Source: an uncultured Anaerolineae bacterium (GTDB lineage Bacteria > Chloroflexota > Anaerolineae > JACIWP01). Taken from it: 64,000 nt of DNA. The DNA lies in the NCBI GenBank assembly GCA_938049385.1, contig CALIBQ010000013.1, positions 23,551 to 87,550 on the forward strand. Reading direction: 5' to 3'. A program made the translations under genes and the position numbers. Each line of letters starts with the position of its first letter. Position 1 is the stretch's first letter. The notes under the pieces are model-generated. The model saw only the letters and a program-made list of their open reading frames with translations, was not told the DNA's origin and searched no databases. Positions 1 through 64,000 of the stretch are shown one piece after another.

Positions 1-1243
1 GCAGGATGATGACCTTCTTCTGGGCCAGGCTCTCGACGGCGCTCAGCAGTTCTTCCGTGCTGGGGTTCATGGTCTGGCCACCCGGCACGATGGCAGAGGT
101 GCCGAGGCTCTTGAAGACTTTGGCCAGCCCTTCGCCAGGGACAACCGCCACGATGCCGATGTCGGAGACCAGCGCCGGCGCGGGAGGCTGGGGCGCAACG
201 GATTGGAACGGTACGGGCGTGGGGGGCGGCACAGCGGCGCGGCCGGCGCCGCGAAATTCCTCGTACTGCTCCTGCATATTTTCCACGATGACCTTGCTCA
301 ATGACCCCAACCGGGCGGCATAGTTCAGCGGCGTGCCGGGTTCCGGCGTGTGCACATGCACTTTCACCGTGCGGCTGTCGCCCACCACCAGCGTGGAAAC
401 GCCCATAGCGTCAATGTCGGCGCGAATGCGATCCACGTCGAGGTTTTCCCCGGTGAGGATAAACTGCACATCATAGCCATACCCCTCTTCGGGGCCTTCC
501 GGATGGTGCAAAATCACCTCCTCTTCTGGCTCCAGCACCGCTTCCACGCTTTCCCCGCGCAGGTAGCGGAGCATGCCTTCCAGGATGACATACAGGCCCT
601 GGCCGCCGGCATCCACCACGCCGGCCTCCGCCAGCACCGGCAGTAACGACGGCGTTTCCTCCACCGCTTTGCGGGCGGCCTCCACCACCAGCGCCATCAT
701 TTCCCGCAGATTGCCGGCCGTCTCCGCGGCCAGCACGCTGGCTTCCGCCGCGCGTCGCGCCACCGTCAGGATCGTCCCTTCCACCGGCCGGATGACCGCC
801 TTGTACGCTGTGGCGGAAGCCTGCTGAAGCGCACGTGCCAGCAGGTTCGTGTCCAGCAACTCCGCGTCGTGCAGGGCCTGGGCCATGCCGCGAAAAATCT
901 GGGACAGGATGACGCCGGAGTTGCCGCGGGCGCCCATCAGCGCGCCGTGGGCCAGGGCCTCGGTGATGGGCGCAACCGAGCGTTCGGGCCGGCCGGCGAT
1001 CTCCTGCCAGGCGGCTTCCAGCGTCAGATACATATTGGTGCCGGTGTCCCCGTCCGGCACCGGGAACACGTTCAAGGCGTTAATCAGGGGGATGTGCTGG
1101 TTCAGCCAGGCCAGGCCGGCCTGGACCATGGCTTTCAACTGCTGGCCGTCGCAGGTCTTCCAATCCGCACCGCCGGCGACAGCAGTACCGCTGGCCGCCA
1201 TGGGCTGATTGTCTGCATCGCGGGCGATATCATTATTGCTCAA
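1..1243 (-). CDS. fakA: FakA/YloV-like fatty acid kinase (DAK2/DhaL domain), partial, continues beyond left edge
   Basis: Reverse strand from TTG at 1243 reads ...LKAMVQAGLAWLNQHIPLINALNVFPVPDGDTGTNMYLTL... and later ...GTSAIVPGGQTMNPSTEELLSAVESLAQKKVIIL, typical of the FakA/YloV family; followed upstream by Asp23. Confidence 0.9.
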   Translation of the reverse strand, partial: MSNNDIARDADNQPMAASGTAVAGGADWKTCDGQQLKAMVQAGLAWLNQHIPLINALNVFPVPDGDTGTNMYLTLEAAWQEIAGRPERSVAPITEALAHGALMGARGNSGVILSQIFRGMAQALHDAELLDTNLLARALQQASATAYKAVIRPVEGTILTVARRAAEASVLAAETAGNLREMMALVVEAARKAVEETPSLLPVLAEAGVVDAGGQGLYVILEGMLRYLRGESVEAVLEPEEEVILHHPEGPEEGYGYDVQFILTGENLDVDRIRADIDAMGVSTLVVGDSRTVKVHVHTPEPGTPLNYAARLGSLSKVIVENMQEQYEEFRGAGRAAVPPPTPVPFQSVAPQPPAPALVSDIGIVAVVPGEGLAKVFKSLGTSAIVPGGQTMNPSTEELLSAVESLAQKKVIIL

Positions 1244-1272
1244 GGCCCCTGTCCTCCCGGGAATGGCTGTCG

Positions 1273-1626
1273 TTATTTACTGCTCATGCGGATGCCCTGG
1301 ATATGCACATTGACCGCACGGATGGGCACGCCCAGGGCCTTTTCCACCATATATTTCACATTGCTCATGATGTTATGCGCAACTTCGGAGAAGCGGACGC
1401 CGTACTCCAGCACGACGTACAGGTCAATGACGATCTCATTGCCGTGCATGTGTACTTCAACGCCGCGGCGCCAGCTGTCTTTCTGCAGGATTTCGGCCAG
1501 GTCGCCGGCCAGGTTCTTGTTGGTTACCCCGACGACCCCGTAGGTCTGCATCACCGCCATGCTCGCCAGCGTGGCGATGGCCTGCGGCGAGACATGGATA
1601 TGACCTGCGACTTCGGCTTTGGACAT
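1273..1626 (-). CDS. Asp23/Gls24 family envelope stress response protein
   Basis: MSKAEVAGHIHVSPQAIATLASMAVMQTYGVVGV...VVLEYGVRFSEVAHNIMSNVKYMVEKALGVPIRAVNVHIQGIRM; adjacent to fakA as usual. Confidence 0.9.
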   Translation of the reverse strand: MSKAEVAGHIHVSPQAIATLASMAVMQTYGVVGVTNKNLAGDLAEILQKDSWRRGVEVHMHGNEIVIDLYVVLEYGVRFSEVAHNIMSNVKYMVEKALGVPIRAVNVHIQGIRMSSK

Positions 1627-1743
1627 ACTATGCTCCTGCTTGCTGTTCATGGGCAGGTCTGCGGCGCGATGCCCGACTGCCGGCCGCAAACCAGCGGGTC
1701 TTCCGCTTGTTACAAACGTACATGATACGATAAGTCCCCAAAG

Positions 1744-1772
1744 TTGCGCAAATCTGCATAGTATGGTATGAT
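1744..1772 (+). promoter_or_regulatory. sigma70-like promoter for rpmB (TTGCGC-N17-TATGAT)
   Basis: -35/-10 hexamers with 17-nt spacer upstream of rpmB. Confidence 0.55.
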
Positions 1773-1843
1773 AATTGTGTTGCGCTGAAGACGGACGAAG
1801 CCGTTCGGCGCTTGTCAATCTTGCAGGAAAGGGGTGATGTACG

Positions 1844-2029
1844 GTGGCCAAGTGTGAGCTGTGTGGGAAAGGTCCCCAGTTTGGTCACAACGTCAGCCAC
1901 TCGAACGTTCGCACCAAGCGCATGTGGCGGCCGAACGTGCAGAAAGCTACGGTTGTGATCAACGGCGTCGAGCGCACTTTGCGCATTTGCACCAAGTGCC
2001 TGAAGACCCTCAGCAAGTCCAAAGAATGA
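1844..2029 (+). CDS. rpmB: 50S ribosomal protein L28 (GTG start)
   Basis: MAKCELCGKGPQFGHNVSHSNVRTKRMWRPNVQKATVVINGVERTLRICTKCLKTLSK. Confidence 0.97.
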   Translation: MAKCELCGKGPQFGHNVSHSNVRTKRMWRPNVQKATVVINGVERTLRICTKCLKTLSKSKE

Positions 2030-2054
2030 GCGGTTTTTCTGTCCGCACCCGCTG

Positions 2055-2085
2055 AAAGCCGATAGCATCTGCTGTCGGCTTTTTC
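2055..2085 (+). terminator. intrinsic terminator after rpmB
   Basis: AAAGCCGATAGCA..TGCTGTCGGCTTTTTC hairpin with T-run. Confidence 0.75.
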
Positions 2086-2100
2086 CTTTCCCGCCCACTC

Positions 2101-2781
2101 TCACACCGAACGCGCGATCAGGGCACGTTCCGCGCTGGCCCTCAGCCGGCGGATGGCCGCGGCGATACCCTCCGGGTCATGGAAGATAAAAGAGCCGGCC
2201 ACCAGCACATTTGCCCCCGCTCGCACCACCTGCTCCGCAGTCTCCGGGTGGATGCCCCCATCCACGGACAGCTCGGCCCGGACCCTCTGTTCGATCATCA
2301 TCTGCCGGAGCCGGCGGATCCTTCCCACGGAGCGCTCGATGAAGCTCTGCCCGCCGAAGCCCGGGTTCACCGACATTACCAGCACCAGGTCCACGTCGGC
2401 GAGGATTTCCTCCAACGCCACCAGGGGTGTGGAGGGGTTTAGGCTCACGCCGGCCCGCACCCCCAAGCCGCGAATCTGCTGAAGCGTGCGGTGCAGATGC
2501 GGACAGGTCTCGACATGGACGGTCAGCATATCCGCGCCGGCGCTGACAAACGATTCCAGCATGGATTCCGGCTTTTCCACCATGAGGTGCACGTCCAACG
2601 GGAGACGCGTTACCCGCCGCAGGGCTTGCACCACCACCGGACCGATGGTCAAATTGGGGACGAAATGCCCATCCATCACATCCACATGGATATAGTCCGC
2701 GCCGGCAGACTCTGCCTCTGCGACCTGCTCCCCCAGGCGAGCGAAATCCGCCGAAAGGATAGAGGGTGCGATTTTGATCAT
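2101..2781 (-). CDS. rpe: ribulose-phosphate 3-epimerase
   Basis: MIKIAPSILSADFARLGEQVAEAESAGADYIHVDVMDGHFVPNLTIGP...VNPGFGGQSFI...VDGGI. Confidence 0.96.
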   Translation of the reverse strand: MIKIAPSILSADFARLGEQVAEAESAGADYIHVDVMDGHFVPNLTIGPVVVQALRRVTRLPLDVHLMVEKPESMLESFVSAGADMLTVHVETCPHLHRTLQQIRGLGVRAGVSLNPSTPLVALEEILADVDLVLVMSVNPGFGGQSFIERSVGRIRRLRQMMIEQRVRAELSVDGGIHPETAEQVVRAGANVLVAGSFIFHDPEGIAAAIRRLRASAERALIARSV

Positions 2782-2865
2782 CGGAAACACTCCTTGCCGG
2801 CCAACGGCTCGCCTGCATTGTACACTTTTCCGGCCAAAACGCAAAGGGGACGGGCATTGGGGGAA

Positions 2866-2898
2866 AGGTGGCAGTCACCCTTGAGGTGACTGCCACCT
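2866..2898. repeat. short interspersed palindrome AGGTGGCAGTCACC-cttga-GGTGACTGCCACCT
   Basis: perfect 14-bp arms; related palindromes at 27231 and 53161. Confidence 0.75.
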
Positions 2899-2915
2899 GA
2901 CGCGAGCGGGAGGCA

Positions 2916-3950
2916 TCAATATCCTTCTTCTTCCAGCACCACCTTGCCGCGGAAGATACGGTAGATATAGGCGGTGTAGGCCAGCATGATGGGCACGCCG
3001 ATAAGAGCAATGATCAACATGGTCAGCAGGGTGAGTTGGGATGCGGAAGCGTTGAAGATGCTCAATCCCTGATAGCCGGCGATGTCCACGACATTGCGCG
3101 CCGGCAGGAGATACGGATAGCAGGCCGCGCCGAACAGCGCCATCAGCCCCCCAATAGTCAAGGAAGAGGTCAGGAACGCCTTCCCAGGGTGGTGTTGGGC
3201 CAGGAAGACCCGTGTAGCGGCCATGAACAGGAGCACCAAGGCCGGCAGAACCCAGATGAGCGCCGGCTTGCCCTGGAAGCGCGCCGGCGCGTCCCACCGG
3301 GCGGCGGCGCCGGTCAGCAAGGTCAGGATGAGGAGAGCGAACCATCCCCGCAAGGCCCATTTCCTTGCCCGTTCTGCCACCGCACCGTTCGTCTTGTTCA
3401 TAAGGTATACTGCCCCGTGGGTGACGAACATGGCCAGGCCGGTTATCCCGACGAGCAGGGAAAAGGGATTGAGCAGGGTGAAGAAACTGCCGGCATATTC
3501 CATGTCAGCGGTCAGGGGCACGCCGCGCATGACGTTCCCGACCGCGACCCCCAACAACAGGGCCGGCACCAGGCTTCCCACACACAGCGCGCCATCCCAG
3601 AAGGCGCGCCAGCGAGGGCTTTCCACCCGACTGCGGAACTCGAACGACACGGCCCGAAAGATGAGGGCGAAGAGCACCAGCATCAGGGCGAGATAGAACC
3701 CGCTGAAGACGGTGGCATAGACGTGCGGGAACGCCGCGAACAGCGCACCGCCGCCAGTCAACAGCCAGACCTCGTTACCGTCCCAGAAAGGGCCGATGGC
3801 ATGGAAGACCATGCGGCGCTCGCGATCATTCCTGGCGACCCATGGAAGCAGGACGCCGGCGCCCAGGTCAAAGCCGTCCAGGATGGCATAGCCGGTCAGC
3901 AGGACGCCGATCAGCAGGAACCAGATGTTCTGCAAAAGGGCATGGCTCAT
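2916..3950 (-). CDS. cydB: cytochrome bd ubiquinol oxidase subunit II
   Basis: multi-TM protein with LLTGYAILDGFDLGAGVLLPWVARNDRERRMVFHAIGPFWDGNEVWLLTGGGALFAAFPHVYA. Confidence 0.96.
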   Translation of the reverse strand: MSHALLQNIWFLLIGVLLTGYAILDGFDLGAGVLLPWVARNDRERRMVFHAIGPFWDGNEVWLLTGGGALFAAFPHVYATVFSGFYLALMLVLFALIFRAVSFEFRSRVESPRWRAFWDGALCVGSLVPALLLGVAVGNVMRGVPLTADMEYAGSFFTLLNPFSLLVGITGLAMFVTHGAVYLMNKTNGAVAERARKWALRGWFALLILTLLTGAAARWDAPARFQGKPALIWVLPALVLLFMAATRVFLAQHHPGKAFLTSSLTIGGLMALFGAACYPYLLPARNVVDIAGYQGLSIFNASASQLTLLTMLIIALIGVPIMLAYTAYIYRIFRGKVVLEEEGY

Positions 3951-5293
3951 CGCGCTACCTCCTTTGCCGGCACATGCGCGGGCGATGCCGGCCCTCGGGC
4001 GATCTCACGCACCAGCAGAAAGATCAATAACGCCAGCAGGGCGGAGTAAATGAGCACAAAGAGGATGATGGTTGCAAGCACTTGCTCTGCCGGCACCACC
4101 ACCGATACCGCATCGCGCGTGCGGAGCAGTCCATATACCGCCCAGGGCTGCCGGCCCAGCTCCGCCGCCATCCAGCCCAGCTCCAAGGAAAGCCACGGCA
4201 GGGGCAGGCTGAGGAGCACTGCCCACAAGAATGTTCGATTAGTGAACCGCCGCTTTCCCAGCAGTAGCCCCAACCACGAGATGAGGATAAACCATCCGCC
4301 CAGGAGCACCATCAAGTGGTAGGGGTAGAAGCTAAGCTCCACCGGCGGCCAATCCTCTCGAGGAAACTGGTCCAGGCCGGCCACCGTCGCGTTCGGGTCA
4401 AAGTAGAGCAGGAAGCTCAGCAGTCTCGGCACGGCGATGCGCAGACGCACCGTCTGATTGGCCGCATCCGGGAAGCCCCAGATGACCAGGCCGGCACCCT
4501 GCTCGGTGCGGAACAGCCCTTCAAAGGCCGCCATTTTGGCCGGCTGGGTCAGGCCGACCTGCTCGGAATGAAGGTGCCCCGTCACCAGGATGAGCAGGGA
4601 TGCCGCCGCCGCGGCCGCCAGCCCGATATGAAGCGAGCGGCGGGCGAACTCCCGATGCCGGCCTTTCAGGAGATACCAGGCACCGATGCCGGCCATAAAG
4701 AATGCGCCGGTCAAAATGGACGCGACTACGGTATGGGTGTACCGGGGCAGGGTGGAGGGGTTAAAGACGGCCGCCAGGAAGTTGGTCAGCTCCGCCCGGC
4801 GGAACGCGCCCTCTCCCACAATGCGGTAGGCCGTCGGGGTCTGCTGCCAGGAATTGGCCACGATGATCCAGAAGGCGGAAAGGGTGGAACCGATGGCCAC
4901 CATCAAGGTAGAGAACCAGTAAAAGCCGCGAGAGACGCGGCGCCGGCCGAAGATCAGCACTCCCAAGAACGTGGACTCCAGGAAAAAGGCGAACACCCCT
5001 TCCGCCGCCAGCGGGGAACCGAAGATATCCCCGACAAAGCGGGAGTATGTGGACCAGTTTGTGCCGAACTGAAACTCCATCGTGATGCCGGTGGCCACCC
5101 CGACAGCGAAAAGCATGGCGAATAACTTGATCCAAAATGCCATCATCGTTTCATATTCCGGGTCGGCAGTGCGCAGGTAGCGCCAGCCGATGTAGACGAT
5201 AAGCCACGCCAGGCCGATGGTCACCGGCGGATAGAGAAAGTGGAAGGCGGCGGTCAGCCCGAACTGGATGCGCGCCAGGAGCACTGGGTCCAT
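3947..5293 (-). CDS. cydA: cytochrome bd ubiquinol oxidase subunit I
   Basis: MDPVLLARIQFGLTAAFHFLYPPVTIGLAWLIVY...GITMEFQFGTNWSTYSRFVGDIFGSPLAAEG...GLTQPAKMAAFEG; 4-bp overlap with cydB. Confidence 0.96.
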   Translation of the reverse strand: MDPVLLARIQFGLTAAFHFLYPPVTIGLAWLIVYIGWRYLRTADPEYETMMAFWIKLFAMLFAVGVATGITMEFQFGTNWSTYSRFVGDIFGSPLAAEGVFAFFLESTFLGVLIFGRRRVSRGFYWFSTLMVAIGSTLSAFWIIVANSWQQTPTAYRIVGEGAFRRAELTNFLAAVFNPSTLPRYTHTVVASILTGAFFMAGIGAWYLLKGRHREFARRSLHIGLAAAAAASLLILVTGHLHSEQVGLTQPAKMAAFEGLFRTEQGAGLVIWGFPDAANQTVRLRIAVPRLLSFLLYFDPNATVAGLDQFPREDWPPVELSFYPYHLMVLLGGWFILISWLGLLLGKRRFTNRTFLWAVLLSLPLPWLSLELGWMAAELGRQPWAVYGLLRTRDAVSVVVPAEQVLATIILFVLIYSALLALLIFLLVREIARGPASPAHVPAKEVAR

Positions 5294-5370
5294 GATTTTC
5301 CTCCTTTTTCACACAAGGGTGTGCAGTGGGGGAACCGGCATCAGCGGTGCCGGCTCCCCCATGCTGGGCG

Positions 5371-5874
5371 CTAGAACTTGCGGAACTTGTCGCGCGTGGC
5401 GCCGCAAATGGGACAGCGGTCCGGCGCCTCACCTTCCACGGTCCAGCCGCACACATCGCAAATGTAGATGTCGCCTACTTCCACATCTTTGCCGGCCAGG
5501 ACGGCCTGGCGCGCCTTCTGATACATGCCGGCATGCACCTTCTCCGCTTCCAGCGCGTAATGTGTGGAGCGCACGGCGGCCTTCTCTTCCTGCAGTTCCG
5601 CCACCGCCTTATAGGCTGGGTACATCTCGTCCACCTCGAAGGTCTCACCGTCAATGGCGGCCTGCAGGTTGGCCGGCGACTCGCCCACGCCGCCCAGGGT
5701 CCTCAGGTGATTGGTGGCATGCACCTGTTCCGCATAGGCGATGGCGCGGAACAGGCGCGCTACCTTAGGGAACCCCTCTTTCTCGGCCTCGGCGGCAAAG
5801 ATAAGGTACTTCATGTGCGCTTGGCTCTCCCCAGCGAAAGCGGCTTCCAGATTGGCTTTGGTCATTTTGCGCAT
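5371..5874 (-). CDS. rubrerythrin (ferritin-like diiron plus rubredoxin-like domain)
   Basis: NLEAAFAGESQAHMKYLIFAAEAEKEGFPKVARLFRAIAYAEQVHATNHLR...YICDVCGWTVEGEAPDRCPICGATRDKFRKF. Confidence 0.95.
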   Translation of the reverse strand: MRKMTKANLEAAFAGESQAHMKYLIFAAEAEKEGFPKVARLFRAIAYAEQVHATNHLRTLGGVGESPANLQAAIDGETFEVDEMYPAYKAVAELQEEKAAVRSTHYALEAEKVHAGMYQKARQAVLAGKDVEVGDIYICDVCGWTVEGEAPDRCPICGATRDKFRKF

Positions 5875-5956
5875 AGGACACCTCCCGTTGGTAAATTTAG
5901 GATACCTCCGAACACTGACGTGCAGGGTCCGGCGATTCGCTCAGCGACTGCCCGCG

Positions 5957-6352
5957 CTACGCGAGCTGGGCGAAGGTGATGTGATCCAGCGCTGTCTCGA
6001 TGGAGTGCTGAAGGCCCATCCAGACCTCGTGGACGGGGCATTCGGGCATAAGGGGGCAGGACGCCGGCTCCACCGCGCAGGCGCTGACGACTGGCGCCCC
6101 TTCCACGGCCTGCATGACCTGGAGCATCGTGATTTCGGCCGGCGGGCGGGCCAGCGCGATACCGCCGCTGGGGCCGCGCGCGCTCTGGAGGATGCCGGCG
6201 GCCGTCAGCCGGGTGACAATGCGCCGCGCCAGAGCGTGGGGGATAAGCTTCTCCCGCGCCAGCTCTCGAGCGGTGGTATGAGCGCCGGCCGGCCGCATGG
6301 CTAGGTACAGCACGGTGCGGATAGCGTAGTCCGTCTCGCGTTTGACCATCAT
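5957..6352 (-). CDS. Rrf2 family transcriptional regulator with Cys cluster
   Basis: MVKRETDYAIRTVLYLAMRPAGAHTTARELAREKLIPHALARRIVTRLTAAGILQSARGPSGGIALARP...CAVEPASCPLMPECPVHEVW. Confidence 0.92.
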   Translation of the reverse strand: MMVKRETDYAIRTVLYLAMRPAGAHTTARELAREKLIPHALARRIVTRLTAAGILQSARGPSGGIALARPPAEITMLQVMQAVEGAPVVSACAVEPASCPLMPECPVHEVWMGLQHSIETALDHITFAQLA

Positions 6353-6363
6353 ATTTGCCTATA

Positions 6364-6386
6364 AATGATACTATTCTAGTATCATT
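6364..6386. promoter_or_regulatory. putative Rrf2 operator (AATGATACTA-ttc-TAGTATCATT)
   Basis: perfect 10-bp inverted repeat with 3-nt spacer, 11 nt upstream of the Rrf2 start codon. Confidence 0.7.
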
Positions 6387-6429
6387 ATAACCGGGTTTAG
6401 CACGTTTGTCAAGAGGGTTTTTGCCGCAA

Positions 6430-6458
6430 TTGACAGAATTGCCTGGATACCATACAAT
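6430..6458 (+). promoter_or_regulatory. sigma70-like promoter for uvrA (TTGACA-N17-TACAAT)
   Basis: consensus -35 and 5/6 -10 with 17-nt spacing. Confidence 0.65.
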
Positions 6459-6532
6459 GGAATGTTGGACTTTAATACGGTTGGCGTGTTTGGAATGGAA
6501 GTTGGGGCTGTGTAGTGAGGCTGTGAGGGGAA

Positions 6533-9442
6533 ATGGCTCTAGATAAACTGATCGTTCGCGGCGCCCGCGAGCATAACCTGAAAAACATCGACGTGGAAAT
6601 CCCGCGCGATAAGCTGGTGGTCATCACCGGGCTGTCTGGTTCGGGGAAGTCCAGCCTGGCTTTCGATACCATATACGCCGAGGGACAGCGGCGCTACGTG
6701 GAGTCCCTCTCCGCCTACGCGCGCCAGTTCCTGGGCCTGATGGAAAAGCCGGACGTGGACCAGATTGAGGGCCTCTCGCCGGCCATCTCCATCGACCAGA
6801 AAGGCATCTCCCACAACCCGCGCTCCACCGTGGGCACGGTGACCGAGATTTACGACTATCTGCGCCTGCTGTTCGCCCGCGTCGGCACGCCGCACTGCCC
6901 CCAATGCGGCCGGCCCATCACTCAGCAGACCGTCCAGCAGATTGTGGACGCTGTGCTGGAACTGCCGGAGGGCACCCGCGTCATGGTGCTGGCGCCGCTG
7001 GTGCGCGACCGTAAAGGGGAGCACCGCCGCGTTTTCGAGGATATCCGCAAGGCCGGCTATGTCCGCGTCCGCGTCGACGGCGAAATCCGCGAGGTGGACG
7101 AGGAGATCGAGCTGGACCGCTACAAACAGCACTCCATCGAGGCCATGGTGGACCGCCTGGTAGTGCGCTCGCCGGCGCGCATGGACCCTGACGAGGCCTC
7201 CGATTACACCACCCGCATCTCGGATTCCGTGGAGACGGCGCTGAAGCTGGGCGGTGGCCTGGTCATCATCAGCCGGCTGACCGAGGACGGCAGGATGGAG
7301 GACATGCTCTTCTCCGAGCACTTCTCCTGCGTGCACTGTGGCATCTCCCTGCCGGAAATCGAGCCGCGTACCTTCTCGTTCAACACGCCCTACGGAGCCT
7401 GCCCGACCTGCGACGGCCTGGGAAGCCAGCTCGAGTTCGACCCGGACCTGATCATCCCGGATAAGTCCTTGACCCTGGCGCAGGGAGCCATCCGCCCCTG
7501 GCACCGCTACGACGACAACGGCGACGGCTATTATCACCAGCTTCTGCGGGCGGCGTGCGAATATTACGGCATCCCGATGAACGTGCCAGTGTCGGAGCTT
7601 TCCCCGAAGCAGATTCACCGTCTGCTGTACGGCGGCCGGCCGGGCGAGACCATCCGCGTCCACTACCGCAACCGGCGCGGTGAGGAGCGCTATTACGAGA
7701 CCATCTTCGAAGGGGTCATCAACAACCTTCAGCGCCGCTATCGCGAGACCCAGTCCGACTACTCCCGGGCGATGATCGAGCGCTATATGGCCATGCGCGA
7801 CTGCCCCACCTGTGGAGGAACCCGTCTGCGCAAGGAGGCGCTGGCTGTTACTATTGACGGGCTGAATATCGCTGAGGTGTCGGCCATGCCGGTGGGGGAA
7901 GTCCTGCGCTGGGTCGAGCGTCTGCAGGGGGACGATTCGCCGCTGACCAGCCGGCAGAAGCAGATCGCCCACCAGATTTTCAAGGAACTGCGCTCGCGCC
8001 TGCAGTTCATGGTCAACGTCGGCCTCGACTATCTCACCCTGAGCCGGCGCGCTTCCACCCTTTCCGGCGGCGAGGCCCAGCGCATCCGCCTGGCCACGCA
8101 GATCGGGTCGCAGTTGATGGGTGTGCTGTACATCCTGGACGAGCCGTCCATCGGCCTGCACCCGCGCGACAACGGCCGGCTCATCCAGACCCTGAAGCAG
8201 ATGCGCGACCTGGGCAATACCGTGCTGGTCATCGAGCACGATGAGGAAACCATGCGCTCCGCCGACTGGATCATTGATATGGGTCCGGGCGCCGGCGAAC
8301 ACGGCGGGCGCATCGTCGCCGCCGGCCCCATCGAGGTCATTGAGGCCTGCCCGGAGTCCATCACCGGCCAGTTCCTCAGCGGCCGGCGTTCCCTGCCGGT
8401 GCCAGCACGGCGCCGGCCCGGCAACGGCCATTACCTGGTAGTGCGCGGCGCCAGCGAGCACAACCTGAAAAACATCGACGTGCGTTTCCCGCTGGGGACC
8501 TTCATCTGCGTCACAGGCGTCTCCGGCTCCGGCAAGTCCACCCTTATCATCGAGGTGCTGTACAAAAAGCTGGCCCAGCGGCTTTATCATGCCAAGGACC
8601 GGCCGGGCGCCCATCGCTCCATCGAGGGAGTCGAGCATATTGACAAGGTCATCAACATTGACCAGAGCCCTATTGGACGCACGCCGCGCTCCAACCCGGC
8701 CACGTATACCGATGTCTTCACGCCCATCCGCTCCGTGTTCGCCGCTCTGCCGGAGTCGAAGATGCGCGGCTATCGGCCGGGGCGCTTTTCCTTCAACGTA
8801 AAGGGCGGGCGCTGTGAGGCATGCCGGGGGGATGGCATCATTCGCATCGAGATGCAGTTCCTGCCGGATGTATACGTGCCGTGCGAGGTGTGCCACGGCC
8901 GGCGCTACAACCGCGAGGCCCTGGAGATCCGCTATAAGGGCAAGAATATCGCCGATGTGCTGGACATGACGGTGCAGGAGGCCATGGAGTTCTTCGCCAA
9001 CATCCCAGCCATCCGCCGGCGCCTGCAGACCCTCTATGATGTGGGTCTGGGCTACATCCGGCTTGGCCAGCCGGCGCCGACCCTGTCCGGCGGCGAGGCT
9101 CAGCGCGTCAAGCTGGCCAAGGAACTTTCCCGCAAGGCCACCGGACGCACGCTGTATATCCTGGACGAGCCAACCACCGGTCTGCATTTCGCCGACGTGG
9201 AGAAGCTCCTGCAGGTGCTCCAGCGGCTGGTGGACGCCGGCAACACCGTCATCGTCATCGAGCATCACTTGGACGTCATCAAGTCCGCGGATTGGGTGAT
9301 TGATTTGGGCCCGGAGGGGGGCGAGGCCGGCGGCCGGATCGTCGCCGAGGGGACACCGGAAGAGGTGGCCGCTAATCCGAACTCGTACACCGGGCAGTTC
9401 CTGCGCAAGGTGCTGGAGCCTCAGCGCCTGCAGGTAGCATGA
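6533..9442 (+). CDS. uvrA: excinuclease ABC subunit A
   Basis: two ABC ATPase modules and zinc motifs; [68 protein letters not shown]. Confidence 0.98.
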
Positions 9443-9473
9443 GAAACGCCGATTCTGACGCAAAGGGGAGCAC

Positions 9474-10862
9474 ATGACACCAGAGAAATTCGATGTCATC
9501 ATTGTAGGAACCGGGCCGGCGGGTATCTTCGCCGCCCTCGAATTGACCGGCAAGCGCCGCGATCTGAAGGTGCTGATGCTGGAAAAGGGCGTTGATCTGG
9601 AAAAGCGCAACTGCCCCATGCACACGCGCGGCGTCGAATGCCAGCACTGCAAGCCCTGCTCCCTGCTTTCGGGCTGGGGCGGTGCCGGCGCCTATTCCGA
9701 CGGCAAACTCACGCTGTCGCCGGAAGTGGGCGGCCGGCTGGCCAGCATCCTGCCGCGCGAGGAGGTCGAGGAGCTGATCAAAGAGGTGGACGCCACCTAC
9801 GTGCGCTACGGCGCCACTGAGGTGGTGCACGGCGCCAATATGGATGAGGTAGAGCGGCTTCAGAAAGAGGCGGCCAAGGCCGGCCTGCGCCTGGTGGCCG
9901 ATCCCATCCGCCATATGGGCACGGACCGCTCCGCCGCCATCCTCAAGGCTATGCGCGATGACCTGCTGGCGCGCGGTGTGGCCATCCGCTTCCGCTCAGA
10001 GGTAACGTCTATCCTGACCGACAATAATCACGCGGTGGGCGTCGAGCTGAAGGACGGCACCCAGATTCACTCCACCTTCATCATCCTGGCGCCCGGGCGC
10101 GACGGCGCGCCGTGGCTGTTGGCGAAGGCCAAGGAGCTGGACCTGACGCTGGGGCGCAACCCGGTGGATGTGGGCATTCGCGTGGAACTGCCGGCGACGG
10201 TGCTGGAACCCCTGACCTCGGTCCTGTATGAACCGAAGCTCATCTATTTCACCAAGGCCTTCGACGACCAGGTGCGCACCTTCTGCGTCTGCCCATACGG
10301 CGAGGTGGTGACCGAATGGTACGGCGACGTGATGACGGTCAACGGCCACAGCTATGCCAACCGCCGCACCTTGAACACCAACTTCGCCCTGCTGGTGAGC
10401 AAGACTTTCACTGAGCCGTTCGATAATCCCATCGAGTACGGCAAGTCCATCGCGCGGCTGGCCAACCTGCTGGGTGACGGCGTTATCGTCCAGCGCCTGT
10501 ACGACTTGGAGCAGGGCCGGCGCTCCACCCCCGAGCGCATGAGCCGCTCCGTCATCCGGCCGACCCTGCCCACCGCCACACCGGGCGACCTGGGCTTGGT
10601 CTTCCCGTACCGCCACCTGGCCAACCTGCTGGAAATGCTGAAAGCCATGGATCAACTGACGCCTGGCGTATATTCTCGCCATACCCTGCTGTACGGCGTC
10701 GAGGTGAAGTTCTACTCCTCGCGGCTCAATCTGACCCCGCAGATGGAGACGCGCATCGAGAACCTCTTTGCTGTCGGCGATGGGGCCGGCGTGACACGCG
10801 GCGTCATCCAAGCATCGGCTTCGGGCATCGTCGCCGCCCGCGCGATCCTGGAACGCGTCTGA
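9474..10862 (+). CDS. FAD-dependent dehydrogenase / NAD(P)/FAD-dependent oxidoreductase (COG2509-like)
   Basis: FDVIIVGTGPAGIFAALELTGKRRDLKVLMLEKG Rossmann motif and GDGAGVTRGVIQASASGIVAARAIL C-terminus. Confidence 0.85.
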   Translation: MTPEKFDVIIVGTGPAGIFAALELTGKRRDLKVLMLEKGVDLEKRNCPMHTRGVECQHCKPCSLLSGWGGAGAYSDGKLTLSPEVGGRLASILPREEVEELIKEVDATYVRYGATEVVHGANMDEVERLQKEAAKAGLRLVADPIRHMGTDRSAAILKAMRDDLLARGVAIRFRSEVTSILTDNNHAVGVELKDGTQIHSTFIILAPGRDGAPWLLAKAKELDLTLGRNPVDVGIRVELPATVLEPLTSVLYEPKLIYFTKAFDDQVRTFCVCPYGEVVTEWYGDVMTVNGHSYANRRTLNTNFALLVSKTFTEPFDNPIEYGKSIARLANLLGDGVIVQRLYDLEQGRRSTPERMSRSVIRPTLPTATPGDLGLVFPYRHLANLLEMLKAMDQLTPGVYSRHTLLYGVEVKFYSSRLNLTPQMETRIENLFAVGDGAGVTRGVIQASASGIVAARAILERV

Positions 10863-10869
10863 GCACATC

Positions 10870-12153
10870 ATGACCCGGCGCTATTACATCTGGACCATCG
10901 GCTGTCAGATGAATACTGCGGATTCGCGCTCCGTCGCCGAGGGATTGGAGCGGCGGGGTTTTTTGCCGGCTTCCTCTCCGGAGCAGGCCGATGTCATCGT
11001 GCTCAACACCTGCGTGGTGCGGGAGAGCGCGGAACAGCGCGCCCGCGGCCGGCTCAGCTCCCTGCGGCCGGTCAAGCGGAAGCGGCCTGGGGCCGTGCTG
11101 GCGGTCATGGGCTGTCTGGTGGGGGAGAACGAGGCGGAACTGCAACGGGAATACCCGTTTGTGGACCTTTTCCTGCGCCCTTCGCATCCGGAGCCGCTGT
11201 TCGCCCTGCTGGACGCCGGCGGGTGCGGCGAACGGCTCTCTGCCCCTGTCTCTCCCGTGCCGGTCAGCGCGTACCTGCCCATCAGCTATGGGTGCGACCA
11301 TCACTGCACGTACTGCATTGTGCGCCTGCGCCGCGGGCCTCAGCGAAGCCGGCCAGTCGAGGACATCTACCGCGATGCTCTGGAGCTGGTGGAGCGGGGG
11401 GCACGCGAGATCATCCTGCTGGGGCAGAACGTGGACGCCTACGGCAGGGATTTGCCCGGCCGGCCGGACCTGGCCGACCTGCTGGCGAAACTGCACGACA
11501 TCCCCGGCCTGTGGCGCCTGCGCTTCCTGACCTCCCATCCGGCAGACATGCAGGAGCGGTTGATCGAAGCTGTGGCGGAACTGCCCAAGGTATGCGAGCA
11601 TTTCGAACTGCCGGTACAGTCGGGGAGCGATGCCGTCCTGCGCAGGATGGGCCGCAATTATACCGCCGGCCAGTATCTGGAGCTGGTCGGGCGCATCCGT
11701 GCCTGGGTGCCGGACGCCGGCCTGGCGACCGATGTCATTGTGGGCTTTTGCGGTGAGACCGACGAGGATTTCCAGGCTACCCGCCGGCTCCTGGAGATGG
11801 TGCGCTTTGATGTGGTGCACATCGCGGCCTATTCGGTGCGCCCGGGCACGCCAGCGGAGCGGCTCCCGGATGATGTGCCGCCGGAGGTGAAAGAGGCGCG
11901 CCGGCAGGAGCTGGAACAGTTTCAGGAGCGCATCGCCGGCGAGATCAACGCCGCCCTGCTGGGGAAGAGCGTCGAGGTCCTGGTGGAGGAGCGGCAGAAG
12001 GGCCGCTGGCGCGGCAGAACCCGACAGAATAAGCTGGTCTTCTTTGACAGCGATCAGGAACTGGCCGGCGCGCTGGTGGATGTGCGCATCACATGGGCCG
12101 GCCCCTGGTCCCTCATCGGGGAGCTGGAGCGGATAAAGGCTCGAACGCCGTGA
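10870..12153 (+). CDS. miaB: tRNA-2-methylthio-N6-dimethylallyladenosine synthase MiaB (radical SAM methylthiotransferase)
   Basis: YYIWTIGCQMNTADSRSVAEGLERRGF; ISYGCDHHCTYCIVRLRRGPQRSRP; TRAM-like C-terminus. Confidence 0.92.
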   Translation: MTRRYYIWTIGCQMNTADSRSVAEGLERRGFLPASSPEQADVIVLNTCVVRESAEQRARGRLSSLRPVKRKRPGAVLAVMGCLVGENEAELQREYPFVDLFLRPSHPEPLFALLDAGGCGERLSAPVSPVPVSAYLPISYGCDHHCTYCIVRLRRGPQRSRPVEDIYRDALELVERGAREIILLGQNVDAYGRDLPGRPDLADLLAKLHDIPGLWRLRFLTSHPADMQERLIEAVAELPKVCEHFELPVQSGSDAVLRRMGRNYTAGQYLELVGRIRAWVPDAGLATDVIVGFCGETDEDFQATRRLLEMVRFDVVHIAAYSVRPGTPAERLPDDVPPEVKEARRQELEQFQERIAGEINAALLGKSVEVLVEERQKGRWRGRTRQNKLVFFDSDQELAGALVDVRITWAGPWSLIGELERIKARTP

Positions 12154-13333
12154 AGGCCGCCGGCTGCGCGCCGCTGGCCGTGCCGAGGTAGACCCGCATT
12201 TCTGCCGGCTCCATCAGCACCGCCCAGACAGGGCGTTCCTTGGAGCCGGCGGCCGTCTCCCCTTCCGCCCATCCGCTCAGGAAACCCAATCCCTTTTCCA
12301 CACTGATCCACCCGCTGTTGGCCCGCAGTCGCGCTTGTGCCCTTTCGGCGCGCTGTTGGGCGGCGCTGAACAGGGATGGCTCGAGGGCCGGCAACTGCAC
12401 TGCGGCCAGGTCCGGATGATAAAAGAGGCCGGCGGCGAACAGGGTGTTGGCGTCGGAGGCCAACGGTTCCTGCATGCGCGCCGACCATTCGACGCCGGCG
12501 GCCCAGGATTCCCCGCCGAACACGACCTGCGCCCCACCGCTGTGCGGCCGTCCCATGCTCCAGGTCAGTGCTTCCTGATAGGCGGCGCCCTGCTCCAGCG
12601 CGCCGCGCAGGATGATGGACGCCGGCAGACCTGCCAAGGAATTGTCGCTGGTGCGCGCCGGCAGTACCCAGCCGGCGATATGTGCCTCGTTCATGCCAGC
12701 CAGGCCCCCTAACCAGCCCGGCAGGGCCAGGACTGCGGTCTCCAGCCCATCGTCCGGCCGGCGCACGACCCAGAGCAGAGAAACGTCCTGCGCCGGCCGC
12801 CAGCCGGCGCCTAAGAGCGTCCGGCCAGAGACAACCGCCGGCCCCCAGGCGGCGAAGCCGGCCGTCCCCAAACTGCCGCCGGCCGGCGGGAACCATGCTT
12901 CGAACAGCGCGTTGAGCAAGAGGATGTCCGCCGTACGGACCTGAGCGCCGGCCGCCAGTCCCTCTGCCTCGGCCTGCAGTGCCGGCGGAAGGACGCCCTG
13001 CAGGCCGGCGGCCCTTTCGGCGCAGGAACCCTTTGCAGGGGGATCGCCGGCGGAGCAGAGCGCATGCGCCTGGACAATCATGTCGCGAATTTCGCCCTGG
13101 AGCAGTCTACCCAGGGCGAAGCCCATCTCCCAGCGACTGCCGGCGGCTTCCACGACGGTGATGGAGACGCTGGGGTTCCCGACCGATAGGATGTACCGCG
13201 TGCCGCTGATGCCCGCCGGCCGGGCGCGGGGCGGTGCGGCCAGCGGCCCGATGCCGAGCGCAATCGCCAGGACGGCCAGCATCAGGAACGCCAGCCGGAG
13301 AAACCCCCTGCGGCGCAGTGCGGTCATGCCCAC
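12113..13333 (-). CDS. AAT/C45-like (acyl-CoA:6-APA acyltransferase superfamily) exported protein, nucleophile Cys apparently missing
   Basis: N-terminal signal/TM segment; GRTLLGAGW...LPGWLGGLAGMNEAHIAGWVLPARTSDN..SLAGLPASIILRGALE resembles AAT fold; convergent overlap with miaB 3' end. Confidence 0.6.
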   Translation of the reverse strand: MGMTALRRRGFLRLAFLMLAVLAIALGIGPLAAPPRARPAGISGTRYILSVGNPSVSITVVEAAGSRWEMGFALGRLLQGEIRDMIVQAHALCSAGDPPAKGSCAERAAGLQGVLPPALQAEAEGLAAGAQVRTADILLLNALFEAWFPPAGGSLGTAGFAAWGPAVVSGRTLLGAGWRPAQDVSLLWVVRRPDDGLETAVLALPGWLGGLAGMNEAHIAGWVLPARTSDNSLAGLPASIILRGALEQGAAYQEALTWSMGRPHSGGAQVVFGGESWAAGVEWSARMQEPLASDANTLFAAGLFYHPDLAAVQLPALEPSLFSAAQQRAERAQARLRANSGWISVEKGLGFLSGWAEGETAAGSKERPVWAVLMEPAEMRVYLGTASGAQPAAFTAFEPLSAPAPR

Positions 13334-13336
13334 GAC

Positions 13337-14734
13337 CTATCTCCCCCGCTTTTTCTCGCCGGCGGGCTTATGGCCGCGGAAGACCAGCTTCAAGGGAGTG
13401 CCCTCGAAGCCGTACTGCTCGCGCAGGCGGTTCTCGATGTAGCGCTCGTACGAGAAGTGCACGAGGTCGGGATCATTGACAAAGAAGACGAAGGTCGGTG
13501 GGGCGACGCCGGCCTGCGTGGCATAGTAGAATTTGAGGCGCTTGCCGGCCTTGCTGGGCGGGGCGTGCCGGGCGATGGCCTCCCGCATGATGTCGTTCAG
13601 CAGGGAGGTCGGGATGCGCGCCAGTCGCTGTTGATGGACGCGCAGCGCGGTCGGCAGGACGGTGGACACTCGCTTGCCCGTCTTGGCGGAGATAAAGAGC
13701 ACCGGCACGTAATCCAGGAAGCGGAGCTGGGCGCGCACCAGGGCGCGGTACTCGTCCATGGTATAGGTGTCTTTGGGCACCGCATCCCATTTGTTGACGA
13801 CGACCACCACGCTTTTCATCTCATCCAGGATATAGCCGGCGATATGCGCATCCTGGGCGGTGACCCCCTCGGTGGCGTCAATCAGCAGGAGCACCACATC
13901 GGCGCGCGAGATGGCCTTCAGGGCGCGCAGGACACTGTACTTCTCGATGCCCTGCTCGATCTGGCCGCGGCGCCGGATGCCGGCGGTGTCAATCAGCACT
14001 ATCGGCTGTCCTTCCCATTCCAGGTAGGTGTCAATGGCGTCGCGGGTGGTGCCGGGTATCTCGCTGACGATGGCGCGCTCCTGCCCCAGGAGGGCATTGA
14101 GCAGGGATGATTTGCCCACGTTCGGCCGGCCGACGATGGCGATCTGCACCGCCTCGGGACGGGCCGGCGGCGCTTCCGGTGGGAGCAGTTCAACCACTTT
14201 ATCCAGCAGTTCTCCGACCCCGATGCCGTGCAGGGCGGAGATAGGGATGGGGTCTCCCAACCCCAGCGCGTAGAACTCGTAGATATCCGAGGCGCGCGCC
14301 TCGTTATCAGCCTTGTTGATGGCCAGCAGGACGGGCTTGCTGGAGCGGCGCAGGACATCGGCCACCTCATGGTCCGCCGGCGTCAGCCCTTCGATGGCGT
14401 CCGCCAGCATAATGACCACGTCCGCCTCCTGGATGGCCATTTCCGCCTGGGAGCGCATGGCCGGCACGAAGGGTTCGGAGGCGACTGCCAGCGGCGTGCG
14501 AGCCGGCTCGGCGGCCGGCCCTGCGCTGGTCAGCACCTCCAGCCCGCCGGTATCCACGACCACGAAGCGCTCGCCGTTCCATTCGGCTTCGGCGTACAAG
14601 CGGTCGCGGGTGGTGCCGGGCTGGTCCTCGACGATGGCCAGGCGCCGGCCCACCAGTCGGTTGAACAAAGTGGATTTGCCCACATTGGGGCGCCCCACAA
14701 TGGCGACAATGCGGGAATTCATGCTTCCCCTCAC
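13337..14734 (-). CDS. der: ribosome biogenesis GTPase Der (EngA)
   Basis: two G domains: [37 protein letters not shown] and [38 protein letters not shown]-like C-terminus. Confidence 0.97.
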
Positions 14735-14741
14735 CTCTCCA

Positions 14742-16088
14742 TCAGCGGTTTCTTCTGTCGGGTGCCGGATATAACCAGACAGAGGAGCTGATAGTGCTGG
14801 CCGGGCGGGGTGTGGGAGTGGGCGCGGCCGGCGGGACAGCAGGCGCCGGCGTGCGCGTCGAGGTGGCGGTAGGGGTCGGGGTGGGCAGGGCGATGATTTC
14901 TACCTGTACCCGCTCCGGCACCACGCTCTGCACCCGGATGCCCTCCGGCACAATCACCACCGGCGCGATCTGGTGTACGCCCGGCCCCAGATTGAACACG
15001 TCCAAGATAACCTGGACATCCTCCATGCGCAGGGCATCCAGCTTGGGCAGTGGGCCAGACAGGATGATGCTCACCGTTTCGGGAGAGACACTGGCCTGCA
15101 TGGTGACCGGCAGACCCTGTATCTGCACCTTCCGTTCCACCGTCAAGCTGGACTCAATCGGGGTAACGTTGATGGTCACCTGCACGGCCTGGATGCCCAG
15201 GAGCGAGACGTTTTCCGGCAGGATGAGCGGTACACGCTCCACTACGTCAGCGGTAGCCCCGCCAACCTGCACCGGCGCTGTTTCCAGATAGCCGGGCAGT
15301 TGTTCAATGGTCTGGGGGTCGCCGATGATGGTCACGATGCTGGGGTCCACCGAGACATTGCTGATGCGGTAGCCGGCCGCCGGCTGTCCTTCCCACACCA
15401 CCCGCACCGGCAGGTTGCGGAAGCCCCTCTGCTGGACGATGGGGATTTTCACCAGCACGGTCGCCGGCTCCAGCGTTACATTCACCGTCTCTCCCTGCGC
15501 ATCGCGTGCCCGCAGTGATACCCGCCGCTCGACCGTCTCCGTCGCCCCGCGCAGATAAACCTCGGCGATCACTTCGCTGACCTGGTTGACGAACGCCTCC
15601 GGCCCGCTGATGGTAACGGAACTGGGATTGCTGGTAATTTCATCGTTCCTGATCTCGTATCCGAAGGGCGGGGAATCCATGATCACCACGCGCACGGCCC
15701 AGTTGGCCTGTTTGAGCCGGTCCAGGCGCACGGAGATGGTGCTCGGCCGGCTTTCGATGATCTCCACCCGGCGGTCGGAGCATTCCACACGCACCTCAAG
15801 CTGGTTCATGCCGATCTGCGCGCTGGCCAGGTCCAGCACAGCGCGAAAGCTCTCCCGACGCAGGTCTCGCCAACTGCTTTGCGGCGCACGCATCTCGACC
15901 TGCACCGTTTTCGGGATATCGCCGACGATGACGGTGCCGGCCGGCTGATTGACCAGCTCGATCGGTATGGGTTCCCCCCATGTCCCACGCGTGACCGGGT
16001 TCTCCTCGTTCATGGCGACCACCCAGACGATGATGGCCAGGATCAGGGCGAGGAGGATGGAACCCAGTTCGTTCAGCAGGCGGCGCAT
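14742..16088 (-). CDS. cdaR: YbbR-like repeat protein (CdaR)
   Basis: N-terminal TM, repeated YbbR-like domains, directly downstream of cdaA. Confidence 0.85.
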   Translation of the reverse strand: MRRLLNELGSILLALILAIIVWVVAMNEENPVTRGTWGEPIPIELVNQPAGTVIVGDIPKTVQVEMRAPQSSWRDLRRESFRAVLDLASAQIGMNQLEVRVECSDRRVEIIESRPSTISVRLDRLKQANWAVRVVIMDSPPFGYEIRNDEITSNPSSVTISGPEAFVNQVSEVIAEVYLRGATETVERRVSLRARDAQGETVNVTLEPATVLVKIPIVQQRGFRNLPVRVVWEGQPAAGYRISNVSVDPSIVTIIGDPQTIEQLPGYLETAPVQVGGATADVVERVPLILPENVSLLGIQAVQVTINVTPIESSLTVERKVQIQGLPVTMQASVSPETVSIILSGPLPKLDALRMEDVQVILDVFNLGPGVHQIAPVVIVPEGIRVQSVVPERVQVEIIALPTPTPTATSTRTPAPAVPPAAPTPTPRPASTISSSVWLYPAPDRRNR

Positions 16089-16098
16089 GGGATGTCTC

Positions 16099-16971
16099 TC
16101 AACTTCCCGATGATGAACGTCGCGATGATGACGACCCGCCGGAGAACCAGCGGGTGATGCCGGCCAGGGGAGAGCGTCCTGCCGGCGAGAGGCGGTAGAA
16201 GGAGCGCAGGACGTTCGCCAGCCGCTCGCGGCCCAGCCGGCGGATCATGCGGCCGTTCTGTGCCACCGAGATGATGCCGGTCTCCTCCGAGACCACGATG
16301 GCCAAGGCATCGGTCTGCTCGGTGATGCCGATGGCAGCGCGGTGGCGGGTGCCCAGATGGCTGTAGGCCGGCGCATGTTCCGCCAGGGGCAGGACGACGC
16401 GCGCCGCCACGACTCGGCCGGCGCGGATGATGACCGCCCCATCATGCAGAGGCGTGTTCGGATAGAAAATGGTCTGCAGTAGCTCGGAACTGACCGGCGC
16501 ATCGATGGAAGCGCCAGTTTCGATGTAGTCTTGCAGGCCGGTCACCCGCTCCAGCACGATGAGCGCGCCGTGCCGACGGTCCGCCATCAGCTCACAGGCG
16601 TCCACGATTTCCTCGATAATCATGTTCACGGTCTCTGGATGCCGCAGTAGATTGCGCAGGGAACCGGTGCGCCCCAGACGTTCCAGGCCGCGCCGAAGCT
16701 CCGGCTGAAAAATCACCGGCAGTGCCACCAGCAAGGCGGCGAAGCTGTTGCGGATGAGCCAGGTGAAGGCGCGCAGGCGCAGAAGACTGCTCAACACACT
16801 GATGATGAGGATGAGCAGGATCATGCCGCGCAGGAGCTGGATGGCCTGGGTTCCCTGGAAAAGCCGCAGTATCAGGTAGAATACCAGCGCCACCAGCAGG
16901 ATATCCACCACGCCGGCCAGCGTGATCCCCCTCAATACACTGAGAGGCTCAAGGATGTTGGTCAAATCCAT
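16099..16971 (-). CDS. cdaA: diadenylate cyclase CdaA
   Basis: three TM helices then DisA_N: PNTPLHDGAVIIRAGRVVAARVVLPLAEHA..YSHLGTRHRAAIGITEQTDALAIVVSEETGIISVAQNG. Confidence 0.95.
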   Translation of the reverse strand: MDLTNILEPLSVLRGITLAGVVDILLVALVFYLILRLFQGTQAIQLLRGMILLILIISVLSSLLRLRAFTWLIRNSFAALLVALPVIFQPELRRGLERLGRTGSLRNLLRHPETVNMIIEEIVDACELMADRRHGALIVLERVTGLQDYIETGASIDAPVSSELLQTIFYPNTPLHDGAVIIRAGRVVAARVVLPLAEHAPAYSHLGTRHRAAIGITEQTDALAIVVSEETGIISVAQNGRMIRRLGRERLANVLRSFYRLSPAGRSPLAGITRWFSGGSSSSRRSSSGS

Positions 16972-16989
16972 CTCTGCCCTTCACTATAC

Positions 16990-19251
16990 CTATCCCGGCT
17001 CGTCCGTCCCTTCCCGCGGTGATGGAGATTGGAGCAGGTGATCCAGCAGTCGCTGGTAATCGCCGGCCTTATCCGGTTCCAGCGCGGCCAGTTTGCGGAC
17101 TGTGCGCACCGCGTCCTCGGTCATGCCGGCGTCCAACTGCATCTCGCCCAGGGCATTCAAGACCTGGATGGCCTCTTCCGCGCGCCCCTGCGCGATGTAC
17201 CAGTCTGCCATGCGCTCCTGGAGGGGGGCGATGGCCGGCCAGGCTTCCACCAGGGAACGCAGTGCCCGTTCCGCCTGGTCAGCGGACTGCTCCCTATGTA
17301 GACGTTCCAGCAGGCGATCCAGTTCGCGCAGGCCGGCGTCAATTTCTTCCAGTTTAAAGGCCAGGTCAATGCGGCGCAGGGTAGTTTCGGGGTCCTCCGG
17401 CGCCGGCAGGGCGGACAGACGCCGATATATCTCCCGCGCCCGGCTCCAGTCAAAGCTCTGGACGTACAGGTCGGCCAGCCGCGGCAGTAGCCGCGCCTCC
17501 CAAGCGGTGCGGTCGCCAGCGCGCGGAGCCAGCTTGAGCGCTTCCTGATAGGCCGCGATGCATTCGTCTATCGCCGCCAGATGATAGTACGCGTCGGCAA
17601 GCTGGATATATTCCTCCAGCGCATGGTCCACCTGCTGGATCGCCAACAGTTCCTCGATGAGTTGGCGGCGCAGGGCTGTATCAAGCGGCGCGCACTGCAG
17701 TGCCATGCGGTAGACCTGGACCGCTTGTGCGTTCTGCCGGCGCAGGCGGTACGTCTGTGCCACCGCGATGTACTTCTCCAGCGCGGCCTCGGTGCGGCCC
17801 TGCAGGGCGAGGATTTCCGCCAGCCGCAGGTGCAGGGGCAGATAGCCCGGCACCCGTGCCAGCGCGCGGTAGCATTCCTCTTCCGCGGAGGCGAACCACC
17901 GCCGGCGCATATACTCCTCGCTGAAGGCCAGGGCTTCCAGCGCGCTCTGGGCGTCCGGCGTGGCCAGCGCTTCGGCCAGGGAGGTGACGAATCCCTGGGC
18001 GGCGAAGCGGTCGAGCCGGCGGCGCGCCTCGCGCACCTTTTGGTCCCATCCGGGAGAGCTGAGAAAATCCACGATCGAGGAAATGAGCACCAATGCCCCT
18101 TCCGAGGACCGGTCGCCGGCACACTGCGCCCGCAGGGCATCGTAGTACCCGATCAGATGAGGGTGCAGTTCCTCACCGGCGGCGCGCAGTTCCAGGAGTT
18201 TGAGCGCCTCCAGGAAGTAGGTCAAGGCCTGCGGCGTCTGGCCGCGCGCCTGATAGCCCTGCCCCAGCGCAAAATGGGCGCCGGCGGCGTAGTCCGGTTC
18301 CTGCATGGCGCGCTGGATGTAGGGCACGGCTTCCTCCCACCGGCCCAACTGCTGGAGGAGCACCGCCAGGTTGAAGTGCACTGCCGGCCAGTCCAGCCCC
18401 TGCCCGAGCGCCTGCATAAAGAGGCCCACCGCCTGTTCCAGTGCGCCGCGCGATTGGGCGTCCACCGCTTGCGCAAGGGTGGGCAGCGCGCGGGCAGAGG
18501 CGCCGGTGTTGTCTTCCACGGATTGGAAAATGGCCTCGGCCAGGGTCTCGAGCGCCCGCCGGCGGAGCGCCTCGGCGGGATCGGCACCTTCCACTTCCCG
18601 GGCCTCTTCCTTGTGTACAGCCTCTGCGGTCGGACGCACAGTGCCGGCGGCCGGCGGCGCGGCGCCCTGCTGGAGCGCTTCCAGTGCTTGTCGGGCGGCG
18701 GCACTGCGTGGGTTGATGTTCAGCGCGCGCTGGATGCATTCCAGGGCGCGTTCCCGCTCGTTCTGCCGCTGGAAAAGGTGCGCCAGCACGAGGTAGGCCC
18801 GCACCGCGTCCTGGGTGCGGCCGGCCTGCAGGTAGGCGCTGGCCAGCCGCTCATGGGCGGCAGGGTCTTCCGGCGCAAGTTTGACGGCCTGCTCCAGGGT
18901 TTCCACTGCCCTGGACCAGTTTTTCAGAGCGGAAAGGATGTCCGCGGCTGCCAGGAGATGACGAGCGGCGCCGGCGGCATCGTTCATTTCTGCCAGGATG
19001 GCGCCGGCGCGCAGGTGCGGCAGGGGGTCTTCTGGCCGCAGTTCGCAGGCGCGCTGGTACGCGGCGAGCGCACTGGCCGGCTCTCCGCTGGAAAGGTAGG
19101 CCTGCGCCAGGTACATATGGACATCGGCATTGTCCGGGAATTCCTGGAGGGCGCGCTGATAGGCGGCGACGGCCTGTTTCCATTGGCCGTCCCAGGCGTA
19201 GTTGTGACCTTCGCGCAGGGCCTGTTCGAACACTTTGCGTTTTCCTGCCAC
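16990..19251 (-). CDS. large tetratricopeptide-repeat protein (GTG start)
   Basis: GTG at 19251 preceded by GGAGG; many TPRs (QWKQAVAAYQRALQEFPDNADVHMYLAQAYLSSGEPASALAAYQRACELRPEDPLPHLRAG). Confidence 0.88.
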   Translation of the reverse strand: MAGKRKVFEQALREGHNYAWDGQWKQAVAAYQRALQEFPDNADVHMYLAQAYLSSGEPASALAAYQRACELRPEDPLPHLRAGAILAEMNDAAGAARHLLAAADILSALKNWSRAVETLEQAVKLAPEDPAAHERLASAYLQAGRTQDAVRAYLVLAHLFQRQNERERALECIQRALNINPRSAAARQALEALQQGAAPPAAGTVRPTAEAVHKEEAREVEGADPAEALRRRALETLAEAIFQSVEDNTGASARALPTLAQAVDAQSRGALEQAVGLFMQALGQGLDWPAVHFNLAVLLQQLGRWEEAVPYIQRAMQEPDYAAGAHFALGQGYQARGQTPQALTYFLEALKLLELRAAGEELHPHLIGYYDALRAQCAGDRSSEGALVLISSIVDFLSSPGWDQKVREARRRLDRFAAQGFVTSLAEALATPDAQSALEALAFSEEYMRRRWFASAEEECYRALARVPGYLPLHLRLAEILALQGRTEAALEKYIAVAQTYRLRRQNAQAVQVYRMALQCAPLDTALRRQLIEELLAIQQVDHALEEYIQLADAYYHLAAIDECIAAYQEALKLAPRAGDRTAWEARLLPRLADLYVQSFDWSRAREIYRRLSALPAPEDPETTLRRIDLAFKLEEIDAGLRELDRLLERLHREQSADQAERALRSLVEAWPAIAPLQERMADWYIAQGRAEEAIQVLNALGEMQLDAGMTEDAVRTVRKLAALEPDKAGDYQRLLDHLLQSPSPREGTDEPG

Positions 19252-19298
19252 CGGAGGCCTCCTTCCGAACTGCCGGCCGGCGCCAATCCCCCGCCGTA

Positions 19299-20234
19299 TC
19301 AGGACAGCGGTACCCCGCCCAGCAGATGTGCTACCAGGGCTTTCTGGGCGTGCAGGCGGTTCTCGGCCTGATCGAAGACGGCGGAATGCGGCCCGTCCAT
19401 GACTTCGTCGGTGATTTCCTGGCCGCGGTGCGCCGGCAGACAGTGCATGACGATGGCCTTCGGGTCCGCCAGCGCCACCAAGGCGGAGTTGACCTGGTAG
19501 GGTGGGAATATCTTCTGGCGCTCCTCCGCTTCGGCTTCCTGCCCCATGCTGGTCCAGACGTCGGTATAAATGACCTGGGCGCCGCGCACCGCCTCTTTCG
19601 GGTTTTCGATGAGGGAGATGGATGCGCCGGTGCCGGCGGCAAGCTGGCGTGCTTTGGCGACGGTTTCGGGTTTGGGCATATAGCCGGCCGGCGCGCTGAT
19701 GACAATATCCATGCCGGTCTGGGCGCCGGCGAACATCAAGGACGTAGCCACGTTGTTGCTCCCATCGCCGACGAAGACCAGGCGGATGCCGCGCAGGGTG
19801 CCGAACCTCTCGCGCACTGTGAAGACATCGGACAATGCCTGGCAGGGATGGTTGTAGTCCGACAGGCCGTTGATCACCGGCACAGAGGACCACCGGGCCA
19901 GCTCCAGCACGTCATCGTAAGCGAAGACGCGCGCCATGATGCCGTGCACGTAGCGGGAGAGGACGCGCGCCACGTCAGAGACCGCTTCGCGCTTGCCCAG
20001 TTGAATCTCGTTGGGGGAGAGGTACAGCGCCTGCCCGCCCAGGTGGAGCATGGCCATATCGAAGGAGACGCGGGTGCGCAGGGAAGGCTTCTGGAAGATC
20101 ATGCCCAGGGTCTTGCCGGCGAGGATGGGCTTATTCCCCCCGCTGAGATATTCCTTCTTGAGGCGTTCGGCCAGATTCAGCAGGCCCTCGAACTCATCTA
20201 CCGTGAGGTCAGCGATGCACAGGAAATGTTTCAT
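19299..20234 (-). CDS. argF: ornithine carbamoyltransferase
   Basis: [26 protein letters not shown]...[21 protein letters not shown]...[18 protein letters not shown]. Confidence 0.95.
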
Positions 20235-20327
20235 GGTGCCCTCCATGATATCGTGTAAGATGAATACATTGCTCTGACAACATAAGTATACCCCGATATG
20301 CATGCAGGGCAAACCCTGCCGGCCGGC

Positions 20328-21107
20328 TCAACACCTGGTCTGCTCCTGGACCGGGTTGCGCAGGATTCCGATACCTTCAATCTCAACTTCCACCACATCG
20401 CCGGCCTCTAACGGGCCGATGCCGGCCGGCGTGCCGGTGTAAATGACATCCCCCGGCTCCAGCGTCATGATATGGGAGATATAGCTCACCAGGAAGGGGA
20501 TATCGAAGATCAGGTCTCGCGTGCGGCCCTCCTGGCGTACCTGACCGTTGACGCGGCAGAGCACGCGCAGGTCGGCCGGCGAGATTTCCGTCTCGATCCA
20601 CGGGCCCAGCGGCGCAAAGGTGTCGAACCCCTTGCCGCGTGTCCATTGGCCGTCGCGCTGCTGGAGGTCGCGTGCTGTAACGTCGTTGCCGCAGGTATAG
20701 CCGAACACGTACTGCAGAGCGTCTTCGCGGGGGATATCCTTCCCCCGCCGGCCGATGACCGCCACCAGTTCCGCCTCGTGGTCCACGCGCCGGCTTTCCA
20801 CCGGCAGGATGATGGCCTCATCATGGCCGATGAGGGCGCTGGGCGGCTTGAGGAAGAGGAGAGGCTCCGGCGGCGCTTCGACCTGCTGTTCCGCGGCGTG
20901 GGCGGCGTAATTGCGCCCGACGGCGATGATCTTTGTCGGTTCGCAGGGCGGCAGGAGGCGCAGTTCGTCCAGCCGGCCGAGCGGTTCCGCCGGCTCGAGC
21001 GGTCCTGCAAAGGGACTGCCGGCGCGCAGTCGGCAGACCATATCCCCCTGCACGATGCCGTAGGTCGGTTGATGCTGGTAGGTACAGCGGACGATCCTCA
21101 TGGTCAT
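20328..21107 (-). CDS. fumarylacetoacetate hydrolase family protein
   Basis: AVGRNYAAHAAE...LFLKPPSALIGHDEAIILP..VDHEAELVAVIGRRGKDIP...GYTCGNDVTARDLQQRDGQWTRGKGFDTFAPLGP. Confidence 0.93.
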   Translation of the reverse strand: MTMRIVRCTYQHQPTYGIVQGDMVCRLRAGSPFAGPLEPAEPLGRLDELRLLPPCEPTKIIAVGRNYAAHAAEQQVEAPPEPLLFLKPPSALIGHDEAIILPVESRRVDHEAELVAVIGRRGKDIPREDALQYVFGYTCGNDVTARDLQQRDGQWTRGKGFDTFAPLGPWIETEISPADLRVLCRVNGQVRQEGRTRDLIFDIPFLVSYISHIMTLEPGDVIYTGTPAGIGPLEAGDVVEVEIEGIGILRNPVQEQTRC

Positions 21108-21137
21108 GCTCCTTGTGTCAGCACTGTAACTGGTGTT

Positions 21138-21857
21138 TCATACCCGCCGGCGTGCCCAGACCTGGTCATAGTTGACCTCCCAGACCATCTCGCGGATGTC
21201 CTCCAGCGGGAGGTCCTGGAGGACGCTGGCGACTCGCCGGCGGGGGAAGACCTTGCCCGGCAGGAAGCGCGCTTCCCAGCCGATGCGGTTGGTGAAAAGG
21301 AGCCAGCCGCCAGGCTTGAGCACACGGGTCATTTCCCCCAGCGCGGCGCGAGGATGCGGCATAAATTCGAGCGCCTCGAGGCAGGTAACCGCATGGAACG
21401 CCGCGTCGGGGAAGGGGAGCCGGCTGGCATCCCCCTGGATCAGGTAGGCTCGGCCGGCGTGTTCCGCCAGGTTGCGCCGGGCCTGGGCGAGCATGCCGGT
21501 GGACAGGTCCAGCCCCACGACTGTCCCTTGGAAATCTGGCTGGCGGAACAGGGACATGGGCAGGCGGCCGGTGCCCGTGGCCACATCCAGCACCAGCGGG
21601 TGTGGGACATGAGCCAGCGCCGCGGCCAGCGGCCGGCCCAGGGTGGCATCCTCGAGTTCCACGTCGTATGCCTTGATACGGTCATAGCGGCCGGCGGTCC
21701 AGTCATATAATTTGGCGACGATGGAGCGGCCCAGATAGGTGCCCTCCGCCAGGATGAACTGCCAGTAGACCAGCAGTATCAGGACCAGCAGGACTGCGAG
21801 CAGGATGCCGGCCATACGCTCCCAGAATATGTCTGATGATGGAAAAGTTCGGCCCAT
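21138..21857 (-). CDS. membrane-anchored class I SAM-dependent methyltransferase
   Basis: N-terminal TM segment; HPLVLDVATGTGRLPMSLFRQPDFQGTVVGLDLSTGMLAQARRNL. Confidence 0.85.
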   Translation of the reverse strand: MGRTFPSSDIFWERMAGILLAVLLVLILLVYWQFILAEGTYLGRSIVAKLYDWTAGRYDRIKAYDVELEDATLGRPLAAALAHVPHPLVLDVATGTGRLPMSLFRQPDFQGTVVGLDLSTGMLAQARRNLAEHAGRAYLIQGDASRLPFPDAAFHAVTCLEALEFMPHPRAALGEMTRVLKPGGWLLFTNRIGWEARFLPGKVFPRRRVASVLQDLPLEDIREMVWEVNYDQVWARRRV

Positions 21858-22153
21858 TATAGCACAGAGGATAGATAAGGGGAGAAATTATGGGGCCATA
21901 CGCGAAACCCCGCCGTGCCGTGTGCGGAAGAGGTTTGAACCTGCTTACGCAGGTGGGTGCCTCCTGACAGCCAGCACGACTCCTTCACATGGAAGGGAAG
22001 TCGCAGCTTCTGCAGAGTCCGGCTCCCTCTTATTAAGTGTTGGCTCAAACCGCATTACCGCATCACGAACACAGCAGGGCTCTATTTCCTTATATACCAT
22101 AAACTGGGCGGAATGACAAATTGGCCGCAAAGGGTATTAGGGGAGGGGGAAGT

Positions 22154-22182
22154 TTGCCAAAACGGCGGGATTTGGTTATACT
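22154..22182 (+). promoter_or_regulatory. tRNA promoter (TTGCCA-N17-TATACT)
   Basis: 17-nt spacing, 15 nt before the tRNA 5' end. Confidence 0.65.
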
Positions 22183-22197
22183 ATATGTTGCAAGCGT

Positions 22198-22269
22198 GCC
22201 CCTGTAGCTCAGAGGATAGAGCAGCGGCCTCCGGAGCCGTGCGCGGGCGTTCGAGTCGCCCCAGGGGTA
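22198..22269 (+). tRNA. tRNA-Arg(CCG)
   Basis: full cloverleaf: GCCCCTG/CAGGGGT acceptor, GCTC/GAGC D stem, GCGGC-CTCCGGA-GCCGT anticodon arm, GGGCG-TTCGAGT-CGCCC T arm; CCA not encoded; terminal pair is G-U. Confidence 0.95.
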
Positions 22270-22578
22270 CTGTTTTTATTTCCGCGCCGGGGCGTTTCAA
22301 TGTGCTAACAAACGGCAGTTGAAACTGCACCAACGACTGCGAAGTTGGCCGGCGCCGACTGGTATAGCCCACGCAGGTGGGCTTCGCAACTGTAGCCGCG
22401 ACTTCCAGTCGCCCAGAATGTTATAGCATTGAAAAGCTCTGTTGCCGCGCCGGCGCCCTTTGACGTGCTGTATCAGCCATGCTACAATAATGAGAGGTTG
22501 TCCCTCATGCTGGTCTGCCTATCCTCACTGCATTGCCGCTAATGAACCAGCCCAGTGTGCACGAGAAGGAGGTGTGCC

Positions 22579-22773
22579 ATGTTGTGCACGTACGCCAAGC
22601 TGGACGAGAAGAAGCTGGCCGCGTTGCGCGAGCTGGAAATCCAGCACAACGTGCGGGTAGTGGCATTGGCCTGCCACGATGTCCGGCCGGCCAAGCTCAC
22701 CAAAGCGCAGGAGGAGGCGATCAAGAAAGCCGAACAGGAGCTGGGCGTCGTCCTGCTCGCCTATGAAGCATGA
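22579..22773 (+). CDS. small protein (64 aa) of unknown function
   Basis: AAGGAGG SD; MLCTYAKLDEKKLAALRELEIQHNVRVVALACHDVRPAKLTKAQEEAIKKAEQELGVVLLAYEA; followed by a strong terminator. Confidence 0.7.
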   Translation: MLCTYAKLDEKKLAALRELEIQHNVRVVALACHDVRPAKLTKAQEEAIKKAEQELGVVLLAYEA

Positions 22774-22792
22774 ACCGTGTCCATACCGCACG

Positions 22793-22827
22793 AGACAGCA
22801 GGGGGCAATATATGCCCCCTGCTGTCT
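22793..22827. terminator. hairpin terminator, perfect 15-bp arms
   Basis: AGACAGCAGGGGGCA-atata-TGCCCCCTGCTGTCT. Confidence 0.7.
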
Positions 22828-22880
22828 CTGTCAGAAAGATGACAGTTTGTTCATTATGAATAAAGTTTCATAGAATTCTA

Positions 22881-22990
22881 TTGACTATCACGATAATCTA
22901 TGATATGTTATAGCTGTGGTTAGCCTGGAACTCAGGCGGCCGGAAGAACAGGGAGGAGGTAGGGGCGGCCTCCTTCCTGTTCCCTTTTTA
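22881..22990 (+). ncRNA. candidate small RNA unit: promoter TTGACT-N17-TATGTT, short hairpin, terminator
   Basis: promoter 22881-22909; GCCTGgaactCAGGC hairpin; GAACAGGGAGGAGG..CCTCCTTCCTGTTC then CCCTTTTT; no ORF in between. Confidence 0.4.
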
Positions 22991-23692
22991 TGCTTCGGTG
23001 CCGGTGCCAGCCGGCGCTGATACCGCTGGTTCCAGCCGGAAGAAATCAGTCATCTTGACCGTCCCGCCCGGCTCCACGATGACAAAGCGCCGGCTGTCCC
23101 AGCGTCCCTGCGCCAGGTCCTTGATCCATTCCGGGGAGCCCGGCACTTCCTCGAACCGCAGTCGGTACCACTCGGCTACCTGCTGTGCCAGATTCCGGTA
23201 ATACTCCACCTCGTAATTGCCCGTGTTGATGAACGCCAGGCGCTTGTAATGCTCAAAGGCCAGACGCGCCAGGCGCTCCCCTTTCTCCGGCCCGAACTTC
23301 TCCACCATGCGCTGGTACTGCCCCAGCGGGCCATCGCCCTCAATGGTCAGCCAGCCTTTGGTCACGTAGTACGTGCCGCGCTCCTGGAGCATTTGCTCCT
23401 CGTAGCGCTCCAGCGAGCCCAAAAAGAGCGCGATGCAGTCATGGGCGCGCGGGATGACCAGCCGGTGCTCGCCGGCGCGAATGCCGTCCATCCCGCCGCC
23501 GCATAACCCATACCCCAGCACAATGGTATAACCGGGGGGAACCTTATCGATTTCCTCCTGCAGACGCTGACGCAGTCTATCAGGGGAATTATGCAGGCCA
23601 AACTCTAGCACCAGCGCCGGCGTCCCGGCCGGCACATGCGACTGCATCTCTTCCCAGACAACGGTACAAGCGATGATGTACAACGGTTCCAT
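22988..23692 (-). CDS. DUF1638-like protein
   Basis: MEPLYIIACTVVWEEMQSHVP..LEFGLHNSPDRLRQRLQEEID..LGYGLCGGGMDGI...RAHDCIALFLGSLERYEEQMLQERGTYYVTKGWL; GGAGG SD. Confidence 0.75.
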   Translation of the reverse strand: MEPLYIIACTVVWEEMQSHVPAGTPALVLEFGLHNSPDRLRQRLQEEIDKVPPGYTIVLGYGLCGGGMDGIRAGEHRLVIPRAHDCIALFLGSLERYEEQMLQERGTYYVTKGWLTIEGDGPLGQYQRMVEKFGPEKGERLARLAFEHYKRLAFINTGNYEVEYYRNLAQQVAEWYRLRFEEVPGSPEWIKDLAQGRWDSRRFVIVEPGGTVKMTDFFRLEPAVSAPAGTGTEA

Positions 23693-23893
23693 TGGGGAAC
23701 GCCTCCGCTGGTATAATTCTGCAGTGAACATGAGTGTACACAACATGCCCATTTTGGCAAACTATCCGCAGGAGGGTGCTGGGAATTGGGGTTACAGTAC
23801 ACCGCCGGCGGAGCTGTTCCAGGCAGTCTGGCTGGCACAGCGCGCCGGCCAGACTGCCCAGGCGGGTATGGAAGCGGCGGCGTGATCAGCTTG

Positions 23894-25457
23894 TCAGGCG
23901 GCCGGCCTAGCTTCTTTGGCGGACAGCCCTACGCCCTGTTCCGCCGGCAGTCGCGCTAGCGAGCCTGTTTGGAAAATCCGACGGTAGATATCTATCCCAA
24001 AGCTGGTTGACAGAGGTTCTCCTTCCAGGAGCTGGAAGGTGCGGCTCCCATCCGGGCGTCTGTCAGCGCGCAGGAACAGCGTGTTGGCTAGGCCGGCTTC
24101 GAAGAATCCGCGCGCCAGCTCATACATATGTGTGACATAGAAAATCTTGACACGGTGTTCCAGTAATGCGTTGATAATCTGCCGAGCGATCTCTGACCCT
24201 TCTCGCTCGTTGGTGGAGGCGAAAGACTCGTTGCACAACAGCAGGGCATTAGGCCGGATGGTCTCCACGATTGCGCTCATGCGGCGCAGTTCTTCGTCGA
24301 ATTTGCCGCTTTGCATGCTGGCATCCTCTTCGCGCTTGAAGTGCGTGAAGATGCCGGTGCAGATATTCGCGGCGAAGAATTCCGCCGGCACGAACATGCC
24401 GCACTGCATCATTAGCTGGGCCTGGCCGATACTGCGTAGAAATGTGGATTTCCCACCCTTGTTGGCGCCGGTGATGAATACGAGCTCTTTACCATCCGCT
24501 TGCACAGTATTCCCTACTACCCGCTGTCCCATGGTGAGCGCTAGGCAGACATCGTACAGGCCGGCGAACGACAGCCGGCGTTCCTCGCGCGGGGCTGGTT
24601 CCGGGAAAACGACCGGCTCACCCAATGCTGTGAGCCGCTCGTACAGGTTCAGGCCGGCGATGTAAAACCCTAATTCCTGGCGTAACACCTGGAGAAAGCT
24701 CTCGATATGGTCGGCGGACTGCGCCAGGGCGCCGGCCACTCCTTTGATGCCCTTGTTCCTGAGTTCCCCGAGGGCGCGCGCACCGTGGTCGTCCCGGGGA
24801 TGAATGGTGAAAGAGTAAACTGGCGAGCCCTTGCCCAGCACGCGCTGGAGCCAATTGGGGCCGTTGGAATAAGGCTTGCAAAGGATGTAATTGGTTCCCT
24901 CATTGCCCCTTCCCAGTTCGGCGCGCAGGAGAACCCCATCTCGGAATTCCAGGGCTTTCAAATGCTCTTCCACCACAGCGAAGTACGCGTCATCGAGCTC
25001 TTCCTGGATCATGCGGAAGAAGCGCTGGAATCCTCGCGAGGTGAACGCCGGCGCATACTGGTCTGCGATCTGCTTAAGCTCTTTGAGCAGACTCACGTGC
25101 AGTCTCAGCATGTTGCGGGCCCCGACAAGGACACTGCTGGGGCTGGTGCCAAAAATGCCCAACCACTGCCGTTGACGCATCTCGCGAGCACGGATGGGAA
25201 TCTGGTAGATGGCCCGCACCACATCCGGATGGTTCAGACAGTCCTGTAGTGTCTCCTGCCGGTATCGGATGACGTCGAGGTCGGTGAGTGGGGACAGAGA
25301 GGACCTGCCGGGCGATGTCGTACAGGAATTTGTCGCCGGCGGCCATCGCTTCGATTAATGTGTCCAGCTCCAGGTCCTGCACCAGTTCGTCGGTGTGATA
25401 CGGCAGTCTCTGCTCCGGGTCAAAGTCCCGGTCCGGGAACAACAGAAAGACCTTCAT
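23894..25457 (-). CDS. MutS-like ATPase (second of tandem pair), apparent frameshift near 25290
   Basis: FITGANKGGKSTFLRSIGQAQLMMQCGMFVPAEFF...ALLLCNESFASTNEREGSEIARQIINALLEHRVKIFYVTHMYELARGF; N-terminal part MKVFLLFPDRDFDPEQRLPYHTDELVQDLELDTLIEAMAAGDKFLYDIARQVLS lies in another frame. Confidence 0.85.
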
Positions 25458-26986
25458 GCGCTGATACGCTCCTTGATTTGCTCATACGTCAGACCATGCT
25501 TTCTGACGAGTGAGATGGCGTATGCCAGGCCGTCAGCCGGCTTGCGGATGATCTTAAAGGTGCGCTGGCTTGGGTCTTCCTCGAGGACGGTGCTGACCAT
25601 GCTGACGGTTTTCTCGTTCAGCGAGGACAGCTCATCCAGAAAAGTCACCCATACGCACAGCAGGTCCAGTTCCACCAGGCGCTCCATGATGGCCTTGCTG
25701 AGGAGGACAGCGTCCTTGACGGTGGTGGAGGCGAAGACCTCGTTGAGCACGACAATGCTGTTGGGCGTAGCATGTTGAAGGATGTCATGGATGCGGATGA
25801 GGTCGTCCTCCAGTTTGCCGCGCAGGTTGCGGATGTCCTCTTCCTGCTCAAAGTGTGTGAAGATGTGATCGAAGAGGGCAAGCCGCGCTTCCCGTGCCGG
25901 CACGGGGCATCCCAGGTCGGCCAGATAATGCAGTTGGCCAAACATGCGCGCAAAAGTAGTTTTACCCCCCTGGTTCGGGCCTGTGACGACGATAATGCGT
26001 TCTGGACCTTGCAGGAAGAAGTCGTTGCAGATGACCGGGTTGGAGGTATGGTGCAGGGCATGCGCCAGAGCCAGGTCAAACCCCTCCCGGACGTACACAT
26101 CGCGGCCGGCAGTGACCTCCGGGTAGCAGAACGGCAGGCCCCTGTGTCGTATATCGGCGATGAAATCCAGGTAGGCGATATAGAATTGTATCTCCCGGTC
26201 AAAGGCTCGGATCGTCTCGTCGACGAAGCCGGCATGGCGCTCGCAGAAACGGTCCAGCGCGGCGAAGGGCCCTGGATAGAGGCGGGAGACGAATTCGAGT
26301 ATCTGGGCTTCGATATGATTCATGCCGGAGGTGCGGTCGGGATCAAAGCGGTACTCCTTGGGGGCGTGCTGTTTGAATTTCTCAAAGGTCTTCTCGACCT
26401 CCACGCTGTAGTCAGGCTCCCCTTCGTACATCTTGACCTTGAATCGGCCAGGTTGGATGATGATGCAGTACTTCAGCTCGGACAGCCGGCGCTTTACCTC
26501 TTGCGCTTCCTCCGCAAAAGATTGGAACGCTTCGGAATACCCATAAGCGCGCAGAAAGTCCCGAAAGGCGCGCAGACCGCGCGAGCGGAGGGCTGACTGC
26601 TCGAGGTCCTGCATCAGCCGGCGCACTGCCGCGCTGTAGACCAGGGCCGCTTCCAGGAACCACCCCTTCTTATGGTAGTTGAACTCCAGATTCTCTACCA
26701 AGGACAGATACCGCCGGACAATTACCATCTCGTCCGCGAAGGATTTCAAGCGGGAGGCCAGAGCTGTATCTTCATCAATATCCTGCATCACTTCCTGCCG
26801 ATAGCGGATGGCCTCGAGATCGTGCAGAGGGGTATAGAAAAATGGTTTGAGATGGTACGCCTGTTTGCCGGCGGTGATAGCGTCGATGACCTGGTCAAGG
26901 TTCAAGTCTTTCAGAAAGGCCCCCGCCTCTTCTTCAAGTTGCACATCAAGCCCCGGTTTCGGGAACAGAACGCTTACGGATACCAT
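25454..26986 (-). CDS. MutS-like ATPase (first of tandem pair), no mismatch-recognition domain
   Basis: AAGGGAG SD before MVSVSVLFPKPGLDVQLEEEAGAFL; YTPLHDLEAIRYRQEVMQDI; VVTGPNQGGKTTFARMFGQLHYLADLGCPVPA; SIVVLNEVFASTT. Confidence 0.88.
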   Translation of the reverse strand: MVSVSVLFPKPGLDVQLEEEAGAFLKDLNLDQVIDAITAGKQAYHLKPFFYTPLHDLEAIRYRQEVMQDIDEDTALASRLKSFADEMVIVRRYLSLVENLEFNYHKKGWFLEAALVYSAAVRRLMQDLEQSALRSRGLRAFRDFLRAYGYSEAFQSFAEEAQEVKRRLSELKYCIIIQPGRFKVKMYEGEPDYSVEVEKTFEKFKQHAPKEYRFDPDRTSGMNHIEAQILEFVSRLYPGPFAALDRFCERHAGFVDETIRAFDREIQFYIAYLDFIADIRHRGLPFCYPEVTAGRDVYVREGFDLALAHALHHTSNPVICNDFFLQGPERIIVVTGPNQGGKTTFARMFGQLHYLADLGCPVPAREARLALFDHIFTHFEQEEDIRNLRGKLEDDLIRIHDILQHATPNSIVVLNEVFASTTVKDAVLLSKAIMERLVELDLLCVWVTFLDELSSLNEKTVSMVSTVLEEDPSQRTFKIIRKPADGLAYAISLVRKHGLTYEQIKERISA

Positions 26987-27030
26987 TTCGATCTCCCTTC
27001 CATCCTGCGAGTTTCTCCCAGGAGGTGTCA

Positions 27031-27070
27031 AAGAAAAAAGCCTCTACTGAACCGACATTCAGTAGAGGCT
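27031..27070 (-). terminator. riboswitch-controlled intrinsic terminator
   Basis: minus strand AGCCTCTACTGAA-TGTCGG-TTCAGTAGAGGCT-TTTTTCTTT; 13-bp perfect stem, overlaps the aptamer 3' strand. Confidence 0.85.
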
Positions 27071-27110
27071 ATCAGTCCTGCTGGACAGGCAAGGCGAGCC
27101 TCATCGCCTA
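27058..27110 (-). promoter_or_regulatory. fluoride riboswitch aptamer (crcB motif)
   Basis: minus strand TAGGCGATGAGGCTCGCCTTGCCTGTCCAGCAGGACTGATAGCCTCTACTGAA; aligns to Thermotoga petrophila fluoride aptamer GGGCGAUGAGGCCCGCCCAAACUGCCCUGAAAAGGGCUGAUGGCCUCUACUG (recalled) with compensatory changes. Confidence 0.92.
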
Positions 27111-27230
27111 TTCGGTTTGGAGGCCGGTCCCCTAAACGGAAAGATGCCGACCCGAATTCTCAGGTAAAATTATAACCTACAAAGAAAGGGGTGTCAAATC
27201 ATGCTGTACTTGCGCCGGCAAATCGCTGCC

Positions 27231-27263
27231 AAGTGACAGTTGCCTGCGAGGTGACTGTCACCT
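27231..27263. repeat. diverged copy of the GGTGACTGnCACC palindrome family
   Basis: AAGTGACAGTtgCC-tgcga-GGTGACTGTCACCT. Confidence 0.6.
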
Positions 27264-27384
27264 GGAATCTTACCCGGCGGCTGATTACACTTCAAATTTT
27301 ACTTTGGCAACAAGCCTGTTGTCGCAAGCGCACATTGAGGCTGTTTAAGCACAGTGGCTTCTCGTTCACCTGCACCCACGCGCC

Positions 27385-27470
27385 ATGGACCGGCGAGTTC
27401 GCCGGCGGCTGGAAACCGCCGGCTTTAGGAAGCGAAGCCCCGCATGTCAGGCCTTTCCACACCCTCCGGA
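27385..27470. repeat. MITE-related interspersed repeat, inverted orientation
   Basis: gttcgccggcggctggaaaccgccggctttaggaagcgaagccccgc is the reverse complement of segments at 47.7 kb and 56.0 kb; adjoining cctttccacaccctcc end. Confidence 0.6.
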
Positions 27471-27478
27471 AGCCCCAT

Positions 27479-27507
27479 TTGACAAGCCGGCGGGATTGTG
27501 TTATCTT
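27479..27507 (+). promoter_or_regulatory. promoter for the lysW operon leader (TTGACA-N17-TATCTT)
   Basis: consensus -35, 17-nt spacer, 4/6 -10. Confidence 0.65.
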
Positions 27508-27543
27508 ATTATCGCATCATACGATAGGGAAGGCAGGGCGAGC

Positions 27544-27612
27544 ATGTTCGGTCTTGCGCTCCGAGCCAAGCGAAGCAAGGTGTACCCGCGACCAGGCCAA
27601 GGGTCTGGTTAG
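27544..27612 (+). CDS. putative 22-aa Arg/Lys-rich leader peptide
   Basis: MFGLALRAKRSKVYPRPGQGSG*; 3 Arg (all CGA) and 2 Lys; AGGG 5 nt before ATG; about 30 nt after predicted TSS. Confidence 0.45.
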   Translation: MFGLALRAKRSKVYPRPGQGSG

Positions 27613-27653
27613 ACTTGCTTTGCGCGCCTTGTACATCAAATTGAGCGCCCAAG

Positions 27654-27696
27654 CCAGCCTCCAGGCCCTTTCCAGAGCAGGGAGGCTGGTTTTTTT
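27654..27696 (+). terminator. leader terminator 1 upstream of lysW
   Basis: CCAGCCTCC..GGGAGGCTGG followed by TTTTTTT. Confidence 0.8.
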
Positions 27697-27748
27697 GTGA
27701 TATCGTATCGAGGTGCCGAGAAGCACCTGTACCGCCGGCCATGACGCG

Positions 27749-27783
27749 CCCAGGCTCTGCAACCCATGAGTCTGGGCCTTTTT
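27749..27783 (+). terminator. leader terminator 2 upstream of lysW
   Basis: CCCAGGCTC-tgcaacccat-GAGTCTGGG-ccTTTTT. Confidence 0.65.
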
Positions 27784-27861
27784 ATTCCGATGCCTCACCG
27801 CCAACAGCGGTGCCGGCTATACTGCGAACAATTTCAGCAAGCGAAGAAAGGAGAAAGAATC

Positions 27862-28029
27862 ATGTTGTGCGAATGTCCCGAATGCGGTGCCCAGATGGAA
27901 CTGGATGACAACATCATGGTGGGCGAGATCGTCGTCTGTGCCGAGTGCGGCGTGGAGTGTGAGGTCGTCAGCCTCGACCCTGTCGAGCTGGCCCTGGCAC
28001 CCGAAGAAGATGAGGACTGGGGAGAATAA
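27862..28029 (+). CDS. lysW: amino-group carrier protein LysW
   Basis: [55 protein letters not shown] with C-terminal EDWGE and zinc Cys pairs. Confidence 0.95.
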
Positions 28030-28035
28030 GCGCCT

Positions 28036-28932
28036 ATGAAAGTGGGTATTGTCTGCTCGCGGATTCGGCTGGAAGAAAAGCTTCTCCTCCAGGCGTTCCA
28101 GGACCGCGGCGTGGATATCGAGGTCATTGACGACCGCCAGCTTGTCCTGGATACTACCAAACCGAGCCTGTACTATGACATCGTGGTAGGCAGGTCACTG
28201 AACTACTCGCGCGGCCTTTACGCCCAGCACATTTTTGAGCACTGGGGAGTGCGCACCATCAACCCGTATAAGACGCTGGAAATCTGCGGGGACAAGCTGC
28301 TGACCACGACAGCCCTCCAGCGAGCCGGCATACCCACGCCGCGCACCGTCATCGCCTTTACGCCGGAGTCGGCCCTGGAAGCCATCGAGGAGATCGGCTA
28401 CCCGGTGGTGCTCAAGCCCCTGGTCGGCTCCTGGGGCCGGCTCCTGGCCAAGATCAACGACCGCGACGCGGCCGAAGCGGTGCTGGAACACAAAAGCGTG
28501 CTGGGCAATTACCAGCACTCCATCTTCTATATCCAGGAGTTTATCCGCAAACCGAACCGCGATATCCGCGCCGCCGTCATCGGGGACCGCACGGTGCGCG
28601 CCATCTACCGTGCCGCCCCGCACTGGATCACCAACACCGCGCGCGGCGGCGAGCCGCTCCCCTGTCCCATCACGCCCGAGCTGGACCGCCTGTGTGTGGC
28701 CGCCGCCAAGGCCGTCGGCGGGGGCATCGTGGGCGTGGACCTGCTGGAAGACCCCGAGCGCGGCCTGCTGGTCAATGAGGTCAACGGCATGATGGAGTTC
28801 GGCCGCAGTGTGCATGTCACCGAGGTAGACCTGCCAGGAGAGGTCGCGGATTACGTCATCGGCATCGTCGAAGGCCGCTATCCCTATCCCGGGGAAGAAC
28901 CCGAACAAGAGAAGGAGAAGGCAGCGTGTTGA
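28036..28932 (+). CDS. lysX: LysW-dependent ATP-grasp ligase LysX/ArgX
   Basis: RimK-like ATP-grasp [53 protein letters not shown]; follows lysW. Confidence 0.92.
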
Positions 28933-29972
28933 AGGCTTCCATCGTAGGCGGCTCTGGTTACGCAGGGGGCGAGCTCCTGCGCCTGCTCCTCTGGCATCCC
29001 CATGTGGAAGTTGCCCAGGTCACCTCGGAAAGCCTGGTGGGGGAGTACGTCCACCTGGTGCATCCCAATCTGCGCGGCCATACGCGCCTGAAATTCACCT
29101 CGGCCAAGCAGTTGGAGCCGTGCGATATCCTGTTCCTGGCACTGCCGCATGGGGAAGCCCAACAGCGCATCAATGAGTTCGCCCAGATGGCGACCTATAT
29201 CATTGACCTGTCGGCGGACTTTCGTCTGCGGGACCCGGCACTGTATGAGCAGTGGTACGGGCATCCCCATGCCGCGCCGGAGTGGCTCTCCCGCTTCGTG
29301 TACGGTCTGCCGGAACTGCATCGGGAGGAACTGCGCACGGCGCGCTATGTCAGCGGCGTGGGGTGCAACGCCACAGCGGTGAACCTGGCGGTGTATCCGC
29401 TTTTCCGCGCGGATGTGGTGGACCGCCGGCGCGGCATCGTCGTGGAGGTCAAAGCCGGCTCCTCCGAGGGCGGGCACCATCCCAGCCCGGATTCCCATCA
29501 CCCTGAGCGCGCCGGCGTCGTGCGCTCTTATGCCCCGGTCGGCCACCGCCATACTGCTGAGGTCATCCAGGAGATGGCCCTGGGCGGCGAGCCGCCGGCC
29601 GTGCACCTCTCGGCAACGGCGCTGGGCATCGTGCGGGGCGCGCTGGCGACCGCGCACCTGTTCCTCAAGGAGCCGCTCACCGAGCGCGATCTGTGGAAGA
29701 TTTACCGCCAGGCCTATGACCAGGAGCCGTTCGTGCGCATCGTCAAGGAGAAGCGGGGCAACTACCGTTTTCCGGAGCCCAAGATTCTCGCCGGCAGTAA
29801 TTACGCCGAGGTGGGTTTCGCGCTGGACGAGTCCGCCGGCCGCGTCGTCGCCATCGCGGCCATTGACAACCTGATGAAGGGCGCCGCCGGCAGTGCCGTG
29901 CAGTGCATGAACATCATGCTGGGCTGGGATGAGAAGGCGGGGCTGGAGTTCCCCGGCCTGCATCCCATCTGA
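28926..29972 (+). CDS. lysY: LysW-(aminoadipyl/glutamyl)-phosphate reductase (ArgC/LysY)
   Basis: [35 protein letters not shown]...[16 protein letters not shown]...[21 protein letters not shown]. Confidence 0.93.
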
Positions 29973-30026
29973 TAGCCGTTCGATGCCGGCATCTTCCATT
30001 CCATCCTTCCTGCAGGAGAACGAACA

Positions 30027-30830
30027 ATGATCGTCGTGAAAGTGGGCGGAGGCCAGGGGATTGACCTGGAACGTGTCTGCGAGGATGTGGCACAGGTCTT
30101 CCGCAGTGGCCAGCCGTTGATTTTGCTCCACGGGGGCAATTACGAGACCAATCAGATTGCGGAGCAGTTAGGACATCCACCGGAGTTCGTGACCTCGGTG
30201 TCGGGCATTGTCAGCCGGCGCACTGACCGCCGCACCCTGGAAATCATGGAGATGGTCTACGCCGGCAAGATCAACAAGGGCATCGTGGAACTGCTCCAGC
30301 GCTACGGTGCCAACGCGGTGGGCCTTTCCGGCATTGACGGCCGGGTGCTGGAGGGCAAGCGCAAGGATGCTATCAAAATCATCAAGGACGGCCGGCGCAT
30401 GATTTTGCGCGATGATTATACTGGCACCGTCCAGAAGGTAAACACGCACCTTCTGCACCTGCTGTTGGACAACGGCTACCTGCCGGTGCTGGTGCCGCCG
30501 GCCATCAGCTTCGAGAACGAGGCCATCAACGTGGACGGCGACCGGGCGGCGGCGGTGGTGGCTTCTGCCATGGGTGCGGAGCAGTTGATCATCCTTTCCA
30601 ACGTGCCCGGCCTGCTGAAGGATTTTCCCGATGAGAGCACCCTCATCCGCCATATCCCGGCGGCGCGGCTGGATGAGTTCATGCAGTACGCCGACGGGCG
30701 GATGAAGAAGAAGGTCATGGGGGCCAGCGAGGCCCTGGCCGGCGGCGTGCGTCGGGTGGTTTTTGCCGATGCACGCATCGAGCGGCCGCTCCAGCGCGCC
30801 CTGGCCGGCGAAGGCACCGTCATTGACTGA
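30027..30830 (+). CDS. lysZ: LysW-aminoadipate/glutamate kinase (ArgB/LysZ)
   Basis: MIVVKVGGGQGIDLERVCEDVAQVF...ILLHGGNYETNQIAEQLG; amino acid kinase fold. Confidence 0.93.
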   Translation: MIVVKVGGGQGIDLERVCEDVAQVFRSGQPLILLHGGNYETNQIAEQLGHPPEFVTSVSGIVSRRTDRRTLEIMEMVYAGKINKGIVELLQRYGANAVGLSGIDGRVLEGKRKDAIKIIKDGRRMILRDDYTGTVQKVNTHLLHLLLDNGYLPVLVPPAISFENEAINVDGDRAAAVVASAMGAEQLIILSNVPGLLKDFPDESTLIRHIPAARLDEFMQYADGRMKKKVMGASEALAGGVRRVVFADARIERPLQRALAGEGTVID

Positions 30831-30855
30831 TTCCCCACCACAAAAGGACCTGCCT

Positions 30856-32046
30856 ATGAACATCATCGAGGTCGAGAGCCGGCATGAGAGCGGCGTCCAT
30901 GCCAAGCGTCCCATCGTCCTGGTGCGGGGGCAGGGCGCCCGCGTCTGGGACGACCAGGGGCGCTCGTACATTGACTGCGCGACGGGGCACGGTGTGGCCA
31001 TCCTGGGGCACTGCCACCCGAAGGTCGTGGAGGCCATTCAGCGCCAGTCTGCCCGGCTGATCACCTGCACAGACACCTATTACAACGACACGCGGGCGCA
31101 ACTGCTGGAGCGTTTGGGCCGGATTGTGCCGGCCGGCATGGAGCGGGTATTCCTGTGCAACTCCGGCACCGAGGCGGTGGAAGGGGCGCTGAAGTTCGCC
31201 CGCTACACCACGCGGCGCGCCGGTGTGGTTGCTATGATGCGCGGCTTCCACGGCCGCTCTATGGGCTCGCTCTCCGCCACGCACAACCCCAAGTACCGCA
31301 AGCCCTTTGAGCCGCTGGTGCCGGGCTTCACTCATATCCCGCTGAACAAGCTGGACGCGGCCGCGCAGGCCATTACCGAGGAAACGGCCGCGGTGATCGT
31401 CGAGCCGGTGCAGGGCGAGGGGGGAGTGCGGCCGGCGGCGCCGGAATTCCTGCAGGGCCTGCGCCGGCTGTGTGACGAACGGGGTGCCCTGCTGATTCTC
31501 GACGAGATTCAGACGGGCATGGGGCGGACGGGCCGCATGCTGGCGCTGGAACACGCCGGCGTGGTGCCGGACATCCTCTGCCTGGGCAAGGGCATCGGCG
31601 GCGGCGTGCCGATGGGCGCCGTTGTCCTGGGGCCAAAGGTAGCGCCCCTGAAACCCGGCCTGCACGGTTCGACCTTCGGGGGCAATCCGCTGGCCTGCGC
31701 GGCCGCCCTGGCGACGCTCCAGGTGCTGGAAGAGGAAGGGCTTCCCGGGCGTGCGGCGGAGAAGGGGGCGTATGCCCTCCGCCGGCTGGAGGCCCTTCAC
31801 GACGCGCCTATGGTGCGCGAGGTGCGCGGCCTCGGCCTGATGATCGGCATCGAGCTGAAGTGCAAATCGCGGCCCTATCTCGATGTGCTCCATGAGCGGG
31901 GCATTATGGCCCTGCCGGCCGGCCCCACCGTGGTGCGTCTCCTGCCGCCGCTGATGATTCCCGACGATGACCTGGAGTATGTCCTGGACACTGTCATAGA
32001 CGTTCTCGGCCAGACACTGCAGGTGAGCGATGAGGAAGATGATTGA
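30856..32046 (+). CDS. lysJ: LysW-aminoadipate semialdehyde / ornithine transaminase (ArgD/LysJ)
   Basis: MNIIEVESRHESGVHAKRPIVLVRGQGARVWDDQGRSYIDCATGHGVAILGHCHP...LDEIQTGMGRTG...LHGSTFGGNPLACAAALA. Confidence 0.94.
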   Translation: MNIIEVESRHESGVHAKRPIVLVRGQGARVWDDQGRSYIDCATGHGVAILGHCHPKVVEAIQRQSARLITCTDTYYNDTRAQLLERLGRIVPAGMERVFLCNSGTEAVEGALKFARYTTRRAGVVAMMRGFHGRSMGSLSATHNPKYRKPFEPLVPGFTHIPLNKLDAAAQAITEETAAVIVEPVQGEGGVRPAAPEFLQGLRRLCDERGALLILDEIQTGMGRTGRMLALEHAGVVPDILCLGKGIGGGVPMGAVVLGPKVAPLKPGLHGSTFGGNPLACAAALATLQVLEEEGLPGRAAEKGAYALRRLEALHDAPMVREVRGLGLMIGIELKCKSRPYLDVLHERGIMALPAGPTVVRLLPPLMIPDDDLEYVLDTVIDVLGQTLQVSDEEDD

Positions 32047-33073
32047 CCCGGTCGCGTTCCTGCAGGAGATGGTGTCCATCTACAGCCCGACCGGCCAGGA
32101 GGGTGAGCTGGCCGGCTTTCTCGTTGCGCGCATGCGGGAGCTGGGCTTCCGAGCCTACCTGGACGAGGTGGGGAACGCCGTCGGCGAGATAGGGGAGGGC
32201 CGGCGCACCCTGATGCTGTTGGGGCATATGGATACGGTGAGCGGCTGTATCCCCATGCGTCTGGAAGGAGGCCGGCTGTACGGCCGCGGTGCGGTGGATG
32301 CCAAAGGCCCCCTGGCGGCGTTCATCATGGCGGCGGCGCGCCAGGGACCGCCGGCAGACTGCCGGCTGATCATCGTCGGCGCGGTGGAGGAGGAAGGCTG
32401 TTCGCGAGGCGCCCATCATTTGGTCCCGCGCTATCGTCCTGATGCGGTCATCATCGGCGAACCGAGCGGATGGGAGCACGTCACGCTGGGGTATAAGGGC
32501 ACGCTGTCCGTGGACTACCGCCTGCGCCAGGCGCGCGGGCATACCGCCGGCCAGGGGCAGACGCCGGCGGAGCGCGCGGTGGCCTTCTGGAACGCGGTGA
32601 ATGATTATGCCTCCGTCTGGAACGCTGGCAAAGAGCGCCAGTTCGACATGTTGACCCCGACGTTGGTGTCCATCTGCACCGACAGCGACGGTTTTCAGGA
32701 GCAGGTGGAGATGCATATCAACCTGCGCTGGCCGTTGGGGCTGGATATCGAGGCACTGCAGAGCTGGCTGAAGGAACGGGCGGCGCCGGCGGAGCTCACC
32801 TTCGGCACCTGCGAGCCGCCGTACCGTGCGGATAAGAACACGCCGCTGGTGCGGGCCTTCCTGCAGGGGATACGGGCGGTGGGGGGCACTCCCCGCTTCA
32901 AGCTGAAGACCGGCACCTCGGACATGAATGTGGTCGGGCCGGCGTGGGGCTGTCCGATCGCGGCGTACGGCCCGGGGGATTCCAACCTGGACCATACGCC
33001 GGCGGAGCACATACTGATTGAGGATTACCTGCGGGCCATCGCCGTGCTGGAGCAGGTCCTGGCGCAGTGGTGA
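32030..33073 (+). CDS. lysK: [LysW]-lysine/ornithine hydrolase LysK
   Basis: M20 peptidase: [37 protein letters not shown]...[13 protein letters not shown]. Confidence 0.92.
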
Positions 33074-33127
33074 ACAAAACTCCCTGGGGATTCCCGGGGA
33101 GTTCGTACTGCTGGGAGATCAGGGATT

Positions 33128-34024
33128 TTACGGCTCGGGTATCACGGCCAGGCCGGTGGTGCCGGGGCCGGAGTGTACGCCGAGGGCCGGCGACAGCTCT
33201 GCCACCAGCGACTCCACGCACTGGAATGTCTGTTCCACCTTACGGCGCAGTTCCTGTACTTCCTCGGGCGCGGCGGCGTGCATATAGGCGACCTTCAGGC
33301 GCGCGCCGGCGCCGAAGCGCTCTGTCAGCAGAGAGACCATCTTGTCATAGGCGCGGGAACGACTGCGTGCTTGGCCGTAGGCGGTGATCTCGCCGTTCTC
33401 CATCCCGATGAGCGGCTTGACGTTCAACAGGGTTCCTACCAGATGAATCGCGCGGCCGATGCGTCCGCCCATATACAGGTACTTGAGGGTGTCGGCGGTC
33501 TGTATCATCATGGCGCGCGCCGCCGTCTGGCGGATAATTTCGACGACGCGCGGGAGGCTGGCGCCGGCCAGCGCCGCCCGTGCTGCCTCGATGACCGACC
33601 AGCCCTGGGCCATGGCAACCTGTCGTGTGTCAATCACATCTACTTTGATGTCCGGCAGTTCCTCGGTGATCATCTCTTTCGCCACGCTGGCGGCCTGATA
33701 TGCCCCGCTCCCGATGGAGGTCATGGTGATAACCACCATCTCTTTGGTGCGCTCGTACAGCTCGCGAAACATGCGCACATAGTCCCCCGGGCCGGGGTTC
33801 GAGGTGGTGGGAAGCTGGGTAGCGGTGGGGAGCCACTGGTAGAACTTCTCCCGGCTGATATCGAACACGTCCCGGAGGGTCTTATTGCCGATGTTGATGT
33901 AATACGGGATGAGGTGGATATCCAGCTTGCTGACCAGCTCATCGGGGATGGAGGCGGTGGTATCGGTGATGATGGCGACGGGGTCACGGCCGGCCAATGA
34001 ATTTAGGACAGACATCGAAATCAA
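33128..34024 (-). CDS. DegV family fatty-acid-binding protein
   Basis: VAIITDTTASIPDELVSKLDIHLIPYYINIGNKTLRDVFDISREKFYQWL..TSNPGPGDY. Confidence 0.93.
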   Translation of the reverse strand: MISMSVLNSLAGRDPVAIITDTTASIPDELVSKLDIHLIPYYINIGNKTLRDVFDISREKFYQWLPTATQLPTTSNPGPGDYVRMFRELYERTKEMVVITMTSIGSGAYQAASVAKEMITEELPDIKVDVIDTRQVAMAQGWSVIEAARAALAGASLPRVVEIIRQTAARAMMIQTADTLKYLYMGGRIGRAIHLVGTLLNVKPLIGMENGEITAYGQARSRSRAYDKMVSLLTERFGAGARLKVAYMHAAAPEEVQELRRKVEQTFQCVESLVAELSPALGVHSGPGTTGLAVIPEP

Positions 34025-34098
34025 ACTCCTTTAGTTCTTTGCCAAGACGGCCGGCGAAACGGTTGGGCCGGCACGTCTCCGAATGTTCTCAAGCATAA

Positions 34099-34134
34099 TA
34101 AGCCAGGTCGTGGAATTTGTCCACTCCTGGCTTA
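34099..34134. terminator. hairpin terminator downstream of acpP
   Basis: TAAGCCAGGtcGTGGA..TCCACtCCTGGCTTA. Confidence 0.6.
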
Positions 34135-34176
34135 GTGGTTCACCAAAGATAGCTGGCCTCGCGGGAAAGGACGGGG

Positions 34177-34422
34177 TCAGACCCGCCCGAGCAGAAATTC
34201 CACGGCCTGACCAACGGTCTTGATCTTCTCGGCCTCTTCATCCTCAATCTGGCCGCCAAACTCATCCTCGAACGCCATGATGAGCTCTACCAGGTCCAGC
34301 GAATCCGCTTCCAGGTCCTCGCGAAAGCGCGCTTCCATGGTGACCTTGGATTCATCCACGCCGAGCTGGTTGACGATGATTTTCTTCACCCGTTCAAAGA
34401 TTTCCTCACGCGTCATGGTCAT
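34177..34422 (-). CDS. acpP: acyl carrier protein
   Basis: [70 protein letters not shown] with DSL motif. Confidence 0.97.
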
Positions 34423-34698
34423 GGTTCTCTACCTCCAGAGATTGATGCGATGTGAAACATGGCTGACAACATGTAAGGAAAGGCAGGAATAGTGAACGTT
34501 AGAACGTGTCTTATTGTAATCCCCTTTGCGATACCTGTCAACAATTATGGGGATATGGTGCCGTATTCGGTTTGACAAGCCCCATGCCGGCGGATATCAT
34601 GAGTGTACCGCCGGTGGCCGGCCTGCATATCCACATCACTATAACCCCGCTCAGGCTCAATCGTTGCGCTCACCGGCACTCAGGAGCAGGAGAATACG

Positions 34699-35761
34699 AT
34701 TGACCACTGCGCATCGACAGCGGAAAGAAGACCATTTGCGCATCTGCCTGGAACAGGACGTGGCGTTCCGCTATCCCTCCAGCGGGCTTGAACGGGTGCA
34801 GTTACCCCACCTGGCCGCACCGGAGATGTCCCTAGAGGAGGTGGATACCTCGACCCGCTTTCTGGGCCATGCCCTGCGCGCCCCACTGCTCATTTCCTCC
34901 ATGACCGGCGGAACGGAATGGGCGCGCACCATCAACCGCCACCTGGCCGAAGCGGCCCAGGCGCTAGGGATCGCGCTGGCCCTGGGTTCCCTGCGGGCCG
35001 CGCTGGAGGATGCATCCACCGTTCCTACGTACCAGGTGCGGGATATTGCGCCGGACGTGTTCCTCTGCGCCAATCTGGGCGCGGTTCAGCTCAATTACGG
35101 CTACGGCCTGGAGCACTGCCGGCGCGCGGTGGAATTGATCGGCGCGGACGCGCTCATCCTGCATTTGAACCCCCTGCAGGAGGCGCTCCAGCCCGGCGGC
35201 AACACCGATTTTCGCGGCCTGCTGGACAAGATCGCCGCGGTGTGCGCCGGCCTGCCGGTGCCGGTCATTGTCAAAGAGGTAGGATGGGGCATCTCCGGCG
35301 AGCTGGCGCGCCTGCTCCATCAGGCCGGCGTAGCGGCCATTGATGTGGCCGGCGCCGGCGGCACCTCCTGGAGCCAGGTGGAAATGTACCGCGCGCCCGA
35401 CGAATCGGCCCGGCGCATCGCCCAGGCGTTCGAGGATTGGGGGATTCCCACGGTCCAGGCGCTGATCGAAGCGCGGCGAGCAGTGCCGCAGGCGGTGCTT
35501 ATCGCCTCCGGCGGCCTGCGCAGTGGGGTGGACGCGGCGAAAGCGCTGGCGCTGGGGGCGCAGTTGGCCGGCATCGCCCATCCTCTCCTCCGCCTGGCGG
35601 CCCAATCCGCGGAGGCCGTCATGGGTTATCTGCAGGAGATCATCCAGGAACTGCGCATCGCCATGTTCTGCACCGGCTCCCGCACACTGCAAGACCTGCA
35701 GAATCTGCCGGTGGTGGTGCGCGGCGCGCCGACGGCATACCACGCCGGCCCACAGCAGTGA
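34699..35761 (+). CDS. fni: type 2 isopentenyl-diphosphate delta-isomerase (TTG start)
   Basis: [81 protein letters not shown]. Confidence 0.93.
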
Positions 35762-35774
35762 CAGGAAAGGGACC

Positions 35775-36836
35775 ATGAAAGCCCTGCGCAAAGCCATGGA
35801 ATTGTATCTGCCGTTAGTGGAGGAGGAACTGCGCCGCACGGTGGCGGCGCCGCACCCCAGCGTGGAGCGGTTCTACGGGATGATGCAGTATCACATGGGG
35901 TGGCGGGACAGTGCGCTGGTGCCGGCGCAAGCCCCAACCGGCAAGCGCCTGCGCCCTCTGCTGTGCCTGCTGAGCTGCCAGGCGGCCGGCGGCGACCCAT
36001 CGCTGGCACTGCCGGCGGCGGCCGCCATCGAAATCCTGCACAATTTCTCCCTGATCCACGACGATATTGAGGACAACAGCGCCACCCGCCGGCACCGGCC
36101 GACGGTGTGGAGCCTGTGGGGCCAGCCCCATGCCATCAATGTGGGCGACGGCATGTTCGCCCTGGCGTATCTCACCATGGGAAGCCTGTCGGAGCGGGGA
36201 GTGCCGGCGGAACGGGCCTATCGCGCCGAGCGAGCTTTCCAGCGGGCTTGCCTGACGCTCACCGAAGGGCAGTTCCTCGACATGTACTTCGAGGAGACCT
36301 TTATCATTTCCGAAGAAGACTATCTGCGCATGATTCGCGGGAAAACGGCGACCCTGCTGGCCGCCGCGGCGTATATCGGCGGGGTGCTGGCCGGCGTCCC
36401 CGAGGAAACCGCCGGCCTCCTGTATTCCTTTGGCGACGCCCTGGGCATGATGTTCCAAATTCAGGACGATATCCTGGGCATCTGGGGGGAGGAGGCGGTC
36501 ACCGGCAAGCCCTCCGGGAGCGACATCCTCCAGCGCAAGAAGTCCCTGCCCCTGGTGTATGCCGTGCGCCGGCTTGAGGAAACCGGGTCTGCGGCCTCCC
36601 TGGAGCGGCTGAAGGAGGTGTATCATTCCCCGGAGGTGCCGGCGGAGGCCGTTCAGGAGGTGATGGCAGTGCTGGATGCGGCAGGCGCCAGGGCGTACTG
36701 CGAGGAGCTGGCCGGCCGCTATCAGCGGGAGGCGCTGAACCATCTGGAGCGGTTGGCGCGCGAGCCGTTCGTCAACGAGGAAGGGATCACTGCCCTGCGG
36801 GAGCTCACGCATTATCTGATGGGCCGGCAGAGCTAG
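35775..36836 (+). CDS. polyprenyl diphosphate synthase
   Basis: GKRLRPLLCLLSCQAAGG...LIHDDIEDNSATRRHRPT (DDxxD) and QIQDDILGIWG. Confidence 0.94.
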   Translation: MKALRKAMELYLPLVEEELRRTVAAPHPSVERFYGMMQYHMGWRDSALVPAQAPTGKRLRPLLCLLSCQAAGGDPSLALPAAAAIEILHNFSLIHDDIEDNSATRRHRPTVWSLWGQPHAINVGDGMFALAYLTMGSLSERGVPAERAYRAERAFQRACLTLTEGQFLDMYFEETFIISEEDYLRMIRGKTATLLAAAAYIGGVLAGVPEETAGLLYSFGDALGMMFQIQDDILGIWGEEAVTGKPSGSDILQRKKSLPLVYAVRRLEETGSAASLERLKEVYHSPEVPAEAVQEVMAVLDAAGARAYCEELAGRYQREALNHLERLAREPFVNEEGITALRELTHYLMGRQS

Positions 36837-37987
36837 TCGGGCAGGAATTGGGCGAAGACCCGATTGCCCAGGAGCCGGCCGCGCGCGGTCAGGCGCACGC
36901 GTTCCGGCAGAACCTCGATCAGCCCCTGAGCTGACAATTGGGACAGCGCTTCGGGATAGACCTCCGCCGGCGTGCGGCCAAAGCGCCGGCGGAAGCGCTT
37001 CACCTCTATCCCCTCCTGCACCAAGCGCAGGCCGAGCATCATGGTCTCGGCCATGTCTACCTCCTCGCTGAGGATTTCCTCTCCCTCCATTGGGGATCGG
37101 CCGGCCTCGATGCGCTGGATGTACGCCAGCGGGTCGCGCACGTTCCACCAGCGCCGGCGTCCCAGATGGGAGTGCGCCGCGCAGCCGAACCCCAGGTACG
37201 GCTCATTGCGCCAGGTGCCCAGGTTGTGCCGGCACATACAGCCCGGCACTGCCCAGTTGGAAATCTCATAGTGCAGGTAGCCGGCTTGCGCCAGCCGCTC
37301 TTCCGCCCAGGTGTACATGTCGGCCATGCGGTCATCATCCGGGGCCGGCAGTGTCCCCTCCTCGATCATCCGCGCCAGCGGTGTCCCTTCCTCCACGCTC
37401 AGGGCGTACAGGGAGATGTGTTGGGGCGCAAAGGAGAGTGCCTCTTCCAGCGACTGCTTCCAATCCTCCAGGGACTGGCCCGGCAGGCCGAAGATGAGGT
37501 CGAGGTTGAGGTTGTCGAAGCCGGCCCGGCGCGCCCAGCGGATGGCCTGCCGCGCCTGTTCGGTGTCATGCACCCGTCCCAGCAGGCGCAGTTCGGCATC
37601 GCGAAAGGACTGCACACCGATGCTCAGTCGGTTGATACCCAGCGCCCGCAGGCGCCGCAGACCCTCCGGCTCCACAGTGCCCGGGTTGGCTTCCAGCGAG
37701 ATTTCAGCGTCCGCCGGCAGAGGGAACGCCTCCTGCAAGGCCCGCAGTATCCTTTCCAACAGTGGGACAGGGAGCACGCTGGGCGTCCCGCCGCCGATGT
37801 AAACCGTCTGTGGAGGAAGCTGTTCCGCCGGGATATCGGGGAAGCGCGCCGGCGCGCCGGCGATCTCCGCGCAGATGGCATCGGCGTAGGGCGCGTACCA
37901 TTCCGGCCGGCCGGGCACCGATGCGAAATCGCAGTAACTGCATTTGGCTTTGCAGAAGGGGATATGCAGATAGAGGCCCAGCGCCAT
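36833..37987 (-). CDS. hemW: radical SAM heme chaperone HemW
   Basis: MALGLYLHIPFCKAKCSYCDFASVPGRPEW...QTVYIGGGTPSVLP...NPGTVEPEGLRRLRALGINRLSIGVQSF. Confidence 0.94.
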   Translation of the reverse strand: MALGLYLHIPFCKAKCSYCDFASVPGRPEWYAPYADAICAEIAGAPARFPDIPAEQLPPQTVYIGGGTPSVLPVPLLERILRALQEAFPLPADAEISLEANPGTVEPEGLRRLRALGINRLSIGVQSFRDAELRLLGRVHDTEQARQAIRWARRAGFDNLNLDLIFGLPGQSLEDWKQSLEEALSFAPQHISLYALSVEEGTPLARMIEEGTLPAPDDDRMADMYTWAEERLAQAGYLHYEISNWAVPGCMCRHNLGTWRNEPYLGFGCAAHSHLGRRRWWNVRDPLAYIQRIEAGRSPMEGEEILSEEVDMAETMMLGLRLVQEGIEVKRFRRRFGRTPAEVYPEALSQLSAQGLIEVLPERVRLTARGRLLGNRVFAQFLPD

Positions 37988-37993
37988 AGCGCC

Positions 37994-38875
37994 TCAGGCG
38001 CGCGCCAGCGCCTGCTGTACCGCGCGTTCCAGGGCGCGGCGGGTCAGCACCTCGACCATGTCCTTGCGGTACTCCCGCGAGGCGCGCAGGATGTTACTGC
38101 GCGGGTCCGATTCCTCCATGGCCTGATGGGCGGCGGCGCGGATAGTCTCCTCGTTCACGGGGGCGCCGGCCAGGATGGCCTCTGCGCCGCGTGCCCGGAA
38201 CGGCGTGGGTGCGACCGGCCCCAGCGCGATGGCGGCATGCTCGAAGCGGTCGCCGGCCTCGTCCAACTGCACGACGACGCCGCAGTTGAGGATGGGGAGG
38301 GAGAGGGCGCGGCGCCGAGCCAGCCGTTCGAAGGCGGAGCCGGCCCGCCGGCCGAGGGCCTTGAAGCGAAACGCCACCAGCAGTTCTGCCGAGGGGTCAA
38401 TCTTGCAGATGCCCGGCCGGCTGAATACCTCCTGCAGGTTGGTCCAGTAGCGTTCGTGGGGTGCGGCAACCTGCGCCTCGGCGGAAAGCGCCGTCAGCGC
38501 GATGCTCCCGTCGGCGGCCGGCATGGCATTGACCACGTTGCCGCCCAGCGTGCCGACGTTCTGGATCTGCAGGGCGCCCACTGCGCGACAGGCTTCTGCC
38601 AGCACGGTGGCGTGTTCCTGGATGATGGGGGATTCCCAGACCTGGCGATGGGTGGTGGCGGCGCCTATCCAGATATATCCATCCTCGGTGAGGCGGATGC
38701 CGTTCAGCTCCGGCACGCGGGTGATGTCCACAAAGGTCTCGACCTGGTATTTGCCCTGCTTGATCTGGAGCATGAGGTCGGTGCCGCCGGCGATGATGCG
38801 GGCGCGGCCGGCGTGCCGGCGAAGTATGTCCAGGGTCTCATCCACCGTCTGAGGAAAGAGATATGCGCTGGTCAT
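37994..38875 (-). CDS. FAD-binding (medium) subunit of xanthine dehydrogenase/CO dehydrogenase family molybdenum hydroxylase (CoxM-like)
   Basis: YLFPQTVDETLDILRRHAGRARIIAGGTDLMLQIKQGK...VGALQIQNVGTLGGNVVNAMPAAD. Confidence 0.9.
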   Translation of the reverse strand: MTSAYLFPQTVDETLDILRRHAGRARIIAGGTDLMLQIKQGKYQVETFVDITRVPELNGIRLTEDGYIWIGAATTHRQVWESPIIQEHATVLAEACRAVGALQIQNVGTLGGNVVNAMPAADGSIALTALSAEAQVAAPHERYWTNLQEVFSRPGICKIDPSAELLVAFRFKALGRRAGSAFERLARRRALSLPILNCGVVVQLDEAGDRFEHAAIALGPVAPTPFRARGAEAILAGAPVNEETIRAAAHQAMEESDPRSNILRASREYRKDMVEVLTRRALERAVQQALARA

Positions 38876-39142
38876 CCGTGAATTCCCTCGGTTACCAGAT
38901 TTGGATGCACTGCAGTTTGAGGATAGCACAACGGCAGGGGAGTGTCAAATGCTGCAGTCCCTTACCCGAATTTTGCCCCTCTGAGGTGGAATGGATCATT
39001 GGGCATGCCCCGTTCTTCCGCCTGATTTCCTCTCTCCAGTTTGTCAGCAAATTGTAAGGTGAGTTCGACAGCAGTGCGGGTATATTGTACATAGCTGAAC
39101 AGGCCGGCCGACAGGCTTAAACTTAAAATATTTGACATAACA

Positions 39143-39171
39143 TTGGCGAGCTGCCGTCCCTGCCGTATAAT
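39143..39171 (+). promoter_or_regulatory. promoter (TTGGCG-N17-TATAAT) for the exosortase locus
   Basis: consensus -10 with 17-nt spacing, 42 nt before the first ORF. Confidence 0.65.
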
Positions 39172-39212
39172 AGTCAGGAAAGCGGCGCGCCCCTCAGACG
39201 AGGTAGAGGCAT

Positions 39213-39614
39213 ATGGTCATTCCACTGCGTCGGGCATATGAAGCAAAGGAATACATTTACGAGATTGCCGTGGTGGATTTCTTCAATGCGCGGCACGCCA
39301 TCGGCGATGAACAGCCGCATTCCCATTCCTGGAAGGTGGAGGTGAAAATCCGCCGGCCGCGCTACTTGGGCGAACAGGTGCTGATCAGTATTGAGGAAAC
39401 TCGCCAGATACTGCGCCGGCTCTTCCAGCGCTATGAGGACCGCTTCCTCAACGATATACCGCCCTTTACCTTCCAGGCGCCCTCGCCGGAGAACCTGGTC
39501 GCTTACTTGTTCGAGCAGTTGGATAAAGAATTCCGCGGCACCGACGCCAGCTTATACTCGGTGACCATTTGGGAATCGCCCATGAACTATGTTACCTTCG
39601 CGGTCAAAGAGTAG
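39213..39614 (+). CDS. 6-pyruvoyl-tetrahydropterin synthase-like protein (exosortase G system type)
   Basis: VVDFFNARHAIGDEQPHSHSWKVEVKIRRP resembles PTPS/QueD metal motif; followed by PTPS-related membrane protein. Confidence 0.75.
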   Translation: MVIPLRRAYEAKEYIYEIAVVDFFNARHAIGDEQPHSHSWKVEVKIRRPRYLGEQVLISIEETRQILRRLFQRYEDRFLNDIPPFTFQAPSPENLVAYLFEQLDKEFRGTDASLYSVTIWESPMNYVTFAVKE

Positions 39615-39638
39615 CGCCGGGATGCGGGAGTCCGAAAG

Positions 39639-41177
39639 ATGGAGCGCGGCGAGAATCGGAGGAGTTACAACATCATATGGCTGACCGCCGGCATCCTGCT
39701 GATCACAGCGGCGGCCCTCGGCGTGTATGCCCCGCTGATCCTGCCCGCCGGCCAGGCGCTCTATCCCTGGGCATCCGATACCCTGGGACATGTGTTGAAA
39801 GTGGAGTATCTGCAGGAGCAGATTGCCGGCGGGACTCTGTACCCGAACTTGATGCCGCAGTGGTACATGGGACTGCAGGTTTTCCGCTATCATGCGCCTC
39901 TGCCCTATTACATCCTGTGGGGGCTGGCACTGCTCGCCGGCGATGCGGTGTATGCCGCCAATCTCTTCATCGTCCTGTGTGCGTTCCTCGGCGGCGTGAG
40001 CTGGTTGCTGTACCGCAGGTGGGTGGGGTGGGCGCCGGCCATCGCCGGCGGCCTGCTCTATGTCTTCCTTCCCGATAACGTGCGAGTGGCGCTGGCAGAG
40101 GGCAACCTGCCGCGCGTGCTGGCGGCGGCGCTCCTGCCGCTGTGGGCGTATCTGCTTCTGCGTTCGGCCGAAGCGCCGCGCCGGCCGCGGCACCGTCTGG
40201 CCCTGGCGCTGTGCACGATGCTCATCGTCCTCAGCCACGCCATGATGGCCGCCATCTATGCCGTCGGCGGCGCCTTGCTGGCCGCATGGCTGTGGCTGTT
40301 CGGCAAGACGCGCATGCGGGCGGTGATGCTGACCCTGCTGAGCATCGGCTTGGGCATCCTGGCCACCGGCTGGTGGTTCTTGCCCAGCCTGACCGGCGGC
40401 ATCACCGATATCAACGCCTCCGCCCTGACCGAGGCGCTGGCGGTCTTCCCCATCACCACGTACCTGAACCCGTTCCTGCGCCTGCGCGATCCTGAGATTG
40501 TGTATCCCGGGGCGGCACTGCTGGTGCTGGCGGTGCTCCTCGTTCTGTCCCGCGCCGGCCGGGGCAACCGCTGGAGCCTAGCCTTGATCCTCGCCGGCCT
40601 GCTGACCATCCTTATCAGCACCCCGGGATTCAATGACCTGTACAACGCCCTGCCCCTGCACCATCTGGCCTGGCCCCTGCGCTTCGTCGGGTTCGGAAGC
40701 TTCGCGCTCCTGTTGGGGCTGGCCTGGCAGGCGGCCGGCTGGCCGAAAGAGCGCTGGATGGTGCCGGCGATCGTCTTCCTGCTGGTGATGGCTGATGGCC
40801 TGCTGTCGGCGCGCTTGATCCATCTGCGGCCGGCGCGGCCCGACGTGCTGGCCGCCGCCGAGGCCATGCGGAAGACGCCCGGCTGGCGGGAGGCCACGCT
40901 GGACTCCAGCCGGCTCGGCTCCCAAGCTTCGTATTTCTTCACCCAGACCGCCGGCCGCGAGCAGGTCTACGGCTGGGCCTATCAGGGGGCACGCACGGCT
41001 CGGAATGTGGCCGCCCTGAATGAAGCGTTCGAACAGGGCTTCACCACCTACGTGCTGGACCGGCTGGAGCTGTACGGCGTGGATGATGTCGTGGTACTGC
41101 GTGCCGCCGGCGCAGACCCCGCTCTGCCGGCCGCGCTGGAAGGGGCCGGCTACTCCCGCATCTATGAGGGCAAGTGA
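39639..41177 (+). CDS. PTPS-related integral membrane protein (PF10131-like), N-terminal part of a frameshifted gene
   Basis: many TM helices; ASDTLGHVLKVEYLQEQIAGGTLYPNLMPQWYMGLQVFRYHAPLPYYILW. Confidence 0.75.
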   Translation: MERGENRRSYNIIWLTAGILLITAAALGVYAPLILPAGQALYPWASDTLGHVLKVEYLQEQIAGGTLYPNLMPQWYMGLQVFRYHAPLPYYILWGLALLAGDAVYAANLFIVLCAFLGGVSWLLYRRWVGWAPAIAGGLLYVFLPDNVRVALAEGNLPRVLAAALLPLWAYLLLRSAEAPRRPRHRLALALCTMLIVLSHAMMAAIYAVGGALLAAWLWLFGKTRMRAVMLTLLSIGLGILATGWWFLPSLTGGITDINASALTEALAVFPITTYLNPFLRLRDPEIVYPGAALLVLAVLLVLSRAGRGNRWSLALILAGLLTILISTPGFNDLYNALPLHHLAWPLRFVGFGSFALLLGLAWQAAGWPKERWMVPAIVFLLVMADGLLSARLIHLRPARPDVLAAAEAMRKTPGWREATLDSSRLGSQASYFFTQTAGREQVYGWAYQGARTARNVAALNEAFEQGFTTYVLDRLELYGVDDVVVLRAAGADPALPAALEGAGYSRIYEGK

Positions 41178-42147
41178 GCTGGCACTGTACCACCGCGACG
41201 GCGCGCCGCGCGCCGTCCGCCTGACGCATCAGGCGCTGGGCATCGGGAACGGCGCGCAGAACCTGTGCTACATCTTCCCGCAAGTCCTGCCCGGCACCAG
41301 CGACTACGTGGACGACTATTCCTTCGAGGAACTGCGCGCCTATCATACCATCGTGCTCTCCGGTTTCCAGTGGCGGGACCGCCGGCGCGCCGAGGAGCTG
41401 GTCCAGCGGCTGGCGGAGGCCGGCGTGCGCGTGGTCGTGGACCTGACGAACAGCCTGCCCGAATCGCTGTCACGCGAGCCTTATTTCCTGGGAGTGTGGG
41501 GTGAGCTGGTGATCCTGGACCAACAGCCAGTGGAGGCCGCCGGCGAATGGGGCACCTACCGCTTCCGCCCCTTCAGCGCCGCCTATGCGCTCTGGCAGGC
41601 GCAGACACCGCAGGGTCTGGATCGCGCGACGCTGGCGCATCCGTACCTGGGCGGCACCAGCGCGATGGTGGGCTACAAGCAGGCCGGCGGAGGACGTGTC
41701 TGGTTCGTGGGCCTTAACCTGCCTTATCATGCGGTGCTGACTCGTGACCCAGCGGCGATCGAGGTGTTATCGCGGGTGCTGGAGATGACGCCGGCAGAAC
41801 GCCAGCCGTATCAAACCATACCGCTCGAGAATTACAAAGCCTTTGCAAATGGCTACCGCTTTGACTATCAGCTTGCGGAGGCGAGCTGGCTGTTGTTCCC
41901 GGCCGCCTTCCATGATGGGACCGAGGTGCGGATTGACGGAAAGCCGGCCGTTGCTCGTTCCTATGAGCGGCTCATCGCTTTCGAGGCGCCGGCTGGCCGG
42001 CACACCGTCACCATTCGCATTCGCCCCACCCCGATCTACACGCTGGGGGCCTTGGCCAGTATTGTCGCGCTGATGGGCCTGGGCGGGCTGTTCTGGTGGG
42101 AGAGCTGGCCGGCACAGCCGGCGGGGGAGGCGAGCCATGCGGCGTGA
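41164..42147 (+). CDS. C-terminal part of the PTPS-related membrane protein (ThuA/glutamine-amidotransferase-like region plus TM)
   Basis: ELALYHRDGAPRAVRLTHQALGIG... continues the preceding ORF after an apparent 1-nt shift; C-terminal TM YTLGALASIVALMGLGGLFWW. Confidence 0.65.
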   Translation: MRASELALYHRDGAPRAVRLTHQALGIGNGAQNLCYIFPQVLPGTSDYVDDYSFEELRAYHTIVLSGFQWRDRRRAEELVQRLAEAGVRVVVDLTNSLPESLSREPYFLGVWGELVILDQQPVEAAGEWGTYRFRPFSAAYALWQAQTPQGLDRATLAHPYLGGTSAMVGYKQAGGGRVWFVGLNLPYHAVLTRDPAAIEVLSRVLEMTPAERQPYQTIPLENYKAFANGYRFDYQLAEASWLLFPAAFHDGTEVRIDGKPAVARSYERLIAFEAPAGRHTVTIRIRPTPIYTLGALASIVALMGLGGLFWWESWPAQPAGEASHAA

Positions 42148-42818
42148 TCGTGTCCTGTATCAGGCGCTTCTGCTGGCGCTGACAGCCTTCCTGCTTCTGC
42201 CTGGCGCGGCGCTGGCCATTACGCTGGACGGGAACTTCGACGACTGGGCCGGCCAGCCCTGCATTCCGGACCCGTTAGGCGACGGCCCGACCAACAACAC
42301 CGACCTGACCGCGTTTTGCTGGGCCACCCAGCCGGGTGTCAGCATCATCTATTTCATGTTCGAGCGCGACAGCGCCAACGGCCCGGTCTATCTCACCGTG
42401 CTGATGGACATGAATAACAACGGCGGTTACAACGACAGTGTGGACCGCTGGGTTTTCGCGTATTATTCCCCGACCCCCAATGCCAGCGAGGTCAGCGTGC
42501 AGGTGCGGACCCCGAGCGGCAGTGTCATCAACTCGTACGGCGGGGATTGGGGAGAGTCGCGCGCAGAGGGCGCGCCGGGCGGAAATCATGGTGACCTTTG
42601 CCGACCTGGGTATGGATGTGGGGCAGACGATCAGCATGGTTGCTGGCACCGCTCAGAGCAACAGTCTCCCCAATGTGGACCTGGCGCCGGACAGCGGAAG
42701 CATCACCTGGTCGCCCATCCCGGCGCTCGGCTGGCCCCTGCTGGGGCTGGTGGTCGCCGCCTTCATCGCATGGACCTGGTACCGCCGAGGAAGGTTTGTA
42801 TGGGTACGGCAGTCCTGA
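42137..42818 (+). CDS. candidate exosortase substrate: secreted protein with C-terminal TM/Arg sorting tail; apparent frameshift about 42550-42585
   Basis: signal peptide then ITLDGNFDDWAGQP...; after the shift ...AEIMVTFADLGMDVGQTISMVAGTAQSNSLPNVDLAPDSGSITWSPIPALGWPLLGLVVAAFIAWTWYRRGRFVWVRQS. Confidence 0.65.
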
Positions 42819-43420
42819 TATTCCTGGCGGCCCTGGTCTGGCTGGCGCTGGTGCTCTTTTTCCGGCGCAACCGCATCTGGCTCCTGTATTATATCACCGG
42901 CTCGGTAGGGCTGGCGCTCCTGCTGATTTTCGCCGGCGTGAAATGGCTGCCGCTGGCCGCTGGCATGGAATATGCCACTGCATATGCCGGCCATGCCCTC
43001 AGCAACCTGGTGGGCATCCCCACCTATCTTTTCCGCGCTGCCCCAAATAACATCTTCGTCTGGGTGGTGGAACAGACCCCCGGCTGGACGGTGGTGCGGG
43101 TGGACTTGGAATGTTCCGGTATGCTGGAGCTGGCGGCCTGGATCGGGCTACTGCTCTTTTATCCTAACTGGGGCCTGTGGAAACGGCTGGGGCTTATCGT
43201 CCTGGGCGCGGTGGGCATCTTCGGTGCGAACCTAGTGCGGGTCGTGGCCATCATCGCCATCCTGCACACGTTCGGCAAGCAGTCCATCGTGATCGCGCAT
43301 ACGTTTATCGGCCGATTGCTCTTCTTCGGGCTGGTGATGCTGGGAATGTACTGGTATGTGTTCAGCCGGCTGACCATCCACAGCCTGGCGGATCGGATTA
43401 CAGCGAGGCTGCGGGCATGA
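42800..43420 (+). CDS. xrtG: exosortase/archaeosortase family protein, XrtG-like
   Basis: polytopic membrane protein with ECSGMLELAAW (Cys), FGANLVRVVAIIAILHTFG (Arg) and HTFIGRLLFFG (His) in family order. Confidence 0.82.
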   Translation: MGTAVLIFLAALVWLALVLFFRRNRIWLLYYITGSVGLALLLIFAGVKWLPLAAGMEYATAYAGHALSNLVGIPTYLFRAAPNNIFVWVVEQTPGWTVVRVDLECSGMLELAAWIGLLLFYPNWGLWKRLGLIVLGAVGIFGANLVRVVAIIAILHTFGKQSIVIAHTFIGRLLFFGLVMLGMYWYVFSRLTIHSLADRITARLRA

Positions 43421-44766
43421 AAGAACGGGTGCTGGCGCTAGCGATATACTGGGGCGTGTGGCTGATCCTGCCGGTGCTGGTGGACGGGCTGTCCGCGCTG
43501 GTGCAGTTCATCCAGGTGCTGTTCCAGCGTCTGCGCCGCCGGCCGGTGCCGGACCCGGAGGCATGGCCCGGCATCTCCGTGATCATCCCCGTCTACAACG
43601 GCGCCCATACCCTCGGACTGTGCTTGGAGAGCCTGCGCCGGCAGAACTATCCCCAGGAACGGCTGGAAGTCATCGTGGTGGACAACGGGAGTAACGACGG
43701 CACGTATGCCGTGTTCCAGGAGCACGCCGGACGCCCCTTCGCCGGCCAGATGCACTGGATGTCCATCGCCGGCCGGGGCAAGTCCTACGCCCTGAACGCC
43801 GGCATCCACGCCGCCAGCCATCCCTATATCTGCACCGTGGACGCCGACGCGGTGCTCCATCCCGATGCCCTGCGCCATATGGCGCGGCATTTCGAGGCGG
43901 ACCACAGCTTAGCGGCGGCTACCGGCACCGTGGAAGTGCTCACCGCCGCAGAATCGGGGCTGGCCGGCCGTATCCCGGAGCTGATCGCCGAGTGCGAGTT
44001 CCATGAGTACCTGGCCGCTTTCTGGTTGGGCCGGCAGGGACAGGCGTTCAGCAACAGCCTCTATACCCTGGCCGGGGTCTTCTCTTTCTTCCGCCGGCGC
44101 GCTTTGCTGGACACCCCGCTCTATGATAAGCAGACCGTGTCCGAGGACACCAAAATTACCTTTGATATTCGCCAGCGCTTCGGGGGCGGCCGGCTGACCT
44201 GCATCCCCGAGGCGGTGGTCTTCGTTACCTCCACCCCGTCCTTGAGCGCCCTTTACGCGCAGAGGGTCCGCTGGCAAAGGGGTGAGCTGGAGGTAGCGGC
44301 CGTCTATCAGCATCTGATTGATATCAACATCCTGCGCCTGCGCGACCTCTCGCTGGGGCGCATCCTGCTGATTGACCATACGTTCCTGTTCCCGCGGCTG
44401 GTATGGAGCTTCATCTTTCCGGCGCTGTGCTTCTTCGGCTATCCGCTGAGCCTGGTCATGAGCGCGCTGGGGCTGATCTACCTGTTCTATATCGGCATCG
44501 CCCTGCTGACCGACCTCAGCGTGTACCTGATGGCGCCGGCGCGCGTGCGGGAGCGCCTGCGGCGCGACTGGTGGATCATCGGCATCATCCCAGCGTACCG
44601 CTTCATGATATATGTGTTCCGCCTGGCCGGCTCGATCATCGCGCTGACCGAGTCGCCGGCTTGGCGGGTGCAGAATCCCATTGAAGAAACCGCGCGCGCC
44701 TGGCGGGCCATGCTGACGGCGCTCCGCCGGCGCGCACCGCGACAGGAGGTGAGCGATGGCATATGA
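43417..44766 (+). CDS. glycosyltransferase family 2, exosortase G-associated type
   Basis: WPGISVIIPVYNGAHTLGLCLESLRRQNYPQERLEVIVVDNGSNDGTY...VDADAVLHPDALRHM...QRVRWQRGELEV (QxxRW). Confidence 0.88.
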   Translation: MKERVLALAIYWGVWLILPVLVDGLSALVQFIQVLFQRLRRRPVPDPEAWPGISVIIPVYNGAHTLGLCLESLRRQNYPQERLEVIVVDNGSNDGTYAVFQEHAGRPFAGQMHWMSIAGRGKSYALNAGIHAASHPYICTVDADAVLHPDALRHMARHFEADHSLAAATGTVEVLTAAESGLAGRIPELIAECEFHEYLAAFWLGRQGQAFSNSLYTLAGVFSFFRRRALLDTPLYDKQTVSEDTKITFDIRQRFGGGRLTCIPEAVVFVTSTPSLSALYAQRVRWQRGELEVAAVYQHLIDINILRLRDLSLGRILLIDHTFLFPRLVWSFIFPALCFFGYPLSLVMSALGLIYLFYIGIALLTDLSVYLMAPARVRERLRRDWWIIGIIPAYRFMIYVFRLAGSIIALTESPAWRVQNPIEETARAWRAMLTALRRRAPRQEVSDGI

Positions 44767-45643
44767 TACCTTCAAAGTACTGATTATTGATGATGACGAT
44801 GATACGCTGAAACTGTATGGGCTGGCGCTTGGCCGACAGCACTACGAAATCCTGGAGGCCCATTCCGGCCAGGAGGGGCTGGAGTATGCCTTCCGGGAGG
44901 AACCCGATGTGATCCTTCTGGACCTGATGATGCCGGGCATGGATGGGTACGAGGTCTGCCGGCGACTGCGCACCGCGCCCAAGACCGCCGACTTACCCAT
45001 CCTTATCCTGACCAACCTGAGCGGCGCGTCGGCCCGCCAGAAGGCTCATGAGCTAGGGGCCGATGACTTCATCACGAAGGGTGAGCCGCTGGGGCATCTG
45101 GATGGGCGCATCAAGATGCTCATCAAACAGCGCATCCTGGCGCACACGCGGAGCTGGCTGGCAGACCTGCCCGGCAGTGTTACGGGGGACTATGTACTGC
45201 GGGCGCGCCTGGCCGCCGGCCAGCCCACGGCGGTCTGCCGCCTGGATATCCATGGGTTAGGCGCGTTCAACGAACGCGCCGGCCTTGAGGCCGGCGACCG
45301 CCTGCTGTGGACCGTGGCAAGGTTACTGCGCGATCACATGCGGGACAATGCCCACGGCGATTTTGTCGCCTACTGCGGCCAGGATGACTTTATGCTCATC
45401 ATGGACCCCGCCAGGGCGCCGGCCGTGGCGCAGTCGCTGGTCGAATCCTATCACAAAGCCGTACAGCGCTGGGCCGACGGCATGTCCCTCTCTGTCGGCA
45501 TTCCCGAGCTGTATGCCGCCGCGGTGATCCTGGACGGGTCGGACGTCCACCCGGCAGTGATCTACCAGAACCTGGCGCGCATTCAGCGCGAGCTGAAGGG
45601 GCGGCGCAACGGCAGTGTTCGAGTGGAGCGGCTGGCCGGCTGA
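44756..45643 (+). CDS. response regulator with degenerate GGDEF-like output domain
   Basis: KVLIIDDDDDTLKLYGLAL..PDVILLDLMMPGMDGYEVCRRLR; GGDEF position reads CGQDDF. Confidence 0.85.
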   Translation: MAYDTFKVLIIDDDDDTLKLYGLALGRQHYEILEAHSGQEGLEYAFREEPDVILLDLMMPGMDGYEVCRRLRTAPKTADLPILILTNLSGASARQKAHELGADDFITKGEPLGHLDGRIKMLIKQRILAHTRSWLADLPGSVTGDYVLRARLAAGQPTAVCRLDIHGLGAFNERAGLEAGDRLLWTVARLLRDHMRDNAHGDFVAYCGQDDFMLIMDPARAPAVAQSLVESYHKAVQRWADGMSLSVGIPELYAAAVILDGSDVHPAVIYQNLARIQRELKGRRNGSVRVERLAG

Positions 45644-45657
45644 GGCCTGAAGCCCCC

Positions 45658-46419
45658 TCAGGCTCTCAGCCGGCTCCGCAAAATCGGGCCCAGGACGACC
45701 ACCGCCGCGCAGGCGCCGGCCAGGATGAGGGCAGTGTTCGCCACCAGCGGGGTGGAAGCCTGTTTCACGGCGATGCCCACGAACGCCCAGACAATGACCA
45801 GGCCGTACGCCGGGTCGCCGCGCAGTACTGCCATCGCCCAGGCCAAGCACGCGGCGATCACCAGCATAATGACGGCCCAGACCGCCGGCGCAAGGCCCCA
45901 GCCTTTCCACCCGATGTAATACAGTACATCGGACGCGTTGGCAATGGTTGCCACGCTTATCCACCCCAGGTAGATGCTGAAAGGCAAATGCACCAACCAG
46001 CGTTCGGCCGGCGGCACCTTCTCCCCTGAACGAGCCAACAGCAGATAAATGACGATCAGCAATATCAGCAGGACGACCATGGCCAGTATGGTCCAGAGAA
46101 ACTGCTGATAATGCCACAGGAAGAGCCAGGCGATGTTGGCCAGACAGCTCACCAGGAAAGGCCAGCTTATGGCGCGCAGGCGGGGGTTATCCCGCTGGGC
46201 CGGCAGGACCTGATAGACGGCGAAGGCCACCAGCCCCAGGTATATCAGCCCCCAGATGGAGAAGACATAGCCCGCCGGCACAAAATAGACCGCAAACTTG
46301 TCGGAAATCTCCCCGGTGGTGATCCCGTTGAGGGGGAGGATGTTGGCCAGCGCGTTGATGACAATGGTGACCAGCACCGCCGCCGCTACCAGCCACTGCC
46401 GCACCACATCCTTGTTCAT
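45658..46419 (-). CDS. TspO/MBR-related tryptophan-rich sensory protein
   Basis: multi-TM, NALANILPLNGITTGEISDKFAVYFVPAGYVFSIWGLIYLGL. Confidence 0.8.
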   Translation of the reverse strand: MNKDVVRQWLVAAAVLVTIVINALANILPLNGITTGEISDKFAVYFVPAGYVFSIWGLIYLGLVAFAVYQVLPAQRDNPRLRAISWPFLVSCLANIAWLFLWHYQQFLWTILAMVVLLILLIVIYLLLARSGEKVPPAERWLVHLPFSIYLGWISVATIANASDVLYYIGWKGWGLAPAVWAVIMLVIAACLAWAMAVLRGDPAYGLVIVWAFVGIAVKQASTPLVANTALILAGACAAVVVLGPILRSRLRA

Positions 46420-46470
46420 CGTGCCACTCCTTTCGATTATGAGATGAAGGATGCCGTAGGAAACGAACCT

Positions 46471-47505
46471 TCAGGACAGTCGGTGATAGGTGCGCAGTTG
46501 GCGCACGAAGCCGTTAATCGGGGTTTCCAGCCCCGAGGCTGGGCCGAGCGGGTCAGGGCAATCCTCCGCCGACGTCCCCATCAGCACGCGGAAGGTGTTG
46601 GCCACACCGATGGCCAGGACTTCCAGGTCATATCCACCTTCCAGGGTGAAGACCAGCCGGCCGCCGCAGAGTTCCTCCGCCAGCACGCGCAGGAGCTCTG
46701 CCAGGCCGGCGTAGCCTTTGAGGGAAAGGTTCAGGCCGGCCAGCGGGTCGCGCCAGTGGGCGTCATAGCCAGCGGAGACCAGGATGAGCTGAGGGGCAAA
46801 CCGCCGCGCCAGCGGGAACAGCAGTTCGACAAAGATATAGCGAAAGCCCTCATCACCGACCCCATACGGCAGGGGCACGTTGACCGTATAGCCCTGTCCA
46901 TGACCCTCGCCGATCTCCTGCCAGTGCCCTGTGCCGGGGTAAAATGGGTACTGATGGGTGGAAAAGTACAGCACGCGGTCGTCCTCGTAAAAGGCTTCCT
47001 GGGTGCCGTTGCCGTGATGCACGTCGAAGTCCACGATGAGCACTCGCTGAAGGCCGGCCTGTTCCAGGGCGTACATCGCGGCGACGGCGGCATTGTTGAA
47101 GAGGCAGAAGCCCATGCCGTGTGCTGGCCGGGCATGATGCCCCGGCGGCCGTACCAGGGCGAAGGCATTGTCCAGCCGGCCTTCCAGCACAGCGCGCACC
47201 GCTTCCACCAGGCCGCCGGCGGCCAGCAGTGCCGCCTCATAGGAGCGCGGGGCGACATACGTATCGGCATCCAGGAAACCGCCGCCTCGCCGTGCCATAC
47301 GCTCCACGTACTGGCTGTAGAGCGGGGTATGCACACGATGCAGAAGCTCCAGGGCAACGGGCTGGGCCGGCACCTGTATCAGCGCCGGCAGAAGGCCGGC
47401 TTCCTCCAGCGCTTCCATGATGGCACGAAGCCGGCGGCTGTTCTCCGGGTGTCCGGGCAGGTCATGTTCGAGAAAGATGGGGTCATAAACGTAACCGGTT
47501 GTCAT
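46471..47505 (-). CDS. histone deacetylase family (AcuC-like) protein
   Basis: HDLPGHPENSRRLRAIMEAL...RPPGHHARPAHGMGFCLFNNAAVAAMYAL...VDFDVHHGNGTQEAFYEDDRVLYFSTHQYPFYPGTG. Confidence 0.95.
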   Translation of the reverse strand: MTTGYVYDPIFLEHDLPGHPENSRRLRAIMEALEEAGLLPALIQVPAQPVALELLHRVHTPLYSQYVERMARRGGGFLDADTYVAPRSYEAALLAAGGLVEAVRAVLEGRLDNAFALVRPPGHHARPAHGMGFCLFNNAAVAAMYALEQAGLQRVLIVDFDVHHGNGTQEAFYEDDRVLYFSTHQYPFYPGTGHWQEIGEGHGQGYTVNVPLPYGVGDEGFRYIFVELLFPLARRFAPQLILVSAGYDAHWRDPLAGLNLSLKGYAGLAELLRVLAEELCGGRLVFTLEGGYDLEVLAIGVANTFRVLMGTSAEDCPDPLGPASGLETPINGFVRQLRTYHRLS

Positions 47506-47583
47506 CCTGCCGTGTCCAGATTACAGAGGTTCGCGTGCCTGCCTCATTATATCACATGCCGGCGGCAAGTTCAACGGCTATGC

Positions 47584-47745
47584 GGGTGTTGAAAACGTCT
47601 GGCAGTGGAAACGGTGGCTGTGCTTGCGAAGCATTTCGCCTGGCGCTGACGCACTAGGCTTGCGGCGCCAAGCCCCGCGGGGGCTTGGCTTCCTAAGCCG
47701 GCGGCTTCCAGCCGCCGGCGAACTATTTGCTTGCAGAGGTCCCAT
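47584..47745. repeat. MITE-related interspersed repeat with GGGTGTTGAAAACG end
   Basis: shares TIR-like GGGTGTTGAAAA and the aagccccgc..gcttcctaagccggcggcttccagccgccggcgaac core with 55.9 kb and (inverted) 27.4 kb copies. Confidence 0.6.
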
Positions 47746-47756
47746 ACCCAATGATA

Positions 47757-47825
47757 TAGCAAATTGATATAATATTATATAACTTTTCATAGCAAATTTG
47801 ACAAACGCCCAAATAGGGATATACT
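47757..47825 (+). promoter_or_regulatory. direct repeats TAGCAAATT (47757, 47790) plus TTGACA (47798) promoter upstream of PocR-type regulator
   Basis: 33-bp spacing, second copy abuts the -35; -10 TATACT at 47820. Confidence 0.5.
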
Positions 47826-47857
47826 GGCTTAAGAATCTATCCTGGGATGCGGCCTGG

Positions 47858-48625
47858 ATGACAGACGAACTGCTCACCGTACGTCAACTGCAGGAACTGC
47901 TGGGTGTGGACAGGATCACTATCTACCGTCTGCTGAACAGCGGTGAACTGCCGGGCTTCAAGGTCGGTGGACAGTGGCGCTTCTCTCGGGCGGAGATCGA
48001 GGCCTGGCTGGCACGCCGGCGCGCTAGTTCCTCGGAAGAGCGACCCGTGTCGAAACCGCCGGCCCCCTGCGGCGTGGAAAGCCTGCCCCTGTCCTGTATG
48101 GAGCCAGTGCAGGACATCTTCGCCCAGGCGGTGGGCGTGTCCGTCCTCTCGGTGAACACCGCCGGCAACCCCCTCACCATCATCAGCAATCCCTGCGCCT
48201 TCTGCGAATTGGTTTTGTCGCATCCGAAGGGCCGCGCCCGCTGTCGGGCATCCTGGGCCAGGCTGGTGCAGAACCCCCTGAACCCGGAGGCTCAGCGCTG
48301 TCACGCCGGCCTGCATCTGCTGGCAGAGCCGGTGGAGGTGCGCGGCGAACGGTTGGCCTGGGTGGTGGCCGGCGGATTCGTCGTCGGCGCCTTGGAATTG
48401 GAAGCGGTGCGCCAGCGGATACCGGCAGTGTCTCGCGCGGTCGATGTGCCGGCCGAGGAGCTGGAAAAACGCTTGGCAGAAGCGCATGTCATCTCCCCAG
48501 CGGATGAAGCCAAAACGGCCGGCCTGTTGAAAAAGGTGGCGGCTACGTTCGTGGAGCTGACAGTACAGCGCGTGACCCTGCTGAGCCGGCTTCAGCATAT
48601 CGCTGAACTGGCAAGCCTGCGCTAA
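47858..48625 (+). CDS. HTH (excisionase/MerR-like) plus PocR ligand-binding domain regulator
   Basis: LLTVRQLQELLGVDRITIYRLLNSGELPGFKVGGQWRFSRAEIEAWLARR then NPCAFCELVLSHPKGRARCRASWARL..CHAGLHLLAEPV..GERLAWVVAGGFV. Confidence 0.88.
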   Translation: MTDELLTVRQLQELLGVDRITIYRLLNSGELPGFKVGGQWRFSRAEIEAWLARRRASSSEERPVSKPPAPCGVESLPLSCMEPVQDIFAQAVGVSVLSVNTAGNPLTIISNPCAFCELVLSHPKGRARCRASWARLVQNPLNPEAQRCHAGLHLLAEPVEVRGERLAWVVAGGFVVGALELEAVRQRIPAVSRAVDVPAEELEKRLAEAHVISPADEAKTAGLLKKVAATFVELTVQRVTLLSRLQHIAELASLR

Positions 48626-48686
48626 CGGTTGTTTCGGAAAGTATGTTAGCGGTTCGATAGTCATATATGCAAAAGGAGAGCATGCC

Positions 48687-51600
48687 ATGCGTGAGTTAGC
48701 CCCTCAACTGCAGGAACAGTTGGGACAAATGTTCGGTCGTTTCGTCACTTTCGACCCCTTCGAGCGGCGCTTTTACCGCAGTGACGTAGGTGTGATGCCT
48801 TCCCTGGTATCGCCTCTCATCGGTAATCTGACGCCGGCCGGCGTCGTGAAACCCCTCAGCGAGGAAAAGGTCGTTGAGCTGGTGCGCTTTGCCCGCCAGC
48901 ACGGCATCCCGCTGGTGCCGCGCGGCAAAGCCTCGTCGGGCTACGGCGGAGTACTGCCGGTGCAGGGCGGCCTGGTGGTGGACCTCTCATGGCTGACCGG
49001 CATCGAGTCCATTGACGCGGAAGCGCTGACAGCTACGGTAGGCGCCGGCGTCGTCTGGGAAACCCTGGAGAAGGAGCTGAACAAGCGCGGCCTGACGCTG
49101 TGCACCTATCCCTCCAGCGCGCCGTCCAGCACCGTCGGCGGCTGGCTGGCCCAGGGCGGCATGGGCTACGGCGCCTTTGCCTTCGGCCCCTTCCGGAACA
49201 CGGTGGTCTCGGCGCGGGTGGTCCTGCCGACGGGTGAGGTGCGCACCTTCGCCGGCGGCGAGCTGGACCTCATCAGCGATGCCGAGGGTATCACTGGTTT
49301 CATCACCGCAGTTACCCTGCGGGTGCGCAAATGGGTACCGGAAGCGGTGTGGGCGGCGCGTTTTTCCTCCGCCCACGATATGGCGCGCGCCGTGCAGGCA
49401 CTGCACAGGGAGAAACTGCCGCTGTGGTCCGTCAGCTTCATCACGCCGCAGATGGCCGAGATGAAGAACAATCTCCCGCCGAAGATCGAGCACGGTCACG
49501 TGGTGGAGGAGGAGCGGCCGAAACTGCCGGCCGGCTATATCCTGGTCATGGTGGCGGATGAAGCGGCGCGGCCGGTGGTGGAAGGCAGGTTGGTCGAGCT
49601 GGTGCGCGCCGCCGGCGGGGAACTGCTGGATGAGGCGCTGGCTCAGCATGAGTGGGCGGAGCGCTTCAATATCATGCATGTCAAGCGCCTGGGGCCCAGC
49701 GTGGTGCCAGCGGAAGTGCTGGTGCCGGTGGAGAAGCTCGGCGACATGCTGGCTGGCGTGGAAGAGCGTATCCGCCTGCCCATCGCCATCGAGGGCATGG
49801 TCAGCGGGACAGGCGAGGCCACTCTGCTGGGCTTCATCCTCCATGATCAGCGCAAGTTCACCTTCAACTTCGCCTTCGCGCTTTCCCTGACCATGCTCAA
49901 GCTGGCCAAGGAGCACGGCGGCCGCGCCTACAGCACCGGCCTTTATTTCGCCAAAGAGGCGCCCAACGTGCTGGGAGCCGGCCGGCTGGAGCGACTGCGT
50001 TCCTTCAAACAGCAGGTCGATCCGCAGAACCTGTTCAACCCGAACAAAGTGCTGGACGGCAAGCCTCTGTTTTCGGCCTTTATGAATCTGGCGGAAGCGT
50101 TTGAGCCGCTCATCCGGCCGTTCGGCAACGCGGCGAAGAACCCGATTGGGGAGCGCATCGCCGGCGCCGGCCGGCGCGGCATCCCGGACGATGTGGCCTG
50201 GTACGCCTATGCCTGCGCCCAGTGCGGCTACTGCGTGGACCAGTGCGACCAGTACTACGGCCGCGAGTGGGAATCGCAGTCGCCGCGCGGCAAATGGAAG
50301 TTCCTGCGGGAGTACATGGAAGGCAAGGCGGACTGGAACCGCAAAATGGATGAGGCAGTCCTGGCCTGCACCACCTGCGAGATGTGCAATGTGCGCTGTC
50401 CGCTGGAACTGCCCATCGAGCCAAGCTGGCTGAAACTGCGCGGCCGGCTGGTGCATGAGGAAGGACATATGACCTTCCCGCCGTTCGAGGTGATGCGGGC
50501 CTCCCTGCGCAAGGAGAAAAACATCTGGGGCAGTTTCAGCCAGAAGCGCGCCGATTGGTATCCGAAGGAGCTTGGCCCTTGGCCGGAGCGTGCAGAGGTA
50601 GCGTATTTCCCTGGCTGTACCGCCAGCTACGTGGAACAGGATATCGCCCAGGGAACGGTACATTTGCTCAAGCAGGCCGGCGTGGAGTTTACGTATCTTG
50701 GAGAAGAGGAGGCCTGCTGTGGCATACCCATGCTGGTCGCCGGCCTGTGGGACACCTGGGAAGAGATTATGCGCCACAACATCAACGCCATGAAGGCGCG
50801 CGGGGTCAAGACTGTGGTGACTTCCTGCCCGGCCTGCTGGCTCTCCTGGCATACCTTCTACCCACAGTGGGCGGAGAAGCTGGGCATCCCATATGATTTC
50901 GAAGTGAAGCACTACAGCCAGGTGATTGCGGAAAAGCTGGCCGCCGGCGAGTTCCGCTTCGAGCGTCCAGTGCCGGCCCGCACCGTTACCTGGCACGACT
51001 CGTGCCATATGGGGCGCGCCGGCGGCATCTTCGAAGAGCCGCGCCAAGTGCTTCAAGCGATTCCTGGAGTGAAGTTTGTGGAGATGGAGCACAACCGCGA
51101 GAACGGGCACTGTTGCGGCAGTGTGCTCAGTCTGGTGGCTGACCCAGTGGTGGCGGAGCGCATCGGTGATGTGCGCCTGCGCGAGGCGGTGGACGCCGGC
51201 GCAGAGGCTATTGTCGCTTCCTGCCCCTGCTGTGAGGTGCAGTTGCGCGTGACCAACGAAAAGCGCCGGCGGAACCTCGAGATTGTCGACCTGGCCCATC
51301 TGGCCTGCGAGGCGCTGGGCATCACCCTGCCAGACCCGAAGCCGTACATGCTGGAGCAGTGGGCGACCTTCGAGACCATGATCAACCTGCTCAAGCCGCA
51401 GGCGATGGCTGATTTTATGGAAGGCATGTTCCCTGAAATGATCGAGGCGATGCCCGGCATGTTTCGCGGCATGATGCACTTTGTCCAGCGGGCGCCGGCG
51501 CCGGTGCAGAACGCCATGCTGGCCGTCATGAAGCCGATGATGCCGGCGCTCTTCCCTATGCTCCTGCCAGGGATGATGCCGAAGGTCATGCCTACCATGC

Positions 51601-51761
51601 TGGAGAAGATCGGACAGGTGGTGCCGATGTCGGAGGACATGAAGAAGCTGATGCCGGACCTCCTGCCAGCGGCTATGAACAACCTGATGTCGAAGATGCT
51701 GCCGGAGCTGATGCCCTACCTGGTGCCGAAGCTGGTGAATTACCTGCGCCGGCCGGCGTAA
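48687..51761 (+). CDS. GlcD/GlpC fusion: FAD-linked oxidase plus 4Fe-4S and CCG domains, with Met-rich C-terminal tail
   Basis: FAD_binding_4 GIPLVPRGKASSGYGGVLPVQGGLVVDLSWL; CAQCGYCVDQCDQ, CTTCEMCNVRCP; CCG motifs GEEEACCGIPML and NGHCCGSV. Confidence 0.92.
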   Translation: MRELAPQLQEQLGQMFGRFVTFDPFERRFYRSDVGVMPSLVSPLIGNLTPAGVVKPLSEEKVVELVRFARQHGIPLVPRGKASSGYGGVLPVQGGLVVDLSWLTGIESIDAEALTATVGAGVVWETLEKELNKRGLTLCTYPSSAPSSTVGGWLAQGGMGYGAFAFGPFRNTVVSARVVLPTGEVRTFAGGELDLISDAEGITGFITAVTLRVRKWVPEAVWAARFSSAHDMARAVQALHREKLPLWSVSFITPQMAEMKNNLPPKIEHGHVVEEERPKLPAGYILVMVADEAARPVVEGRLVELVRAAGGELLDEALAQHEWAERFNIMHVKRLGPSVVPAEVLVPVEKLGDMLAGVEERIRLPIAIEGMVSGTGEATLLGFILHDQRKFTFNFAFALSLTMLKLAKEHGGRAYSTGLYFAKEAPNVLGAGRLERLRSFKQQVDPQNLFNPNKVLDGKPLFSAFMNLAEAFEPLIRPFGNAAKNPIGERIAGAGRRGIPDDVAWYAYACAQCGYCVDQCDQYYGREWESQSPRGKWKFLREYMEGKADWNRKMDEAVLACTTCEMCNVRCPLELPIEPSWLKLRGRLVHEEGHMTFPPFEVMRASLRKEKNIWGSFSQKRADWYPKELGPWPERAEVAYFPGCTASYVEQDIAQGTVHLLKQAGVEFTYLGEEEACCGIPMLVAGLWDTWEEIMRHNINAMKARGVKTVVTSCPACWLSWHTFYPQWAEKLGIPYDFEVKHYSQVIAEKLAAGEFRFERPVPARTVTWHDSCHMGRAGGIFEEPRQVLQAIPGVKFVEMEHNRENGHCCGSVLSLVADPVVAERIGDVRLREAVDAGAEAIVASCPCCEVQLRVTNEKRRRNLEIVDLAHLACEALGITLPDPKPYMLEQWATFETMINLLKPQAMADFMEGMFPEMIEAMPGMFRGMMHFVQRAPAPVQNAMLAVMKPMMPALFPMLLPGMMPKVMPTMLEKIGQVVPMSEDMKKLMPDLLPAAMNNLMSKMLPELMPYLVPKLVNYLRRPA

Positions 51762-51772
51762 TGCGAAACATG

Positions 51773-51805
51773 AAAAAGCCCCCTTCCCAAGGAAGGGGGC
51801 TTTTT
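51773..51805. terminator. bidirectional terminator
   Basis: AAAAAGCCCCCTTCC-caa-GGAAGGGGGCTTTTT between convergent genes. Confidence 0.9.
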
Positions 51806-51820
51806 GATTTGTCAGGCAGA

Positions 51821-52999
51821 TTAAATCAGTCCCATTTGTTTGCCAACTTGCTCGAACAGCTCCAGCACGCGGTCGATCTGCTCGTCGGTATGGGTGGCCA
51901 TGTACGAAGTGCGGAGCAGGGAACGGTTGGGCGGGACCGCCGGCGGGATGACAGCGTTGGTGTACACGCCGGCCTCGAAGAGCGCTTTCCAGCTAAAGAG
52001 GGTTTTCATGTCGTCACCGATGATGATCGGGATGATGGGCGTACAGCTTGTGCCAGTGTTGTAGCCCATGCGGTTCAGCTCCGTGCGCATGCGGTTGGAA
52101 ATGGCCCACAGCCGTTCCACGCGCTCTGGTTCCTCCAGCATGACGTCGATGGCGGCGGAGACGGCGGCAATGTTGGCCGGCGGCATGCTGGCGGAGAAGA
52201 TAAAAGAGCGCGCCATATGCTGGATATAGTGGATGACCGGCTCATCGCCGGCGATGAAGCCGCCCAGGCTGGCGAAGGACTTACTGAACGTGCCCATGAT
52301 CAGGTCCACATCCTCGGTGACGCCGAAGTGCCAGGCGGTGCCGCGGCCGCCGCCGGTAACGCCGATGCCGTGCGCGTCGTCCACCATCAGACGGGCGCCG
52401 TACTTTTTGCAGATGCGCACCAGGTCGGGCAGAGGGGCCAGGTCGCCGGCCATGCTGAAGACGCCGTCCACCACCACCAGCTTGCCGGCGTCCTCCGGCA
52501 GGCTCGCCAGCAGGCGGTCCAGGGCGTCCATGTCATTGTGTGGGAAGCGCTTCATGGTGCCCATAGAGAGCCGACAGCCGTCAATGATGGAGGCGTGATC
52601 CTCTTTGTCCGTGATGACGTAGTCGTGCCGGTCAACCAACGCCGAGATCGTGCCCAGGTTCACCTGGAAGCCGGTGCTGAAGACCAGTGCGGCCTCTTTG
52701 CCGACCAGGTTGGCCAGCTTCTGCTCTAGCTCGATATGGAGGTGGAGCGTGCCGTTGAGGAAGCGGGAGCCAGTACAGCTTGTGCCGTAGCGCTTGATGG
52801 CGTCGATGGCGGCCTGGCGAACCTTAGGATGGGTGGTGAGGCCCAGGTAGTTATTGGAGCCGATCATGATGAGGCGCCGGCCGGCGATGGTCACCTCGGT
52901 GCCTTCGGTATCATCCAAGGGGATAAAGTAGGGATAATAGCCCTCGCGCATGGCCTCTTTGGCGATGGTGAACTCGTAGCATTTCTGGAACAGGTCCAT
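51821..52999 (-). CDS. alpha-oxoamine synthase family PLP enzyme (KBL/BioF/serine palmitoyltransferase-like)
   Basis: IGSNNYLGLTTHPKVRQAAIDAIKRYGTSCTGSRFLNGTLHLHIELEQKLA...VDDAHGIGVTGGGRG...GTFSKSFASLGGFIAG. Confidence 0.93.
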   Translation of the reverse strand: MDLFQKCYEFTIAKEAMREGYYPYFIPLDDTEGTEVTIAGRRLIMIGSNNYLGLTTHPKVRQAAIDAIKRYGTSCTGSRFLNGTLHLHIELEQKLANLVGKEAALVFSTGFQVNLGTISALVDRHDYVITDKEDHASIIDGCRLSMGTMKRFPHNDMDALDRLLASLPEDAGKLVVVDGVFSMAGDLAPLPDLVRICKKYGARLMVDDAHGIGVTGGGRGTAWHFGVTEDVDLIMGTFSKSFASLGGFIAGDEPVIHYIQHMARSFIFSASMPPANIAAVSAAIDVMLEEPERVERLWAISNRMRTELNRMGYNTGTSCTPIIPIIIGDDMKTLFSWKALFEAGVYTNAVIPPAVPPNRSLLRTSYMATHTDEQIDRVLELFEQVGKQMGLI

Positions 53000-53160
53000 G
53001 AGCCGAATCTCCTTTTGCCGGACTGGAAAGGTGCCGGAAGATGGGCAGACATACGGACAACTGCTTGAACGGTATTATACCCAAAGGTGAATATCTGCCA
53101 AAACGGGCGTGGGCTGAGACCCCACCCCCGGCCCCTCCCCGCAGACGGGGCGGGGGATGA

Positions 53161-53200
53161 AAAAGGTGCCAGACACCTCTGAGGTGACTGGCACCCTTTT
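53161..53200. repeat. copy of the GGTGACTG palindrome family
   Basis: AAAAGGTGCCAGACACCTctgAGGTGACTGGCACCCTTTT. Confidence 0.7.
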
Positions 53201-53209
53201 GAAACGGCT

Positions 53210-55564
53210 CTATTCCACGCGACTGCCGGCCAGGAAGCCCTCGATCTTGTCCAGCCGCTGTGGACGTTCCTCCGCGAAGCGCTTGATGCCCCGGAAAATC
53301 CAATCCGGTGTGAGATGCGCCTCGTCCAGCACCTCTTCCAGCGTGCCGCCGCTCCGCCAGCGGTTGTCCCAGTCCGCCGACAGCGAGTATTTGGCGGCGA
53401 TGGGGCTGGAGAGCCAGTAATGCATCTGCTGGAGGGCGCCGTTGGTAATGACCATGGAATCGAACCAGTCCTCGTCGGGGAGCACCTGCCGGCGGTAGGA
53501 TTCGGGCTGGAGATCGAACAGCTCGCGGCTGATGGCGGCGACGATTTTGACGTTGATGCCGGCGCGGTCCAAATCCGGCAGGATTTTCAGCAGGTTGTAG
53601 GTGGAGCTGGTCCCCTGCACGATGACCGTCCCCTGCTTGCGCAGTCCCTCGCGGTACGGCCGGATGACGTAGGCCCCCTTGGCCGCTTCGAAATGGGAAG
53701 GGATGCCCAGCGCCTGGCGGTCCGGCACCACGATGGGCGGGCGCGTCAGGTGCAGGGCGATGATGGGTGCGCGGTGCTTGAGCGCCTCCCCAAGCACGAC
53801 CGGCACCTCGTTGTGCTCCCACGGGAAGAGGTTGATGACCTGGCCGCGCGGGAAGAGCTGGGTGATGGCCGGCGCAAAGATGCCGAAATGGGTGCGGGAG
53901 TCATCGGCGGTCTCGGGGCCGGAATGGCCGGCGATCCATAGAATCTTGCCCAGCTTCAGGTCGCAGTCCTGGGCCATCTGGCTGAACAGCCGGAAAGCGC
54001 CGTAGTGCAGGTACACGAAGGAGCCGTAGGTGGATGTGGCGGTGTAGAAGCCCAGGAAGTCCTCGAAGGGGCTTTCGGCGAAGTTGACGGAGGCCATGCC
54101 GGCGGCGATGGCGGCGTTGGCGAACTCGGTGATCTCCTGCGGAAGGAGGGCGCCGGTGAGGTTGTGCCGGCGGTGGTATTCGCCGAAGCCGGGGAAATCG
54201 CCGTAGCCCTGAGCGAAGCCGGCGATGTTGGTCGAAGCGGCCAGGTCGGCGGATGAGACGACGAACAGCGGCCGGCCGCTGACCTCATGGCTGATGGCGT
54301 TGACGTAGGCACCCCATTTCTGCAGGGCCTGGCGGTTGGCGGCCTCGGTGCCGGGTGTGACGAAGAGGTCCGCCGGATAGCGGTGATAATCGGTGATGCG
54401 GGGGTCTTTGGCCAGGTCCGGGCCGGCCAGCCGGAAGCCTTCCACCACGGCCGGCACGCTCTCCCCCAGCTCCACCAGGCGCTCCGCCAAGTAATCAATG
54501 AGGGCTTGGTCGCGGCGCAGGACGCTCAGCGCTTCGTTGAGGTTGGCCTCGGTCTGCCGGCGCTGTTCTTGGTACGAAGCCGGCGGAAGGCAGACGCCGA
54601 AATTCGTGAAGGTGACCCCGTATTTCTCCATGAAGGGCCGTTTGCTCTCCCAATAGGCCTCGCAGTTCATCTTATGAGGGACGCCGTGCGATTTATTGCC
54701 GTAGATGCCGTAGCCGCGGCCCTTCTGGGTGCGGAACCATGCGGCGCTGGGCACACCCTCGGGATTTTCGCCGAAGACCATGGCGAGGATGGCGCGGGTC
54801 ACCTGTTCCCAATCGTGCCCGTCCTGCGCGCCGAAGGTGCGCCAGCCGTGCGCCCCGAACCAGATGTCGGGTGTGCCGTACACCACATCGCTGATGCGGC
54901 GGTCGTCAATGCCGAAGTCGTTCCAATCAATGAGCATGAAGAAGTTGTCCAGCCCCAGGCCCCAGGCGGAGTTTTGGGTCTCGTGCGTTGCCCCAGGGGT
55001 AAGTCCCCCCTCGCCTTCCAGGGCGAAGACGCGCACCTCGCCGGCGCCGGCCATTTTCAGCGCCAGGGCCTGGCCGGCAGAAGCGGGGATACCGTGACCG
55101 CTGGGACCGGTGTTGAACTTTATGAAGAGGGTTTTGCCGGCCATTTCCGCATGGCCCGGCAGGCCGCCGCGCCGGCGCAGGGTCAGCAGGTCTTCCGGGA
55201 ACACGGTGTAGCGCGGGTCGAGCCGATAGCGCTCGTCGCCGGTCTCCTGATATTTCAGCCGCATGGCTTCGCTGAAGACAGCCAGCGTCGCGTAGACCAG
55301 GGGATTGGTATGGCCGGCGCTGAGGATAAAGCGGTCGGCGAAGCGCTTGGCCGGCGCGCGGATATCCCAGCGCATGGCGCCGCTCAGCAGCAGCGAGATG
55401 AGGATATGGACTTTAGAACGGGAGCCGCCGGGATGCCCGCTCTGGCGGAAGTTGAGCATGATGTCAATGCACTGGTCCACGATGTCCTTGACCGTCTCCC
55501 AGTAGGTGAACTGGTGCTGGAGCGCGGCCAGGCGTTCCTCTACGGCGGGGCTGGATGTGGTCAT
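53210..55564 (-). CDS. transketolase
   Basis: TPP enzyme: GHPGGSRSKVHILISLLLSGAMRWD...FNTGPSGHGIPASAGQALALKMAGAGEVRVFALEGEGGLTPGATHE; ~784 aa. Confidence 0.88.
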   Translation of the reverse strand: MTTSSPAVEERLAALQHQFTYWETVKDIVDQCIDIMLNFRQSGHPGGSRSKVHILISLLLSGAMRWDIRAPAKRFADRFILSAGHTNPLVYATLAVFSEAMRLKYQETGDERYRLDPRYTVFPEDLLTLRRRGGLPGHAEMAGKTLFIKFNTGPSGHGIPASAGQALALKMAGAGEVRVFALEGEGGLTPGATHETQNSAWGLGLDNFFMLIDWNDFGIDDRRISDVVYGTPDIWFGAHGWRTFGAQDGHDWEQVTRAILAMVFGENPEGVPSAAWFRTQKGRGYGIYGNKSHGVPHKMNCEAYWESKRPFMEKYGVTFTNFGVCLPPASYQEQRRQTEANLNEALSVLRRDQALIDYLAERLVELGESVPAVVEGFRLAGPDLAKDPRITDYHRYPADLFVTPGTEAANRQALQKWGAYVNAISHEVSGRPLFVVSSADLAASTNIAGFAQGYGDFPGFGEYHRRHNLTGALLPQEITEFANAAIAAGMASVNFAESPFEDFLGFYTATSTYGSFVYLHYGAFRLFSQMAQDCDLKLGKILWIAGHSGPETADDSRTHFGIFAPAITQLFPRGQVINLFPWEHNEVPVVLGEALKHRAPIIALHLTRPPIVVPDRQALGIPSHFEAAKGAYVIRPYREGLRKQGTVIVQGTSSTYNLLKILPDLDRAGINVKIVAAISRELFDLQPESYRRQVLPDEDWFDSMVITNGALQQMHYWLSSPIAAKYSLSADWDNRWRSGGTLEEVLDEAHLTPDWIFRGIKRFAEERPQRLDKIEGFLAGSRVE

Positions 55565-55725
55565 ATGCGTGAGTCTCCTTTCACGGCAGATGTGCGTTGT
55601 TCCAATGTGAAATACGGTATACGAAGGAGGTGTTTTGCAAACCCCTCACCGATCGTGAGGGGCCGGGTACATCCTGGCGGGATGATACCATAAAGCGGGC
55701 GAATGATCAATTTGCCCGGCCAGGA

Positions 55726-55882
55726 GGATGCTGGAAAAGTCCGAGTATACCATCTGTAGAAAGCGGCGCAGGCTTCGCGAAGTCGGCCCAAGCCGACTTC
55801 GCAGGCGCAGCCGCAGTTTCAACTGCCAGGCGATGAGCCAATACCTGCAAATCGAATGACAATCTTGACTTTTTCCACACCC
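55726..55882. mobile_element. MITE-like element, diverged copy
   Basis: GGATGCTGGAAAAG ... CTTTTTCCACACCC ends; interior gcaggcttcgcgaagtcgg..gccgacttcgc..gcagtttcaactgc.aggcgatgag matches 60.8 kb copy. Confidence 0.6.
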
Positions 55883-56035
55883 TCCCTTGAGGATGGCTGG
55901 GACTCCATTTTCATCCTGCCTCGCCTGGTGCTGAAGCACCAGGCTCACGGTGCCAAGCCCCGCAGGGGCTTCGTTTCCTAAGCCGGCAGCTTCCAGCCGC
56001 CGGCAAACTTTGGCTTCTTCGACACCTTCGGGATA
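55883..56035. repeat. second repeat unit directly abutting the MITE-like copy
   Basis: gccaagccccgcaggggcttcgtttcctaagccggcagcttccagccgccggcaaac, close to 47.7 kb copy. Confidence 0.6.
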
Positions 56036-56036
56036 G

Positions 56037-56972
56037 TTATGAGGCGCCGGCAGTGCGGCCGGCCAGGTAGGTGCTGATGAGGATAAGGGCCGCTCCCACG
56101 CCGGCCAGCGGCGATAAGGTCTCGCCAAAGGCCAGATAGCCGATAAAGATGCCGGATACGGGCTCCAGCAAGGAAATAAGGGAGCTGGTCTGGGCAGGGA
56201 TATACCTCTGGCCCTGGAAGAACAGGGTGAAAGGGATGGCCATACAGACGATGCCTAGGAGCGCAAGCCAGAGGAAGTTGTGGGTGAGGAAAGACAGGTC
56301 CGTCTGGAACATCCAGGGAAGCATGATGAGGCTGACGATGCCGCCGCCGGCCATAACCCGCACCGGGGCGCTGACGTAGGGCGCCAGGTAGCGGCCGAAG
56401 AGGAAGACGCCGCCGAAACCCAGGCCGGAGAGCAGGCCGGCCAGGATGCCAAAAGCCTCGGAGGAGTGCACTGTCAGGAGGAGCTGGGGTTCGGTGGTGC
56501 AGGCGATGCCGGCCAATCCCAGCGCCACCGCTACCCAGGTCAACCGATGGGAAGGCTCTTTCAGCACCAGGGGCCCAAGGATGGCGACATATATGGGGGA
56601 GGTGTAGCTCAACAACAGCGCTTTGGCCACCGTGGTGTGGGTGAGGGCGAGAAAATAGAAAAGGGTGGAGGTGCCCATGCAGATGCCCATGCCGGCCAGC
56701 AGGGCGAGCAGGCGCGGCCGGCGCAGTAGCTCCCGGACCTGGGCGCGGTAGGCCGGCATACTGAGGATGAGGGCGGCCATGGTCGTACTGCCGATCAGGG
56801 CGCGGTAAAAGACCATGGCCGGCGCGAACGGCGGCCGAACGGCGCGCACCCACAGCGGCATAAGGGAAAAAAGGACAGCGCCCAGCATGGTCATGCCAAT
56901 GCCGCGCACCCGGCTGTCAAGCCGGCGGAATTGAAGCACCATATGCAAGAGCCTCTCGGTGGAAGAAATCAT
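56037..56972 (-). CDS. DMT/EamA family transporter
   Basis: ten TM helices in two EamA halves; LLEPVSGIFIGYLAFGETLSPLAGVGAALILISTYL. Confidence 0.93.
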   Translation of the reverse strand: MISSTERLLHMVLQFRRLDSRVRGIGMTMLGAVLFSLMPLWVRAVRPPFAPAMVFYRALIGSTTMAALILSMPAYRAQVRELLRRPRLLALLAGMGICMGTSTLFYFLALTHTTVAKALLLSYTSPIYVAILGPLVLKEPSHRLTWVAVALGLAGIACTTEPQLLLTVHSSEAFGILAGLLSGLGFGGVFLFGRYLAPYVSAPVRVMAGGGIVSLIMLPWMFQTDLSFLTHNFLWLALLGIVCMAIPFTLFFQGQRYIPAQTSSLISLLEPVSGIFIGYLAFGETLSPLAGVGAALILISTYLAGRTAGAS

Positions 56973-57137
56973 CGGCGGCTATAATACTATGGGCGGGACA
57001 CAATGTCAACCCCGCCCGCAGGGGGCGGGGACCTTACACACGCAGGGAAGGGGAACCTCACCCCTAGTCCCTCCCCGCGAGCAGGGAGGGGGAACGCGCG
57101 GTAGGGGCGGGATAACAGTCGCCCAGGAAGCCGGCGG

Positions 57138-57896
57138 TTAGCCGTGGCTGTTGATGGCGCCGACAGCGCCCTCGTACAGCCGGCCGTAGGGCCGGCGCGA
57201 AAGCGGCACCAGCTTGCAGAAGGTATGGTCCAGCACCTCTTCCAAGTTGAAGCCAAATTCCTCACAGAAGGGTGCCAGGGTGTGTTGAAGATACTCCCAG
57301 TCGTCGGCAGTGAGAGGCTGGAGGCCGGCTTCCTTGCCGTACTGGTACGGGGCGATGGTGCCGCGCAGGTAAATCACGCCGCCGTGCATGCCGGTGCCCA
57401 CATATGACCCTACCAGCGGAGCGCTGGAGTCATGCAGACCCAGGACGATGAGGGTGCCGCCGGCCATATACTCGCCCAGGAAGTCGCGCGCCGTGCCCCC
57501 GATGATCACTAAGGGCGGGTTGGTTCCCCATGCCTTCATGTGGATGCCGGCGCGGTATCCGACGTCGTCGCGGATGAAAATGGTGCCGCCGCGCATGGAA
57601 TGCGCCACCACATCGCTGGCATGCCCATGCACGATGATGCGGCCGGCGTTCATGGTGTTGCCGACCCCATCCTGCGCGTTGCCGTAGACGACGATCTCCC
57701 CGCCGTTCATGAAGGCGCCCAGGTCGTTGCCGGCGGTGCCGTGAATTTGGATACGAAGGGAGTTATTCAGGCCGGTGCCGATGTAGCGATGCCCTCGAAT
57801 GCCGTACAGGGTAACATGATGAATGCCGTCCTGCGAACAGCGGCGGAGCCATTGGTTCACTTCCCGGTAATGCAGTTGCTGTGCGTGCAGTTCCAT
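57138..57896 (-). CDS. glutamate synthase GXGXG (alpha subunit domain 3) protein
   Basis: GIRGHRYIGTGLNNSLRIQIHGTAGNDLGAFMNGGEIVVYGNAQDGVGNTMNAGRIIVHGHASDVVAHSMRGG. Confidence 0.92.
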   Translation of the reverse strand: MELHAQQLHYREVNQWLRRCSQDGIHHVTLYGIRGHRYIGTGLNNSLRIQIHGTAGNDLGAFMNGGEIVVYGNAQDGVGNTMNAGRIIVHGHASDVVAHSMRGGTIFIRDDVGYRAGIHMKAWGTNPPLVIIGGTARDFLGEYMAGGTLIVLGLHDSSAPLVGSYVGTGMHGGVIYLRGTIAPYQYGKEAGLQPLTADDWEYLQHTLAPFCEEFGFNLEEVLDHTFCKLVPLSRRPYGRLYEGAVGAINSHG

Positions 57897-57941
57897 AAAC
57901 TTACAGCCTCCTTTTCTTTCCCTGTGCAGGCGGCCGGCGCC

Positions 57942-59447
57942 TCACATGCCGGCCGGCCGAATCCCCAGCACTTCCTGCGTATGCGTGTCCAATCCAATGC
58001 TCCGCAGGCGCTCCCGATTGCCGCGCAGGCTCTCGATGGCGTTGATTCCCAGAGCACCCATGACCTCTTTGATTTCCAATGTCCAGGCCCGCAGGAGATT
58101 CTGTACCCGCTCCACACCCTCTTCGATATCCAAACGCTTTATCAGTTCGGGGTCTTGGGTGGTGAGACCCCAGGCACAGCGGCCAGTGTAGCAGGCCTGG
58201 CAGAGGGTGCATCCCAGCGCGATCAGCGCGGCGGTGCAGATGGCGACCGCGTCCGCGCCGAGGGCGATGGCCTTGATGACATCCGCGCTGGAACGGATGC
58301 CGCCGGAAGCGATGAGCGAGACCTGATGGCGGATGCCCTCTTCGCGCAAGCGGTCATCCACGGCGGCCAGCGCGATCTCCAGCGGAAGCCCGACATGGTT
58401 GCGGATGACCAGCGGCGCGGCGCCGGTACCGCCGCGGAAGCCGTCAATGGTCAGGAAATCTGCGCCGGCGCGCGCCGCGCCGGTGGCGATGGCGGCGACG
58501 TGGTGCACTGCGGCAATCTTGACCCCGACCGGCTTGCTGTAATTGGTGGCCTCTTTCAGCGCGTAAATCAACTGCGCCAGGTCCTCGATGGAATAAATGT
58601 CATGGTGCGGGGCGGGGGAAAGGGCATCGGTGCCGGCCGGGATCATGCGTGTGCGGGCGATTTCCTCGGTCACTTTCTCGCCGGCCAGGTGTCCACCGAT
58701 GCCCGGCTTGGCCCCCTGGCCGATCTTGATCTCGATGGCGGCCGCCGCATCGAGATAGCGCTGATGGACGCCGAAGCGCCCCGAGGCCACCTGCACGATG
58801 GTGTTCTGGCCGTAAGGGTACAGCTCTTCGTGCAGGCCGCCCTCGCCGCAGTTGAACAGGGTGCCGGCGCGCCGCGCCGCCTCCGCCAGGATTTTGTGCA
58901 CCCGCAGGTTCACCGCCCCCAGCGACATGGCGCCGAAGATAATGGGCGTGTCGAGCTTCAACTGAGGAGGCAGTTCGGTGACCAGCTTCCATTCCCCGTT
59001 CTCGTCGGCCGTGATCTCCAGGCGGTCGGGTTTCCGTCCGATAAAGGTGACCAGCTCCATCGGTTCCCGCAGGGGGTCAATGGGGGGATTGGTGACCTGG
59101 CTGGCATCGAGCAGGAGATGGTCCCAGATGTTGAGGTACGGCTGGTCGTTGCCGGCGCCGGCCAGCAGGATGGCGCCGGTCTGGGCCTGCCGCAGAAGGG
59201 CGCGGCGCAGTTCCGGGGTCCAGTAGGCGTTGTGCCGGCTGGTGGATGGATGCGGCACGATGGCGATGGCCGAGCGCGGGCAGAACACCACACAGCGCTG
59301 ACAAGCCACACAGCGCGCGTGGTGGGCGATGATGTGTCCCTCTTTCTGCTCCAGAGCGCCAAAACTGCATTCGCGCACACAGCGGCCGCAGAGGATGCAT
59401 TCCGGTCCGATGTGGACGAGGAAGTCCGACGGCAGGAAATTTTTCAC
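57942..59447 (-). CDS. glutamate synthase FMN domain protein with N-terminal ferredoxin motifs
   Basis: CILCGRCVRECSFGALE, CVACQRCVVFCP; PIIFGAMSLGAVNLRVHKILAEAARRAGTLFNCGEGG...IKIGQGAKPGIGGHLAGEKV. Confidence 0.94.
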   Translation of the reverse strand: MKNFLPSDFLVHIGPECILCGRCVRECSFGALEQKEGHIIAHHARCVACQRCVVFCPRSAIAIVPHPSTSRHNAYWTPELRRALLRQAQTGAILLAGAGNDQPYLNIWDHLLLDASQVTNPPIDPLREPMELVTFIGRKPDRLEITADENGEWKLVTELPPQLKLDTPIIFGAMSLGAVNLRVHKILAEAARRAGTLFNCGEGGLHEELYPYGQNTIVQVASGRFGVHQRYLDAAAAIEIKIGQGAKPGIGGHLAGEKVTEEIARTRMIPAGTDALSPAPHHDIYSIEDLAQLIYALKEATNYSKPVGVKIAAVHHVAAIATGAARAGADFLTIDGFRGGTGAAPLVIRNHVGLPLEIALAAVDDRLREEGIRHQVSLIASGGIRSSADVIKAIALGADAVAICTAALIALGCTLCQACYTGRCAWGLTTQDPELIKRLDIEEGVERVQNLLRAWTLEIKEVMGALGINAIESLRGNRERLRSIGLDTHTQEVLGIRPAGM

Positions 59448-60540
59448 AGCACGACCTCCTCGTACAGGCGTTCATCCACAGGCATGCCGGCCAGCGGCTC
59501 CCATATCTCATCTGGGGCAGGGCAAATGGCGAGGATAGCCGACTCCTCGGAAGCCAGATAGGCCATATCGCCGTGCCGGGCGGCGATGAGGGGACGCAGT
59601 TTAATGCGATCGGTCAGACCCATGAAGCCGCGTGGATGGCCGATAATAATGCTGAAAGGGCCGTTGGCCAAGCCGGCGCCGTAGACCTGCCGGACGGCGG
59701 TCAGGAGCGCGCGGCGTTGGGCGGGTTCGGTGCGGTATATCTGCTCCCAGAACGGTGGTGCCAGAATGGCCGGGATGATCTCCCAGGGAAGCTTCTGCCG
59801 GCGCAGGAACAGGTCGAGCAGGTATACAAAGACCTCGGTATCGGTCAGCAGGGTACAGCGGTAGCCGAACTGCTCCACGTAGCGCTTGTTGATGCCGTAG
59901 GAAGACAGCTCGCCGTTGTGCACGACGGACCACTGCAGTAGGCTGAAGGGGTGGGCGCCGCCCCACCATGCCGGCGAGTTGGTGGGAAAGCGCGCGTGCG
60001 CGATCCAGAGATAGGCGGAATATTCCTCCAGGCGGAAAAAGCGCCCGATATCCTCCGGGTAGCCAACGCCTTTGAAGACGCCCATGTTTTTCCCGCTGGA
60101 GACGACATATGCGCCGTCGAATTCCAGGTTGATGCGCATCACCACGCGCACCATGTAGTCGTCGTCCGATTCGCCGGCCGGCCGCGGCTCATTGGGTGGA
60201 ATGGTGCCGAAATAGCGCCAGAACACCGGGGCAAGCCCGACGCCGGGTGTGGGGCGGGTAGGGATGCGCTCACTGCGGATGAGCAAAAGAGCGCGTTCCA
60301 GGTAGCGCTCCACTGGCTGACGGTAGTCCTCGCGATCGTACATGATATGCAGGGCATAATAATCTTTCATTTCAGGATAGATACCATAGCCCACGAAGCC
60401 GCCGCCCAGCCCATTGCCGCGCTCGCGCATCGTGCCGATGGCCTCGATGATGGCTTCCCCGTTGATGAGCTGGCCGCCTTTGTGGAGAATGCCGGCGGTG
60501 GCACAGCCGGCGTGGTCGTAGCGTTGTGCCGGTCGCAAGG
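59444..60540 (-). CDS. glutamate synthase glutamine amidotransferase (class II) domain protein, TTG start
   Basis: GGGAGGAGACCC-TTG; HAGCATAGILHKGGQLINGEAIIEAIGTMRERGNGLGGGFVGYGIYPEMKDYYALHIMYD. Confidence 0.88.
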
Positions 60541-60561
60541 GTCTCCTCCCGAAAGGTTCAT

Positions 60562-60582
60562 TTGTATCAAATATACAAATCA
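60562..60582. promoter_or_regulatory. inverted repeat ATTTGTAT-caaat-ATACAAAT upstream of the glutamate synthase operon
   Basis: perfect 8-bp arms, 21 nt from the start codon. Confidence 0.5.
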
Positions 60583-60798
60583 GCAACGAAAAAGCGAGCA
60601 CCAGACAAATCAATGTCAGCAGGCGCCAATGCATGAAGGCTCATTCCCGTGGAACGTCATTGGAGGAAAAAAACAAACGCCGGCTCTGGGGGTTCACATC
60701 CTGGAGGCCGGCGGCAGTGCCTGATGCACCAGGTCACCATTGTCCGGATTGCGGCGCATTATAGCACAGGTGTTGATTCTGTCAAACGGGTAAAAACG

Positions 60799-60970
60799 GG
60801 GGTGTTGATAAAGTCCAGACATACAATCTGTGGAAAAGCGGCCTGGCGGCTGAAGCCACGGTAACGACTGCGAAGCCTGCCGGCGCAGGCTTCGCGAAGT
60901 CGGCGCCGGCGCCGACTTCGCGGGCACCACCGCAGTTTCAACTGCTAGGCGATGAGCTTTTTCAACACCC
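60799..60970. mobile_element. MITE (about 172 bp) with 14-bp TIRs
   Basis: GGGTGTTGATAAAG ... CTTTTTCAACACCC (13/14 inverted match); no ORF; related copies elsewhere in the window. Confidence 0.7.
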
Positions 60971-60983
60971 TTTTGTGAAAGGC

Positions 60984-61012
60984 TTGACGAAATCAGAAGA
61001 AGTTGTTATAAT
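60984..61012 (+). promoter_or_regulatory. strong promoter (TTGACG-N17-TATAAT) for multiheme cytochrome
   Basis: 5/6 -35, 6/6 -10, 17-nt spacer. Confidence 0.75.
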
Positions 61013-61183
61013 ATAGTTGATATCAATTCTTTACACATTTTTATCCTGCGGCTGGTGGTGCCTCGCTAGCAAGGAGGAAGCCCGTCACACAATGGGGTGA
61101 GGAATCCCGGCGCATGAGGTTCGCCGGTCTACGGCGCAGTGAAACGTTCATCGTAGCAGTCAAAGAGGAGGGAAAAACGGGCT

Positions 61184-62144
61184 ATGAAATCCTCGCGCAT
61201 CTGGATGGTGCTCTTCATCTCCACCGTGCTGTTCATCCTGGCCGCCGGCCTGGCTTTCGCTCAGGACCCTGCCGCCATCAGCGGGGAGAAATGCAAAGGA
61301 TGTCACGGCGACATCCATGCGGAATGGGCCGGCACGGGCCATGCAGTCGCGTTGAAGACCCTCGTGGACAGCGGTCATGCTCAGGACTTCTGTTTGGCAT
61401 GCCATTCTACCGACTACATCCTTGCCCCCCAAGGCTCCAAGCCAACCGTGCAGACGGCGCAGTACTCCCTGACCTGTCTGGCCTGCCATCCGGGTGATCA
61501 CACTGCCGGCGGGTCGGCGAAGATCGAGAACATTTTCGACACCTGCGCCAAGTGCCACAACGGTACCTCGGGCGGCACCCGGCCCATCCTGCCTGGCTCC
61601 GAAGCGCATCACCCCATGAAGGAAATGTTCATGGGTGAGGGCGCTCCGGAGGTCTCCGGCGTCCCGTCCCCGCACCTGCCGGTCAAGGACTGCACCATGC
61701 ACCAACTGCCACGTGGAAGGCCATAAGTACGAAGCCACCCAGGCCGCCTGCGACAAATGCCACGGCGGCCAGAAAACCATCGCGGCCATCCACAATGAGG
61801 TGCTCCCCAAGATGGAGACGCTGAAGACCGTCCTGGACCAGATCAAGGCGGCTCACCCTGATTGGGATCCTCGGGCCCAGACCAAAGGTGATGAGCAGAA
61901 GGCGTACGAGCTGGCTTACACCCTCTACACCTTCGCCCAAAGCGAGGGGAGCGGCGGTGTGCACAACTATGACTACACCTATGCCATCCTGGCTAAGGCG
62001 AAGGATGCGCTGGTAAAGGTCGGGTTGGCCGCTCCCGAGGCCCTGCCCATCACGGGTGCGGAGCTGGCTAATCTCTGGCCGTACCTGGCCGGCCTGGCCG
62101 GCGCCGCTCTGATGGGCGTGGGTATCCGCAAGCGCATGAAGTGA
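61184..62144 (+). CDS. hexaheme c-type cytochrome with signal peptide and C-terminal LPITG/TM/RKRMK sorting signal; apparent frameshift near 61698
   Basis: six CxxCH motifs (CKGCH, CLACH, CLACH, CAKCH, CTNCH, CDKCH) across two frames; ends EALPITGAELANLWPYLAGLAGAALMGVGIRKRMK. Confidence 0.85.
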
Positions 62145-62184
62145 TCCTTGTTGACGGGCTGACTTCTCGCGAGGCACAAAAGAA

Positions 62185-62206
62185 AGGGGCGGGAATTCCC
62201 GCCCCT
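62185..62206. terminator. bidirectional terminator
   Basis: perfect palindrome AGGGGCGGGAATTCCCGCCCCT between convergent genes. Confidence 0.8.
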
Positions 62207-62210
62207 GATT

Positions 62211-63764
62211 TTATTCCCATTCGATGGTCGCCGGCGGCTTGCTGGAGATGTCATACACCACCCGGTTTACCCCGGGTACCTCGTTCACAATCCGGCTGGA
62301 AATGCGGGCCAGCAGGTCGTAGGGCAAGCGAGACCAGTCGGCGGTCATACCGTCCACGCTGGACACGGCGCGCACCGCCACCAAATACTGGTAGGTACGG
62401 CCGTCGCCCATCACGCCTACAGAGCGCACTGAAGTCAGCACGGCGAAATACTGCCAGGGTTTGTCCGGGCCGAGGTTGGCGGCCTCGATCTCGCTCGTGA
62501 CGATGGCATCGGCGGCACGCAGGATGGCCAGCTTTTCCTCCGTGACTTCGCCGATGATGCGGACGGCCAACGCCGGCCCTGGGCAGGGCTGACGGTGCAC
62601 CAGCGAGGCCGGCAGTCCCAATGCTTCGCCCACCTGCCGCACCTCATCCTTGAACAGCATCCGCAGAGGCTCGATCAGCTCGAAGTCCATGTCCGAGGGC
62701 AGGGCGCCCACGTTGTGATGCGACTTGATGCGCGCGGTCGCCCCACTGCCGGCGCCCGAGGATTCGATGACGTCCGGGTAAATAGTCCCCTGGACCAGAT
62801 AGCGTACCCGTCCGAGCTTGCGGGCCTCTTCCTCAAAGACGCGGATGAACTCCCGGCCGATGACGCGGCGCTTTTCCTCCGGGTCGGTGACGCCGGCCAG
62901 GGCGCGCAGGAAGCGCTCGCGGGCATCCACTAGGATAGTTGGTGCCTGGATGTGCCGGCGGAAGGCTTCCATATTTTCTTCCACCTCCCCCTGGCGGTGC
63001 AGGCCGTGGTCCACGAAGATGCAGGTGAGCTGGTCGCCAATGGCGCGTGAGACCAGCGTGGCGGCGACGGTGGAATCCACGCCTCCCGAGACGGCGCAAA
63101 TGGCGCGCTCTTGGCCGACGCGCTGGCGGATCTGGGCAATGGATTCGGCGATGAAGTTTTCCGGCCGCCACAGGCCGTGCAGGCCGCAGATACGGAAAAG
63201 GAAGTTATGGAAAATAGCCTTGCCCTCGGCGGTATGATGCACTTCAGGGTGAAACTGCAGGCCGTACAGCCGGCGCTCGTCGTCGCCCATGGCGGCGATG
63301 GGGGCATTGGCGGTGTGCGCCAGGACGCGGAAGCCGGCCGGCGGTCTTTCGATGCGGTCCCCATGGCTCATCCAGACGCGGGTGGGGGAGGAGATGCCGG
63401 CGAACAGGGGGGAATCCGGCGCGTCGATGTACAGCTCGGCGTGGCCGTATTCCCGGGCGGCTGCCGGCGCGACGCGTCCGCCCAGGGCATGTGTAAGGGC
63501 TTGCATGCCGTAGCAGATGCCGAGCACCGGCTTGCCCGAAGCCAGGACATATGCCGGCAGGGTTGGGGCACCGGGCGCATAGACGCTGGCCGGCCCGCCG
63601 GATAAGATGAAGCCGGCCGGCTCCAGCGCCAGGACGCGCTCCGCCGGTGCATCCCACGGGATGAGTTCGCAGTAAACATGGGCCTCGCGCACCCGCCGGG
63701 CGATGAGCTGGTTGTACTGAGAACCGAAATCCAGCACCACTATGGTTTCGGGATGCTCCGCCAT
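62211..63764 (-). CDS. guaA: GMP synthase (glutamine-hydrolysing)
   Basis: [85 protein letters not shown]. Confidence 0.97.
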
Positions 63765-63869
63765 CTCGTCTTTCCCTCTCACTGCGGCCGTGGTGGGCCG
63801 GAGAACTGATGCGGTCATTATATCGGTTCCATGTGCGGCTCACAAATTGCCGGGGCAAGGGTGTAGAAC

Positions 63870-64000
63870 CTATTTCATAATTCGATCGATGCACCATAGA
63901 ATGATGGCAATCAAGCAAAAGGCTTTATACATATGCACATCACGGTCATAGCGAACTACCAAACGACGGCAGTTGTCCATCCAAGCAAAACAGCGCTCCA
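63870..64000 (-). mobile_element. IS5-family transposase C-terminus, partial, runs off right edge
   Basis: reverse strand ERCFAWMDNCRRLVVRYDRDVHMYKAFCLIAIILWCIDRIMK*; putative element end GGGTGTAGAACC at 63859. Confidence 0.75.

Follow-up and report, generated by a model that had tools for sequence, protein, structure and literature searches.

The window analyzed here, a stretch of 64,000 nucleotides from an uncultured bacterium of the Anaerolineae (Chloroflexota), carries a gene whose product is, judged from sequence and a predicted structure, an exported c-type cytochrome of the OcwA/NrfA superfamily. It corresponds to a half-size OcwA with the heme 5–9 module, the heme-5 His–His pocket, and the C-terminal helix bundle. 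The chain ends with an LPITG motif, a hydrophobic segment, and a basic end, and we infer that the protein is a terminal reductase of the OcwA type that is covalently anchored by a sortase and reduces an extracellular acceptor (probability about 0.6). We give even odds to the broader proposition that a sortase links an OcwA-type terminal reductase covalently to peptidoglycan in some Chloroflexota, providing wall-bound electron outlets in hosts thought to lack an outer membrane, and that in one genus only the second active-site half of this reductase is left.

The sequence-only reading had described a single hexaheme gene at 61184-62144. As assembled, this region of the window copy comprises two frames rather than a single ORF, and the gene is intact in two congeners. 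The frame starting with the ATG at 61184 encodes the signal peptide that had been proposed (judged by eye, with cleavage placed after AFA) and four CxxCH motifs (CKGCH, CLACH, CLACH, and CAKCH), and then runs through DCTMHQLPRGRP to a stop at 61726. The second frame encodes CTNCH, CDKCH, and the LPITG tail and ends at 62144. All six heme motifs of the earlier description are present, but they are split over the two frames, with four before and two after a 7-bp duplication; the LPITG/hydrophobic/RKRMK C terminus is also there, in the second frame. The gene and its flanking signals comprise the following features.

60984..61012, plus strand: sigma-70 type promoter of the cytochrome gene, TTGACG-17-TATAAT, with 11/12 consensus matches and an extended -10 TG; both hexamers are identical in both congeners
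61035..61183, plus strand: strongly conserved 5′ leader of about 150 nt (three-congener comparison; no Rfam family)
61184..61690, plus strand: in-frame 5′ portion of the gene, with signal peptide and hemes 1–4, codons 1–169
61292..61306, plus strand: heme motif 1, CKGCH
61391..61405, plus strand: heme motif 2, CLACH
61475..61489, plus strand: heme motif 3, CLACH
61544..61558, plus strand: heme motif 4, CAKCH
61607..61612, plus strand: His142–His143, aligned to OcwA HH380/381, the pair that covers the open side of heme 5 in OcwA (OcwA numbering from PMC6703420)
61691..61704, plus strand: tandem 7-bp duplication, TGCACCA at 61691-61697 and 61698-61704, where the frame shifts; a single unit in both congeners
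61698..62144, plus strand: 3′ part of the cytochrome gene, other frame, with hemes 5–6, three-helix bundle, sorting tail, and stop
61698..61712, plus strand: heme motif 5, CTNCH
61749..61763, plus strand: heme motif 6, CDKCH
62043..62057, plus strand: LPITG motif, within the flexible linker that follows the helix bundle (sequence; model of the congener protein)
62058..62126, plus strand: hydrophobic segment AELANLWPYLAGLAGAALMGVGI, predicted helix
62127..62141, plus strand: basic end RKRMK
62185..62206, plus strand: intrinsic-terminator-like hairpin closing the single-gene unit; present on the other strand too

The window genome is a 3.37-Mb draft (98% complete), and either the gene is broken in this strain or the assembly is wrong. 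In two genomes of the same genus, one of which is the metagenome-assembled genome “Anaerolineae bacterium isolate RSWS7,” the whole 317-residue protein is encoded in one frame, with six CxxCH motifs and an identical LPITG/TM/RKR tail. The C terminus of the congener proteins, APEALPITGAEL(V)NLWPYLAGLAG..GVGIRKRMK, is shared with the window copy. It is close to certain that the intact copies encode exported proteins of the OcwA family with six hemes. For the window copy, one could argue that it is a pseudogene (or an assembly error), that the strain makes no such protein, and that the “hexaheme protein” amounts to two fragments, a reading that we consider possible though somewhat doubtful. The tandem duplication does break the frame, but neither fragment contains a stop and both show purifying selection, with a dN/dS of 0.07-0.13 on either side of the break at a dS of about 0.5 (window copy versus the two congeners). 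The differences are mostly at silent sites on both sides of the shift, and the promoter, leader, and terminator are intact. The low dN/dS in both halves implies either that the gene stopped functioning only very recently or that the shift is an assembly error; moreover, the matter concerns one strain and not the gene family.

The cytochrome gene, with its own promoter and terminator and with a divergent split glutamate synthase gene and a GMP synthase gene as its neighbors (identified by eye), is thus a gene without an operon partner. Its leader, the counterparts of which lie at L047 853-1004 and L048 4850-5000 in the congeners, is possibly a regulatory RNA. The leader of a congener copy folds better than shuffles (z -2.8, based on three close sequences only, without compensatory changes), and an Rfam search for a known riboswitch in the conserved leader gave no match. 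The divergent split glutamate synthase gene is preceded by a sigma-70 promoter with a perfect 12/12 match (window 60785-60758, minus strand). Elsewhere in the window, a 6S RNA (21903-22083, minus strand) adjoins a tRNA gene (22198-22269, plus strand), at Rfam gathering level.

A sequence search of the PDB gave OcwA (6I5B) as the best match (E 4.5e-33, residues 37-286), followed by OmhA (6QVM). A fold search with an AF2 model of the congener protein, in which the heme domain is of low confidence (mean pLDDT 64.7), returned 6I5B (E 6e-7, probability 1.00) and next 6QVM, with no other confident match. OcwA has nine hemes, of which hemes 5–9 superimpose on NrfA, and hemes 2 and 5 are open sites under the His–His motifs HH281/282 and HH380/381 (PMC6703420). 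Chain numbers in our alignment are offset by 29 from the numbering in that paper, and this offset brings both OcwA HH pairs into register. According to the sequence alignment, the protein encoded by the window-type gene keeps five hemes that equal OcwA hemes 5–9, and its HH142/143, which aligns with HH380/381, is invariant across three alignments. The extra N-terminal heme, CKGCH, sits where OcwA has SHH281/282 and also resembles OcwA heme 1 (19.9 bits). OcwA is characterized by nine hemes, two of which (2 and 5) have open sites, whereas the window-type protein has six CxxCH motifs and keeps the heme-5 HH motif alone; it is therefore a half-size OcwA relative with the heme-5 site, not OcwA proper. 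What the sequence-only reading had called an electron conduit in generic terms is better described, from the sequence and fold matches to 6I5B, as half of an OcwA-type terminal reductase.

OcwA (TherJR_2595), the nonaheme cell-surface terminal reductase of the Gram-positive Thermincola potens, which reduces metals and electrodes, thus shares with the window-type protein the heme 5–9 module, the heme-5 HH pocket, and the C-terminal bundle, and its host likewise lacks a classical outer membrane. In contrast, the region of hemes 2–4 and the β-domain of OcwA are missing from the window-type protein, which has six hemes instead of nine, and the LPITG–TM–basic tail is found on the latter only: the OcwA chain stops about 20 residues past the matched region, which leaves no room for a tail of this kind. 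The half-size version shows which part of OcwA can stand alone.

We consider it probable that the window-type cytochrome is an electron outlet rather than a reductase of a soluble oxyanion. OcwA is related to NrfA, c554, and MccA and reduces oxyanions too (PMC6703420, PMC7911101), and the NrfA/MccA-like architecture, in which the heme-5 HH pocket is kept, would allow an extracytoplasmic reductase of nitrite, sulfite, or a similar soluble oxyanion instead of an outlet to minerals. We regard this alternative as unlikely, since sequence and fold both place the protein nearest to two surface reductases, OcwA and OmhA, rather than to NrfA or MccA, and since anchoring to the wall fits an acceptor that is insoluble or far away.

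The C-terminal tail is the feature on which the proposed anchoring depends. In the congener model, the bundle (residues 197-276, with the third helix at 260-276) is followed by a linker with LPITG at 285-289 and a last helix at 289-308. The protein thus has the layout of a sortase substrate, comprising a signal peptide, a C-terminal LPXTG, a hydrophobic helix, and a basic end. It shares the LPXTG, the hydrophobic segment, the positive end, and the genome-encoded sortases with LPXTG sortase substrates, from which it is set apart by its cargo, a multiheme c-type cytochrome. Sortase-anchored heme-binding surface proteins such as those of the Isd system bind b-type heme for iron uptake.

When searched with the NCBIfam model TIGR01167 (LPXTG_anchor), the tail is the top match in each of the three genus genomes (19.0-19.5 bits versus a cut-off of 15.9), and it scores 14.9 bits within the whole congener protein. 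This model exceeds its own cut-off in 9 of 14 control genomes, and its matches at E<=1 do not include the LPTTG tail of Dive96_bin3.112 described below; it was therefore not used as proof of a sorting signal. The Pfam model PF00746 yielded no LPXTG tail over the cut-off in the window genome. Using a simple composition estimate, the chance of an LPxTG at the right C-terminal distance is about 3e-4 per protein, with about 0.02 cases expected among all TM-tailed proteins per genome.

Homologues were drawn from 396 genomes of the class, 400 genomes of the phylum, and a genome-contig scan. Conservation of the motif in orthologues, which had been suggested as a check, holds for all three genus genomes and, as LPTTG, for a distant orthologue, but the motif is absent from most relatives. 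None of the three refuting outcomes listed with the sequence-only reading has turned up. The distant orthologue is a full nonaheme OcwA in the Chloroflexota MAG Dive96_bin3.112 (E 1.8e-75 to 6I5B, about 40% identical over the shared part), which ends with AELPTTGG..TM..RRKR at the same aligned place after the bundle, the hydrophobic part being hardly alike. Its locus (L050 1-4218) holds a cytochrome b fragment, a gene for a 606-residue multiheme cytochrome, and then the nonaheme gene. Other homologues end right after the bundle, extend into further cytochrome sequence, or carry a TM tail that lacks LPXTG (for example, L072, L073, L076, L089, and L092). The two LPXTG lineages fall in one poorly resolved part of the tree, and a common origin was neither established nor rejected (AU p 0.085).

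These data bear on the main rival to sortase anchoring, namely that the tail does no more than tether the C terminus of the cytochrome to the cytoplasmic membrane, on its outer side, with LPITG being a coincidence or a relic and no sortase acting on it. We find this rather unlikely, albeit worth serious attention. The many relatives with a TM tail that lacks LPXTG indicate that membrane tethering is common in the family, and the TIGR01167 score is marginal, with a noisy model. On the other hand, a motif with so low a chance of occurrence recurs in two lineages that are far apart, at an identical place in the alignment and with a differing hydrophobic stretch, and it is unchanged across the genus, which speaks for function. 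Among the OcwA-like relatives, L072, L073, and L057 (minus strand) have stalks rich in Pro and Thr, and VHTG, RPTG, or VPTG stands before their TM tails; these tails are possibly degenerate or different sorting signals.

Sortase anchoring further entails a suitable enzyme, and the search of the genome called for by the sequence-only reading turned up two sortases, as well as two in each congener. The sortases of the window genome have the His (SAHND, SGHHN), the Cys of the TLxTC motif (TLITC, TLVTC), and the Arg (THR) in the family positions, and both pass the general sortase model. Of the class-specific models, those for classes D and E, the types suggested for the search, score best, but both proteins stay below every class-specific cut-off (best class D, 97 bits versus the NCBIfam cut-off of 140; best class E, 71 bits versus 160). 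Known substrates of class D/E sortases include LPxTA and LAxTG motifs. These low class scores count against the sortase reading, as does the lack of a sortase gene adjoining the cytochrome gene. While encoded sortases count against a plain membrane anchor, they occur in 22 of the 23 homologue-bearing genomes; their presence alone therefore proves little, and we have downgraded this argument.

A search for other LPXTG proteins had also been suggested. None of 94 other LPxTG-coding sites examined in the window genome has the layout of a sorting signal (the 94 being among the matches listed, which take in about two-thirds of the LPxTG sites that are CTN-coded and none that are TTR-coded), and the cytochrome tail is the sole LPXTG tail among the sites checked, as would suit a membrane anchor. 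In addition, no LPXTG protein was seen in the stretches of the sortase flanks that were examined, and LPxTG codons are not in excess genome-wide (144 sites versus 190 for a reversed control pattern). This scarcity is the main weakness of the sortase reading for the window genome. Dive96_bin3.112 differs in this respect, as several LPxTG tails occur there: it encodes three sortases and at least two further such tails (LPVTG and LPATG) besides that of the OcwA orthologue, which argues against a mere membrane anchor.

Two other types of tail were observed in the genus. A secreted surface protein with a Pro/Thr stalk, found in the window genome (L029, C25:118695) and in a congener (L128), ends with F(V/A)DTG-TM-RxxRQ, or F(V/A)DTGIGPIILIIAGALLLITGLLG.RY.RQ in full, and, going by its sequence, may be a substrate of a class-E-like sortase. 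PEP-CTERM-like tails (PEPATLALLGSGLLALGGYVGLRRR; IPEAGTWMLMAGGLAGLASYLRLARRRRR) occur in L031, L129, and L133 and would represent a second protein-sorting system.

The tail is of interest for the way in which Gram-positive bacteria and other monoderms retain the outermost of their electron-transfer proteins. OmhA, the undecaheme surface/S-layer cytochrome of Carboxydothermus ferrireducens and the second-best match of the window-type protein by sequence and fold, is surface located, but it has eleven hemes and is reported to be weakly bound and easily sheared from the surface (PMC7829351), not anchored. CwcA (Tfer_0075) resembles the window-type protein in having six hemes and a role at the wall, being proposed to lie within the Thermincola peptidoglycan; unlike the OcwA-like window-type protein, it is modeled as OmcS-like stacks without covalent anchoring (PMC7911101). 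No anchor for OcwA is described in the open-access papers found, and a surfaceome study of Desulfotomaculum reducens sought LPxTG proteins and found none. Ardenticatena, a presumed monoderm member of the Chloroflexi, has surface multiheme cytochromes, and its paper mentions no anchor. A search of 5.39 million open-access papers, a body that excludes most subscription journals, yielded no description of a multiheme cytochrome anchored by a sortase. An OcwA homologue with a sorting tail offers a specific and testable answer for at least two lineages of Chloroflexota, suggesting that an electron outlet can be fastened to the wall in bacteria that lack an outer membrane, by means of OcwA versions with a classical sorting tail. 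The combination of sortase and LPxTG also provides a genetic handle for displaying OcwA-type reductases on cell walls.

The sortase-anchored reductase would work as follows. After Sec export and heme attachment, the C-terminal helix would hold the cytochrome transiently, until one of the two genome-encoded sortases cleaves LPIT|G and transfers the protein to the wall. Electrons would leave the quinone pool via a membrane-bound NrfCD–multiheme module and travel along the chain of hemes until, at or close to the open heme, they reach an extracellular acceptor; both the route and the nature of the acceptor are conjectural. A candidate for the module is present on another contig of the window genome (C4, L042 6408-10717), where an NrfC-like 4Fe-4S protein, NrfD, a 13-heme membrane-anchored cytochrome, and an 11-heme lipoprotein are encoded in a row. 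Based on these gene identities, it is plausible that the row constitutes a quinol-to-surface module with a part like that played by ImdcA and PdcA in Thermincola (PMC7911101), and this module may feed the window-type cytochrome.

The OcwA module also occurs in duplicate in the Chloroflexota. Tandem two-copy OcwA modules with 18 hemes and about 1030 residues were found in L009/L055, L067, L069, and L010, and, wherever the locus extends far enough, a further gene with many CxxCH motifs lies downstream.
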